Source: Plasmodiophora brassicae
Taxonomy: Eukaryota; Endomyxa; Phytomyxea; Plasmodiophorida; Plasmodiophoridae
Assembly (NCBI GenBank): GCA_039704465.1
Contig: JASFAU010000005.1
Coordinates: 1,240,001 to 1,304,000, forward strand
DNA length: 64,000 nt
Direction of reading: 5' to 3'
How positions within the stretch are numbered: position 1 is the stretch's first letter; each line of letters starts with the position of its first letter. Shown here one piece after another: positions 1 to 64,000 of the stretch. Made by a program: the position numbers and the translations under genes. The notes below the pieces were generated by a model. The model made no database searches, was not told the origin of the DNA, and saw only the letters and a program-made list of their open reading frames with translations.

Positions 1-85
1 AAACCATTGCCGCCTCAGGCGTTCGCATCGACCGCGATGCACTCCCGCCAGTCCATAACGAACGCCGACAAGCTGGCCATTTTTT

Positions 86-1328
86 TTGCTGCGCCGCGCA
101 TCAGTACAAGGTACATCGTTGCATAACTTCGCCGATGCCAATGGCGTTGCACCCAGTCAAATCCGACGGTGGAAGAAACTGGAGACGCGCCTAAGTCAAT
201 CGCGCCCCGATGCAACAACGATTTCTCGTGGTCGGGCGCCTACGTTCACAGAGCAAGAAGAAGACGATCTGCTTCGGTGGATCTTTGATAGACGCGACGC
301 AGGGATAGGTACTACCTTCAACTACGCCCGCATTTCGTTGTAGTGGAACTCATAGAACCTTCGTCTAGGAATATCGTTAAATAGCCTCAAACAGTATGCT
401 TGTGAAATGTTTTCGGGGCTTAAGGAAAAGTCTACTAGCGCCAAGGAGTCGACGCTAAGGCGTTTCTTAAAAAGGCATCGTCTAACGACGCGTGTATGCA
501 CGCACTCCTCGTCTGTCGGGCCAGAGCAAGAACGGCGTCTGGCGGGAACCTTCATGGCTTCCATCGTACCGCGTATTGCCAGCCTCGACAAGAGGCTGAT
601 CATCAATATGGATGAGACGGCAGTCTTCTTTGACATGTCTCGAAACCGGACGATCGATCGTGTCGGCGCGAGGCATGTCAACATGCGCAAGACATCGTCG
701 TCGACGCTCAGGGTCACTGTAGCAGTAGCCGTTACTGCCAGTGGTTCGATTCTTCGGCCTATGATCATTTTCAAAGGTCAGCCTCAGGGCCGCATCGCGA
801 CACGCGAGCTGCCGGAATATCCGCCTGGCAGCGAATACGCGTGCCAGCCGCACGCTTGGATGGATGGCGCTACTATGCAACAATGGGTTAAGAAGGTATC
901 GCCTTCAGTATGGCACGATCATTGAACTAACAGAGTTTAACAGTGTCTACAACCGTACATTGCGAGTGTGCCTGTTGAGGCTCAAAGTCCTGTATTGCTT
1001 CTGGATTCTTTCCGATGCCACGTTATGGCACAGTGTGCTGTTGAGCATCAACAGTATTGGCGTCCAGGTGGAGCATGTTCCCAGCCATTGCACCGCACTC
1101 GTTCAGCCGATCGACGTGGGTGTCAACCGATCATTTAAGTCACGAATCCGGGATCAATGGGAGCATTGGTTACTGGAAAAGCCCATCGGTGACCCGTTGG
1201 ATCCACCAACACGTCCTCAAGTGGCATCGTGGATAATCCGATCGTTGCAAGAGCTATCGCCTGATGTGATCCGGAGGTCATGGCGTAGCCATGATTTTCC
1301 TACTTTACAGATACCGAATAAACAATAG
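86..1328 (+). pseudogene. pogo/Tigger-like DDE transposase, frameshifted
   Basis: Relic of a Tc1/mariner-superfamily (pogo/Tigger, CENP-B-like) transposase, which would excise and insert DNA in the nucleus. Visible parts in order: a helix-turn-helix-like N-terminus (86-343), the first catalytic Asp in NMDETAVFF (about 607-633), the second in LLLLDSFRCH (about 995-1025), the third in VQPIDVGVN (about 1102-1128). A 51-bp GT-AG intron (about 897-947) joins the first two catalytic blocks in frame. Compared with the copy at 63041-64000, one base seems to be missing near 1030, so the second and third Asp lie in different frames. Also broken near 343-407. Non-autonomous relic; family assignment is fairly sure. 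Confidence 0.75.
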
Positions 1329-1329
1329 A

Positions 1330-1774
1330 TGGCGTTACAGCAGGATACAACGTGCCATGCCGCCATGGCGATGCGACCGTCGACGGTCGTACACATTGTC
1401 AGAGCGAGAGTACAATTCGACAACTCTTGCAAGTCGGTTGTCGAATCGGTTGGCTCTCGCAATGTAATGACGGGGCAGGAATCCCACCAAACATTGATCA
1501 GAACCGTTCCTCACACGATAAACGGCAATTGCCGTCTCTCGGTGTTGCCCGCATCTGGGGATATCATTGTCGTTAAATCGTCGACGAATTAGGGATGACT
1601 TACCATTAATGATTTGAACAATACGCAACCGGACAATGCTGTCTGGTTCCAGGACAGACCCGCACACGGTGTGCTCTTGACAGCAGCGTCCACGGTTGCC
1701 GATCTCGATCCCTACAATCTCAACATGGACGGACGACATCGCCGGTCAGCTGTCGGATCGGGACCATGCTGTGG
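1330..1774. other. no recognised gene
   Basis: I see only short overlapping open frames without recognisable motifs. It is probably 3' flank of the transposase relic or other decayed mobile DNA. Confidence 0.4.
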
Positions 1775-1925
1775 TTGCGACCTTGAAATTCGGGCCTGAT
1801 ATGATGTCGAGCTGACTGGCCCTCGTAGTCGGTGGTCGCAAAAAAGTTCGAAGCCTTTTTTGGACAGGGGGGCACAGGATGCGCTAGGCACAGCGCATCG
1901 AAGTTTACGGTATAGTTGTGCGACA
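1775..1925 (+). repeat. diverged repeat shared with the right end of the window
   Basis: Contains the run AGGGGGGCACAGG near a TCGCAAAA box and an AGTCGGTG box. The same ordered set of boxes is found on the minus strand at about 62305-62505. The copies are diverged but keep order and spacing. It is a dispersed non-coding repeat of unknown type. Confidence 0.45.
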
Positions 1926-2140
1926 ACTGCGTCCCTGTAGTTGTCCCCAAAGTCTGCGGATGCCGTGGGCCCGTGGCCTTCTTGTCTCTTCATGCAGGAA
2001 ATGGCCGACCTCTAATACCAGGGCGAACACAGCGATGGCGATGACGGCATCATCGTCGTCAATGATGGCGTCATTGTCAACATTGACGAGGAATAGGCCG
2101 AAGAGATCGTAGAGGATGCCGGGGACGACGTCGTGGGGGC

Positions 2141-2740
2141 GTGAATCCAGGCCTTCGTCAAGCACACCAACTTCCCGAAGCAGATCAAGGGCGCCAAGCT
2201 GAAGCCCCTCGCCCGCAAATCGTCGTCACTGCTGAACCAATGTGGTGTCCGTCTCGTCGACCAGCATACCGTAGAATGATTCATCTGTCTACTCGAGCCG
2301 TGCTACGACGTGGACACGCCGGTCGACATCACGGGCACCAAGGCCGGCACGTCCAACGCGACGAAGCACCTCAAGTCGGCGCACGGCGTTGAGCCGTCCA
2401 AGACGTTGGCACACAACCGTCGCATGTCCGCGCTCCAGGAGTAGATGCACGTGTCGAATCCGGCGTTCAAGAAGGATCCGGAACGTTGGTTCCAGGTAGA
2501 GGCTCCTGACGCTTCACCCATTCCATTCGCGGCGATTGACACGCTCCTACTCAGGTGCAGGTCGGGGCGTGGTCAGCCGAGCGTTCCAGACCGACCGCTG
2601 GCGGCTGCTCGCCAAACAGGTGCCGGTCGGCCCGGGCGGCATGAAGTCCATCAACGTCCAGAAGCATCACGTTGAGCTGTACGTAACCGTGAAGAAGAAG
2701 ATCTTGTCGGCAATCGCTGAGGCTCGCGACTGGTTCTGTA
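2141..2740 (+). pseudogene. BED-finger/hAT-like transposon remnant
   Basis: Broken coding pieces in one direction. A short block around 2310-2440 contains HLKSAHGVEPSK, which resembles the C-terminal half of a BED-type zinc finger as found in hAT transposases. It is followed by stops and by frames that run into the left arm of the palindrome at 2581-2734. No catalytic block is visible. The hAT assignment is an inference from the finger-like piece only. Confidence 0.3.
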
Positions 2741-2935
2741 TCCCATTCATTTCGCTCAACCTTGCCGTGATAAAGAGCAACACCAGTCGCGAGCCTCAGC
2801 GATTGCCGACAAGATCTTCTTCTTCACGGTTACGTACAGCTCAACGTGATGCTTCTGGACGTTGATGGACTTCATGCCGCCCGGCCCGATCGGCAACTGT
2901 TTGGCGAGCAGCCGCCAGCGGTCGGTCTGGAACGC
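2581..2935. repeat. large near-perfect inverted repeat (hairpin)
   Basis: The left arm 2581-2734 and right arm 2782-2935 are near-perfect reverse complements of 154 bp each, separated by 47 bp. Weaker complementarity extends outwards to about 2560 and 2975, with an insertion of about 20 bp in the right side. The arms carry an open coding-like frame, so the structure looks like an inverted duplication of part of a mobile-element gene, not a classical terminal repeat. Confidence 0.9.
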
Positions 2936-2975
2936 TATATGGTATCGACTGCCCGGCTGACGTCGCCCCGATCTA

Positions 2976-3491
2976 TTTTTATGTAGTTAACACAGATAAC
3001 TTTGTAGTTGTAGAAGGTCTGCAAGGTTTGCGAGAGCAATATAATGTTCTGAACGAAGCAATAATGGTCATGTTCAGCGACACGTTGCACGATGGAATCG
3101 AACAAGTTCGCCGATAGTGTTTATAATCATGAATGGGACTTGGTCCCCGCTACCCGGCAAGAAGAAGCGAGGCTTAGGGCGCAGGCGGTTCTTGTTGGCG
3201 GCGCGTACAGGTCTCTCCCCGCGTGATGTTCTGCTCAGACGTGCGACGCTGACTCTGGACATGTTGATAAAGGAGCAACAGCGGGACCACGACATCCATA
3301 TCATCATCGTCGTCGTCGTCGCTGAACGAGAGTATGGACGACATTAATAGGAACTCGTCAGACTCGTCAGATGACTCCATGCGCCACGTCCCGTTTACGG
3401 AATGAACGGTGTCTCGGACCCCGCTGGGAGCCTGCACCCGTAAAGATACCCTTCTGATGGCGATTGCCAACAGCGAACGTAGTCGCCTGGT
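2976..3491 (-). other. no clear gene; acidic open frame on minus strand
   Basis: On the minus strand, from an ATG near 3390, there is an acidic run SDDDDDDDMD followed by a basic Arg-rich piece. This could be the N-terminus of a PIF/Harbinger-like transposase relic, but no catalytic residues follow. Otherwise nothing recognisable. Confidence 0.2.
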
Positions 3492-4698
3492 TTACAGGTG
3501 GAATTGCGCCTCTTCATCAATAACAGGCTGGACGGGTTCCCAGAGGTCGACCTCGCCAGGCTGGAGTGGGAGATCGGCGGGCGCGTCGACATTGAACTGC
3601 GGGCGTTGCTGCGGGGCCTTCGACGGGAACAACGCGACGAGCCTGGCTGGATGCACAGGAAACGGTTCCGTAAAGAAGTAGTCATCTCGAAGCGCCTGAC
3701 AAGCGCGTCCATCACGTGAAAAGCCATGGCCGCTCGCTACGGGAACGTACCTCGCGAGCTGAGATCCGATTCGTGCTGCGAAGTACGAGAAATCGTTGCA
3801 GCAGCGACAGGGCGCCTTCGCTGGCATCTGGGAGGATGTCCTGCAGAGCAATGCCGGGCATGTACGAGAAATGGATCTTGTTGTAGTCGGGCAGCGTCTT
3901 GGCCTCCTGCACAGCATCCCGGTCAGAATACAACTCGCCGCATCGTGCAAAGTTACGAGCCTACAGGCCAGGTCTCGTCATTGGGCGTGCCCATGACGCG
4001 GAGCACGCGGAACAGTTGGTCAATGTCGCTCTCGCCGACAATGAACGGCATGTGGTTGAGCATCTCGGCGAACACGCAGCCGACGGCCCACATGTCGACC
4101 CCAGGGCCATACTTCCGGGCCCCATACAGCAACTCGGGCGCCCTGTAGAACCTCGTGGCCACTTGATGCGAATACGATTGCGCTGTGGCCAGGTGCACTC
4201 TCGACAGACCAAAGTCCCCAATCTTGAGCCGACCCGCACTGCTGAAGAGAAGATTGGAAGGTTTGATGTCCTGCCCGGTCATGTGAGCAGAGACGTTGCA
4301 TGCGCGCACGAATGTACACTGACCCGGTGAATAACGTTGGATTCGTGAATACTGGCGACGCCGACGAGGATCATTCGCAGGATGGTTTTGACCTCGGCCT
4401 CGAAGAACGGCCGTTGCATCCGGGACATTAGCTGGAACAGGTCGGTCTCCATGTACTCCAGGGCGAGGAACACTGCCGATCCTGTCCCAAAGTACTCGAA
4501 CAGACGCACGACGTGATCGTCCTGCAGGTGCTCCAAGGATTTGATCTCGCGTACAACGGCCTTCGGCAGGCCCTGCTCGGCTCTGGCGATCCGAATCTTC
4601 TTCAATGCCACCAAGGTCCCATCTTCAATACGGACCGCTCGGAAGACCTCGCCGAATGTTCCCTCCCCGATTTTACAAACAATCCGATACCTCTCCAT
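3492..4698 (-). CDS. CDK20: cyclin-dependent kinase 20 (cell cycle-related kinase)
   Basis: Ser/Thr kinase of the CDK20/CCRK branch, known in other eukaryotes for cilium and cell-cycle control. Four exons: 4698-4324, 4270-3965, 3906-3751 and 3695-3492, with three GT-AG introns of 53, 58 and 55 bp. Every exon is a multiple of three, giving 346 residues, the same length as human CDK20. Visible: Gly loop IGEGTFGEV, KAVVREIK helix, catalytic HRDIKPSN built across the first junction, DFG, APELLYG, and the CDK20-specific LPDYNKI and YFFTEPFP blocks. The activation-loop Thr (human T161) is Ser in YSHQVATRF. The start MERYRIV aligns with the family start; an upstream in-frame ATG at about 4776 is less likely. 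Confidence 0.93.
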
Positions 4699-5125
4699 CG
4701 GGATGAGCCACCGACACGCTCGTCTGACAGTAAACCTGGCGCAGCCCACTTCAGTACCTATATGGAAAGGGACCATGTATGACTCGACGTGCGCGTCGGC
4801 GCTTTGGTCGCTGATAAAATGGATGCGGACTCACCGACCGTAAGGAATCTCCAGATCCATTGTGGGTCGCGATGAGTCAACTTGGAGCAAGTGCAGAGTG
4901 AGGCCGATCTTTACTGGGAGCGAGTGTGACACGCCTGGATACTTTGGAGTCGGAGTCAACGTGAACGGCATCAGGCTGCTTAGATCTGAGCACTGTGTTC
5001 GAAACCAGGGCAGCTCAATCTCGAAACGTCGTCCTATATATCGCACCCACCAGACGGTGCATCCTGCACGCCAGAACGAGTTGGCCAAGCAACTACGAGC
5101 TGGATCGCACCCGAACCTCTTCCCG
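4699..5125. other. upstream region of CDK20, no gene seen
   Basis: Holds the 5' flank of the minus-strand kinase gene. An open frame on the plus strand from 4862 has no recognisable features until the hydrophobic segment described at 5126. Confidence 0.4.
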
Positions 5126-5254
5126 ATGGCATTCAGACGGCTGAGTCTCTCGAACTTGACGATCATCGTTCTCCTGCTACTGACAACCGCGAATGCTCAG
5201 CCGAGAATAGGGCGAAAATTCAACTGGAACTGGGAAGCCATCGATAGGTCCTAA
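5126..5254 (+). CDS. possible small secreted peptide, 42 residues
   Basis: The ATG at 5126 opens a frame with a basic start (MAFRRLS), a hydrophobic core (LTIIVLLLLTT) and ANAQ, which looks like a signal peptide with an Ala-x-Ala cleavage site. Only about 18 residues follow before a stop. It could be a tiny secreted peptide, the first exon of a longer gene, or chance. No homology recognised. Confidence 0.25.
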   Translation: MAFRRLSLSNLTIIVLLLLTTANAQPRIGRKFNWNWEAIDRS

Positions 5255-5352
5255 ACCAGGCACGCTTCAGCATACACAAAACCGTAACGAGCTGCTCCTA
5301 TCGTGTGTCCGATTGTGGGGTGCAGCCGATATCTGGGATATATTTAAGCTGG

Positions 5353-7739
5353 TTATACATTGCCGACGGCTTGAAGCGACGTCCGGCGAACGGGCGTCCC
5401 GACCATTGATCTTTGCGTGGCCGAGTCGATGTTGACCACAACGTACTCGCCCGGGCGAGGAACCGATTTGGAAACATCGCAGTCACCTGATGCAGGACAT
5501 CTGTGATCTGAACATCTTCCATGGATCGTCGTTTCCATACCATGCAGTTCAATCTTCGGGAATACGACTTTCACATTGGAGTCGGAGCGCCCAGCAAGAA
5601 ATTCTGACGAACTGTGCACACGTTCGCTTAGCAGCAGCAGTGTCCCACTAGCGTCCATCTTACCGTTTACTGTCGCCTTCAACGAGAACGACCTGGGTCG
5701 ACCCAACATTCCGCATTGCATTAGACCGTGCCAGATCATGATGGGTCTCGGTGACTTCGCGAAGTCGCCGTGACTTCACGTCGTCGGGCACGTCGTCCAA
5801 AAGGTACTGGTGTGCATGAGTCTTCTCTCTACGATCATTCAGCAATACGACCGCCTGGAGCAATTCTTTCACAATACCTTTGCGAGTACGCAAACATGAA
5901 CGCATGCGTGTAGCCAGTCTTCCGAATCAGATCCTGGAACGCGCTTAGTTGTGCATGTGCCCCAGAGCGTCAAACAAATTACCAGACAAGCGTCATGTGG
6001 TGGTCTTCCTCAGTCTCGCCGCAGAATCCCGATATGAAGTCGCTGGTAAGAGAACAGCCAGGAATCTTGTCGCGCACCGTTGCGATAAGATCATCGTACG
6101 CTTCGCGAGAGTAGTCCCGTTTCATGCGTTCGAGAACTGAAGTGCTGCCACTTTGGGCGGGGATGTGCAACGCCTTGCAGACGTTGGGATATTCTGCAAC
6201 GACCTGCAGAAGCTCCAGAGGGAAATCCTTTGGATGAGGCGATGTAAAGCGGATGCGAATCTCAGGGTCCACCTCCGCGCATCGTCGAAGCAATTCCGGA
6301 AAGCGAATACCCATCCGGGATGCCCGCTACAAATCGGCAATGGGCATACATCAAGGATCACCACATGATTATCGGGAGCATACCTTCGTCTTTTGAGAGA
6401 ATCCAGGATTACTCAGATTGAAATCCTTGATCGTGAACGTGCCGCGGTCGGCGCCGGTGACGTCATTGTACGAGTTGACGTTCTGACCGAGCAGCGTCAC
6501 CTAGACATCAAGGGACTTGCGTTAGTGCGAAATAATAATTTCAACAGACAGAATTGTGAGATACCTCTTTGAAGCCCTCCCGAGAGAGATCTTGTATTTC
6601 GCTAATAATGCTGTCTGCGTTGCGACTGCAGCCGGTGAGCCAGTCTAGACGACGGATAACGGTTGCACAGGTTTACCTCCGTTCTCTGCCTCTGGTATAT
6701 GGAACAATGCCTGGAGTATGATATCACATCAACTAGGTTCAATGGTCTACAGACAAAGAACGTACAGTACGAGCAGAGATTGTTGCAGCCGCGCATGATC
6801 GAGACAAATGCTGAAACGCGATTCGAAGCAGGACGTACAGGAGCGATATCGGCATACGTTTCCTACAAGGCACCATTACAATTACAGCCGTTGACGCGTT
6901 AAAGCCGAACATCGTCTTACATCCAGGGACAACAAGACATTGACAGCAGACGTGCCGTCTCTTGCCACGGAGAGAAGCCGCGGCAGATCGCGATAGGCGT
7001 CTGGTCCCACAACAACATTGACCAGTTGGTCCCGTTCCAGCAATCGTTCCTTGAGTCGTTCCGCCATACTGCCCCCAATAAGAACCTTTACAGACACAAC
7101 ACACTGCCACTCCCCAATTTTACCATCCTAGCACAGCAACAGCTGTACCACGCCTTCGACCTCGAAGAGCACGCAGTTCATAGAGTCGACTCCAGACCTT
7201 CTCTTCAGCATTGTCCCGAATCTGAACAGAACAGATAAACAGCCAGGCATCCCGGCGCGTCGATTTTAAACATACCGAACACGTATTGATGAGAACGACG
7301 TCGGCGGCGGTGACACTGTCAGCGCGTTTGAACCCGCTGTTTATCAAAACTGCCTCGACAATTTCGGAATCGGACACATTCATCTGTGGCTTGGTCAGTA
7401 GGTGATCAGATGCGCAGTCGTAGGTCTGGTTGCAACGACCTGACAGCCGTAGGTCTCTATGAAGAAAGATCGCGTCTCCGGCACAGCGATCGGGTCCCGG
7501 TCCGCATTGAAGGTCAGCGTCGGCGACATCGCCACGTCGGGAACAGGACCTGATCCGGCAGCGCGCGGCCGGATGAAGTCAGCCACCGTCTTCCCATCGT
7601 CCGGCACCATCTTCGCCCGCTTCGCCGCCAGCGACGTGCATCGGCGTACACGGGTCCTCCATGCGGACAACATCATTGGATCGCAACTGTGAACCGACGA
7701 CTGAGCTGCAGTCTGCCGCCGCACTGACCACGAACGCAA
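5353..7739 (-). CDS. CDK5RAP1: CDK5RAP1-type tRNA methylthiotransferase (radical SAM, MiaB family)
   Basis: Adds the methylthio group to N6-isopentenyladenosine at position 37 of tRNAs; in animals it works in mitochondria. Twelve exons in 2.4 kb: 7739-7440, 7383-7276, 7221-7124, 7068-6921, 6862-6766, 6710-6677, 6625-6565, 6500-6384, 6326-5988, 5933-5878, 5828-5664 and 5611-5353, with introns of 49-64 bp. The join gives 593 residues (human about 600). Visible: N-terminal cluster Cys in ETYGCQ, NTCS and LGCMAERLK; radical-[11 protein letters not shown] with its last Cys made across a junction; [30 protein letters not shown]-terminal TRAM-like part. The Arg-rich start could be a mitochondrial presequence. 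A 54-bp GT-AG stretch inside the last exon may be a further intron and keeps frame either way. Confidence 0.93.
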
Positions 7740-8301
7740 ATATCACTCCGGGCAACCTCGTCTGTCTCGAAAGGCTGCAAATGGTGCCGCCATCAGCAGT
7801 CCTCAGCCTGGACTCCATATAAACGGTTGATCTCGCGACTAATTCTGCTGGACTGCTCCTTTGCACTTCTCTATTCACAGGTACTCTGGGCGGAATAGGC
7901 AGTTGGACAATTTTATTCGCACACACCCATTCTACGTAATCGGGTTTGAACAATTCGACAATGGGGACATCGAAGGACGAAGTTCGGGTGTCGGATCTCA
8001 CATTGACGAATCAGGCAAGACCTGTTCGTCAGAAGATGCGTATGATCACATCGGTTTACGCAAATGGCGGCAATACATCACGACGGACGGCAACGACGGA
8101 CGACCAAGACCATCGTGCCAACGCGACGATCACGCTGACTCTTATTGCGAATGACCATCAAGGTTCGCGCGACGGGCACCGCCTGTGCGTCTCGCAGCGT
8201 GTGCGGACTCCGTGAACCAATATTAGGGCACATTGCTATATATCGGTCCAACGCTTAGGCTACATTATATTTTCGAAGCGACATAGCCAAAGACACAGTC
8301 A
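7740..8301. other. spacer between CDK5RAP1 and proteasome alpha-1
   Basis: Both flanking genes are on the minus strand, so this holds the 3' end region of the proteasome gene and the promoter side of CDK5RAP1. Short open frames on both strands show no motif I recognise. Confidence 0.4.
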
Positions 8302-9290
8302 TCAATCCTCTTGCATGGCGTCAGTGCTGCTTGGCCGGGGTCCACCTTGTCCATCGGCATTAGCGCGAGTAATGTAGCGCTCCAGCTCTTCGCGCTCGAG
8401 GACCGTGAACGGACGAGTTGTGCTGACGATGCCAATCTCGACGTTGTCGGCCGTGATCTCACCTACGCGAAATAGTCAGAAGTCGTAGACGGCGACACCG
8501 ACCTTATTTGTACCTGTTGGTGAAGAACCACGCAACGATTTGATGGCGTGCAAAATCAGGTCGTCGTCAGACGCGTCGTCGAAGCTCTCGTAATACTTCT
8601 CCAAGTACGTCTTGGCACTCTGCGATCGAGCGCCCAACGCTTGCGCAACGTATTCATAGTGAAGACCGCTACCCGTAGATGTCAATTCTGGAATTGCAGT
8701 AAACACCAGACGTGGTAGTACCAAGGCGATGTTTCGAACAAGTGTGCACCAGTGCGATCCACGCCAACAACCAGGAGACCCACACCGTACGGCCGCTTCG
8801 TCGCCTTCTGCGTGTACACTTGCGACTTGTCGGATACCTTGGACGCAATGCGAACGATAGGGATGTTGGACCCGTACAGATACTAAACATGCAGCGATTT
8901 CGGTCAGTACTGTGGAGGCGCATGCGGATTGTAATGCTAGCAGACCTGGTGATTCAGCGCCTCTCCACGCATGTACACACTGAGGCCTCGCGCATCGGCA
9001 ATGAGGCCCGACACACCGATTCCCATGTGGGCATCGATGCGAAACAGCTTTTGCTGCGGTGAACCAAGATCGGAAGACGTTCGGCGAAACGCAGCCAAGA
9101 CCTGACATGGCGTCAGCACTCTCCCCTTAAACGTCGACACGAATACACCGCTTCAGACCGCGGTCGTTTTCGATCGCAGGCCGCAGACGGCACTGCCTTG
9201 CTTGACGGCCTCCATGGCATACTCCACCTGGTGGAGGCGCCCAACGGGCGAGTAGGTCGTCACGCTGTCGTCGTACTGGTTCCGGTACAT
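8302..9290 (-). CDS. PSMA1: 20S proteasome subunit alpha type-1
   Basis: Non-catalytic alpha-ring subunit of the 20S proteasome. Five exons: 9290-9159, 9101-8946, 8882-8722, 8668-8514 and 8462-8302, with introns of 57, 63, 53 and 51 bp, give 254 residues (human 263). The start MYRNQYD and following [17 protein letters not shown] are the alpha-type N-terminal signature with the alpha-1 MFRNQYD-like start. [17 protein letters not shown] core, KRPYGVGLL and [13 protein letters not shown] follow. The C-terminus is acidic and lacks the long tail of animal alpha-1. It faces away from the plus-strand gene at 9630, leaving about 340 bp between starts. Confidence 0.92.
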
Positions 9291-9629
9291 GTTGGCCGAC
9301 GATCGACGACGATGAAATGACGCAAAAAAGCAACCGGGGCGGGCCTTGAGCGAACGTCGAGAGGGCACCGAGGAGATTTTGCGACGACCGTGAGGGACAT
9401 ACGCACTGCTTCACCCGCGAACTGCAATCGTTCCACGAGGCTGCGCCCATTGCCGAACTTCCCGCTCACCACCAGACGACGACGACGAAACTGCAGATAT
9501 GTTGCGCTTCATCCAGTTGAGGCAGCTTGCCCGGCAAGAGCATGGGACTGGTAGAAATATTGCCTGCCCAAATCTCGGTACGGTCTGGATCGGATCGACG
9601 CGTAGGTCCTCCTCCTGCCCATATATGCA
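9291..9629. promoter_or_regulatory. divergent intergenic region
   Basis: Starts of the proteasome gene (minus) and of the RGS membrane protein (plus) face away from each other here, so it should hold both promoters. I see no certain core element. Confidence 0.4.
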
Positions 9630-11310
9630 ATGGTGCCGGCCTCGTCGTGGATTGCCATCGTTGTGCTGGCGGGCGTCGCCCTCCAAGCCGTCATCGGGCT
9701 CGTGTTCGTGTACAGGCAACGCCAACACCCCGTTATCGCCTGGCGTCACCCGATACGAATGGCGTTCCGCACTCTCGTGCTACTGCTCTGGTCGGCAACC
9801 AACGTTGTGGGGCCGCAATCATCCGACTCCACGATCTGCTCGATTCGTGTCGTTAATGCGATTCTCCTGTGGACCCTGTTGGGATCGGTTCTCTCTCAAC
9901 TATGGTTCCTGTACGTGTCCTGGTCCTGCATTGCGGTCGCCCTCGCCGACAATACCGTCAACCAGGTCAACTCCAAAAGCACCTTGATACGATACCGCCA
10001 AGTCCTAACTTCTAGGCCGTTGCTTACGACATTGGAAGTCCTTGTCATCGTGATCGGATCGATCCCTGTCGTTTCAGCAACCGCCGCAAGCGGACTGACG
10101 CCCAGGTCAGGAATAGGCGTACATTGCGAGGTAGCTGTTGACGGAATGGTATTGAAGCCCTGTTATGCCCAACGAGACCTGGACGAATCGATGCCCAGGC
10201 AGGCCCGGGATTGCTGTCGCCGTCATACTAATCATCTATGGCGCCAGCCTGGCCTTCTTCATGCACAACCTGCGTAACATGAAGGACTCGCTCGGTAACA
10301 ACCTGTTTGGACGTCTCAGGTACGCAGGCAATGAACACTGGTTCGAACCAGGTGTTCGCAAGGAGGTCCGCGTAATGTTCGCCACTGTCATCACCGTCGT
10401 CGTTGTTCTGATTGCCGTCTCCATTGTGCCGGTTTTGGGCTCCGGATCGCCCAACGCCCTGCTACAGGTCAGTCATTCGCGACTGGGCACCACCATACCC
10501 ACCAGCCAACCCGCGTCCTCCAGCTTTTGAACTTCATTGCAATTTCCATCGGGTTTTCATGGGCCTGCCCATGGCTCCCAGTCCAGCTGGCCCGAGCAAC
10601 ACCCGTCACGTCTCGCGAGATGCACGACGTCTCTCGCCTGACAAGCAGCCGCACTTCGGACGCTCAGCGGTTTTCGATCCTGGCAGGGGACAGCACGACC
10701 GTCTCAGTGCCTCGTCATGTCAAGAGATCGTCAGGGTTCCGCGACTGGTAACGGCGTCGCCTGACTATGCGAAGCAGGAGTCGGTCTAACGCTTTCGGAT
10801 CTCACAGCATGCGAACACAGGAAGGGGCCGCTGCGTTCAAACAATTCTGTGCGTCAGAATTCTCGGTCGAGAACGCCGCCTACCTGGAAGCCAGCGCCCA
10901 GCTGTGCCTTCAGTACGGTGTGAAACCATATCACAGTCGAACTTCGTTGAAAGACATCCCGGTTTGGGCATTAATGCCTGGCCACGTAAACGACCGGTCT
11001 GATACGGACGAATGCACAGGACGCATCCGGGATCCGTGCAGAGCAGAACGGCGCGTTTCTGAACGATTTCGATTGTCTGGTGAAGACGTTCCTTGTCGCT
11101 GGGGCGTCCTTTGAGGTGAACATCCCGAGCGGAGACGCGAACGTTGTCAAACAGTACCGACAGGGGACGGGACGAGATTCGACCGAACGTGTTCAAGACG
11201 CTGTTGCGATTCTGTACAGGATCGATGGCACTATCTGCGACCTGCTGGCGGCCGACACCTTCCGCCGGTTCAAGGACAGCAAAATCTTTCGCGATCTTGC
11301 TAACGAATAA
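9630..11310 (+). CDS. multi-pass membrane protein with C-terminal RGS domain
   Basis: Likely receptor or regulator that speeds GTP hydrolysis by a G-alpha subunit, with the same layout as plant RGS1 (seven TM helices, then RGS). Several hydrophobic helices run from about residue 7 (ASSWIAIVVLAGVAL) through exon 1, a TM near 10200-10270 (GIAVAVILIIYG), one near 10370-10440 and one near 10530-10590. The RGS box follows: FKQFCASEFSVENAAYLEA (about 10838-10894), VAGASFEVNIPSG, DLLAADTFRRFKDSKIF. GT-AG introns are clear at about 10468-10525 and 10752-10809. Two more lie near 10100-10200 and 10920-11040, with exact edges uncertain. Stop at 11308. Confidence 0.75.
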
Positions 11311-12234
11311 ACGTGCTCGTGCTCCCCCGATTAGCCCACAATGTTCGTGAAGGTTCGCAAGGTGCTGCATTAATGTGACGGATAGCCCCAAGAGAACCAG
11401 GCCCTCCTTGTGTCGGACGAACGCTTTGTCTTCAAACCATGATGGCCTTGCTCGACTCGACGTCAGAGACCATCGACCGCAGCTCCAGTTACATTCGTCG
11501 ATATCGGTGATGGAAAGACCAAGGGCCCGCAGATCACGAACCGTAAACCGAGTCTGGGGGTCTGCGAACTCGTTTGCAAACGCCGGAACACGGTATACCG
11601 GATGCATTAACCGCATGAATATGGGGCGTGAAGGATCGGACATTCGACCCTGGCGTGCACCTACGTAGTACATACAGTGTTCAAAGTCCATGGTCCCTCG
11701 GCACGAAGGTATATCGTGGATGCTGTCAATACCAGGGTTAGGGACAGCAGCAGCTTTAATGATCAGGACGATCGGAGGCTTTGCGTTGCAAACGTGTCAG
11801 CAGCGCCATGCAAGGGCGTGTCGTCTACCGGCTGCTGCCGCCAACCGTTCCGCATCCAGAGCGAGCAGGTGCACAACAAAACACGGGCGCCTGCCTAGGC
11901 GAGGGTGGTGCCATCATCGCGCGCCGACCTGCTCCTCAGCTGAGGCGGCGCCCCTGGCCGCCCGCCGATCGTTGCAATTGGCCCCTCGCGTCTCTGCCCC
12001 GCACCTGGCATCGGACGCCGACCGACCAACCAAGAGCGCGATCGGGCTCCTGTCTGCATGTGAAATACGACCATTCCGTTGAACAGTTGAGACAATACAC
12101 CGTCGTTGCGTCCCACGTCTGAATACCAGTAGGTTAGGGAATAACACCCGTGCTGTCAGGGCGACAGCGTCACGGATTCGGATCAAATCATATTTCAGAG
12201 ATCCTCGCGGGTCCCGCAGATCGCTCACGTCGTA
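11311..12234. other. no gene recognised
   Basis: Open frames exist on both strands (the longest plus frame covers about 11690-12082), but none shows a recognisable domain or a convincing splice pattern. A long minus-strand frame at 10837-11691 is antisense to the RGS exons and continues here without motifs. Confidence 0.35.
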
Positions 12235-12306
12235 TCCGAATTCGTATAGTGGCCAGTATGCATCCCTGTCACGGATGAGACCGGGGTTCGATTCCCCGAT
12301 TCGGAG
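12235..12306 (+). tRNA. tRNA-Asp (GTC)
   Basis: Full cloverleaf of 72 nt without an intron. The acceptor stem TCCGAAT pairs with ATTCGGA; B box GGTTCGATTCC; anticodon stem CATCC/GGATG around loop CTGTCAC gives anticodon GTC. The discriminator base is G, as expected for tRNA-Asp. A TTTT run (possible Pol III stop) lies a few bases downstream. Confidence 0.95.
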
Positions 12307-12570
12307 CGATCCCTTTTGACTGCCGCGCTTCGTCGCAGCTCTGCCGATGCATTCGCTGCTCCCTGACATCTCAGCGATGTCCACGTACGCCCATTTGCAT
12401 TTTGGTACCAGGAACGTTGCTTGCCAAACCTGTCTGCTGTCGTGCCGCAGGTACCTCTATACGGCAGCGAGTTTTTCGAAGTCGTGCGACTGGCACGGGC
12501 GAGAGTGCGCCGCGCGTGGCCAAGCTGTTATCGTCGTGACCTGCCGGCACGGGTGACACGAGATCGCGCG

Positions 12571-13907
12571 ATGACGGCGGGCCGCCGATGGTTATCGTCG
12601 GCAGCGACATCGCCGTCGGCAATGTACGCGTCTCTGGTCGAGACACGGGCCGTCCGACGGGACCCGCGACAGGAGGCCGTCCTGCCGCGTCTCGACCGCC
12701 TTCACGCCGAACTCAACGGGTACATCGCCCATCGATATCGGAAACCGCTGTCGCCAATCGCCCCGAAACGCGGGTTCGCTGCTTCGCTCATGTCCCTTCT
12801 TCGCCAATCAGACGAACCTGCTGCTGTCGAACGGTGCGATACTGCCGCTGATCCTTCGTAACGTCTTTGACGTGGTGAACAGTGCTCCAAAGGGTTTGTA
12901 CATTTATGGGTCGCCTGGAACGGGCAAGACGCTCTTAATGGATATGCTCTACGACTGTGCGTCTGTGAAGCACAAGCGGCGAGTGCACTTCAATTCCTTC
13001 ATGGTGAACGTGCACGAGCGGATTCACCGCTGGCGTCTGAGCCGGGATACGGACGCGGCCGACCCGATCCCGCCGCTGGCACACGGAATTGGGGCGGAAG
13101 CGCACCTGCTGTGCTTCGACGAGTTCCAGGTGACCGATGTGGCGGACGCGATGATCATCCGGCGTCTGTTCGATGTCCTGTTTGAACACGGGATCGTGGT
13201 CGTGGCGACGTCGAATCGGGCGCCAAACGAGCTGTACAAGAACGGCCTGCAACGGGAGCTTTTCGTCCCGTTTATCGACCAGCTGGCGCAACGATGTGAT
13301 GTCGTTAACCTGGACACGGATGTGGATTATCGCACGGTTGGCGCACAGCTGACAGGCACGTACTTCCAGCCGGACAACGTCGAACAACGCCGGGCATTCC
13401 TGAGCGCCTTCGAAACCGTTACCCACAATGCGGCGCCCGAGAAGCGAGACATTCCAGTCGGGTACGGCTATGCCTGCTCAACGTTCCCGATATCCTGTTG
13501 CTGACCGAATGCATTTCAGGCAAGGCAGAACGCTTCACGTGCGATGCTGTGTTCGAGGTGTGGCACGGTTCTCCTTCGCCGAGCTTTGCGATGCGTATCT
13601 TGGTTCGGCAGATTATGCGGCCATTGCTCGTGAATTCCACACCGTGTTTCTGGACGGCGTTCCACATTTCTCGATCGAATCACGAAACGTTATGCGACGT
13701 TTCATCGTGCTGGTCGACGAGCTTTATCAAAGGAAAGTTCGGCTTGTGTGCCTGGCAGCCGCGCTTCCTACAGAACTGTTCCAACGCTCGGACAACCAAG
13801 CGTATGATGAAGGGTTCGCCTTTGACCGGTGCGTCTCCAGACTCATCGAAATGCAGTCCAAAGAGTACATTGTTGCAGGGGACCTCGCTCGAAAGAAACG
13901 GTCGTGA
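12571..13907 (+). CDS. AFG1: AFG1/LACE1-type mitochondrial AAA ATPase
   Basis: ATPase of the AFG1/LACE1 (bacterial ZapE) family, tied to turnover and quality control of mitochondrial inner-membrane proteins. The start MTAGRRWLSSAATSPSA looks like a mitochondrial presequence. Walker A GSPGTGKT (about 12910-12933), Walker B LLCFDEFQ, VTDVADAMI and VATSNRAP follow. The last exon carries FSFAELCDAYLGSADY and RRFIVLVDELYQ. A 58-bp intron at 13462-13519 is clear. At least one more intron must lie at about 12720-12830, where the frame changes between the presequence part and NVFDVVNSAPKGLYIYG. Stop at 13905. Confidence 0.88.
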
Positions 13908-14135
13908 GCCGGGCATTACTACGACAATACATCTACACAATGCAGGTTGCCACAGCCAACACGATGAATGCCCTGGGATTTTAGAAGATGGAAATTTACT
14001 GATCTGAGGAGTGAATTGGCTGCCGTGACGGTGAAGTCTTCGTCGGTTGCCGTAAGGGAGACGCCGATCGGGCACGAGATTCCTGAGACGCCGTCTTTGC
14101 TTTTAAGGCTAGTTGCTCTTCAACGGCCTGCATGG

Positions 14136-15321
14136 CTAGTCTCTTGCGCCGGTCGCTGGGATCTGGTTCAACAACGACTGATGTTGACCGCCATAAGCTG
14201 CCTGAATCAGAAAGCGGATATCGATGTTACCTTGCATGGACGTTGAGGGCGATGCCACTTTTGTAGGAGACGATGCTGGTGAGACGGCGCCCACGAGAAA
14301 GCCATGGTTTTGTTTCAGGTAGGTCTTGAAGAATCCAAGGAGAACTGCGATCTTGAACGTAACCGCGAACATGGCAGCAAGTGCAGGGCGGATTGGTTCG
14401 GGAAAGAGCGAATCAAGTTGGAAATCGACGGAGACGTTGCCAACGAGGTTCGTGTCGGGGTCAATTCGGTAAAATCTGGGCACACTTTCACGACCAGAAA
14501 TTAACAGCTGTCGGACGTATCCTTACCTGATGTACAGCCAAGAGAAGTAGATGCCGAAGACGACTGGAAGCAATTCCTTGGCCAGTAAACCGCCGAGCAT
14601 GAACATTCCAGCAGCAATAATAAAGATCGTGAACGGAAGATGCTGCCAACCATGAATCAACCATGCAGAATGGCGAATGCGCGAAAGCTTACGTTGAACT
14701 TGAACGCGGGAAACGCTGTTGTAACGGGTTCCTTGCCTTTGATCAGTTTAAGCGCAACAATGAAGGTGGCGCTGATGCCGCTAAGGCCGCAGAAGCTGTG
14801 GAAGAGAAAGTCCTCCCACCGGGAGAACACAAACAGCGACATCTCGATCCAGAAAATCGCCACGCCGCTAAAGAACACGACGAACAGCTAATGGTAGTGA
14901 TGAATACAACGAAGCGCACGAGCTACTGCAGTCCTACCATGAGCGGGAACGTTGACTCTTTGAAATGCCTTTCGACGTATCTCCCCGCTGAAAGTAGAAC
15001 GAGAATGTTAATTGCCGCCTGGCGATAATGTCAGCCTTGCGACGGGTCGTCCACAGAACATTGCGCTTCACCAGAGCAAGGTTTCGATCGACTAGTGGGT
15101 ATGTTACCACTAGACACATGTCAGACCGAAACAATCTGGTATGGAGCGTGTTCTGGCAACTCGATACCGGTCCAAAGGTAAAAGTGGACGAAGACCGAGT
15201 TGGCAGGCGACAGAGCGAATGCGGTAACGACGGACGGCAGGACGGTGACGGCTAGTAGAGACAAGATCGCATGGACGGCAGCAGTGCCGAGCAAGATGCG
15301 GGCTGATACGGAAGCCACCAT
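14136..15321 (-). CDS. TMEM115/rhomboid-like Golgi membrane protein
   Basis: Resembles the TMEM115 (DUF1751) family, rhomboid-related but non-protease membrane proteins of the Golgi. In minus order: a hydrophobic N-terminus with LSPANSVFVHFYLWTG (about 15321-15130), a block with GRYVERHF (about 15000), a multi-TM stretch with SRWEDFLFHSFCGLSG and LPFTIFIIAAGMFMLGG, then SWLYIRFY joined to GNVSVDFQLDSLFPEP, the soluble block after the last TM in the family. The frame changes show several short introns; the join at 15030-15130 is not resolved. Family call moderate, exon model partial. Confidence 0.6.
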
Positions 15322-15760
15322 TGGATCCCTGTACTCCCCGTCGGAGTCGCGTGGGAAGTGACGTCCTCGTTGTCAAAACAAAATGGCAACGCCGCACTCC
15401 GGCCCTTGCCGTCTCGCTCGCCGCATACGGCATAACACCACCGCACAGTGCTGACAGTGACGAAGGTCGCGCATCATCATAGTTGGGGGCCGCTACCTTG
15501 CCTTCGATCGCTGTTTCGTGGAAGTTTCCACTTAGAATGCACTTCAGTAGTGTAATACCGAGTTTCTTGCAACGTTCAGTCTATGCCTGTTTCCAGGCAA
15601 CGATCGGGTTCTGGGCTTCCAGCACGTTGGCTGTCGTGCTCAACTGTCAGCTGCAGTGCTTATGATTATCATTGTCAGTGCCCCCGATCGTCGCGGACTC
15701 CGTCACGGACTCCGCGCCGCGGGTATTAGCTGCACTGTGTTGCGAGTCGTCTGATCGGGG
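15322..15760. other. divergent spacer, no gene seen
   Basis: Lies between the TMEM115-like gene (minus) and eIF6 (plus), and so should contain both promoters. Near 15697-15725 the phrase GACTCCGTCACGGACTCCG is a short direct repeat. No coding motif found. Confidence 0.4.
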
Positions 15761-16607
15761 ATGGCGATCCGTACGTCCAGAGTTGCCGAATCGTGCACCG
15801 TTTGCCAACTGATGAAACGATGCAGGTGTTAAGTTCGAGAATAGCGCTGAGATTGGCGTATTCTCCAAGCTGACCAACGGGTACTGTCTTGTCGGGATTG
15901 GTGCGTCCGAGTCGTTTTACAGTGTCTTCGAGGCCGAGCTCGCTGATCACGTTCCTGTGATCCACACCGCTATCGCCGGCTGCCGTATTGTTGGAAGACT
16001 GACGGCGGGCAACAAGAACGGTCTGCTTGTGCCGTCGACGACGACCGATGCTGAGTTGCAACACCTGAGAAATTCATTGCCCAATGAGATCAAAATCCAG
16101 CGCGTGGAGGAGAGACTCAGCGCACTTGGAAACGTCATCGCCTGCAATGACCACGTTGCTCTTGTCCATCCCGATATCGACCAGGCAACAGAGGAGATCA
16201 TCGCCGACGTCCTCGGCGTTGAAGTCTTCAGGCAAAGCATTGCCGGCAACGTCCTGGTTGGAAGCTACTGTAAGATAAGACGTGTCTGTATGCGATAGGG
16301 CCGTTTTCAACCGTCTTTATCAGGCGCGTTATCCAACCAAGGAGGACTAGTGCATCCCAAGACGACTGTTGAAGAGCAGCAGGAGTTGTCTTCGTTGTTG
16401 CAAGTTCCGATTACGGCAGGAACAGTGAACCGTGGCAGTGATGTTGTCGGCGGTGGCCTGGTTGTGAACGACTGGACCGCGTTCTGCGGCATCGATACGA
16501 CGTCGACCGAAATCAGCGTCATCGAATCCATCTTCAACCTGTACGACAAGCCGAAGGACGGCATTGTCACCGATCTGCGCACGTCTCTTATCGACGAATA
16601 TGCATGA
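15761..16607 (+). CDS. EIF6: eukaryotic translation initiation factor 6
   Basis: Binds the 60S ribosomal subunit, stops early joining with 40S and is needed for 60S biogenesis. Exons 15761-15781 (only seven codons), 15834-16269 and 16324-16607, with introns of 52 and 54 bp, give 246 residues (human 245). Near-identity blocks: [61 protein letters not shown] built across the second junction, and [11 protein letters not shown]. Complete and apparently intact. Confidence 0.97.
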
Positions 16608-16724
16608 ATGTCAGTGACTAATACAATTTTGGGTTCGGGAGATGCCAACTGCACCTTGTTTCGGGTTGCAGTACCTCCGGGAGACTCGAGTCGTCCGATG
16701 TACTGCTCGGCACATGATTGTCAG

Positions 16725-17060
16725 CAGGCTTGTTCTCGATTTCTCGTAAGGATTGTCCAGACACGGAAGCGGAAGACTACCGTCCGAACAGGCTTCTCAA
16801 GACCGGTGAAGATATTCTAGCCTCCGGGTATGGCCGGCATGGTCATCAGGGTGTGGAGCTGATCTCATGTCGTTCTCGCTGGCGAAGGGCGAACTTCGGG
16901 GATCGGGACACATCGCCTTCCGTCCCGAGTATGCCAACACCCGATGCGGCAAGGAATGTCGATACGTCTAGGAAATGTTTTCGACCCGTTAGGGATAATG
17001 TCAGGACAACACGCCCCAGCGTTTGCGGGAAGCCTCTCTCGAGAAGCCCAACACGGCGCT
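16725..17060 (+). pseudogene. decayed fragment of valyl-tRNA synthetase
   Basis: Aligns by eye with 19586-19880 of the intact synthetase downstream. DTEAEDYR, LLKTGEDIL, GNVFDPLG and a final SLE match the intact [27 protein letters not shown] and SLENLN, but frames shift and the KMSKS motif is lost. It lies directly after eIF6 and about 650 bp before the real gene, on the same strand, so it is a partial tandem duplicate that has decayed. Confidence 0.75.
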
Positions 17061-17715
17061 TGCCAGCATCGATTCTGTCATCGGCTAACTCAAAAATCCC
17101 TGCCTTCAACCAGTGGACGCACGATCAAACTCTCCAGCCGCACGTGAACGGAATGAAATTCGTTTGCCCCCGACGCCAGACTGTCAGTAGCGAAACATCG
17201 GGAATGTGTGTCACTGTCAGGAGGTTGTTCATGGATGACGCGCGGTCCGCAGATGTAGAACACAAACGGCCGTAACGTTGTTTGCGGGGGGTGACCGGCG
17301 CCGGCGCCATCGATGAAAAGTTGCCCTGCGGCTATTCAATGCGGCTGCCGTCTCTGAGTAACCGCGTCGGAATAGTACCCGTTCAGCGTTGGCGATCAAT
17401 GATGGGCGGAGCGCCGCAACCGGCAACACACAGCCCAGCGTACGACTTTTGAACCGTTTATCTCTGTTTCATTTGACGACACGGGTTTCAAGCACGTTAG
17501 CCCGTTGTATTCGAACCGTTTCTGGGACGAACTCGCAGATGTTTTCAGTTTGGGGCCGTCCAGCTCGAATGTCGCCGACGCGCAGCGGTGTATTTTGAGC
17601 ATGTTGCTGCACGCCGCCCGCGTCAGGCGGCCCACCCGCTGGCCGTTGCGGACTTCGCGTGTGCAGTCGCGCATTCTGATTCTGGTTCGCTGGCAGTGGA
17701 CGGGCGACAGACATC
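17061..17715. other. no gene recognised; 5' flank of VARS
   Basis: Further decayed sequence next to the synthetase fragment. No family motif seen on either strand, although open frames exist at about 17396-17798. Confidence 0.35.
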
Positions 17716-20700
17716 ATGCGCAAGGACGTGTCGGGCGCCATGCCCGAGTACCATCCGAATGAAGTCGAGCGCGACTGGCAGGCCTGGTGGCGATCCATGG
17801 GCTTCTACAAACCCGAGTTCCATCCGAATGGTACAGACCGCCCATCCGGCGCCCGCCAATGGCTAACCGCTTGCAGGCGAACCGTTCGTGATGGTTATGC
17901 CTCCGCCGAACGTGACAGGGTCGTTACATCTTGGACACGCGTTGATGGCGAGCATCGAGGACTGTCTGGCCAGGTGGCATCGCATGTGCGGGAAGCAGGT
18001 TCTCTGGGTTCCCGGTACCGATCACGCCGGTATCGCGACGCAGGTCGTCGTCGAGAAGAAGATTATGAGGGAGCGCAATCAGACACGTCACGATCTTGGA
18101 CGTGAAGCGTATGCGGGTCCCGAAATTCAACAGTCATGAGCTGACATTGCCGAAAGGTTTCTGCAGGAAGTGTGGAACTGGAAGAACCAGTATGGAGACA
18201 CGATCTGCAACCAGTTGCGAAGCCTTGGCGTTTCGGCCGACTGGGATCGCGAAGCGTTCACGATGGACGAACGATTGTCGCAGGCCGTCAAGCAGGCTTT
18301 CCTACGAATGTTCGCCTCCGGGAAGATCTACCGTGCGAACCGGCTGGTAAACTGGAGCCCTTGCCTGAGAACCGCCATATCCGACATTGAAGTGTAAGGC
18401 CCTGCAACTGATGAATTGTTCGTCGTCTGAGGTGGTGCGACGTAGGGAGCATATCGAGCTCGAAGAGCCAAAGAAGCTGGTTGTGCCTGGGCATGCCCGC
18501 CCCATCGAATTCGGTGTATACCATTCGTTCTCGTATCAATTGGAAGGGTCCAGTGACCCTGCCGACCGCATCACTGTGGCCACGACCCGTATCGAAACCA
18601 TGCTCGGTAATAATTTGCAAGTCCAGTTTACCTGTATGTCATGGCTCTGACGAGCTTTGGGCAGGCGATGTTGCTGTAGCTGTTCACCCAAAGGACCCCA
18701 GGTACACGCGCTTCCATGGCAAGTTCCTTTCTCATCCGTTCTTCCCTGACCGACGTGTCGCTGTTATCACTGACGACGTCCTGGTCGACATGGAGAAAGG
18801 TTAGTTGATCGAGATGCCATTAGAACCCAGAGTTGATTGTTTCAACAGGTACTGGTGCCGTGAAGGTGACGCCCGCCCACGATCCCAACGATTTCGAGTG
18901 TGGCAAGCGCCACAATCTCGAGCAGATCAGCGTGTTTGATGAAGATGGGCGCATCAATGCCAACGGCGGACCCGAGTTCGCTGGCATGATGCGTTTCGAT
19001 GCTCGGTTTGCCGTCATCAAGCGTTTGAAAGAACTGGATCTCTACGGCGAGCGTATTCCGAATCCGGGCATGCGTCTTGGTAGCACTCTTTGCAAGCGCC
19101 GATCTCCACGTTTCTTACCGTTCGCGAATTTCAGGTATTTGCTCGCGCTCGAGTGACATTATCGAGCCGATGTGCAAACCGCAGTGGTGGGTGGATTGCA
19201 AGGAGATGGCCGGGCGTGCCGCCCAAGCTGTCCGTAAAGGAGACTTGGAGATTGTTCCCAAAACCCATGAGAACATATGGTTCCAATGGCTTGACAACAT
19301 TCGCGACTGGTGCATTTCGCGCCAGCTTTGGTGGGGACATCGCATTCCTGCCTACGAGGTTGTCCTTGACGGCGTTCGCCAACCCGCTGCCGACTGCAAC
19401 ATGAAGTACTGGATTGTCGCTGGCTCCGAGGAGGAGGCAATGAACATCGCCCTAGAGCGATTCGCCGGCATCGACGCGTCTCGCATCGCGATATTGCAAG
19501 ACGAAGACGTGTTAGACACGTGGTTCTCGTCAGGTAAGCGCGTTCCTAGGTGACCGTGTTGACATTGCTAATCGATGCCCGACGCGAAGGGTTGTTCCCG
19601 TTTTCTGTAATGGATTGGCCAAACACGGAAGCTGAGGACTACAGGAAGTACTATCCGAACCAACTTCTTGAGACCGGTGGAGATATTCTGTTCTTCTGGG
19701 TCGCCCGCATGGTTATGATGGGACTGGAGCTGACCGGAAGTCTACCGTTCAAACAAGTGTTCCTACACCCGATGGTCCGAGATGCGTTCGGCAGGAAAAT
19801 GTCCAAGAGTCTATGCAACGTTATCGACCCGCTAGACGTCATCCACGGCATCAGTCTCGAGAACCTCAACGACAAAGTCAAGAAGTCGGGGCAGTCTGAG
19901 AAAGAGATCAAACGAGTACGGTGCTCGTGTTGCTGCGCGGATAACAGTCCTAAACCGGGGTTTGTCAGGCCTTGGCAGAGCAGCAGAAGGCGTACGCCAA
20001 GACGAAAGGCATTCCCGAATGCGGTACGGATGGTCTCCGTCTCGGCCTGCTGTCGTACACTGCCCAAGGTGCGCTTCACCGTAGTGCTTCGTTGCTTATG
20101 TGTTCACTGTTCCGCAGGCCGTAATATCAACCTTGATGTCAATCGTGTCCTTGGGTATCGCCATTTCTGCAACAAGCTATGGTAGGACGCACTCGTTTGC
20201 ATTCCATCATAACATGACGGCGTTGTGGTATATAGGAATGCGGTCCGATTCTGCATGCCTCGCGACGGCAGCTCTGTTGTCATCTTTCCAGAGAGTGGGC
20301 TTCCTTCTCTTGATGAGGCCTTGGACACGGTGGGCTCACCTGGAACCCGGTTGTTTTCAACAATCTGATCTGACCAGCGCGTAATCGTAGATTCGTATTG
20401 CGTTTGCATCCGGCTCAGACGATGCGTGTACTGTCTATGACAGGTGGATCATGAGCCGCCTTCACAGGACCTCCTTCACAGCAAACAATGGTAACAGCTC
20501 TGTTGAAACCGACTTTCCACCGTCCTGAGCTGACCATACTTTGACCAGCCCTGAAAGACTACGATTTTGCAACGGCAACGTCAGCAATGTACGACTTCAT
20601 GCTCAACGAGTTCTGTGGAGTGTATCTCGAGGTATGGTATCCATCGCAAGACGTGCCTATGACTCGTACTGAGAACGCACAATGTCGCAGACTACGAAGC

Positions 20701-21519
20701 CAGTATTCTCGTCCGGCTTAGACTCGCACAAGAATGTCGCGCGCATGGTCTCCTTGTGCACCGCGCCATGGCGGAATGTATTCTTATTGCCATGCCGTTA
20801 GGTGCTGTACGTATGCCTCGATCACATCCTGAAGCTGCTCCATCCTGTCATGCCCTTCGTCACGGAAGAGCTTTGGCAGCGACTTCCGATCACGCGTCGT
20901 CCTGAGGGTGAGTCGATCATGGTGCAGCCCTATCCTCAAGGCGAAGCTACATTCGTCGACGAACGTGCTGAAGCGATTGTGGATCTGGGGTCAACCCTGG
21001 TCCATGCCATCCTGGGTACACGTTCTGGACTTGGCATTTCGGTTTGTCGACGCCTTTTCTAGAGGCTTGCCTTCTGCTCATCTCGTGTTGTATCAGCCCA
21101 AATCACGATGCGACATTGCCGTCCAATGTCAGACGTCGGAAGACGAGAAGCACGTTGTTGCTTGCTCGCTTATGGTTGCTACGTTGGCGAAGGCCGACAA
21201 GGTCACCACGCTGTCTTCCGACTCGCGTATCCCATCCGGGTGCGCACCATGCATTGTCACCGAATCAATTACCGCTCACCTGCATGTCGCTGGCCTGATT
21301 GACTTTGCGAAAGAGCTCGATCGCCTGGACAAGAAACGGTCAAAGCTCGCGGAATCAATTGGTCGTACGACTGCGCGAACGTCGTCGGACCAGTACCAGA
21401 ACAACACCCCCGCGCACGTTCGCGAGAAGGAAGAAGCCGCCCTCGAGAAGCTTCGCGCGGAACTGGCCAGCATCGACACTGCCATCGACTCGCTCAAGTC
21501 CCTGTCCCAGGGCAACTAA
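17716..21519 (+). CDS. VARS: valyl-tRNA synthetase
   Basis: Class I synthetase that charges tRNA-Val. Begins [21 protein letters not shown], at the conserved N-terminus of the catalytic core, so it lacks the long N-terminal extension of animal VARS. HIGH motif in [15 protein letters not shown] (about 17900-17940), [10 protein letters not shown], editing-domain pieces [40 protein letters not shown] block, [10 protein letters not shown] and KMSKS in [10 protein letters not shown] (about 19792-19820). The anticodon-binding region has [17 protein letters not shown] (about 20840-20890), and a C-terminal coiled coil ends at 21519 ([16 protein letters not shown]). Many short introns interrupt it; those between 19950 and 20800 were not all placed. 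Confidence 0.93.
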
Positions 21520-21860
21520 TCTCATTGTTCCTTCCCCAACTGTTGCAAATGAATTTCACATGTTGTCTTTCCCTTTCTGCCCGATGTGCGACCCTGGGTG
21601 TTCACATTACGTGTGCAAGGACATGCAGGCGCTATGTAAGGGGGAAGCGATCCGCAATCAGAGGTCGGCTGCGGAGAAAGTGCGGCGGAGTGCAACTGTG
21701 CCACCGTTGTTGCGCTGCAGCTCCGCGCGCGGGGAATCAACGTCCCCAAGTGCGGTTCGCCGGTTCGGTCGATTCGTCGCGACGCTGGAGAGCCGCAGCG
21801 ACCCACGGACCCGCGACCTGTAGGCACACGTGCTCGGCGTCGCGTGCCGGACGTTCTTCA
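21520..21860. other. spacer between VARS and MORN gene
   Basis: Open in the MORN frame from 21525, but the hydrophobic signal peptide at 21861 argues for a later start, leaving this as 3'/5' flank. No other feature seen. Confidence 0.4.
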
Positions 21861-23129
21861 ATGTCGTGGATTCGTGCATTTGCCATCCTTCTTGTCATAG
21901 CCGCGTGCGCCTCTTCTAGCGCGGTGTCCAACGGCATTTCTGGGTCCGGGCAGTGTTCGATCATCCCCTGTGATGCCGAACCGATTTTCGCTTCTGCGAA
22001 TGGCAAGTCCCTTGATGAGGCAGGTAGAATCGTCGGCGAGCCTCTCCCCGGCGCGCTCCGAGGCACTATCCACAGGCTGGGACCCTTCTACAATGATACG
22101 AACCGGAACGAGTCAATGCATGGGTCAGGCCAAGTCCAGGTGAACGGTGCTGTCTACAATGGCGAATTTATGGATGGATGGCTCCATGGTCATGGAATCA
22201 TGCGGTATCCGAGCGGTGCCGTCTACGATGGAGGCTGGCGGTATGGGGTTAGACACGGCCGCGGTACCCTGACAATCCCGAAGCTCAAGCACACTCTAGC
22301 GCCCGGACACCCTTCCACTGTTGACGGCGTTGAGGTTGACGCCACATGCACGAAGTATGTTGGTGAATGGGCACATGATCGCCAGAATGGGACTGGGTAC
22401 CAGACCTCACTGGTACGGGTATCCTATCGTCGCGGGCTGGAGCATCAGCGCTGCCTGTCGGCTCCTTGGGCTGTGGATCAAGACAAGGATGTATCATACT
22501 TCGAAGTGTACAATGGTACCTGGCTGTACGGGTCCGAGCATGGGTTCGGGCGGTACACCTACTACAACGGGCGCGTCTTCGAGGGGCAATGGGACAGGTT
22601 GTACGGTCGTCTGTCTGGCCGTGTCACCTATTTCACAGGCGCCTACGACCTTATCGACGTTGTCGATGGGAAGGAGAACCGCAGTCGTTTCCCGGCACCA
22701 CACCTGTCGCCTGCAGCAACATCATCGATGCGCTTGGATTCTTCAACAGGCAGAAGTGCTAATCCGTCGGGCCCACTGGCTCAGGTGGCGAAAGCCCCAT
22801 GGTGGGGTGACAAAACGCTGCTTGTGCTGGGGACGTTGGCGACTCTGACTGGTGGCGCACGCTGGAGTACAGCAAGGAGAAAGGAGGTGCCCACGTTATC
22901 ATCAGCGTCGATTGTGGCCAGCGCCGCTGTTCTTCTGGCAGCCAATTCCGCGGCGTACTATGTCACCGACTGGTACGTTCGTCGGGAAAAGCGCCGCGTC
23001 TATATGGTCCCCCGAAAGGGCGATACCCTAGCATCCGTCCCACCAGACTCCAGCCCCGCCTCCCGAAAGCTATCTCCTAGGTGGTCGCTCTCCACTCTCT
23101 TCCTTTTCGCCTTGTACATGTCGCTTTAG
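21861..23129 (+). CDS. MORN-repeat protein with signal peptide and C-terminal membrane segments
   Basis: 422 residues without a needed intron. Starts MSWIRAFAILLVIAACASSS, a clear signal peptide. About five MORN repeats lie between residues 95 and 265 (YNGEFMDGWLHGHG, YDGGWRYGVRHGRG, YVGEWAHDRQNGTG, YNGTWLYGSEHGFG, FEGQWDRLYG). Hydrophobic stretches near residues 318-330 and 345-370 and at the very C-terminus (LSTLFLFALYMSL) suggest membrane anchoring. MORN repeats usually act on the cytosolic face of membranes as lipid-binding or scaffold repeats, so a secreted or lumenal MORN domain is unusual. A GT-AG stretch near 22412-22482 could be an in-frame intron. No full-length homologue recognised. 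Confidence 0.7.
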   Translation: MSWIRAFAILLVIAACASSSAVSNGISGSGQCSIIPCDAEPIFASANGKSLDEAGRIVGEPLPGALRGTIHRLGPFYNDTNRNESMHGSGQVQVNGAVYNGEFMDGWLHGHGIMRYPSGAVYDGGWRYGVRHGRGTLTIPKLKHTLAPGHPSTVDGVEVDATCTKYVGEWAHDRQNGTGYQTSLVRVSYRRGLEHQRCLSAPWAVDQDKDVSYFEVYNGTWLYGSEHGFGRYTYYNGRVFEGQWDRLYGRLSGRVTYFTGAYDLIDVVDGKENRSRFPAPHLSPAATSSMRLDSSTGRSANPSGPLAQVAKAPWWGDKTLLVLGTLATLTGGARWSTARRKEVPTLSSASIVASAAVLLAANSAAYYVTDWYVRREKRRVYMVPRKGDTLASVPPDSSPASRKLSPRWSLSTLFLFALYMSL

Positions 23130-23281
23130 CTCTACGACCCAGTCACCCGCTTCCACTGTTTGTAATTTAGTAAATACCTAACGACTGTACGTCTGCATGT
23201 CAGGTCGGTTCATGTTCCTGCCAGTGGAAGCTGCATTTCGCCACGGACCGCATTTATTTGCCGTCGGCAGACACCGCCGCC

Positions 23282-26128
23282 ATGGAGCCGACCGGCGACG
23301 TCGACGCCGACTTCCTGTCGATCACGCCGCTGGGATCCGGAAACGAGGTCGGCCGCAGCTGCCATATTCTACGGTTCAAGGGCAAAACGATCATGGTCCG
23401 TGCGTGGCGTTTCGAGGACGCAGCGCTCGCTGTCACTGACCGGAGGTGTCCAGCTCGACTGCGGGATCCATCCCGCCGGCAAAGGAATCGACGCCCTGCC
23501 TTATTTCGACCAGATCGATGCTGAGAAAATCGGTAAAGGCACCTTGGCTATAGCCTGTTTAATCGTTGTCTGACGAAACAATGGCAGATTTGATATTGAT
23601 ATCGCATTTCCATTTGGATCATGCGGCGGCGCTGCCGTATTTCCTGGCGCAGACGAATTTCAAGGGGCGCGTCTTTATGACGCACCCGACCAAATCGATC
23701 TACAAACTCATCCTGCAGGATTTCGTCAAGGTGTCCGCGATCTCGGCCGACACCGCTCTGTACGACGAGCAGGACCTGATTAACTCCATGGATAAGATTG
23801 AGGCCATTAATTTCCATCAGACCGTCCACCATAAAGGTGCCGTGTTTTCCAATGACCATCTTCGTCATCGTCTCATTTGTTTGCAGGAATCAAGTTCTCG
23901 TGCTACCATGCAGGCCACGTTCTCGGTGCCGCAATGTTCATGATTGAAATCGCTGGTAGACATGCGCCAAACGCCCGACGACAGATGCCATCTGTTCTCA
24001 ATACCGTGTGTTGTTGCACACACGTAGGAATTCGAGTGCTGTATACGGGAGACTACTCGCGTCGCGAAGACCGTCACTTAATGGCGGCCGAGATCCCCAG
24101 CGTTCGACCCGATGTTTTGATTGTAGAAAGGTTTGCCTATGGTGCGCTTCGTTGTCTTCGCCCTCAGCTAACTTTATGTTAGTACATGGGGCATCCGGAC
24201 CATCCCTCCTATGCAAGAGCGTGAGAAACGGTTCACCGACCTGGTGCATCAGGTTCGTCTGCAGTCTGTTGTTCCAGCTTGTAGTTTCATTGTTTCTTGG
24301 GGGACAGGTCCTGGTTCGTGGAGGTCGTGTCCTTATTCCTGTATTTGCGCTCGGTCGGGCGCAAGAACTCCTGCTGATTCTTGATGAATATTGGGATGCG
24401 AACCCGTCGCTGCACAACTTTCCTATTTACTACGCATCGGCTCTTGCCAAGAAATGTCAGCACGGGCAGTGTAACGTGCTGACAGCCGTTCGTATTGCTA
24501 ATCCTTGTGTCCGCCAGGTATGGCTGTATATAAGAGGTATGTGAACATGATGAATGACGCGATCCGAAGACGGAGCGAATTCGGGAATCCGTTTAATTTC
24601 CGGCATATTCTGAACTTGAAGGGCATGGAGCACCTGGACGACATCGGCCCGTCGATCATCATGGCGTCTCCCGGTATGTTACAGAACGGCCTGTCTCGAC
24701 AGCTGTTCGAGATGTGGTGCACGGAGAGGAGGAACGCGGTCATCCTGGCCGGGTATAGCGTGGAAGGCACGCTGGCCAAGCAGATCCTAAACGAACCGGA
24801 AACAATCACGACGCTGTCCGGATTGAAGATCCCGCTGAACATGTCGGTCCACGAGGTGTCCTTCTCAGCGCATGCCGACTTTGCCGAAACGTCCGATTTC
24901 ATTGAGCGACTTCGCCCACGACACATCATCCTCGTGCACGGCGAGTCGAATCAGATGCTTCGCCTGCGCCAGGAACTGTTGAGGATCTATTCTGACGGGT
25001 CGATGAGCGTGATTGCTCCCAAGAACTGCCAAGCTGTCGAATTGGAGTTCCGTTCTGAACGAGTCGCGAAGGTCGTCGGGTCTTTGGCCGCCCGTGCGCC
25101 GTATCTTCTGTCAGGGCTCGTTGTACGGAGGGATTTCACTGATCGCATTATGGCGGTTGATGACTTGCCCGTCGAGACGCCACTGATGCACACCGTCATC
25201 ACACAGAACGTCAAGGTGATGCTTTCTCAGTAATCCCGAGGCATTCGTTCTGATCGTACTTTGTGCAGATCCCGTTCCGCGGCACGATCGATCTCGTGCG
25301 AGAGTTCATTCGAAGGGTCTACGTTGTCACTGATGTCACGGCGGAAGGGAGCGATGAGGTTACACAGCTGTCGGTCATGGACGATATCCATCTGTCTATG
25401 GGTACAGGGGAGGCAGGCACTGTCAAGTACGTATCATATGTCATATCACAAGGCTCCTCGTACTGACGTTGGTTTAGCCACGTTCGCCTGGAGTGGAGCT
25501 CGAACCCGTTAACGGATATGATCGCCGACTCGATCATGTGTATTCTGCTTAACATTGAGACTACGGTCTCCAGTGCTAAATGTTCGTTCATTATGGATAA
25601 CACGTGCACGGTTGATGACACGCTGTTTCGTTAGATCTTTCGTCACCTTGCAGTCATCACCATGGTGATAGCGAGCGTACGCCTGACGGTGCTGACAGCG
25701 GCGATATGCATGTGGATACCCATGGGCCTTGCAGCCATCACCACGACGTCGATTCGAGTGGTGCCGTCGTTCCTACTCAAGAGGCCAATGGACAAGTTGT
25801 CGCAAATATGTTGGGCAACGTCTTTGGTTCCGCTCAACTGGAAACCTCTCCGCTACCTGTAAGCCATCACCGTTTGGAATTCAGTTGTTGTTCGCTGACT
25901 GCTTGCCGGATGCAGAGTGTCCTCGTGAAGGTGGATAACTCGAGCGCGCGTGTATTCCTGGACCGGTTCGACGTGATCTGCGAAGACGGTGACGGAGACC
26001 TGCGCGTTGCTGTCGAGCCGGTCGCCAGCCGGGCGCACGCTGCCGTGTACCCGATCGCACGCGTGCAAACCGTTGAGGAGCTCATGGAAGAATACGACCA
26101 AACGGATACAAATACAGCCGTTGCATAA
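23282..26128 (+). CDS. CPSF3: cleavage and polyadenylation specificity factor subunit 3 (CPSF73)
   Basis: Metallo-beta-lactamase/beta-CASP endonuclease that cuts pre-mRNA 3' ends. Starts [20 protein letters not shown]. The metal-binding [13 protein letters not shown] is at about 23602-23640, [19 protein letters not shown] at about 23893-23955, [52 protein letters not shown] built across a junction, [31 protein letters not shown] and [10 protein letters not shown]. The C-terminal CPSF73 domain ends at 26128 ([13 protein letters not shown] aligns with the acidic end of the human protein). A His/Asp-rich insert is encoded at about 25700-25770. Short introns split the first third; the block 24505-25233 is one long exon. 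Confidence 0.93.
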
Positions 26129-26866
26129 CGCCGCCCGAAATGCGTTCGCTCATGTTTGCCAAGATCGCACTGTTCGGTCGTGTGTTGCTTAATCTCTGGG
26201 TTCCGATCGAAAATGAACGAAAGGTTGTGTTGGTCGCAGTACTTCAGGAGCAATTCTCGTCAGGCCTGTAGAGGGGATTACCACGCTGTGTAGCATTGAT
26301 GGTCGCGGGCTGCCTCCTTTTGATCCATCGTAGGCCACCGAATTGCCAGGTCGTAGAACGCGAGAGGTTCATGTCGTAGCTCCCATAGAGGTAGGCTGGC
26401 GCCATCCATTTGAATCTGAGTGGCAGACACGACGCTGGGATAGCATGGGGCATGCGTACGCATCCGACTGGCCGCCCATCTGCTCTGCTGCAACGTCTTG
26501 ACAGGTCTCGGGCGAGGCAGCCCACGGCAGTCGTCTCCTTCGAATTGACGTGAACGACGGATGCGTCGTCACAGGACCGTGCATGTGTCCAGATTGACAC
26601 CAAGGAGAGTTGGGATGATACCGATCCCATGGCTGGAGACGCCAGATGACGGAAATTAAACGAACGCAGATGACTCATTCATGATGCAACTTTCAAGCCG
26701 TATTCTTCGCATATTGCGTCAAGCGATGCCAGGAGGGTATAATAAGCAGCCCCAGGAGGTGTTTGACAGTCGCAGTTCACGCGTGGTTGACCACGGGCCG
26801 GACAGCTATGTTTAGCAATGTCCGCGCCAGCCGTGTCCGTCGTAGCATGACGCGGGTGCTCTTCAG
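26129..26866 (-). other. possible small spliced gene on minus strand, unidentified
   Basis: From an ATG at about 26848 the minus strand reads MLRRTRLARTLLNIAVRP, which looks like a mitochondrial presequence. Downstream frames hold protein-like blocks (GAAYYTLLASLDAICEEYG, LPLWELRHEPLAFYDLAIR) broken by stops that short introns could remove. I could not join them into a known family. It may be a real small gene read away from SLC19, or a relic. Confidence 0.3.
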
Positions 26867-28354
26867 ATGAATTCGGTGGAGATCGACAGCAGCAGCGCGT
26901 CGTCCCGGGTCCCCAATGACGACCTTTCGAAGAGCGGCCAGGATACCGACGACGAGGGACATGCAATGTCGGCGACGACGCGGGTCGCGTGCCTTGCGGT
27001 CGTCGCCGTTGCCGCATGGCAGTCCGTGTCGCCGATCGAGACGTACATGCACGAATTCCTGGCGACCGACAAGATGATCGCCAACGCGGACATCACCAAT
27101 CATATCTGGCCAGCGTATTCCTACGCCTTTATGTTCACCTTAATCCCGATTGTCTACCTCAGCGAGTACTGGACCGGCTATGCCTTCATAACCGCACTAG
27201 GTCGGGTAACGTGGCCCGTCGCTCGCAGGCAGCATACTGACATAGTCTGGCCGCAGCGCTTATTCTTCGGCTATGCACGACGTTCCTGCAAGAATTCTCT
27301 CCGATGGCTGCTCTCTGGCCGCATCAGTCTGCCTTGGGGTTGTTCGGCATCGCTTCCGCCTGCAAAGTGTCCTTCAAATCGTTCATCTACGTTATTGTCC
27401 CCCGGCGAGTCTTCTTCGCCATCACTGGGTACGTCCGCGCCGCCAACCTGGTCGCTCACGTTCTCGGCGGTACCATCGGCTTCTCGCTTCGAAAGCATCG
27501 CATCAGCTGGGTGACATTCTACACGATTCAGCAGGCGTGCCTGTGCGCCGCGTTATTCGCTTTTGGAATCGCGGTCTACGCCCTGCAGAAAGGCCCGCGG
27601 CAGCATGCATCGCCGACGAGGCCGTTCGCTCCTCGTATTCGGTCACGTGCAGAACTGTACGACCTCGTCCATGGCATATTCCCGTCACGACTGGTGAATA
27701 TCTGGAGCGTATGGATTATCGTTGCGCATGCTGTTTACGGGTTGGTCCTTGTCAACACGTCAACGCTGTTCTTCAATATCGACCGCAACGCCCATGTAGG
27801 CAACGCTCACACATCGTAACCATGTCGTTGCTGTTGCTGATGCCGTTTTCAGTTGAACGGGGTTGTTGTATCGTGTGCGAGGCTATGTGCTGCCGGGGCC
27901 GCTGTTGTTGTTGCCAGATGTCCCCGACGGCTCCTGGATCAGAGTTTGGTACTGATGACCACCGGTTCCATCAGCACCGGCCTGCTGATCGCGTTGGCGG
28001 GTCTGACAACCCATATCACGACCTCGTATGCGAGCCTGATCGCCATTCACGCTGTGTTTGAGCTATGCTTCTGTGTCGGAAATGGCGTCGTTGCTTCCAG
28101 GTACCCCGTGAATATAATATCCTGTCTAAAACGCAGGTTTATGACTGGCTGTGTCCAGGATTCCAACCTCCATACGAGGCATCGCTATATTCGTGAACAC
28201 GCTGTTCTGCCTGATTATGCAATCCGCTCTGCAATTTGTCTGCGGCCCGCTGCTGGAGCTGTCGGTGCACTCGAAGTTCTCCACGTTCGCGTTGATCATG
28301 GTCTCGCTCGGTACCGTCCTAGCTATCACGGCCCGCTGTACAAGACCAGCGTAA
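26867..28354 (+). CDS. SLC19-family folate/thiamine transporter
   Basis: Multi-pass carrier of the reduced-folate/thiamine (SLC19, MFS-like) family. After a hydrophilic start come SPIETYMHEFLATDK and PAYSYAFMFTLIPIVYLSEYW (family: first extracellular loop and TM2), SFKSFIYVIVPRR, TGYVRAANLVAHVLGG, LVNIWSVWIIVAHAVYGLV, GSISTGLLIALAG and a final IFVNTLFCLIMQSALQFV helix pair. Introns interrupt it at about 27190-27250, 27790-27940 and 28100-28160. Which vitamin it carries cannot be told from sequence. Uptake of thiamine or folate would fit an organism that cannot make them. Confidence 0.75.
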
Positions 28355-28610
28355 TGGCGTCGTGCTATCGTAATATAAATTGCTGGTCAGGTATTCGACA
28401 ATGGCGGGCACAGTCACTGCTGAGTGCTGATAGTGTCAACTGGCTATTTTAGTCCGTGCAGCCCGTGGTACCTTCGGCCTGTGCAACCAGGCCAAGATTC
28501 AATACCATTGCGGCGTTCGGGTCACCGGCACATCTATTTGGAAAGCTGTTTGGCTGCTGACGGCAGGCGGTCCTGGGCGGACAGCACGTTAGGAGGCCGA
28601 TATACCGATA

Positions 28611-29821
28611 ATGAGTTCGTGCGCGACGGCTGCATTGCTGATGCTGATGATGGTGACGTCGATGATGAAGCCGGGCGTGCCACCGGGGCTTCCTTTGCCT
28701 GGAGGCGCGGGGAAACGCCTTGAGATCACATTCGAACCTGGTTCCACCAACCTTCTCGCCATTCCGCAACAGACATGGTCCGATGTGCTCTCGCATGCCA
28801 AATGTAGCATCATGTAACAGATATCGCTGTCTTGTGCCGCACGTGCACGTTCTCAACCAGCATTAGGAGCATTATGGATTCCAAGACGGCGAGGGCGTTC
28901 GTCCTGTCGGGGAGCAGTCTGATTGTGCGGTCCAATCAAGTCATCTTGAAGACATGCGGCCCAACGAGTTTGCTGTCTGCTCTTGAGCCTGTCATGGAAA
29001 TGGCGGGCAAGCAGGCCAATCTCTCCAATATCATGTTCACTCGTGGTCTGGTCGCTTCATCGGTGCGGCCTATACGTGACATACCTTGCGGTGGCCAATT
29101 GACAGTGCGAGTCTCCAGAATCGTCAACCGAGCCCACACAGGTCGTTCGCTGACGAGGTTCGGTTCCTCGACAGGAAATATGATGGGCAATCGATTGCGA
29201 TCGACAACGGGTTCCACATGTGGACGATGTCGCCAACGCCCTGCTCCACCGTGTTCGAAGTTGTTATGCGGGACCTGCCACAGGATGTCATGAAAGCGTC
29301 CGCGTATGAGTTCAAGTTCTCTCCAAGTCGGGGAGGCGATCGTTGGGTCGAGTACCTGGTTCCGGGCGCACGCGTCAATGGGCAATGGTTCCAACCCCGC
29401 GGATACATTTGCAACGCGTTCGCCGGCAACGACGACCACATGTTTACGATTCACATCGCACAGCAAACGTCGTGCTCCTACGTTACCTTTGAGAGCAACT
29501 TCATCGACAAAGGAATGGTCGGTACCTGTTTCAGCTTGTATGACCCGTACGTGTAACCTGACAGTGTATAAGTTGGAACGCGTGGTCCAATTCTTCCGTC
29601 CCGGCACGCTGACCATTGTGACCATTCCTGGCACGGAGACAATGGCGAATGGTATACGTGGTCTGCTGCTGTCAGGCAACGCTCTGACTTGCGAGACAGA
29701 CTTTGCTGCTGGCGGCTATGCGGGGCGTCACGCCAGCATGGTAGACGTCCTCGACAGGTACACTCGCACATCGACGGCCTACCATCCGCACCTGGGTTTC
29801 CAGTCTTTCCAGCGCCTGTAA
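28611..29821 (+). CDS. AdoMetDC-like paralogue lacking key catalytic residues
   Basis: Homologue of S-adenosylmethionine decarboxylase, but probably inactive. Exons 28611-28813, 28867-29062, 29119-29517 and 29573-29821, with introns of 53, 56 and 55 bp, give 348 residues with no frame break. Human numbering: F7, E8 and E11 of FEGxEK are changed (PGGAGK); E67 just before the pyruvoyl Ser68 is Gly (LSGSS); C226 and Ser229, needed for self-processing, are changed (RGYI for CGYS). Ser68, Cys82 and His243 remain. A tandem copy with the usual residues follows at 30095. This layout recalls the trypanosomatid AdoMetDC-prozyme pair. Confidence 0.88.
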
Positions 29822-30094
29822 CGCGCGTCTCGTAGATGCCCCCCAACCAACAAGAAGTACAGTACCTATACAATTGGCACCGGCGCCGATGTTCGGCCAA
29901 GAACATTCTCTGGGCCGCCGCGTCAGCCCACGCAGTCCGCAGCTGCGTCGTGCGACACGGCGACGCGGTGACCCCGTAGTGGGGGCACGGCCGAGGTGGC
30001 ATATTAGGCGCCCCCGAGGGAGTCGGAGGGTCGGCGACTCGGGGGCCCCCTTTATTCGGATATCGTCGTCGTTGCTGACGCGTGTCCCCTGCCG
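29822..30094 (+). promoter_or_regulatory. spacer/leader of AMD1 with GC-rich hairpin
   Basis: Short region between the two AdoMetDC-like genes. GCCCCCGAG at about 30011 pairs with CTCGGGGGC about 20 nt later, a stable 9-bp stem. An upstream ATG at about 29838 opens a frame of about 47 codons. AdoMetDC mRNAs in plants and animals carry regulatory upstream ORFs, so translational control is possible but not shown. Confidence 0.35.
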
Positions 30095-31389
30095 TTGTAT
30101 GCACCGCGGCCACCGTCGCCCGACGCGCCCGTTCGACAGCTGCTGCCGAAAGTGGATGCCCTCCTGACCACCGCCATGATGCTGATGATGAACGAATCGG
30201 TGCCGCCGGACATCCCGTTCGAGGGCGCCGAGAAACGCCTGGAGATCACGTTCGAGCCTGGCTCGACCGACCTTCTTGCCATCCCGCAGCAGACCTGGTC
30301 CGACATACTTTCCCACGCCAATTGTGCTATCATGTAACGCGTTGTTGTTGCCAAGTCACGTTCAGCCTGAGCAGCATCCTGAACCATTGCCCCGCTCAGG
30401 AGCGTTATGGATTCCCCGACCACGAGGGCGTTTGTCCTGTCGGAGAGCAGTCTGTTCGTGCGATCCAACCAAGTCGTCTTGAAGACGTGCGGCACGACGA
30501 GCTTGCTGTACGTAGTTCAGCCGATTCTTATTGCGGCGGGCACTCGCGCCGTCCTCATCAACATCCTGTTCACACGCGGACTAATTATGTCACCCGTAAG
30601 TCCACGCGAGGGAGCGCCTTCTGCATAGCGAGCTCCGCGCTCCCCATCGAGGAAGACGACGAATTAACGAGGACCCCGTGCATCTCCAGGCCCTGCAACC
30701 CAGCCCGCACAGATCGTTCGCTGAGGAAGTGGCCTTCCTTCAAATGGAGTTCGATGGGCAGCCCGTCGCGATCCACAACGAGTTCCACATGTGGGCAACG
30801 GCTCCGTCGTCCTGCTCGACGATGTTCGAGGTGGCCATGCGGGATCTGCCGAGAGATGTCATGGCGAAGTTCTACTACGACTTCAAGTACGTCTTGACCG
30901 CGCCTATGGACCTGCGTTTCCAACATGACGACAGGGGCTGTGAGTCGTGGGTCCAGGACCTCGTTCCCGGCGCTCGCGTCGATAGCCAGTGGTTCGAGCC
31001 CTGCGGGTACAGTTGCAATGCGTTCGTCGGCAAGACCGACCGCCTGTTTACGATCCACATCACTCCGCAACCATCGTGCTCCTACGTTAGTTTCGAGAGT
31101 AACTTCGTTGATATGGACATGGTCGGTTCTCCTTCCGCTCTACCTGTCCGAATACTTACCAACGGACTAGATGGCACGCGTCATTCGGTTCTTCCGTCCT
31201 GGCAAGCTGACGATCGCTACGATCAATGGCCCTGGCATGATGTCGGTTGTCGCGGAGGGTTGTGATGGAGGGCATGACCCTGGGAGCCGCATCGAGGAGC
31301 CCGACGACATCGACCTGGAAGGATACGCCTGCACGTTCGCGGCCCATCTGGCCCACGTCGATTTCCAGTCGTTCCACCTTTGCGTCTGA
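30095..31389 (+). CDS. AMD1: S-adenosylmethionine decarboxylase proenzyme
   Basis: Pyruvoyl enzyme that makes decarboxylated AdoMet for spermidine and spermine synthesis. Exons 30095-30333, 30400-30595, 30690-31121 and 31171-31389 give 361 residues; removing a possible extra 48-bp intron at about 30890-30937 gives 345, closer to the paralogue. Keeps FEGAEKRLE, the self-cleavage site LSESS, KTCGTT, CGYS and the His in TIHIT. The residue matching human E247 is Gln, as in the upstream copy. An alternative start at about 30177 is possible. Same strand as and 273 bp after the dead-looking paralogue, so co-expression is plausible. Confidence 0.92.
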
Positions 31390-31442
31390 CGGTGTCGCGT
31401 TGAACCCCGCCCGGCTCAATACATTGCCGGACGTGGGTTCGT

Positions 31443-33095
31443 TTATGAATGGGCGACATTCTCGACGTCGAACCGTCTCGAGACGAACGCGTACACGTCG
31501 TCGTCGATGTTCCTCTGGTCCGGGACCTTGAGCTGCTCGTGGACGGCCGCCATGAGGTTGAACGCCGACTCCTCATGGACTCGATGGATCGTCCACTGCA
31601 GGCGCTCCTGGAATGTCGGCGACTTGTTGCGCTGCTTCCTACGATACCTGCGCGCCTCGCCATCAGCCAGGATGGCATGGGGTAGCACGCGCGACCTAGC
31701 CGGGTCGACCTTTCGACGAACGTGACGACATTGTTACGCGCCGCGTACCGCGTGTGGAACGCGTCCGAGACGATGGAGATGGGGATGGCGAGCATGAGAA
31801 TGCCGACGAGGACGGCGATGGCGGCGACGAGCTTGCCCCAGCCGGTCACCGGCACGATGTCCCCGTAGCCCACCGTCGTCGACGTGATCACCGTGAAGTA
31901 CAGCGACGTCGGTATGCTGACGAAATCGCTGGGTAGGCCGCGGCAGGCCGGTCAGCAACGTTGTCGGGAGGGGGTAGGGCGCGACCACGCCCCAACACGT
32001 ACCTGCCCGGGGCGTTCTCCGCCAGGTACATCATGCTGGCCAGGGTCAGCGTCGCGATCCCGAATATGAAGCCCATGATCGCCAGCGGCAGCCGGCTCTT
32101 CATCAGGACGGCGGACAGCATGGGCACCCAGGCCAGGTGCCGCATCAGCTTGACGATTCGCAGGACGCGCAGCGACCGAAGGCAGACGAACGCGGTCGAT
32201 TGCGTCACCGACTGCAGCGCGATCTGACGTTCGGCCTGATCGTCAGCGCGTCTGGACGTCGCAGGCACCAGTGCGACCCATGGGTACCGAGTCCAGGCCC
32301 AGCTCGACGTAGAACGGGACGATGACGATGAGGTCGATCATGTTCATCTTGGATTGGAAGATCTCGGCCGGCGTGCGGCAGGTGACCGCGTGCAGGCCCA
32401 GCTCGAACGTGAACATGGCCGTGCAGGCCAGCTCCATCCAGAAGTACCACGCCGGCGACGTGGCAACGTTCGCCATCGACCCGACGCACGCCGACACCAC
32501 CGACACGACGCTGCGCGCGCCACCACACGCTCAGCGGGGGCGGGTGCGCCACGCGCGATCGTCTGCGCGCTTACATGACCGCCATGGACACATAGGTGAA
32601 GCAGAGCGCGTAGATCGACGACCCGGCGTTGTTGGTGGCGTTCCAGATCCAGACGCGCACGCCCGGCAGCGTCACGTACTGCTGCGTGCGCTCCAGGGCG
32701 CGTTGCGCCGAGATGCGCGCCATCAGCGCCGGCATCAACTCCGGGTGCTGCTGCTGCTGCTGCTGGTGGTGGTGCGGCGCACGCACCTGGTGCCGGCGCT
32801 CGCACCGGTCCGCGTAGTCGTGCGCGATCCGCCGCCACGTCTGGCGGATCTCCAGCGGCGACCGCGCCTTGCGCCCCATGGACGCCGGCCTGGTCAGCGC
32901 CGGGCGCACGCTCGCACCCGCACCCGAGCTCATCGACCCGGACAACCGCTGCCGCTGCATGCCCGGCGTCTCCCCGACCGTCTTCGCATGGCCCAGCACC
33001 GGGCGCTCGTCGCCCTCATCGGCGTGCTCGGGCACGGGTGCGAAGGACAGCGGGCGGTGCGGTTTGACGAGCACCACGTGCTCCTGCCGAGGCAT
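31443..33095 (-). CDS. voltage-gated potassium channel (Kv, six-TM)
   Basis: Six-TM Kv-type channel subunit in the plasma or organelle membrane. In minus order: a long N-terminus with a His/Gln run from CAG-type repeats (about 32745-32775), S1 rebuilt across a junction (FTYVSMAV), S2 MELACTAMFTFELG, S3 MIDLIVIVPFYVELG, S4 RSLRVLRIVKLMRH with regularly spaced charges, S5 LAIMGFIFGIATL, selectivity filter TTVGYGD (about 31865-31885), S6 LVGILMLAIPISIVSDAF. The C-terminus YRRKQRNK...VENVAHS ends at 31443. Introns lie in S1, between S3 and S4, before the pore and after S6. S6 lacks the Pro-Val-Pro bend of animal Kv1-4. No T1 domain recognised. Starts about 107 bp from the divergent LRR gene. Confidence 0.85.
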
Positions 33096-33202
33096 CCCGT
33101 CGACGATGTCCTGCCTGGTGGTACCCTGAATAGATTCGGCCGCGATCGAATCTTCCGGCGCAGGCGTGGTTGGACAGTGGAATCATATCGCTCGTCGTGG
33201 CC

Positions 33203-35106
33203 ATGCGCCAACGCTATCGGCGGCGATCGCCCTGCCTGCTGCTGGCGACGTTCGCGTCCGTCTGCGTGACGGCGACGTTGTCGCTGCCGCCGCTGTGCAC
33301 GTTCCTGGGCAATGCGCTGTCCACGGGCGTCGTGCTCGGCACCGTCCAGACGATCCTGAGCCCGCCGGCCAACCTGTCGGCCCTGCTGCCGTCCATCTGC
33401 CGACTGTGCCCCTACATCAACGCGACCGGCGTCGTCGTCCAGCTGGACGCCATCACCTATTTCAACGTCGCCCGCCTACAGCTGACGGCGAACGCGCTGA
33501 CCAACCAGCCGTTCGCCTGCCTGACCGCGCTCCGAGGCATCGACCTGTCCGGGAACGGCATGGCGACGGGGCCGCCGCCCGACCTGTTCCGGGCGTTGCC
33601 GGCGCTGACGACGATCCTGCTGACCGACAACCAGATCGGCACGCTGGACCCGAGTACGTTCACGGCGCTGTCGTCGCTGACCACTCTGTAATGGCGAATG
33701 CGCGCCCACCCGTCGAGCGCGCTCACCAACGGACGCAGGTACCTGAATCGGAACGCGCTGGCGACGCTGCCGTCTGGACTGTTCCAAGCGAACACGGCCC
33801 TGAAAACGCTGTAAGCGACGCGCGTTCGGCGCGTTGTGTACGAAGGCACGCGTGACGAATGTATGGCCAGCATCCTGGATGAGAACCCGTTGCTGTCGTG
33901 GCTGCCGCCTGCTTTGTTCAACCCGGCGCACCCGCTGTCCTTCATGTCGGGCGCCACTGTCCCTCCCACACACACACACACGTGCTGTGCCCTGAATTCG
34001 CATGCCTAGATCGTTCGCGCTGACGCCGTCGTTGACGTGCTTCCCGGCGGTGCCGTCGTCGACGCAGCTGTGGTCGGGAGGCGCACCCGTCCCACGATGT
34101 TCTCCGTTGGCCAACTTCCACGACATGTACTCGGGCAACGCCTCGTAGGTTCCCATGGGGCGCGGTCCCTGTGTTTGCCCCCCGATCTGACCCAGCACGA
34201 AGGGTGCCGGCGGTCAGCGTTACGATCACGATGAACAACGTGTACATGGCGCCCGTCAGCGAGTTCGTCGCCGACCTGGTGATCGCGACGCGGATCGATA
34301 GTGCCCGGGTCGTGAACGTCGCCGCTAGCACCGTGTCCGGCACGACCGAAGTCACGTTCCAGGTCCTGCCGCGTACCCGGCAGGGGCAGGTCCTCAGCGA
34401 CGACGTGGGCCGCATCATCACCAGCACGCTGCTGAACGAGAACAGCGCTGTGCTGACCGGCGACGCTCAGCTGACCGGCATCCTCGACCAGCTGTCCACC
34501 GTCAGGACCGTCCCGAACGTCAACGTGACGTTCTGCCCCGACCGGAGCGCGTTCCTGTCGGTCTGCCCCGCACCGACGTCGCCGCCGCTGATCACGCTGG
34601 CGTTCGTCCTGAACGTGTCCATGGTGCTGGGCGCGTTCCTGGGCGGGATGGTGCCCGGCGCCTGCTGCATAGGGCTGCTGTCACGCCGATGGAGGCGAAG
34701 GCGGCCGCCGACCGACGCCCAGTGGTCGCGCCCGGTCCCGTACGGGACGCAGACCGGGCCATCGTCGGCGGCCTCGTCGGTGAACAACAACAACAACAAC
34801 AACAACGTGCCGTCGATGAAGGCGCTGCGGGCGGGGATGTCGTCCCCGCCGCCGATGGCGCACGTGACGTCGTCGTTCCGGCAACCGGATCAGGTGCACC
34901 GGGAGTCGGCGCCCGTCGTCCGGATGGAGAGGAAGAGGGCGGCGGCGGCGGTGGCGGCGACGGGCCGGTCGAAGAGCAGCAGCGCGCAGGCGGCCAGGTC
35001 GGCGTCGGCTGTCGGATCCAGCAGGGCGGCCAAGAAATGGGACGCCGAGCGCCTTGCGAACCCGTGGATCGCCAAGGACATGGACGCCAGCGACTTTGAG
35101 ATCTAA
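33203..35106 (+). CDS. leucine-rich-repeat transmembrane receptor-like protein
   Basis: Type I membrane protein. Signal peptide from MRQRYRRRSPCLLLATFASV, then a Cys-containing cap and LRRs of the L-x-x-N-x-L type (LRGIDLSGNGMATGPPPDLF, LTTILLTDNQIGTLDPSTF, then YLNRNALATLPSGLF in its own exon at about 33740-33812 and another at about 33871). Each later LRR sits on a separate exon between short introns. After an extracellular domain with VTITMNNVYMAPVSEF comes one TM (TLAFVLNVSMVLGAFLGGM), a basic stop and a low-complexity tail with a poly-Asn run (AAC repeats, about 34787-34805). A CA repeat lies in an intron at about 33967. No kinase domain. Ligand unknown. Confidence 0.75.
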
Positions 35107-35390
35107 CGCCGCGCGACACGTTGTAGGCCACCATATAGTACATACAGGCCCACACTGTTCGGTGCAAGCACTGTGCCACACACGCCTCGTGTACCATCAG
35201 GAGCGGAGCTGGGGGCGTGGCCGGGCGGCGGTCTGTCTGCGCTGATGGGGGGCGGAACAATGTCCTCAAGTACGACCTACGTTCGAGCGCCTACGGTACT
35301 ACAATAAGATGGGTCGGGCAGGCGTACCGTACGCGCGATCGGTCCCCCGACCTTCGTCGTAGGTTGCCCCGTCGACGATCGATCAATTCG
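35107..35390. other. short spacer
   Basis: No gene seen. It holds the 3' flank of the LRR gene and the promoter side of the first PA-like/7TM gene. Confidence 0.4.
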
Positions 35391-36928
35391 ATGGCATTGT
35401 TGGCCGTCGTGTTGGCGGGTTTGATTCTCCGCTGTACACGCGTCGACTGCTCGTTCGCGTTCCCGTCGACGTCATCAGGCAGCGGGGCGCTGGCTGGACT
35501 GGACCTGTACGCCCCACCGGTGACGTCGTTCCTCGGGCCGCAACCGGGGGACCCGGGCGGCACGGCCAGAAGCGGCCCTGTTGTGCTCTTCAACGGCGAC
35601 ATGTGCAGACCGACGACACTGGACGTCCCGGGCGGCGTCGTCTTCGTTTCGGCTGATGCGTTCTCGAACGCGGGCTGCCCCTTCGAGACCCGGTACTTGG
35701 CCATGTACGCCAGCGGTGCTGTCGCCGTTATTTGTAGGGATCCACGCTGCCGTTGGTGTTGGCCATGGGTCTGACCCTCGCCAACACAGTGCCCGTTGTT
35801 GACGTGGTCCCGTCTGTCGACCTGTACAGCAATGACGGGACCCGCGGTGCCCACACTCGTCATCTTCCGATGCTGTTCCTGCAGATCGGTCCCAGCAGTG
35901 AGCTGTACAGCGCTCTCGTCGCTGAGGCGCCTGGGAAGAACGTCACCGTCTACCCGGACGTCAACGTCTGGCAGGCCACGTTCGCATCCTGGTACTACCA
36001 GCTATTCGTTCGCGTTCTGCCCAGCCTGGTCCTGGTCGCATCGGGCGTGACCGCCCTCGTATACTGTGTGTCGCATGCGCGCGTCATCTGCGACAATTAC
36101 GACGACAGCCGTATCGCAATAGAGCCGCGTTCGTTGACGAGCCGGGTGGCGTTTGCTCGACGGTCATTGCGTCTGCCGCATGCCGTCCTGGTCATCGAGG
36201 TGATTACGGCCACGCTGTCAGGCATAGTGCTGGCCGTCGGCGGTTATTACAGTACGCCGAACCTGCCCCTCCCGGTCGTAGAATACTTCATCACGCTGCT
36301 CAGCGGGTGGAGCTTCACGTCGTCGCTGCTATCGTCGTCGGTCTGGATTCGGCATCTGTCGCGCGTGGTCGATTCGAACGCGCTTCTGACTCGCGTCCTG
36401 AGAGGCGACCATCCCGCCGTATTCGTCGCACTCGCCGTCTTTCCGGTCGCACTGGACACCGCTGTCAGCATTATGTTCTCGGCGTACATCAACGCGCCTA
36501 TCGTCACGACAATCACGTCGGGTATCGTGTTCCTGCTCCAGCTCACCGTCAGCCTTCATGTCCTATGGGGCGTCTTCCGATACTATTGGACGGTTCGCCG
36601 GACCACGAACGCTGTAGGCGGTGCCAAAGACATGGACGCGTTCCTGGTGCGGCTGAGTCGATGCGCCCTGGGCATGTCTCTGTCGATGATCCTGTTCTGT
36701 ACCGGGACCGCCCTGATGGGGATCGCGGTCTCGTTCGTGTACAGTCCACCGGGGTTCACAGTATGCTTTACGTTGGCCTACACTGGGCGGGCACTGGACA
36801 GCGCCTTCAGGGTTGCCATGTTCAGACCAAGGCCCACTCGACCCCGGGACGCCGTCAACGACCGGCACCAACGCATTTGCGTCCAAACTCCAGAGCCATT
36901 GAACGCACTGAACCCAGAAGACAAGTGA
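35391..36928 (+). CDS. PA-like ectodomain/seven-TM protein, copy 1
   Basis: No known family recognised. Exons 35391-35733 and 35790-36928, joined over a 56-bp intron, give 493 residues. Signal peptide MALLAVVLAGLIL, then an ectodomain of about 200 residues whose core (GPVVLFNGDMC, CPFETRYLAMYASGAVAVI) looks like a protease-associated (PA) domain. Seven hydrophobic helices follow, the first at LFVRVLPSLVLVASGVTALV, the last ending in the conserved YTGRALDSAFRVAMF, and a short basic tail. The two-exon layout with the intron inside the PA-like part is the same in the copies at 37353 and 39407. Receptor-like by topology only. Confidence 0.8.
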
Positions 36929-37352
36929 TCAAATACGCAGTCCAACCAGAACGAGGGCGTGCCAGGATCGACGTTTATGCAGTGACTCCCTCACCGCCAT
37001 ACCATTCGACGCCGTAGGAGACCGGCATCGTTTGCAATGGGACCGGGCAACGTCGTTGGTACGCTGCCCTGGCGCTTAACTACCGAGGTCGACCCAGGCG
37101 CAGGCCTATGAGGGGTAGCAACGTGTCATAACGTACCCGCTTTCACGTACGCGTTCTGAGCACTGTTTCCGGGCGGATGGGCTGTGGCGGTTGGGTCACT
37201 CCAACAAGAAAAGCTGGTGGAAGCTGACGCGGTAACCCCCATGATACCGTATGAGCCATGGAGGGACAGCGCCGAAGACCAATCCTAAGCGTACGGCTAA
37301 TTGGCGGGTCGATTCCTCTACGTATTCGTTGAACGGGGTGGTCCGCCCTGCC
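36929..37352. other. spacer between receptor copies 1 and 2
   Basis: Open in places but with no motif. Holds the 3' flank of copy 1 and the presumed promoter of copy 2. Confidence 0.4.
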
Positions 37353-38863
37353 ATGATGATCTATAAGTCGTTCCCAGTGCTGGGAATGATGGCATGTTTG
37401 GCTTTCGCCTTCGCAGGTGTGAACAGTTCGCTGGTGTTCCCATCGTCATCGCCAAGCACCACGCTTGCTGGATTGGCCATGTACGCAACTCCAGTGACGT
37501 CGTTTACTGGACCTCAGCCCGGAGACGCCGACAACGCCAGAACTGGCCCAGTCGTCGTCTTCACAGGGGACATGTGCAAACCGACCACTCTTCACGTTCC
37601 CGGAAGCGTCCTTATCGTTTCAGTCGATGCTGTGTCAAACGCGGGGTGCACCTTCGAGACACGATACCTGACGATGTACGCCACTGGGGCTGTGGCCACC
37701 TTGTGTAAGCCTCCGCTCCGATGTCGACTGAACCCATGGTGATGATTCCGTTACCAGGCCCAGTTGTGGACGTGGTCCCATCCGTCGACTTGTACAGTAA
37801 CGATGGATCCCAAGGTGCACGTACTCGTCAACTTCCGATGCTTTTCCTGCAGATCGGCCCCAGCAGTGATCTGTACAGCACCCTCATCAACGATGCTGCC
37901 GGGCTGAACGTCACCGTCTACCCAGATGTCAACGTCTGGCAGGTCGCACTTGCATCATGGTATTATCAACTGTTTATTCGCGCCCTACCAAGTGTGGTCA
38001 TGATTGCCTCCGGTGTGACGGCCACCGTGTACTTCGTCTTGCATATGCGCATTATCGACGAGGAGTATGAAGGTGCCGTCGCACTGGAAAGGCGCTCTTT
38101 GTCGAGGTGGATCGTGTTCGCTCGGCGGTATGTCGGTCTGCCACATGCAATCCTGACCATCGAGATGATCACGACCACTCTGACTGGTATTGTGCTGGCA
38201 ATCGATGGGCACTTCAGCACGCCCAACCTTCCGTACCCTGTCGTTCAATACTTCATCACTGTGCTTAGTGGGTGGAGTTTCTTATCGTCTCTGTTATCGG
38301 CATCGGTGTGGGTACGACATCTGTCGCGTGTCGTCGAGTCGAAAACATTGCTGTCGAGGGTGCTGATAGGGGACCATCCCGTCGTATTCGCCATGCTGGC
38401 CATCATCCCAGTCGCCATAGACACAGTTGTCAGCGTAATGTTTTCTGTGAACTACGATGCGCCCGCGGTCACGACAATCGCATCGGGTATCTTGTTCCTG
38501 CTCCAGCTCACCGTCGGCCTGCACGTCCTCAATGGTGTGGTTCGGTACTTTTGGACTATTCGCGAAACAACGCGAGCTTTGGGAACGGCAAGAGGAATGG
38601 ATGCGGTTCTGATGCGACTAGGCCGTTGCGCTTTCGGCATGTCGCTGTCGATGATCCTGGTGTGCACTGGAACCGCGCTCATGGCTGTGTCGCCCACGTT
38701 CCTGTATAGCCCGCCAGGTTGGATCGTGTGCTTCTCGCTGGCCTACAACGGGCGGGCACTAGACAGCGCTTTCAGGGTTGCAATGTTCAAACCACGACCC
38801 ACCCGATCGCGAGCTGTCACCGATCTGCACAAGGGCAGATGTGTACAGATCACCAACCACTGA
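37353..38863 (+). CDS. PA-like ectodomain/seven-TM protein, copy 2
   Basis: Exons 37353-37704 and 37758-38863 with a 53-bp intron in the same place and phase as in copy 1; 485 residues. Signal peptide within MMIYKSFPVLGMMACLAFAFAG. PA-like core GPVVVFTGDMC and CTFETRYLTMYATGAVATL; conserved VVPSVDLYSNDGSQGARTR; TM1 at LFIRALPSVVMIASGVTATV; final YNGRALDSAFRVAMFKPRPTR. Intact and highly alike to copy 1 in the TM part, more diverged in the ectodomain. Another in-frame ATG at 37251 is unlikely because the signal peptide starts later. Confidence 0.8.
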
Positions 38864-39406
38864 CCCTTGGCACGACAACGGCAAACACCACGTGCACATA
38901 CGTTCGTGTCGACTATTCTACATCTAGCTGTGTCTCCCCTGTACCTACATCCTTACTGAAACGCTTCGTCATAGCCATTGAGCGCCACCGTTCTCTTGAT
39001 TTGCAGATGTTTCTAGTGCCGGCGTACCGTTTGGTACTATTTGCCAATGGCCTACCTGCATGCTGCAATCCAGACATCTGCACTAAACCATGCGACAACA
39101 GCACACTCTTCTTCAAGAGGCTCGGCGTGAGGGTATCTACCTTCGATCGCTGGCCAAGCAGCTGTGCGCCCTGGGCATGTCTTGTATACTGTCGTCAACG
39201 TTTCTATGCAACCCGTCGTGGTGGGTTTAAGTTATTAACCTCAATCTCTAACTGGTAGCTTTGTAAGGTAGCGACTCCTTTTCTGCCTATATGTATAGCA
39301 TTGACAGATCGATGGTACGTACGTACGTGCCTCCTACGGTAATTTGCTTAATTGATTCCCCCGCTGGACACTCTCATCCTACTCGTAGACGGCCAGTGCG
39401 GTGGCA
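38864..39406. other. spacer between receptor copies 2 and 3
   Basis: No gene recognised. Frames on both strands are short and without motifs. Confidence 0.4.
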
Positions 39407-40904
39407 ATGCTAGGCGTAGTAGCATGTATGGCATTAAGCGCTGCAGTCGTGGACAGCTCGCTGACGTTCCCATCGGCGCCGCCTGGCGGCCCCCTTGCCG
39501 GTTTGAACTCGTACGTAACGCCAATGACGAAATTCGTTGGCCCGCAGGCCGGGGATATCAACACAACGCGAAGCGGCCCCATCGAGCTCTTTTCAGGCGA
39601 CATGTGCATACCAGCGGCAATGCATTGTTCAGGGTGTGTCATTGTCGCCACGACGGACGCCATCCTTGGGGCAGCGTGTTCCTTCGAGGCGCAGTACCTG
39701 ACTATGTACGCCACCGGTGCGGCTGCTGTTATCTGTGAGCGTCTCCGTTACGGTATGCTGTCCACTGTAAATCTGATCATTCGCTGCCAGTGCCATACAT
39801 TGATGAGGTCCCGTCTGTCGACATGAATAACAACGATGGATCGCGCGGGGCCCAAACCCGGCACCTGCCAATGCTGTTCCTGCGATTCGGACCCAGCCAC
39901 GACTTGTATAACACGCTCATCACTGTTGGGCCTGGGCAGAACGCCACCGTCTCCCCCGACGTCAACGTCTGGGAGGCCACGTTTGTAACATGGTACTACC
40001 AGCTGCTCCTCCAGATACTGCCAAGTGCAGTCCTGATTGCATCGGGGGTGACGGCTACTGTGTACTTTGCCTTGCACATCCGCGTTATGGACGGCGAGTA
40101 CCGAAGGAATGTTCCAGAGGTACGTCGTTCAGTAATGAGATGGGCTAACTATATTCGGAAATCGATGGGGCTGCCACACGCTGTCCTTGCCATCGACCTG
40201 ATCACTGACACCATGTGCGGTGTGGTACTGGGCATCGCTGGGTACGTGAACACACCGAACGTCGCCTACCCGTTTGACGCGTATTTCGTAACCCTCCTGA
40301 GTGGTTGGTCCTTGGCATCGTCGATCTTATCATCGGCGGTGTGGATTCGTCATCTGTCCAAGATCATCGAATCAAAGGCGCTGCTGACTCGCATCCTTCG
40401 AGGCGACTACCCCATTGTCTTCTTTCTTCTCGTAACCGTCCCCATTGCACTGGATACTTGGTTCAATGCCATCATTTCGACGTATCACAACGCGCCCCTG
40501 CTCGGCGCGCTCGCTGGGGCGGTCATATTTCTGCTTCAGTTGATTGTTGGTCTTCACGTTCTGGTTGGCGTTAAGAATTATTATGGGGTTGTGCACGGTC
40601 TTCAACAACAAATTCCCACAAGGCTGGGAGTGACCAGGGGATGAATGCCTTGCTTGCCCGGCTGAGTAGGTGCGTCCTGGGTATGGCTCTGTCCATGATC
40701 CTCGTCTGCATTGGGACAGCGCTGATGACTCTATCGTCGACGTCACTGTACAGTCCAACGCGATGGACAATCTGCTTCTCGTTGTTCATCAACGGACGTG
40801 CGCTGGACAGCGCGTTTCGGGTTCCCATGTTCAAACCGCGTGCCACATGGTCTCGAACTGTCAGCACAGTTGTGCCCCAATTACCAACCCCACAGACTCA
40901 CTGA
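39407..40904 (+). pseudogene. PA-like ectodomain/seven-TM protein, copy 3, frameshifted
   Basis: Same plan as copies 1 and 2: signal peptide from MLGVVACMALSAAVV, PA-like core GPIELFSGDMC and CSFEAQYLTMYATGAAAVI, 56-bp intron at 39735-39790 in the same phase, then the TM region. The frame breaks at about 40590 in the loop between TM5 and TM6 (around YYGVVHG). The last part, from MNALLARLSRC to NGRALDSAFRVPMFKP, continues in another frame to 40904. Either a young pseudogene or an assembly indel, as the rest is well conserved. Confidence 0.7.
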
Positions 40905-41218
40905 AATACGGAACCGAATGATCCGCTATACTCTGTATCCAATGAAAATGAAATAAAGTTCTCCTGAGCATCTTCAGTTTTATTAATATGTAGGTTCCGC
41001 ACAACCATGCTACCGCATCAGCGTTCAGCTAGATGTTTGTAGATGCAGATCCACTTCACGACAGTATGGTATAGCTGCGCATTTGGGAACAGATCGAGGC
41101 GTGAACAGAAATGTATTTGGACCGTCATTATAATTTCGTATACATAGCTTGAGAAGGGAATTACCGATCTGCCAATGGAAAATCTGACAGTACAGATCAC
41201 GCCTGAGCTTCTTGAGTA
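40905..41218. other. AT-richer spacer, no gene
   Basis: Visibly more A/T-rich than the surroundings, with AATGAAATAAAG at about 40943 that may serve as a 3'-end signal for copy 3. Nothing else seen. Confidence 0.4.
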
Positions 41219-42560
41219 ATGACTAATGGGTTGGCCTCCTCAGTAAGCGACCAGATACGAAAAGCGCGCCGGACTTGCGGTGACCTGCTGGGTGCAGCTG
41301 CGTGCCAACCGATGTGGAGAGGCGCGCCCCCCAGCGGCAGAGAAGCGGATCAGTGTCACCGCCGGGTGGGCCATCGGCAAAACCAGGTCCTGGGAAATTG
41401 CCGATGAAGATGAACTTGTCACTGACGACGTCGGCGACCGCTATGCTCGCTGGGTGCAAGGTGTGCTTGCTCGGCTCGACCAAACGCTGAAGGCAGACTG
41501 AGTGTCTTACTCACGGGAACAGCTCGTGGCCACCCTGATGATGCGGGCTCTGCCATTGCTCGTCCGATATGCCAACAGCAGCATGCCTGAGAATATCGCC
41601 CACACGACTGTTGAGGAGTTCGGAGTTCGTGAGATTCATCGGTACCACTCTCTGCCTATCAGGAATCAATTTATCGCCAGACAAGGCCTTTAAGGTTCTT
41701 GTTCACGACCTAAAGATCCAGGTTATGGACCGTAGCCGTTACCTCGAGATTCTCAGCTCCATCCATGGGTACGCGCAAGTCGGTCGAACCGGCTCATGGG
41801 ACGCAGGCTGGAATACGACAGAGGTCACACATCAATTTCAATCCATGCTCGACAAGCTGTTTGAAGAGTCACGCCACGTCTTTGTCGACCTGCATAACAG
41901 TTGGTTGGTGATTGACGACGAGGTAAGCTCTCGAAGCATTCGACAACCTTGTTGTTTCGTCGGAACGGTGACTCTGAGCTGAACGGGTGGCAGTTCAGCA
42001 AGTGTTCTGGCATTATGAGTGCCACGGTAGAGCTTAACGCCCCCGCAGTTGCGACGCAAGCACCACCCTCGAGAAAGTGTCAGTGACAACGCCGACGATC
42101 TGACATGACCTTCCTTTCCAAAGCTATCTACCGTGGCACTCATAATGCCAGAACACTTGCTGAACTGCCACCCGTTCTGCTCAGAGTCATTGTTCCAACG
42201 AAACAACAAGGTTGTCGAATGCTTCGAGAGCGTAGACTGCGGTGGCGAACATCGGGATCCTTTCTCTGCCGGGGTTCTCGATCTGGATCGGACGGAACCT
42301 GACGTGGTGTTTGACGATGATGACAACCTGAACAATGGATCGGATTCTGATGGCCCAGCACATGTTGGTACCATTGATGAGATGGTGCAACAACCGCGTC
42401 ATGAGGAGCGTCCGAATCATGCATGCCGCCTTCGAAATTCCCGATTCACCACTACTCGGACCGGATGCTTGGTCGGCACATCTGGACGTCGAAGCAGATG
42501 GCAAGAGCAAAGCACGAACCTTCCATTCCGATATCATCAGAAGCCTTGGGGATGATGACC
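41219..42560 (+). pseudogene. piggyBac-like transposase relic with internal inverted duplication
   Basis: Pieces on the plus strand (about 41700-41930: MDRSRYLEILSSIHGY, then FEESRHVFVDLHNSWLVIDDE) resemble the region of piggyBac-type transposases before and at the first catalytic Asp. The frame then breaks. A 103-bp segment (41928-42030) is repeated in inverted orientation at 42128-42231, and the sequence that follows reads as a transposase-like piece on the minus strand. Family assignment is by pattern only. Confidence 0.4.
41928..42231. repeat. inverted repeat, about 103-bp arms
   Basis: Arms 41928-42030 and 42128-42231 are reverse complements with a handful of mismatches and a spacer of about 97 bp. 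The left arm begins GCTCTCGAAGCATTCGAC and the right arm ends with its complement. It lies inside the piggyBac-like relic. Confidence 0.85.
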
Positions 42561-42818
42561 GCCGCGGAAACGTGGAGTGGAGATGGCACTGCTCACGTTT
42601 GCAACATGGAACCCGCCAGAGAGCCGATCCGGAAGTGCGCGTTCCCGAGGCCTGAGAGTGCTCGGCCGCTCGCACAAGGTAGCCCGGTTGACGCTGTCTG
42701 TGACGAGCCGTTCGCGTTGCCGGATTGCCGAGCGCCGCCGACTCTGTGACAGGACGGGACCTGCTTGCGGATTGCCGCGCCGGGCTCTGTGGCAGGATGG
42801 GGACATCGCAAGGTTAAC

Positions 42819-45800
42819 ATGGTTCACGCCGGGCGTGCGCCAATGGTCCTCGTTAACTTTGCCGTTGGCGTCATCGTCGCCGGTCATGTGGTTGCGGCGA
42901 CGGAGTCGTTCATCCCGGCGAGCGGACGCGCCATGAGGTTCAGCGCCGACCCTGCGCGCAAGACGTTCCTGCAGGTGGCGATGATGTGCGCGACCAGTAA
43001 CGGCGCGAACCCGCTCGCCTCCCAGAGCATGACGATTGCCGCGTGGGTCCACGTCCCGGCTTTGACGTCGTCCGAGATGACCGTCACCGGGTTCGCGCTG
43101 CATAACGGCCCCCTCCTTCAGCTCGATCGTCTCGGGAACTTCAAGGTGCAAGGCGTCGAGAGTCTTGACTTTGCCAGGCAGTGCGAGTTCGACCATGTTT
43201 CTGGCTGGAACCTCGCCGATGGCACCTGGCACCATCTGGCGTTCACGCGCACGCCTGACCTCCAGTACTTCTTCATCGACGGCGTCCTCCAGCGCAAGTG
43301 CGGCAACTATTCGAAGCCGTACGCCCCTCTGCCATTCGGTACGACGCTGAACGTCGGCCAGTTCGACACGACGCCCGGCAGCGCTAACGATCAGACAATG
43401 GCGGGCGACCTGGACGACATTCGCATCTATAAACGCGCTGTCACCGACCCGGCCGAGGTCGCCACCATGATGTGGACGCCGCCAAGCGCTGATGACATCC
43501 CCAACCACCTGATTCTCTACCTGACGTTCGACGAGGCGCAAGGCCCACCTACCAACTATGGCCTGGCAGGTGGCCCCACCTCCGTTTCCGTCGGTGGTGG
43601 GCTCTTGGTTCGCTCCCCGACCCGCGTCCCTTCGACAGCACCGTTCCCGACCAACACCACGTCATCGTCGCTCATCATCGAGGCCCGCCAAGATTCCAGT
43701 TCGGGACGTGCTGACCCGATCACAACTTCGATCCTGAGCACCAGGAACCGCACCGCCAGCATCATCGGGCGCAACGCGACGCTGACAATCACTGGGGTCA
43801 ACCTTCCATCGGGGGTCGGCACCATCACCATCAACAACGTGCCAATAACGTCGCCGGGCCAGACGATTCAGGCCATCTCGTCGGACATGTCGTTGACGTT
43901 CGCTCAGGCGCTGGGACACACCGGGACGCCGATCGCCTCCATTGACGTCATCCTGTCGGTGCGTTCCCCCGGATTCACCCTCACGCAGCACGCCACCATC
44001 GTCATCAACGTGCGGTTGAACACGAGGCCGGTCGCCGGATCAGCAGGCAGTGCAACGTGGCTGGATGGCATTCAGCAGTACTTCATATCCCCATCGCTCG
44101 CCTGGCCACGTATCCAGCCTTCAAATGGCCTCTCCGCGATCACCGTCGAGTTCTGGGCGTATTTAGACGCGTCCTGCGCTGGGGACACCGCCTTCTTCAG
44201 TCTGAACGGCAACGGCGAGCAGAACCAGCCTTGGCCGATGGAGTTCGGCGCGAACCGTCGCTGGGGCCGCTGGCACGTCCAGATGCCGGACGGGAACAAC
44301 AACATCAACTGGAACATTGGCAGCGACAACCTGGTGACGCCGGCGACCCCGTTCTATAACGGCTGGGCCCATTACGCATTCGTCGCCGACCACGTCCAGG
44401 GCACACAGGCGGCAATCTACATCAACGGGCAGATGGTGGCCAACATGACCCGGGATCACGACGGGTTCCAGAACGTGGCCTCTCCGGGCGGGTATAATCA
44501 CATCACGGTCGGCACCTGGACCTTCTGGAGCGAGGTCTACAACAAGGGCATCTACGATGACCTGCGCTTGTGGAATCGGTCGCTGTCGGGTGAGGAGATT
44601 CGCCACCGGATGTGGCAGCAGCTGCAGGGAGACGAACCCGACTTGTACGCGTACTGGACATTCGACGACAATTCGGGCGGTGTCGTACGCGATCTGACGC
44701 GACGCGGCCACGACCTGATCGCCGGCGGATGCGTCCCCTGTGAACCCCGATTCTACTGTCAACCCGACTTCGTGACGTGGGCAACTGAGCCAGTGCCTCC
44801 GCTGGACTCATCGGCTTGTATTCCTTCGGCGAAATCGACATCATCGCCTGCGTTCCTGACGCGCACCTGCTTCGGCGGTACGCATTGCTTCCTGGGCAAC
44901 GAGGACCCCGTCACGCGCCCGGGTCAGATCATCTCGTCGGCACCGATTGGCGGGGTCGTGTTCAGTCCGGTTGGGTTGACCGGGCACTCGATCGGCGTCA
45001 TCCTGAACGGGACTGATCCGGACGGGGACCCGGTCGCGTTCGCGGTCACCAGTTTTTCTTCGCATGGCGTTGTCCAGTATTGGAACGGGTCGACCTGGCA
45101 CACGATCACATCGTCGCCGGCAACGCTACCGACTGCCAAGTTACAAGTCCTCACGAATCAGGGAGACGGTGGCATGCCGTTTACAACGATCACGTACGTG
45201 GTCAGCGACACGTACTCGGCGTCGACTCCTCTGACCGTCAACGTGAACGTCATGTGCACCGAGGGCACGTACCTGAACCAGACAGCGCGCCAGTGCCAGG
45301 CGTGCCCCGTCGGTACCTACGCACCTCTGCCGTCATTCAACACGTCGTGCATGCCCTGCCCGGTGAGCATGTTTCAGCCGAAGACGGGTGCGGTCAGCTG
45401 CGAACCGTGCGTGCCGGGGCGAACCTTCACTGCGCAGCCGGGTGCAGCTCAGTGCGCGCCCTGCAACGGCACACTGTCGCTGCACGATTCGCGCCTACCG
45501 CTCTCCACGACGCTGTGTCGCGCGTCCTACCAAATCCCAAACCCAGTGGCAACTACAGGCGGGTCCATTTCGTACATCGAGTTCGCGCCATTGCTGATCG
45601 ACATGACGCCAAGCGACGCGCGTGTCATCATTCGCTCCATGCCCCAGTACGGCACCCTGCACCAAGTAGCTGAGGACGGCATCAGTGTCGCTGACGACGA
45701 CGTCGGCCAGTACCAGTACGCGCCGATCGGCATCATGCCTCAATGGGTCGACCACGTTGTGGATGTCACATCTTCGGCAGCTGGATACCCGGCTGGTGCC

Positions 45801-47360
45801 TTGGTCGGTGCGTCCGACGTGCGCCTCAGCGGGGCCTCATCCAACGCTTGGTCACCGGACGGCCCTGTCGTCGCTACACTTACTGTCGGGTTCGCCGAGG
45901 CCGTCTACACAACGGGGGTCAGCGTCTACGAGAACACGGGAGGCGGGGCGGTGCAACGTATTGAGGCGCAACGACCTGATGGCCGATGGGCGACGATCTG
46001 GTCGGGCGCAGTACTGCCTGTTGGGTTAACCGCGATGCGCACCTGGCAACCACCCATCTGTCCGACCAACTTCCCCACCCAGACGCTGCGCCTGACGGTG
46101 AACGCCCTGAAGAGTAAGGGCTCGCACGGTATCGATGCGATTCAATTGGTCGGCGCACCGTACCTGAATGGCACCGCCGAGATCATCATCGCCAACACCA
46201 ACCTGACCATCGCGTATCGCTCGCCGTCACTGTCGTCGATTGGTGCATCACCCGGGTACCAGCTGGTGGACAGCATCAGCTACGAAATTGTGTCTTGCCC
46301 AGCGGGACTGGCTTTGATGACGTCGGGGACCCAGCAGTTATCAGTGACTTTGGGAACAAGCACGACCGCGCTTGCTGCGTTTACAGACGCCAGTTTGGCA
46401 TCTGTCATCGTTAGTATGGCGGTCTCGATCCTAGGCACCGTCGTCTGCATCGCATCCGCTGTTGTTATCTACATGTGGAAGGAGCAGCCGATCGTCAAGG
46501 CAGGTTCGGTCTACTTCCAGTTCGTTATGCTGTTCGGCATGTTCTGCGGGTTTCTGCTTCTGTTCCTGTCGGCCCTCTTCGAATGGAACCGTGCCTTATT
46601 GCCCGGGTTCTGTTCTGTTCGCCCGTTCCTGCTCTCTGTGTCTTTCGTTATGATAACTGGATCTATCATTGTGAAGACCGGGCGCATCCTGTACATTTTC
46701 ATCTATGTCGATGGTAAGAGAGTGACCAAGGTGTTGAACTGGCAATTGTCAGCCTTGTTGGCCGTCATGTTCGCCATTGACGTGGCTATCGACCTGACCT
46801 GGCAGCTTGTCGATCCTCTCCAAACAACGATCGTCATCGACAGTACCGGCAGGGAGTACCACATGTGTTCGGGAGCGAACGCCCTGTCTGGGTTCTTCTA
46901 CACGACCAGCGTCATCTACAAAAGCATTCTCATTGCCATCAGCATGCTGTTTGCCCTCAAGGTCCGCAACGCTCCATCCGTGTTTAACGAAGCCAAAGCC
47001 CTGTCCTTCATGGCGTACGCCATCTCAACGCAATGCCTTATCTTCCTGGTCCTCAGCAGCCTGATCGCCGATAACGCGTCTGCTTTGCTGTTCGTCACAT
47101 GTTTCAACATGGGCATTGCCCTGTTCTCAACCTGGACGATCCTAATCGGGTACAAATTCTATGTCGTCAAGTACTTGCCCGAAGAGAACATCGTGAAAAT
47201 CATCAGAACCGAAAACCGCAACAGCAACTTCGCTACGTTCAGAGCCCGCGACGCCCAGAAGAAGGAAGACCAGCTCACCCAAGGCACCAAGTCGTCCTTT
47301 GACGAAACGGCAACCGCCGTCAACAAGAACCACTCCTTGGCGTCCGGTGCGGCTCTCTGA
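42819..47360 (+). CDS. LamG-domain class C GPCR-like receptor
   Basis: About 1513 residues in one uninterrupted exon, the longest open frame in the window. Start MVHAGRAPMVLVNFAVGVIVAG gives a signal peptide; an ATG at 42843 is an alternative. A first LamG/concanavalin-like domain is at about residues 45-220 (GTWHHLAFTR, FIDGVLQ, LDDIRIYKRAV) and a second at about 415-630 (YNGWAHYAFV, YINGQMV, YDDLRLWNRSL). A Cys-rich ephrin-receptor-like stretch is at about 810-890 (CQACPVGTYAP, CMPCPVSMFQP, CEPC). Seven TM helices at about 1190-1450 resemble the GABA-B-like class C set (VVIYMWKEQPIVKAGSVYFQ, FILIGYKFYVVKYLPEENI-type end). Ligand unknown. Lack of introns is unlike its neighbours. Confidence 0.85.
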   Translation: MVHAGRAPMVLVNFAVGVIVAGHVVAATESFIPASGRAMRFSADPARKTFLQVAMMCATSNGANPLASQSMTIAAWVHVPALTSSEMTVTGFALHNGPLLQLDRLGNFKVQGVESLDFARQCEFDHVSGWNLADGTWHHLAFTRTPDLQYFFIDGVLQRKCGNYSKPYAPLPFGTTLNVGQFDTTPGSANDQTMAGDLDDIRIYKRAVTDPAEVATMMWTPPSADDIPNHLILYLTFDEAQGPPTNYGLAGGPTSVSVGGGLLVRSPTRVPSTAPFPTNTTSSSLIIEARQDSSSGRADPITTSILSTRNRTASIIGRNATLTITGVNLPSGVGTITINNVPITSPGQTIQAISSDMSLTFAQALGHTGTPIASIDVILSVRSPGFTLTQHATIVINVRLNTRPVAGSAGSATWLDGIQQYFISPSLAWPRIQPSNGLSAITVEFWAYLDASCAGDTAFFSLNGNGEQNQPWPMEFGANRRWGRWHVQMPDGNNNINWNIGSDNLVTPATPFYNGWAHYAFVADHVQGTQAAIYINGQMVANMTRDHDGFQNVASPGGYNHITVGTWTFWSEVYNKGIYDDLRLWNRSLSGEEIRHRMWQQLQGDEPDLYAYWTFDDNSGGVVRDLTRRGHDLIAGGCVPCEPRFYCQPDFVTWATEPVPPLDSSACIPSAKSTSSPAFLTRTCFGGTHCFLGNEDPVTRPGQIISSAPIGGVVFSPVGLTGHSIGVILNGTDPDGDPVAFAVTSFSSHGVVQYWNGSTWHTITSSPATLPTAKLQVLTNQGDGGMPFTTITYVVSDTYSASTPLTVNVNVMCTEGTYLNQTARQCQACPVGTYAPLPSFNTSCMPCPVSMFQPKTGAVSCEPCVPGRTFTAQPGAAQCAPCNGTLSLHDSRLPLSTTLCRASYQIPNPVATTGGSISYIEFAPLLIDMTPSDARVIIRSMPQYGTLHQVAEDGISVADDDVGQYQYAPIGIMPQWVDHVVDVTSSAAGYPAGALVGASDVRLSGASSNAWSPDGPVVATLTVGFAEAVYTTGVSVYENTGGGAVQRIEAQRPDGRWATIWSGAVLPVGLTAMRTWQPPICPTNFPTQTLRLTVNALKSKGSHGIDAIQLVGAPYLNGTAEIIIANTNLTIAYRSPSLSSIGASPGYQLVDSISYEIVSCPAGLALMTSGTQQLSVTLGTSTTALAAFTDASLASVIVSMAVSILGTVVCIASAVVIYMWKEQPIVKAGSVYFQFVMLFGMFCGFLLLFLSALFEWNRALLPGFCSVRPFLLSVSFVMITGSIIVKTGRILYIFIYVDGKRVTKVLNWQLSALLAVMFAIDVAIDLTWQLVDPLQTTIVIDSTGREYHMCSGANALSGFFYTTSVIYKSILIAISMLFALKVRNAPSVFNEAKALSFMAYAISTQCLIFLVLSSLIADNASALLFVTCFNMGIALFSTWTILIGYKFYVVKYLPEENIVKIIRTENRNSNFATFRARDAQKKEDQLTQGTKSSFDETATAVNKNHSLASGAAL

Positions 47361-47968
47361 TGATGAACGGTTGCGCTCAGGTTGAACAAACTTGACAAAA
47401 TTGCCTTCTTTAGAGCACTTCCGATGACCGTTGTTTGAGCTGGTGTAATCGATGTCAGAGCTGTAGCCGACGGGATCAGACTAAGCGGAATAGGCTCTCC
47501 GCGACCCCAGCAGTGACCATCACGACCTGGTCGGTTTGTTGGAGTGCCCCCGGTCCATCCTCATGCAGAGCCCTTGTGCAGGTATTTACCGGGACTCGCT
47601 CATTCATTGGCAGGTTGGCCATGAATATGTCGAGCCACGGGCGCAACTGAATCAACATTCAATTTCCACCTAATCGCGCCGTAGCTTGACATTCCCTGTC
47701 CAGCATCATTCGCGTCCGCCCGTATGCGTGCGTTGCCACACAATAGCAACAGATCATTGTAACTGCGTTCCAACAGCTGGTCGTGTCAGTGCCTATAGGG
47801 ATCATCTGGCCGCTCGGGTCCGTGTCGTTGGTTAACCCATGAACCAAATTTGCTTGCATTGGCGTGCCCTCGGAAGACAGCCCGGCTATCGACCTCATTG
47901 CACATCCTGTTCGACGGGAGGCTACTGCGTTACCACGACGACGGCGGTCCGCGCCTCGCGACCGACGA
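47361..47968. other. no gene recognised
   Basis: 3' flank of the GPCR gene. Short frames on both strands without motifs. Confidence 0.35.
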
Positions 47969-48475
47969 GTGTTGAGCTTCTCCTTGAGCTACAACGGCCG
48001 TGCTCTGGATAGCGCCTTCCGGATTGCAATGTTCAAGTCGCGCTCGCCAGGACGCAGGACGACACATGTGGACACTGTTCCAAAGACGTTCGCTGGCAAA
48101 CGGGCGACTGCGCGTAGTTCGACGTAATGCGAGTGAATTTCAGGCATGATGAACGCGCCGTATCGAGTAAACCCTTCAAGACATGTTAAGTAGAAGCCAG
48201 GCGCGCCTACAGGTACCTGCAGGTGCATAGTGAGCCGATAGAAGGTCATTGAACGCTCGTGGTCAGATTGGCTTCGTTCGGTTCCTGGAGAAACGCATCG
48301 ATTCAAAGTCGTCGCTGTCGCGCGTCTTGCAAGACGACTGTTGCACCGTATTCATCCTGTTATTCATTATCCTTATCGCGGAAGATTCAGCCTACGTGAA
48401 GAATTCGGTTATGGTTTCGGCCATCGCCGCTGCAGGCCCCTACACGTTCCTGTTTTCATTGTACGCTAGCTAGAA
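47969..48475 (+). pseudogene. scrambled fragments of the PA-like/7TM family
   Basis: Two pieces in reversed order relative to the intact genes. At 47969-48127 is the C-terminal block (SYNGRALDSAFRIAMFK plus tail). At about 48265-48475 is the TM3-TM5 block (FLEKRIDSKSSLSRVL, then two hydrophobic helices). The order shows a rearranged remnant of a fourth copy, about 7 kb from the tandem array. Confidence 0.7.
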
Positions 48476-48900
48476 CACGGTCGTCAGCGATGTGGAGTGA
48501 TACGCGGGCGTGTCTCAGGCATATACGCGTTTCTTGCTCGTCTGTACTCGTTTGGTACTGTGAATGTTTGTCGATGATGGCGATCTGCATAAGGTCTCCG
48601 ATTTTCGCCGTACCCACGTCATTTCGTGGACAACCCATTGGGATGGACGGTATGCTTCTTGTCGACTTACTGCTGGCGTGCACTCCATAACGCCTCCCGA
48701 GTGAAAATGAACACACCCTCGTTACCACGGCAGGCAAGTCAGCCGCACATGCAGGTTCGTCGAGCCCCGTAACTAAAGGCGTCAATTCACAGGCTACTCC
48801 AATTAAGTAATGATCTCAGTTCAGAACCGTTGCCTTGTCTGTTAAGTACGTAACGACGGATCATATGGGTTTCTTATGCGACAGTGGGAAAGTACTGGGA
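48476..48900. other. no gene recognised
   Basis: Spacer between the receptor fragment and the minus-strand membrane protein; only short frames. Confidence 0.35.
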
Positions 48901-49670
48901 TCACCAGAAGAAGCGAAGAGAGAAGAACAAGAATCCCCAGCAGCATATGCCCGCGATCAAGAGCACCTTGCCGAACATGAACCCGACATCCTGGATGATG
49001 CCTTTGGCGGAACGCAGGATCGCCAAGTACGCCCCAGCGAACACGGTCAGCAGCGGCGGCACGATCGAATTCGTTTTCAGGAGTTCGCGGCGACGCTTCA
49101 CGCGCGCGTCTCTTTCCGACTGCGCCTGTTCAGTTGCTCCCGCCGATTCAACGTCTGTTACTGGACGGGCACAGGCACTCAGTATGGGTCGGATACGTCG
49201 AACGACACACAGGAAGCCAAACCTTTCACGTCATCCACAAAACGAAGGATGTACGCATTGTAGAACAGGGACGTGAACGACAGCAACGCAAGCAGTAGGC
49301 CACACGTGCCGCAAATCAGCCCATATATCATCAGTTCCAAATCCATACATCGCTGCGCTGAATCCATTATCCATAGGCCCGTGCTGAAGAAGACGCCGAC
49401 GGCGACCACAATGCAGGCGCGTCGCATGCCCAGTTCCTGCAAGGGCACAATCGTGTCAGCTCGGCGGCCATCGTCTGCAGCAACCACCGTACATGTATGG
49501 CCGCCCCGAACAGCTGGGACCCAGCTTGCGCTGCCAGCGTACCTTCGTGCATCGTTCACCAGCCGCTCACCCAGCAATCGCGTCAGGAGGTGTGTCCAAT
49601 CGACAGCAACCGGCGTCCTATTTCTGGCGACTTCCCGAGCTCGGTCGATCCGAGCCGAGACCCTGGTCAA
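48901..49670 (-). CDS. four-TM protein, possibly TMEM50/Vps68-like
   Basis: Two exons joined over a GT-AG intron of about 62 bp (about 49154-49215): hydrophobic segments CIVVAVGVFFSTGLWIM, LMIYGLICGTCGLLLALLSF, then across the junction a charged loop (VTDVESAG, KRRRELL) and VPPLLTVFAGAYLAILR and VLLIAGICCWGFLFFSLRFFW to the end. The GVxFFTGxWI pattern near the first helix recalls the TMEM50/UPF0220 family of small ER/endosome proteins, but the family's C-terminal motif is absent. The start is uncertain: the first 75 residues of the frame look non-conserved, so an upstream exon or a later Met is possible. Confidence 0.45.
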
Positions 49671-49940
49671 CGGTCCAGTACGTCGTCAAGGACGCTTCGC
49701 TTCCGACACTCCAACGCTTATCACGTTGCGCAGTAGCGCTGAAGCAGGCAGACGCCTACATAGGTCCTGTCCTGATGTGGTGAGGCGCCCGCAGTGCAAC
49801 GGGCGTTTCGCTGATCAGTGATCGGCAACAAACTTGAGGGCGAAAAACGGCAGGTCGTCCTCGGCGTGGGCGCCACGGGTCGATGCGGTTTTATAACTGC
49901 GCGTGGCACACACCCACCCACACGCACCCACCCACCGACC

Positions 49941-51095
49941 ATGGCGAGCGGCGTCCTGGATTGGCTACGATGGTCGATGACGCAGGACGCATGGGTCTAC
50001 GCCAAGGCGCCGATGTCGTGGTACCCGTCCGGGGCGCCGAGGTCCATGCACCCGACGATCGACGACCTGGCCTGGGCGATCCCCTGCGCCATCGTCTTGT
50101 CCGTGTTGCGTGCGGCCGCCACCAGGTGTGCCGTGCCGTGTGCGGGACAGCACTGCTGCGTGATGATGTTTGACACGCGCGTTTGCGACAGGTTGATCTA
50201 TAAGCCGGCAGCCATTCATTTCCTGTCGGCGCGGAACAAGAGCGAGCCGGTGGCCGTCAAGAAGTTTACCGAGTCGGCGTTCAAGTGTACGGCGTACATT
50301 GTCCTGAGCGCCCAGGGCCTGACCATTCAGTTCCGCGAGAAATGGTTGCTGGACACGAGCGAGTACTGGAGAGGTTGGCCTCAGGTGCTCGTCCCGGGTA
50401 TGCGATTGTACTACATAACGGAACTGTCATTGTGTAAGCGTGCTTGCTGGATTCGCACTGCTGCTGAACCGTCGCTGACTGTTCGTAGACCTTCATCTAC
50501 TCATCGCACAGTTCTTCGACACGCGACGGAAGGACTTCGTCGAAATGTTCATCCATCACATCGTAACGATTCCATTAATCGTCGCCTCGTACTGCGTCAA
50601 CTTCGAACGCATTGGCGGGACGATCATGATCGTGCATGATCTCAGTAAGGGTGCGCTACGGTCAGCTGTCTCCGCGTCCTGACAGCTGCTGGCAGGTGAT
50701 GTGTTCCTCGAAGCCGCTAAACTGGCAAACTACGCGAACGCGCGCATGCTGTGCGACTCGTTGTTTGTGGCCTTTGCCATCGTGTTCTTCTGTACGCGTC
50801 TCGTTATCCTGCCGTGGAAGGTTGGTTCGCCGAAGGCGCGCTCGCCACGTATTGCTCATTCGACCCGCAGATCATGTACACGATCATGATCGAATCCCTG
50901 GACTACGTCATCTCTCCCATCGGATGGCCGTTCCACTCCGGGTTCATGGCCGTGCTCATCGTCCTCCACGTGTTCTGGTTCCAAATCATCCTGCGCATGG
51001 TGTTCAAGTTTCTTCGGGCGGGCAGCGTCGAGGGAGACGACCGCAGCGACGACGAAGACGAGGAATGCACCACAGAGCAGAAGAAGTCCAAGTGA
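49941..51095 (+). CDS. ceramide synthase (TLC/Lag1 domain)
   Basis: ER membrane enzyme that N-acylates sphingoid bases. Starts [13 protein letters not shown]. The TLC domain shows [13 protein letters not shown], the Lag1 motif [19 protein letters not shown] (about 50520-50580) with its two catalytic His, then VHDLS joined to a block with [14 protein letters not shown], which is the ceramide-synthase pattern (HD...D..LE.AK..NY). Last TM region [21 protein letters not shown] and an acidic tail ([10 protein letters not shown]), as in yeast and plant enzymes. Introns lie at about 50435-50490, 50645-50700 and 50820. No Hox-like domain. Confidence 0.88.
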
Positions 51096-51396
51096 AGCGA
51101 TGCTCTTATATAGGTCGACTTTCCCGCGGTCTGTAGTGTCCCCGAATACAGTGTCGGCTTGTCGGTGATCCCGTCCATGCACTGCGACCGAGAGAAGGTG
51201 TTGTCCTCATCCTGCTTCGGTGGGTCGTTTTTGCGCGGCGTGAAATTTGCGCCGAAGTTCTTGAAATCGTCGTCGACGATTTCAACGCCCGGCATTATCC
51301 AGAAGACCCGCCAGCGCAATTTCGCGTTCCAGAACAGACCGGGTCGAGGTGGTGGTCGCGCGCCATTTCTAGTCGTGGACGTGCAACGGCAATCTG

Positions 51397-52523
51397 ATGG
51401 CCGATGTGACGGCCGGCCAGGCACCGCCGCCGCTGGCCAACATCGCTGCGGACCGCCTGCAGGAAGCGGAATCGGGACCTCGGATACCAATTGTGTACGG
51501 GTCCTGCACTCGTCAAGGTACAGACAGGATCCGCTTTGCGTGCAAATCCCATCATCTAAACGCAGTGTAGGTCTGGACCATGAAAACGAGGACAGAATAT
51601 GCATTTCTGACCACGATGACTTTATGTTCTTCCTTGTTTCGGTGCGTTCGTCCTGAAACCTCGGATCATACATGTTTGATGGATTCGCATGTCAGGACGG
51701 GCATGACGGCCCTGAAGCAGCATCGTTCGCCGAGCAACACCTCAACTGGAACACCAAACGGGCGCTGGATGGATCGGCGCAACAAGATGCTAACGATGAC
51801 GTTGTCACCCTTGATCATGCTCTCCGGGAAGGGGTTTTAAGTACCGACAGCCAGGTGATCATTCAGCTGCCGTTTAACTGCTGTCCGTTTACATGGCCTA
51901 ATCGGTGGGCAGTTCTGTCAGAAGGCTCGAAGAAACGGGTGGACTGCGGGTGCCTGTGTTGCTGCTTGTGCTGTCAGAGGTCACCATTTCGCCGCTGCGT
52001 CTGCAGGCGACTGTGCTGTTGTCTATCATGACGAGCATGGCGAGTTCGGGTTGCTTTGTCATCGTCACGTAGCGACTGATGCCGCAGAAGCGGCGAGAAT
52101 CCGCGCTTGTGGCGGATTCATAAGGGACGGTCGCATCCTGGGCATTTTAGCACCGTCCAGAGGCATTGGCGATACCGACGTTCGTGACAATTGCCCCGGG
52201 GCGACCATTCCTGATCCCCATGTCCAATCCCGAATCCTTCCACGGAAGTTCGTGGAGAACGGCCCGCCTGTGTTCGCTGTCATCGGATCTGACGGCGTCT
52301 TCGATTCGCTACCGCTCGACGTTATTGTGTTATCGACCAAGAGGTAAACCTTTGCGGTACTCCTGCGTGGTCGCTGGCTGTTGACAAACGTTTCTGCAGG
52401 GTTCTTCTGCTGAACAGGCAAAATCCGAACCGGGCGGAGATCGCTGCGAAGAGGATCGTCAAGCAATGCATTCCTCATACAAGGGACGATATTTCCGTTG
52501 TGGTCGTATGTTTCGGCCCATGA
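51397..52523 (+). CDS. PP2C-family protein phosphatase
   Basis: Metal-dependent Ser/Thr phosphatase. Exons begin 51397-51517, 51571-51635 and 51696 onwards, with introns of 53 and 60 bp; a 58-bp intron before FCQKARRNGW and one near the end (about 52347-52399) follow. Motifs: CTRQGLDHENEDR (first exon junction), metal-site DGHDG (usually DGHGG/DGHAG), NGWTAGACVA, SAGDCAVV (usually GDSR), IRACGGFI, LAPSRGIGD, GSDGVFDSL and the C-terminal RDDISVVVV (usually DNI). The acidic metal ligands are kept. Starts 300 bp after the ceramide synthase stop on the same strand. Confidence 0.88.
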
Positions 52524-53311
52524 CGCGTTACCAAGCCCAGAGATGGCGTTTTTTCAGCAAGGCATAATGGAGATATACTGTGCAATATATTAATAAGAAA
52601 GCAGTCGAATTGCACATGGCGTTCCAGTAGCCGCTCAAAGAGGACCTACCTGTCATCGGACCCAGCAGTGAAAACAGTGATCATGGGTATCATCATCTCA
52701 ACGGTTGGCCAGCGCGCTCCTGCAACGTTTAACGCAGCACTGAAACCGACATGTCGTATGCTTGTAATGTATCCATTGCACGTCTGGTGAGACCCGACGC
52801 AAGCACAACGCCAAGGAAGATGAACATGGACAGGGCAGTATGGGGCCATGCACGATGGCACGAGCGCGGTGTTTTGGGGTTGCCTGAACGCAGCCGTCGT
52901 TGACTCGTTGTGCTGGCCTGGGTCTATTTCGCGCCCCGGTCTTCAGAATGTTCCGGAACACGACGCGGTCGCGCAACCGGCTATATTTGAGCACGCAACT
53001 GCCGCGAGCACAATGCGCCCGGTGACTATTCCTGGTCGGCTTGTAGCGCCGGTACAGGCCCAACAACCGTTTATCCACACCGGGCCAGCGGTCTGGTCGA
53101 AAACGCAACCGGAGGTCGTCGGTTGAGATAGTGGTCTGTGCGCGAGCCACCCGTCTGTTGCGTCGGCTATAGGCGCTGGCTCGGCCGGCGGCGAGGTGAC
53201 CGTGGCCCCCGAGAGCGGCCGATCACGGCATTTTTTGGGCGTCATGCAACTCACGCGATTTCTGCTGCGTGACTGACGTGGGTCAGGTCATTTGACACGG
53301 CGGACCTGGGG
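52524..53311. other. no gene recognised
   Basis: Spacer between PP2C and the trehalose gene. A minus-strand frame (52698-53150) and a short one from an ATG at about 52830 (MFIFLGVVLASGLTRRAMD) have no family match I can support. Confidence 0.35.
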
Positions 53312-56300
53312 ATGCCGGACGACCGGGAGGGTTTTGTCGACGACGACCCGCGGCTCATGTCCCTGGACCTGTCCAGCGATGACGGCGATGAGTTCGTGCG
53401 CAGCGAGCATCGCGAAAAGGTCCTACAGGAGCGTATCGTCGCGCTCCAGGCCCAGGTCACCGAGGAGCGCGACTTGCGCCGTCAAGCGCGGCGGCAGGTG
53501 GCCGCGAACCGCGTCGAATCGCCAACGAGCTTCCGTCTCCTGGTTGTCGCCAACCGTCTTCCCATGTCGCTGACGAAGGACGAATTCGGGCAGTGGTCGG
53601 CGACAATGAGCTCCGGCGGCCTCGTCTCTGCCCTGATGGGCGTCAAGAACATGGAAATGAAGTGGATCGGATGGCCTGGTGCCACGATCGACAACGACGC
53701 CGATCGGCAAGCCATCGTCACGCTGCTCGCCGAGAAGAACTGCAAACCCGTGTTCCTGTCGAAGAACCTAACCGACCTGTACTATTCTGGGTACGCCAAC
53801 AACGTCATCTGGCCGTTATTCCACTACATGCCGCCGCCGATCGACCACCTGAAGAACTCGAACTTGATGTTCGAGGCGTATGAGACCGTCAACCAGATGT
53901 TTGCCGACGAGGTCCTGTCTGAATACCGCCACGGCGACATCGTCTGGGTCCACGATTACCACCTCATGCTTCTGCCGGGCATACTGCGGACGGCGTCCCC
54001 CAAGATGCAGATCGGGTTCTTCCTGCACACGCCGTTCCCGTCGTCCGAGATCTACCGAATCCTGCCGCAGCGGGACGAGATCGTGCACAGCCTGCTGTCC
54101 AGCGACCTGATCGGCTTCCAGGTCTATGATTACTGCAGGTAATGTTATTGGGCAACTGCTGCGACGTCCGTCGCAGCCGCCTGATTCGTTCGCCAGGCAT
54201 TTCATGACGTCGTGTACGAGGGTTCTAGGTATGGACAACCCACCGAATGGCGGCCAGCTTGGCAAGGGGCTTGCAACGGTGGGCGCGTTTCCGATTGGCA
54301 TTGACCCGACGCGGTTTACGAGCGCTGTCGGCACGCCCCGCGTCATACAGTACATTGACGAGTTCAAGAAACAGTTCAACGGCCTCACTGTCATTGTTGG
54401 TATTGATCGGCTCGACCCGATCAAAGGCATTCTGCACAAAATCCACGCCATGGAACAGTTCTTCAGCGACAACCCGAACTGGTATGGTCGATGCGAGTTG
54501 CACGTCTCGCTCGATTCCTGACGGTGGTGTGCGCAGGGTCGGCAAAGTTGTCCTTGTTCAAATTGCTGTTCCTTCGCGTTGCGACGTACCTGAGTACCAG
54601 CGGCTCGCCAAGGAGACTCATGAGCACGTTGGGCGCGTCAATGGTCGCTTCGGATCGATCTCGCATGCGCCCATTCACTTCCTGGATCAGTCGATTGAAT
54701 TCGAGAAGATGTGTGCATTGTATGCACTGGCCGACGTCTGTCTGATCACCTCACTTCGGGACGGTATGAACCTGGTGTCCTTCGAGTACGTTGCCTGCCA
54801 GACAGCCATGCAAGGGGAAGGTGTCCTGCTCCTTAGTGAGTTCTGTGGCGCGTCCCAATCTTTAGGCATGTCTTCCCGTGTACTGTTTCTATTGGGCAAG
54901 TCTTAACATTTCAATGTCAGGAGCGGGCTCCATCCGCATTAATCCATGGGATGTCATTGAGACTTCAAAGGCAATCCTGTACGCCCTGGAGATGTCACCG
55001 GCCGAGAGAAAGGTGGGCCATTGTTTGGATTCGCTCGTACAGTGGCGTGTGCTGATTGTTACGTTCGCTCTGTCTAGGAGTACCATCGTTACGCTCTGAA
55101 CTACGTCCAGTCGCATTCCGCCCAGCATTGGGCGGATTCGTTTGTTTCAAAGCTTCGTCACTGTAAGAAGGACGTCGTTCAGGTGCCGGTTGTCCCTCGC
55201 CGTCTCGATATGGACGACGTCATTGAGGCGTTTCAGAAATCGTCAAAGTAACATCTGCATGCATTTGTGATGTACTTGTGTTTGACTGTACTCTTCTTAG
55301 CTGCCATCGAGTCCTGGTTCTCGGCCTCGTCGGAACTCTGATTCAGCGGCGCGCCAGGTAACACCCGAATGCCGCTTACCTCGCCCCACCTGGTTCCGAT
55401 ATCTGAACCGTTGCAGTGGCATGCCGTACGATCGTTTTCAAATGTTCGCGAAATGCTCTGCGGCTACCCTCAAGGCCCTCCAGAAGCTCAGCAATGACCC
55501 GCAGACAACCGTTGTTGTTCTGACGTCCCGGAACCGATCGCTATGCGATGCTGTCTTGGGCAACAACCCAGTTTGGGTCGGTGCCGAGAACGGTATATTC
55601 CTGAAGCGGGGCTCTGGTGCCGAATGGGAGAATCTGCAGGTACGTTTCGTTCGTTGATTGGTAGTAGTTTGTATTAAGCTGCGGTCAGGAAACCGTTGAT
55701 CTATCGTGGACGGACGAGGTGCTGAAAGTATTCAATTACTTTACCGAGCGTACCCCCAAATCCTTTGTCGAGAAGGAGTCGACGTTCATCTCGTGGCATT
55801 ACCGCGACTGCGATCGCGAATTCGGAGAGCTTCAAGCGCGCGATCTGCTGATGCATCTCGTAGCGGGACCTCTGGTCAACACGTCTACGGAAGTTGTCCA
55901 CAGCTCCAAGCTCATTCAGGTTCGACCGGCCGGTGTCTCGAAAGGTGCGTTTCCCCCGATCACGTGTACGCGTCCTATGCTGACGTTCCTGTTCAGGAAA
56001 CATGGCCGATCGAATTATTTCCCTGATCCAACAAGAACATCCAAACATCGGCTTCCTCGCTTGCCTTGGCGACTTCCTTAACCGCGACGAGGACCTATTC
56101 CAGCACATTGCTGGCAGCACGGTCTCTGCGCGGTCGCCCTTGATGCCTTGGCTGGTTTGCTGACGATGTATTCCCCAGTCCACCACCCCGCGACGATCGG
56201 CGTCGTCACTCTGCCTACCCAGATCCTGCTATATCGCGACGATCAACGTCGGCGCGAAGGCCGGCCACGCGATGAAGTACGTACGCAGCTCTGTCGAGGT

Positions 56301-56397
56301 CGAACAGATCCTCGGCAAACTCGCCGACACGATCCCGAATTCGTCGTCCGCGTCGTCGCTGTCGAACGGCAAGAACGAAAGGCGTGGCGTTCAGTGA
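53312..56397 (+). CDS. trehalose-6-phosphate synthase with degenerate phosphatase domain
   Basis: N-terminal coiled coil (about residues 27-65), then a GT20 synthase domain that makes trehalose-6-phosphate from UDP-glucose and glucose-6-phosphate: LVVANRLP, WIGWPG, VHDYHLMLLPGIL, GFFLHTPFPSSEI, GIDRLDPIKG (usually LDYxKG), TSLRDGMNLVSFEYV. Introns follow at 54140-54198, about 54481-54538 and others. The C-terminal HAD phosphatase domain is present but altered: motif I reads GLVGTL where DYDGTL is usual, SGR is TSR, and GDDxSDEDMF is GDFLNRDEDLF. The end is at 56395 (TINVGAKAGHAM block). So the synthase half looks active and the phosphatase half looks dead, as in regulatory TPS proteins. Confidence 0.88.
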
Positions 56398-56530
56398 TTC
56401 CATAAACAGGCAGCCAGTTTTATCGTAATGCCAGGGGGGCGGCGGCACGATTGACCATTGAACTGCTACGCGACCGGTCCGTCGTCGACGGTCGAGACTG
56501 AAAACTGCGGCGCTGTCGATCGAAACGCCA

Positions 56531-57416
56531 ATGTCTGGCAAAGGTGGGGCGCGTGCGGCGACTTCGTCTGCTGGGCCGCCCGCCAAGCGGGAGCGGCGCG
56601 AGAACATTGAGATGTGGATCGCGAAGGTGCCGGGGTTCGTCGTCGACGAATGGGACAAGCGCAGCGGCGAGCGGCCGTCGGACCCGGTCGCCCAGCTGAT
56701 TCCCGATGCGTCGTCGTCGACGGCGTCCGGCCTGCCGACCAGGATGACGTTGCAGATGGCGGATGGCAGCACCCTGGAGTTCGTACCACGTCCCGAGTAC
56801 CTCCCTGGGTCGGAGATCAAACCGCCAACCATGGTCATCGTTTCTGACTCCGACGGGACGGCCGTCGTCGAAGGCAAGGCGACCATATTCGCTGACGTGC
56901 GTCCGGCGGCGGCCCTGTCTTCCTCCTACCAATCAATGGTGGATACCAGGAAGACGCGGTACGGGTCCGATCTGCAGACGCAGAAGATGGAACTGGATGC
57001 TGGCCTGGAGAGCGGCGGGGCGATGTCGCAGCAGTTCAAGATGCTGTCTGGTCTGCCGTCCGGCAGTCGCCCTGTGCGTCCGATAATGAAGAAGAGGGAG
57101 GAGCGTGCCGTCGATAAGCGGGTGCGCATGGACGAGAAGCAGCTGAAGAGCCTCCTGTTCACCCTATTCGACAAGAAGTCGGAGTACAGGTTCAACGAGC
57201 TGGTGGACCTGACGGATCAGGTACGTTGAGCGAATCGGCAACAGCGGCGTCGTCGTGATCATCGTCGTCCATTGTATGCAGCCTCGCGTGTACTTGAAGG
57301 AGGTCCTGGACCAGATTTGCACCCAGCATCGATCCGGCCCTCTCATGCATTACTACTCGCTGAAGGATAACTACCGATTAACGTCGGACGTGGCCGAATC
57401 GCCCGAACAGCAGTGA
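56531..57416 (+). CDS. GTF2F2: transcription factor IIF subunit beta (RAP30)
   Basis: Small subunit of TFIIF, which brings RNA polymerase II to promoters. Exons 56531-57220 and 57282-57416, with a 61-bp intron, give 274 residues. The N-terminal dimerisation part has WIAKVPGFVVDEW. The C-terminal winged helix reads DEKQLKSLLFTLFDKK, LVDLTDQ joined across the intron to PRVYLKEVLDQI, and a final YSLKDNYRL, matching the human QPVVYLKEIL and LKPEYR blocks. Only 133 bp after the trehalose gene stop. Confidence 0.9.
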
Positions 57417-57500
57417 CCGTGACCAGTACAATATGTTAATTAACGCGGACTACCTCGGTTCCTTTCAGGGCATAAATACGTTGACGGGTGACTCGATAGG

Positions 57501-59150
57501 TTACGATCGGGAAGCCGCTGCCGCTGCTGCTGCTGCCGCCGTTGCTGCTGCTGCTGTGGGGCTGGCTGGAGATGCATCTTGAACGGCATCGGCGACGCCA
57601 CGCTCGTCAGCACGGCGCCACACGGTGATGGATTGGTCCCATCCGGCGGATAGGATCTGCGAGCCGTCCTCCGTCCAGGCTGCCGACGTCAGAATCACGG
57701 GCGCCTCGCGCGCGCTCAGCTTGATGATGAGCTCGCCGCTGAGGTTGTAGCTGTGCACGGACCCGTCGTCCGCCGGCAGCGTTAGCAGGGCGCTGTTCGG
57801 CGAGAAACATAACCGATTGACGCGAGATGCACACGGGATCTCCGTCATAGGCTTCTTGGCAATGCGGATGTCCCATATGTGGGCCGTGCGATCGTCGCTG
57901 GCACTGGCAATGATATCGGGCGTTCTGCCGTACGGGAACACGACCGACGTCACGTCCGCGGAATGCCCTCGAAACGTCATGCACGACGACGCTTGTCGCG
58001 TATCCCACAAACGAACCGTCTCGTCCTGCGATGCGGTCGCGACCAGCGGCGCGGACGGAGTCGTCGACAGGTTATGTATGCGCCCGGTATGTCCTTTCAG
58101 GACATGCGAGACGACGGCACGCCCATCGCCTGCACGGGGACTCAGACGGATGTTAAATGGCACAAGGGGCGTCTGCTGACCAATGTCCCAGATTCGACAC
58201 TTCCCGTCCCAGGAACCAGTTGCGATTTGTGCCCCGTCGAGGACCTGCAGACGTGCGAGATGAGAGCACGCACCGACGAGCGACCCGGGTCGCATACCCA
58301 ATCGGCACAAGAGACGACGGCGTTGTGGCCGGTTAACCAACAGTCTGGCTCGTCGATGACGTATGGTTTGGACGACGACGACGTGACCGACGCTGACCGG
58401 TTCCGTCCCACTGCGTTATCGTCATGGTCGGCGTCCACGAGGGCTGTGGATTGGCCCGGCCACGACAGCGACCTGGAGAAACCCGGCGCCTGCGACTGGT
58501 TGTCGCCGTCCAGCGGTTCGTCGACCGCCGACGCAGACGACCCGCGACGCGCGCCTGTGGTCCGGGCCTTGATCGAAAGAACGCAGGCCGTCGTGTCTCC
58601 AGACGCCGTTACGACCAAGGCTTCCGTTGGATGGAACCGAACGCTGTTCACAGCGCCCTCGTGACGAAACCTGCGCACACAGGACTTGCTCAGAACGGAT
58701 CGTCATGTCGACGCGAACTGGAACAGCATTACGTGAACGCCTGCGTGCGATAAGGAAGCCACCAAACGACCGCGGTGCCATCCGCGCAGGCGGTCTGGTC
58801 GCGACAGCACGCTCAGCAAGGGAATACGAATTCAGAGGACAAGCAGAGTGTACCGCGGCCAACGAATTATCCCACGCGGCAGTGGACACATCCGCGATCC
58901 CGTCCTGGTGTCCGGTTAACCGGTACGACTGTATCCAGGACTGCACATCGGGCCTGGCCATCGACATCTTGAACATGTTCTTCAGCCGGTTATCGATACG
59001 GATCGTCGCCACACTGCCACCGGGGCCCGGCGCGCGGCCAGACAGGCGCGCCCGGCGCCGCAGCATCCGGTTCTCCTGCGTCAGCTCGTTGATCGCATCG
59101 GTCAGGTCGGCGAGCAGCACCTCCACCCGCCGTTCCAGATCGCTCCCCAT
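57501..59150 (-). CDS. WDR37: WDR37-like WD40 protein
   Basis: WD40 scaffold; animal WDR37 pairs with PACS proteins in ER/calcium traffic. Starts MGSDLERRVEVLL with a coiled coil (INELTQENRMLRRRARL), then YRLTGHQDGIADV as in WDR37 (GHRDGIWDVSV). Repeats include VNSVRFHPTEALVVTASGD, GHNAVVSCADWV, IATGSWDGKCRIWD, LKGHTGRIHNL, VATASQDETVRLWD, GHSADVTSVVF, SASDDRTAHIWD and WTEDGSQILSAGWDQSITVW. Introns split it near 58730-58870 and 58200-58250. The C-terminus ends in an Ala run from GCN triplets (about 57515-57560). Seven-bladed propeller expected. Confidence 0.85.
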
Positions 59151-59536
59151 CCGTCCCACCCGCGTCGTCGTCACCAGATGTGAAATGAACCGAAATGACC
59201 GCAACAGCAAAAATTCGCCATTCGTCGGTACCGCATTATTGGGTCCGCGTCGCCGCAACAGGCCCTGCACCGCGCGCTGGTCGCAGCACGGCAAGTCCCG
59301 CACGCATGGGCGGATTTCGCAGACGCCAACGAAGGCACGCTGCGGAATTTCCAGAGCACCGCTGCGATCAGACAGGCGCGGTCGCTGCAGAGCTGCATGT
59401 CGTACGGGACAATATAGCTGCAGCTCGGGACGGGACAATCGCACCGGTGTGCTGCAGACAACACTCAGCAGGCCCTTTGTACTGTGTACTGCGCAGTCAA
59501 ACGTTCCGGACTGCGCGGGGCGTGCTGTTACCGGCG
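59151..59536. promoter_or_regulatory. divergent spacer WDR37/NSUN
   Basis: Starts face away from each other here. Long frames run through it on both strands (from 59195 plus and to 59729 minus) but carry no conserved residues, so it is taken as shared promoter space. Confidence 0.4.
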
Positions 59537-60544
59537 ATGACGAAGCCGAAAAAGCTGAGCAAGTCGGCGCTGAAGGAGCAAGGGCGGCGTGATGCGATCC
59601 GCGACGCGTTTTCCAAGTTCTATGGGGCGATGTACAAAGACGACGATCGCTGGGGGGCATCGCTGCTTCCAGCGCTTCGAGCGCCGGTTCGGTATTCGTG
59701 CCTGGTGAACCGGTACGTCGCCGCGGCACCGGATTCTGTCACTGGCGATGAGGGTGTTCGTCGAGTGGAATGGCTGCCCTCGTTCCAGGTGTACGTCAAC
59801 GACAACGACGAGGGGCGACCGCGTCCGTTCCCTCAACCGGTGCACGACCCGACGACAAACGTACGAACGCATTACCTTCTGGACCTCGCGTCCATCCTGG
59901 CTGTCGACGCGCTCGACGTTCGCCCATCGGATCGTGTCCTGGATTTATGTGCCGCTCCCGGTGGCAAATCGTTATGCATTGCGCAGAGACTGGACGCCGA
60001 GTCTGGTGGCAGGCTCCAGGCTAACGACCCGTCCAGCGCGCGGCGTGCTCGTCTCTGTTCTGTTCTTCGACAGTACGTCCCTGAACACGCTCGTGACAGC
60101 ATTATTGAAGTCACTGGCATAGACGTAACCTGCTCTCGACATGCCCTACTTCCAGTAGGAACATTTGATCGGGTCCTTTGCGACGCGCCCTGTTCGTCTG
60201 AACGGCACGTCCTGCACGACGCGGACGAGTTGGGCAGGTGGACGCCGGGAAGGTCACGGCACAACGCGAAACGGCAGCTGGACTTGCTTCTGGCTGCGAT
60301 CCGTGCCACGAAACCGGGCGGTCGCGTGGTGTATTCAACGTGTTCGTTGAGCGCGTTGGAGAACGACGGCGTCGTGGAAAAGGCGTTGACGAAAAGCGAA
60401 TTCCGATGCGACGTGATTACCAGCTCGTTGTCGTGGCCTGTTGGTGAACCGACAAGCCTCGGTTGGATTGTCCTGCCCGATCGACCGGGCAGATGGGGCC
60501 CACTGTATTTCTGTGTTTTCATCAAGCGCCAAGAGGCTGTATGA
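59537..60544 (+). CDS. NSUN-family RNA cytosine-C5 methyltransferase (NSUN3/NSUN4-like)
   Basis: 335 residues without introns. SAM-binding VLDLCAAPGGKSL (about 59935-59973), motif IV CDAPCS (about 60180-60197) and motif VI YSTCSLSALEN (about 60330-60362) with the two cysteines used for catalysis and release. HYLLDLASILAV before the SAM motif, DRVLCDAPCSSERHVLHD and the end GPLYFCVFIKR resemble NSUN3/NSUN4, the mitochondrial tRNA/rRNA enzymes. The first Met, at 59537, gives a basic start (MTKPKKLSKSALKEQGRR) that could be nuclear or mitochondrial. Divergent from WDR37. Confidence 0.88.
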   Translation: MTKPKKLSKSALKEQGRRDAIRDAFSKFYGAMYKDDDRWGASLLPALRAPVRYSCLVNRYVAAAPDSVTGDEGVRRVEWLPSFQVYVNDNDEGRPRPFPQPVHDPTTNVRTHYLLDLASILAVDALDVRPSDRVLDLCAAPGGKSLCIAQRLDAESGGRLQANDPSSARRARLCSVLRQYVPEHARDSIIEVTGIDVTCSRHALLPVGTFDRVLCDAPCSSERHVLHDADELGRWTPGRSRHNAKRQLDLLLAAIRATKPGGRVVYSTCSLSALENDGVVEKALTKSEFRCDVITSSLSWPVGEPTSLGWIVLPDRPGRWGPLYFCVFIKRQEAV

Positions 60545-61076
60545 AAGCAATAGCCAATGAATAATCCGTATCAAGTTCTCGATATCGATAACTGGGCATG
60601 AAGTAGTTAGCCCATATACCATGTTTGACCACGGTAGCTGAAGACGCGACTGTGAAGAGGTACTACCGTGGAGTTCTGGAAGGACAGCGTCAGTGACTTA
60701 GTAACTATGGGTCCGATTGGGTTTAGTACTCTGATATGAAACGCAGTTCCCCAGCGACCTCCGGCAGATGTACCTTTACCGTACAACCACGATGATGGGA
60801 AGCACGTGCAACTGTCGCTTGGGTCTGTGGTTCAGGAGAGGTACTTCGGACGGAGATGTCCTATCTGAAGGTGGCTAACGCCCGCCACTCAACTGACGTT
60901 TGTACCACGCGAACAGCCGCATACACTGCTCAGTCCCAGTTAAGTGGCCTGCGTCATCACTCATGAGTCATGGCTTACCCAAACACTGCTCAGTCCCAGT
61001 CAAGTGGCCGGTGACATCACTCATCACTTACATTCGCGTTCCCAACGAGGAGCCAGTTCTCCTGTTAGGCAGGCGT
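60545..61076. other. intergenic, with a 42-bp direct repeat
   Basis: No gene seen. Two imperfect copies of ACACTGCTCAGTCCCAGT... of 42 bp lie at 60923-60964 and 60983-61024 (period 60) just upstream of the tRNA-Ile gene. Confidence 0.5.
60923..61024 (+). repeat. tandem direct repeat, two units of 42 bp
   Basis: Units at 60923-60964 and 60983-61024 share ACACTGCTCAGTCCCAGT, AAGTGGCC and CATCACTCAT with a few differences; the 18 bp between them are not repeated. Confidence 0.8.
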
Positions 61077-61149
61077 GCCCGATTAGCTCAGTTGGTAGAG
61101 CATGCGTCTAATAAGCGCAAGGTCATCAGTTCGAGACTGATATTGGGCA
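61077..61149 (+). tRNA. tRNA-Ile (AAT)
   Basis: 73 nt, no intron. Acceptor GCCCGAT pairs with ATTGGGC (one G-U), discriminator A. A box TAGCTCAGTTGG, B box AGTTCGAGACT. Anticodon stem TGCGT/GCGCA around CTAATAA gives anticodon AAT. A TTTT run follows about 14 nt downstream. Confidence 0.94.
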
Positions 61150-61332
61150 ACAACGTTTGGTTTTGCCCACTCCCGCACAAGTCGTTCCAAAATGAACAAC
61201 TGTGCCTAAGGTCCAGCCACCCTCCACGCCTCCAGCGCGCCATCACAGCCGCCGGAACCCAGCACGCAGGGTATGCGTCTGTCTGCGATGACTGCCTTCG
61301 GTAGTGGATGTTGAGTTCTCGCTTGTTCACTT

Positions 61333-61760
61333 TTATTGGGATATTCGCTGCGTGTTCATGATTGGGCGATGCTGGCGAGCAAGTTCTGCAGACTGCTGCT
61401 TTGATGGTCGCTTCGGACAATCGGCCAGCTTTTGAGAGCCTTGGCAATGCCAGCATTTCAGCTTGTGTTCGCCATGCATGGAGGCGCTGCGCCCGTTGAG
61501 CACGGCGCACTCCAGCATCCGCCATCCACTAACCGTCCTAGCAGTCATCAGCGCGCTCGCCAATTGATCACCGCCAACAAGAGAGCATCAGGCGACCGGC
61601 AAACGACAGAGGGACGAGACGACGCCGTCTTCAGACGGCGCGGTTCGGTGGACGGCAATGGTGGATCCTCGATGAATGGTAAACATGCTGAAACGCTGGC
61701 ATTGCCAAGATTGATGGATGACTGTCCGACAAAACGTTCAAAGCAACATCATAACTTGCT
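61333..61760 (-). pseudogene. gag-like zinc-knuckle relic with inverted second copy
   Basis: The minus frame 61563-61333 contains KCWHCQGSQKLADCPKRPSK, a CCHC zinc-knuckle pattern in which the His is Lys. A diverged inverted copy on the plus strand (about 61684-61760) keeps LKRWHCQ and DDCPTKRSKQ in different frames. Typical of decayed gag of an LTR retroelement; no protease or reverse transcriptase seen nearby. Confidence 0.4.
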
Positions 61761-62096
61761 GAAACCAAAGTCGCCCAACCCATCGCCCTCATCATGCTGT
61801 CACAGGTCCTTCAGTACCTTTTACTGTGTCACGATCTTGCTAAATTCGCCATACCCTCTTTGGACCAGCTCGCCAACAGGCGCTTCTTGTCATTTTACCG
61901 ACTCCTGAAATGCCGCCGTGTTTAATCATTCAACAGGCACATCCCGTCGAAGAAGAGGAACTCGTCCGGCCGGCCGGTGCCCGCAGGAGCAGGCCAGAAC
62001 CAGCTAGCAGCGGGACCCAGGTCATCTACTGCGATTCCGGCATATGCAAACTCTCCCGGACGCATGGCGTTCTCCTCCAGGTAAGAGGTGTTCTGG

Positions 62097-62316
62097 GGTG
62101 TGATCCGAGCCAAGCTAAAGCCCGCGCGCGCTGACGACGGGAAGTCTTGGAAAGCTGATACTGAGGTCGTGGACGTATACGCGCAGAACATAAGTTGGTA
62201 TCGCAAGGCCATATTCATCGGCTGTTCGAAGACGCCGAAAGCTAGCAATTTCAGCGTTCGATGACTTCCCGTCGCCAGCGCACGCGGGCTTTAGCTTAGC
62301 TTGGATCACGCCCCAA
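62097..62316. repeat. inverted-repeat element (MITE-like)
   Basis: GTGATCCGAGCCAAGCTAAA at about 62099 and its near complement at about 62287-62306 are the outer parts of arms of about 50 bp (62097-62147 and 62267-62316) around a spacer of about 120 bp. Non-coding. Looks like a small non-autonomous element. Confidence 0.7.
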
Positions 62317-62505
62317 ACCGCGCAGCAGATTTGCGAAACTCTCTTCCATACTTGCCTACCGTAATTAACACTGCGCTGTGCCCCCGGGGACCTGTGCCCC
62401 CCTCCCAAAAAAATGAGTATCGAAATTTTGCGAGCACCGACTGCGAGAACCAGTCTGATGTCCACTTGAGGGCCCAAAATTTTCGAGGTCGCAGCTGGAA
62501 CGCGT
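62305..62505 (-). repeat. diverged repeat shared with 1775-1925
   Basis: Read on the minus strand it contains the same ordered boxes (GCGACCTCGAAA, GCAGTCGGTG, TCGCAAAA, GAGGGGGGCACAGG) as the plus-strand repeat at the left end. Inverted orientation relative to that copy. Confidence 0.45.
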
Positions 62506-63040
62506 GGTGCCGATCCGACTGCATACGTGACGTTTGCTAGCAGTCGACACCCTGTCACGATGCCGGTCGTCCAATATCCATCGGGGCGAACTGTTGATAT
62601 ATATGGTTGGGATCGATATCGACGGATGTGGACGCCCCAGTTCATGTCGGGACCAGTATGAAGTACTTATGTGCGTCTGCGTCGGGCCGGGACTGGGCGT
62701 AATGGTTTTCGTATACGCGCTGTATGAACATCATTAACGGTACGCGCTATATACTTACTGTGCGAACGATATATGTACTCAAATTGCGCCAAGACCGGGT
62801 ATACCTGGAGCAGTACACCAAGACCGGGTGTACCTGGAGCAGTACCCGCCGCATCTCTTTTGTCGCGGGACGTGGCGTTGATCATTTGCCACTACACCGC
62901 CTTCCAAGAGCGCTAATATTCGAATCGACTTGCGTAGGCGGTCGGATTCTGTTCACGTTGAGACAATGTGACGACCGCGAACGCTCGCATCACAAAGGGG
63001 AAAGCTTCCCGCGCGGGATATTGGACACCAGGAAACTGGT
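62506..63040. other. no gene; short tandem repeat inside
   Basis: No coding motif. A 29-bp unit (CCAAGACCGGGT...) is present twice head to tail at 62789-62817 and 62818-62846. Confidence 0.5.
62789..62846 (+). repeat. 29-bp tandem duplication
   Basis: Two adjacent 29-bp units, differing at two positions, beginning CCAAGACCGGGT and ending GGAGCAGTAC plus one base. Confidence 0.9.
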
Positions 63041-64000
63041 TTAATCGGAGAAATACGGTAGATCGTGACATCGCCAAGCTTTCCGTATCGTTGCTGGTGA
63101 GAGTTCATGAAGCGATTCTATAATCCACTCCGCCAGCTGGCGGCGGGAAGGTGGACCGATTACGTCATCGACAGGCCTCTCCAACATCCAGGTCTCCCAC
63201 CGGTTTCGAATGCGCGCCTTCAAAGGCTTGTTGATGCCAATGTCGACTGGCTGCAACAGGTAGGTGCAATTTCCAGGTATATGTTCAACTCGAACACCTA
63301 ACTGATTGATGCTCGATACCACTGACGTCATCGTATGGCACCGGTAGGAGTCCAACAGAAGTATTGAACTTGCATTGCCGACACGTACATGTGTAATATA
63401 TGGTTCGAGGATCTATAACGTGATGTTAGCGGTTTACTGTAGTACAGACATGACGAGCAGAAAACGGCCATGTTACCTTGCTGACCCATTGCAGCATGAC
63501 GTCTCCATCCATCCAGGCATTTGGCTGGCAGACGTACTCGCTGCCTGGGGATATGAGGGCAGCTCTCGCAACGCGATCCGTCCTCGTGGATGGCCCTTGA
63601 ATACGATCATCGGGCGGAGAAGAGAGCCGTCCGCCGTAACCGCAACTGCCACCGTCACCCTCATTGTCGACGATGATGCTTTACGTATGTTCACACGCCT
63701 CGCGCCGACTTTGTCAATCGTTCGACGGGGTTCCATCGAGAAGAAAACAGCCGTTTGGTCCATATTCACTATCAGGCGCCTGTCGATACCGGCCAGACGA
63801 GGCATTATGGATGCCATGAACATCTCTGCCATGAGGTGCTCCTCGGCGGGGTGCTTTGGTGACGCGTGCGAGCATACACGCATCGTCAGGTGGTGCTTCT
63901 TCAAAAAGCGGCGGAGCGTCGCTTCCCGGGCGCACCTGGATTTCTCTCCAAACTCAGGGTACAGTTGACACACGTGCGTGTTGAGGTTCTGGAGCGAAAT
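63041..64000 (-). pseudogene. second pogo/Tigger-like transposase copy, frameshifted, runs off the edge
   Basis: Minus-strand partner of the copy at 86-1328. First catalytic Asp in NMDQTAVFF (about 63760), second in LLDSYRCH, third in LQPVDIGIN. An intron-like gap of about 110 bp (63362-63470) lies between the first and second, in the same place as the 51-bp intron of the left copy. One base appears lost in a C run near 63548, shifting the frame before the conserved WMDG. The N-terminus lies beyond the window. Confidence 0.72.

Follow-up and report, generated by a model that had tools for sequence, protein, structure and literature searches.

A tandem AdoMetDC gene pair in the clubroot agent Plasmodiophora brassicae: a constrained, residue-depleted copy beside a residue-complete enzyme

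The tandem locus and its gene models

The clubroot agent Plasmodiophora brassicae (Rhizaria, Endomyxa, Phytomyxea) carries a tandem pair of genes for S-adenosylmethionine decarboxylase (AdoMetDC) on the plus strand, at positions 28611-31389 of the window, by which we mean the whole stretch of 64,000 nucleotides that was analyzed. Copy 1 encodes 348 and copy 2 encodes 334 amino acids, each in four exons, and the two proteins are 59% identical. Both genes are interrupted by three GT-AG introns at matching positions with phases 2, 0, and 0. The exon coordinates below bear out an earlier sequence-only reading of the locus, which had described two four-exon copies with matching introns and open frames. 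Residues carry human numbering, as read off an alignment to human AdoMetDC.

28611-28813, plus strand: copy 1 exon 1; F7, E8, and E11 lost; the most constrained stretch starts at GKRLE
28867-29062, plus strand: copy 1 exon 2; E67 replaced by G; S68 and C82 kept
29119-29517, plus strand: copy 1 exon 3; C226 replaced by R and S229 by I; H243 kept
29573-29821, plus strand: copy 1 exon 4, ending in a stop codon of its own; the FQSF close to the C-terminal end also occurs in copy 2
29741-30139, plus strand: joining intron (399 nt) of the deposited model P0001, needed to fuse the copies; doubtful
29822-30175, plus strand: spacer and, probably, the 5' leader of copy 2
30176-30333, plus strand: copy 2 exon 1; F7, E8, and E11 kept
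30400-30595, plus strand: copy 2 exon 2; E67, S68, and C82 kept
30690-31121, plus strand: copy 2 exon 3; C226, S229, and H243 kept; includes 30887-30934
31171-31389, plus strand: copy 2 exon 4

Both proteins belong to the family according to the PF01536 profile, which scores copy 1 at 164 bits and copy 2 at 224 bits (cut-off 22.2); in either copy the match extends no further than position 297-298 of the 343 in the profile. The equivalog cut-off of TIGR00535 (233 bits) is missed by both, with 133 bits for copy 1 and 170 bits for copy 2. Three splice donors are unusual, namely GTGCGG in intron 2 of copy 1 and GTCGGT in intron 3 of either copy. An assembly artefact is ruled out, since the best protein match, a P. 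brassicae protein deposited at NCBI (P0001), comes from another assembly, whose longest contig is given as 1,544,657 bases (1,471,147 for the contig of the window), and its exons contain both of these reading frames. A third AdoMetDC locus was looked for in the whole 25.3-Mb assembly and not found, either by profile (five exon matches) or by a search of the genome with the copy 2 protein (seven matches), all matches lying at this pair. The profile search returned 0 matches in 14 control genomes, so the controls give no gauge of its sensitivity. Searched for as a repeat, the stretch 29822-30139 of the spacer matches itself alone in the genome, and the single inverted repeat listed for the spacer is a small palindrome at 29931-29954.

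Several neighbors of the pair are recognizable in the window. Two open frames at 26867-27816 match successive parts of the Reduced folate carrier profile (PF01770) at 44.8 and 25.4 bits (cut-off 27) and probably belong, as exons, to a single transporter gene that lies upstream of copy 1. At 31223-31891 on the minus strand, the first 50 residues of an open frame match an ion-channel pore (PF07885, PF00520); this channel gene apparently converges on the end of copy 2. Leucine-rich repeats (PF13855) are found at 33170-33688.

Residue loss and constraint in copy 1

Both copies were compared with 45 homologues, which were hand-picked from 179 listed proteins (P0003-P0181) with no row dropped after counting. 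A column was taken as near-invariant if at least 90% of the 45 homologues share one residue; there are 66 such columns, one of them the initiator Met. Copy 1 has lost the family residue in 20 of the 66 and copy 2 in 6, all of which are common to both, leaving 14 private losses in copy 1 and none in copy 2. The private losses comprise F7, E8, E11, E67, C226, and S229 on the one hand and F71, T84, P120, F192, D219, T245, P246, and S254 on the other. The first six had been named in the sequence-only reading and are all real: copy 1 carries L, P, G, G, R, and I at these positions, respectively, with the family residues all present in copy 2. E8, E11, E67, C226, and S229 are invariant in all 45 homologues and F7 in 44 of them. 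Copy 1 retains E15, S68, K80, C82, E178, F223, H243, and E256; copy 2 retains F7, E8, E11, E67, S68, C82, F223, C226, S229, H243, and E256. Taking S68, E67, S229, and H243 (processing) together with C82 (general acid) as the mark of an active AdoMetDC, copy 2 has all five residues and copy 1 lacks E67 and S229. The losses in copy 1 affect 5 of 9 active-site or processing positions versus 9 of 51 positions elsewhere (Fisher p 0.025), a post hoc comparison in which the nine positions (F7, E8, E67, S68, C82, F223, C226, S229, and H243) were picked after the losses had been seen.

Like human AdoMetDC (AMD1), an active homodimer, copy 2 keeps the catalytic set, and it matches human 1MSV at 139.5 bits. 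Unlike AMD1, both copies have Q at E247, as do 5 of the 45 homologues, have S at D174, and lack part of the segment before D174. Judged by its residues, copy 2 is an AdoMetDC whose catalytic set is intact, yet which is itself divergent.

Among the positions lost in copy 1, F7 and E67 are reported to position or bind AdoMet (PMC3686867). The human S229A mutant cannot be activated, whereas the Thermotoga enzyme mutated at the equivalent of S229 is still activated, and the equivalent of E67 can serve as general base (PMC3975893). Copy 1 has neither residue, and the double loss of E67 and S229 should block pyruvoyl formation in copy 1, which is likely to be catalytically dead.

The frame of copy 1 appears to be maintained nonetheless. 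The dN/dS comparison proposed in the sequence-only reading was run and indicates constraint on copy 1, with omega at about 0.15-0.21; these values compare two copies in one genome, with dS high and rough. Pairwise omega by codon maximum likelihood is 0.148 over 319 codons (dN 0.26, dS 1.78) and 0.164 over 252 core codons, and counting over the core gives 0.21 (bootstrap 0.14-0.30, with 0 of 2000 replicates at or above 0.5). An omega of about 0.5 is the floor expected if copy 1 had been neutral throughout, and this value is rejected both over 319 codons (2 delta lnL 48.4) and over the 252 core codons (35.6). Selection is detectable in every exon, most strongly in the 36 codons from GKRLE onwards in copy 1 exon 1 (pN 0.08 vs pS 0.62, p 2e-8, 86% identity) and least in later exon 4, which is 35% identical between the copies beyond the profile match. 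The FQSF end of copy 1 (17 codons) shows a weak signal (pN 0.29, pS 0.64, p 0.037). Compared with shuffled sequences, alignments of the exons score 9 to 36 SD above expectation and those of the introns 0.3 to 2.6 SD; the inner part of intron 1 has a weak excess (2.7 SD, 6 of 500 shuffles), and an excess over shuffles is also seen for the 3' flanks of both copies, taken as 300 bases each (4.1 SD, 0 of 200). Neither a broken frame nor neutral evolution, the marks of a pseudogene, is seen in copy 1, and it is best read as a maintained pseudoenzyme under purifying selection.

Origin of the pair and comparison with known systems

We placed the pair in a midpoint-rooted tree of 47 rows (the 45 homologues and both copies), which holds no known trypanosomatid sequence and no prozyme. 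Copies 1 and 2 are sisters with support of 100/100. The branch to copy 1 measures 0.80 and that to copy 2 about 0, values that are rough given the very long stem, so the tree puts the amino-acid change roughly on copy 1. The stem of the pair, which spans 2.87 changes per column as far as the midpoint root, is the longest in the tree, and the tree groups long branches in places (P0080 with P0135). Together with the six common losses, the very long stem shows that both copies departed from the pattern of the family either ahead of the duplication or shortly afterwards. Copy 1 is 25-30% identical to the 45 other proteins, and copy 2 is mostly 33-39% identical to its listed full-length matches.

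Searches with copy 1 reach few proteins. In the PDB, phmmer with copy 1 finds human AdoMetDC at 98 bits and does not match the T. brucei prozyme chain at E 0.001; a family profile that includes both copies reaches this chain at 52.5 bits. Of 4705 candidates in a protein search with copy 1, only 3 passed E 0.001, a small number that is probably caused by the word filter, since phmmer finds human AdoMetDC at the score given. The 59% identity of the pair, the three common introns, and the six common losses indicate that the pair arose by its own tandem duplication, separate from the one that gave rise to trypanosomatid prozyme. A relative with the same pair was not found; no Spongospora or Polymyxa protein is named among the matches in three lists, two of which cover the best 120 and most rows of which give no organism.

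The closest known parallel is found in trypanosomatids. The AdoMetDC of T. brucei alone is nearly inactive and autoinhibited by its N-terminus, and binding of prozyme, which goes along with cis-trans isomerization of P31, frees the enzyme about 1000-fold (PMC5201418). Prozyme has been described as occurring only in trypanosomatids (PMC5201418, 2016), and the same is stated for the AdoMetDC-like protein ADL (PMC3686867). Like trypanosomatid prozyme, copy 1 is catalytically depleted, lies beside an active AdoMetDC, has lost E67 and F7, and is predicted to be unprocessed. The arrangement also resembles that in T. brucei, where the genes for AdoMetDC and prozyme are numbered as neighbors (Tb927.6.4460 and Tb927.6.4470; PMC6221367, PMC2562514). 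As in prozyme, residues of autocatalysis are missing in copy 1 (E67G, S229I), though S68 is kept. In trypanosomatid ADLs, E67 and S68 are reported as not conserved, and the Leishmania ADL lacks S68 and F223 (PMC3686867); unlike the latter, copy 1 keeps both S68 and F223. Copy 2 differs from the T. brucei enzyme as well. It has A in place of the P31 equivalent (FEGAEK instead of FEGPEK), a position at which 18 of the 45 homologues have P; it has 14 residues before FEG compared with 27 before F28 in T. brucei, and it lacks the region of the DSDHY motif of trypanosomatid AdoMetDC (PMC5201418). Prozyme stems from a trypanosomatid duplication, whereas copies 1 and 2 are each other's sisters. Copy 1 is thus not a member of the prozyme family, though it probably works like prozyme. 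The sequence-only reading had proposed a prozyme-like arrangement of independent origin. A full-length, residue-depleted copy under purifying selection beside a residue-complete enzyme agrees with the first part of this proposal, and the rhizarian host and the pair's own duplication agree with the second; the kept S68 and the Ala at the P31 position set the pair apart from prozyme, so that the proposal is supported in part.

Two further systems make use of dead paralogues or domains in this pathway. The N-terminal domain of human spermine synthase likewise has a dead AdoMetDC-like fold that is used in dimer formation, but it derives from a bacterial class 1b AdoMetDC and is fused to an aminopropyltransferase (PMC12803844), whereas copy 1 is of the eukaryotic type (PF01536). 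Deoxyhypusine synthase (DHS) of trypanosomatids follows the same principle, a dead paralogue activating an enzyme of the polyamine pathway (PMC3663545). It is a different enzyme, and unlike the trypanosomatids with a dead DHS paralogue, P. brassicae has one DHS locus, found in six exon matches, with no second one seen in the genome.

Possible role of copy 1 in polyamine synthesis

The explanation we prefer would start from a tandem duplication of the P. brassicae AdoMetDC gene, after which copy 2 would have remained a self-processing decarboxylase. Copy 1 would have lost AdoMet binding and self-cleavage and would then have been held by selection as a pseudoenzyme. Unprocessed copy 1 would pair with processed copy 2, like AdoMetDC subunits in other eukaryotes, and the pairing would raise the activity of copy 2 or make it controllable, i.e., a prozyme-like device would have evolved a second time. 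We therefore lean, with modest confidence, towards copy 1 acting through copy 2, most likely as its heterodimer partner; we infer dimerization with copy 2 and its activation rather than inhibition. Since copy 2 carries Ala in place of P31, the mechanism of T. brucei could not operate here in the same detail, and copy 1 would more likely form a heterodimer that responds to another trigger, or stabilize the processing of copy 2. A kept dimer interface between the copies is only putative because the late C-terminal part lies outside the profile match and the late strand beta15 forms part of the interface in the T. brucei dimer (PMC5201418). The retention of S68, C82, and H243 in copy 1 is not to be demanded of a dead subunit and would count against the heterodimer explanation. 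In a bolder version, which is doubtful although conceivable, the enzyme would depend obligately on its dead partner, the switch would be other than proline isomerization, the chains would also be deliverable as a spliced fusion, and the whole would be an independent invention in Rhizaria.

Alternatively, copy 1 might be a pseudoenzyme with a job of its own apart from copy 2, for instance in sensing AdoMet or polyamines, or it might lower the activity of copy 2. Constraint tells of the protein's importance and not of its function, and copy 1 might still bind some ligand, given that it retains S68, C82, H243, E15, E178, and E256; the Leishmania ADL has been reported to bind AdoMet and putrescine (PMC3686867). 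We consider such a role rather unlikely. Most characterized eukaryotic AdoMetDCs are dimers (PMC5201418), the tandem position favors co-production of both chains, and prozyme, the best-studied dead AdoMetDC, works by binding its active paralogue. Moreover, the inactive AdoMetDC-like domain of human spermine synthase is indispensable to that enzyme through its role in dimer formation (PMC12803844).

The copies might also be made as a single polypeptide of 566 residues with a dead and an active domain, the stop codon of copy 1 and the spacer being spliced out. P0001 is that protein: it fuses both copies, all of its residues map exactly to the window once GT-AG introns are allowed for, and it requires exactly the same unusual donors as the two-gene models. 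However, P0001 begins only with the second exon of copy 1 and hence omits exon 1, with its 36 highly constrained codons, and it removes the FQSF end, which shows weak coding constraint. Its joining intron is far longer than the average P. brassicae intron of 60 bp (PMC4471660). By score, no second tandem protein is apparent in the best 120 of 2381 matches (the next at 167 vs 1315 bits), a list in which no domain number is shown. The homologue alignment of P0001 covers mainly the copy 2 half. Two further introns of P0001, at 29652-29699 and 30887-30934, are 48 nt each with GT-AG ends, open, and divisible by three; they are coding in the two-gene models and could be retained introns. The constraint on exon 1 and on the FQSF end of copy 1 argues for two ordinary genes. 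The fusion as sole product was set aside on the same grounds, copy 1 exon 1 and, weakly, the C-terminal end looking coding. We regard the single polypeptide as improbable, but a fused transcript of both copies may exist as well.

Slow decay of copy 1, as an old duplicate whose frame is open by chance, is very improbable and already largely refuted. Copy 1 does evolve faster than copy 2, and no transcript has been assigned to it by itself. Yet omega 0.5 is rejected, and 348 open codons and three usable introns persist despite half of the pairwise dS amounting to 0.56-0.89. In neutral simulations at 0.05 substitutions per site, the copy 1 frame stayed open in 0.9% of 1000 runs with indels (assumed at 10% of substitutions) and in 25% without; at 0.7 substitutions per site it stayed open in 0 of 1000 runs, with or without indels. 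Any switch of copy 1 to neutrality, even a recent one, must therefore have been short. The statement of the sequence-only reading that an open frame with intact splice sites argues against simple decay agrees with the rejected omega and with the simulated neutral frames.

It is hardly credible that copy 1 forms its pyruvoyl group by another route and decarboxylates something else: S68, C82, and H243 are kept, but C226R and the loss of E8 would alter the substrate pocket, which we take these two residues to line. The loss of F7 would alter it further (PMC3686867), and E67G and S229I remove both aids to serine activation (PMC3975893).

As for the rest of the polyamine pathway in P. brassicae, ornithine decarboxylase (ODC) is encoded at one locus with a frame of 439 codons, and spermidine synthase at one strong locus of 303 codons, with a marginal domain match elsewhere. 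The profile of ODC antizyme (PF02100) has no match in the genome and none in the controls either. Four of the homologous proteins (P0123, P0124, P0131, and P0151; 810-978 aa) combine AdoMetDC and ornithine decarboxylase domains (PF01536 with PF02784 and PF00278). A gene annotated as "S-adenosylmethionine decarboxylase proenzyme-like" (Pldbra_eH_r1s011g06084), which could be either copy, is expressed in planta 27 days after inoculation (PMC8298192, Table 3). Its values, matched by column order of that table, range from 81.67 to 130.85 units over four conditions and are lowest in Yudal at low nitrogen (PMC8298192).

The literature search found no paper on P. brassicae together with prozyme, and in papers on P. 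brassicae and AdoMetDC, a dead paralogue is absent from titles and abstract openings. The evolution of prozyme from a homodimer has so far been argued from a single case. If the interpretation preferred here is true, a second, independent dead AdoMetDC would serve as a replicate, indicating which residues must go and which must stay, and showing whether the enzyme can be activated in the absence of the proline switch. In addition, it would mark a candidate point at which this obligate parasite of crops controls its polyamine synthesis.
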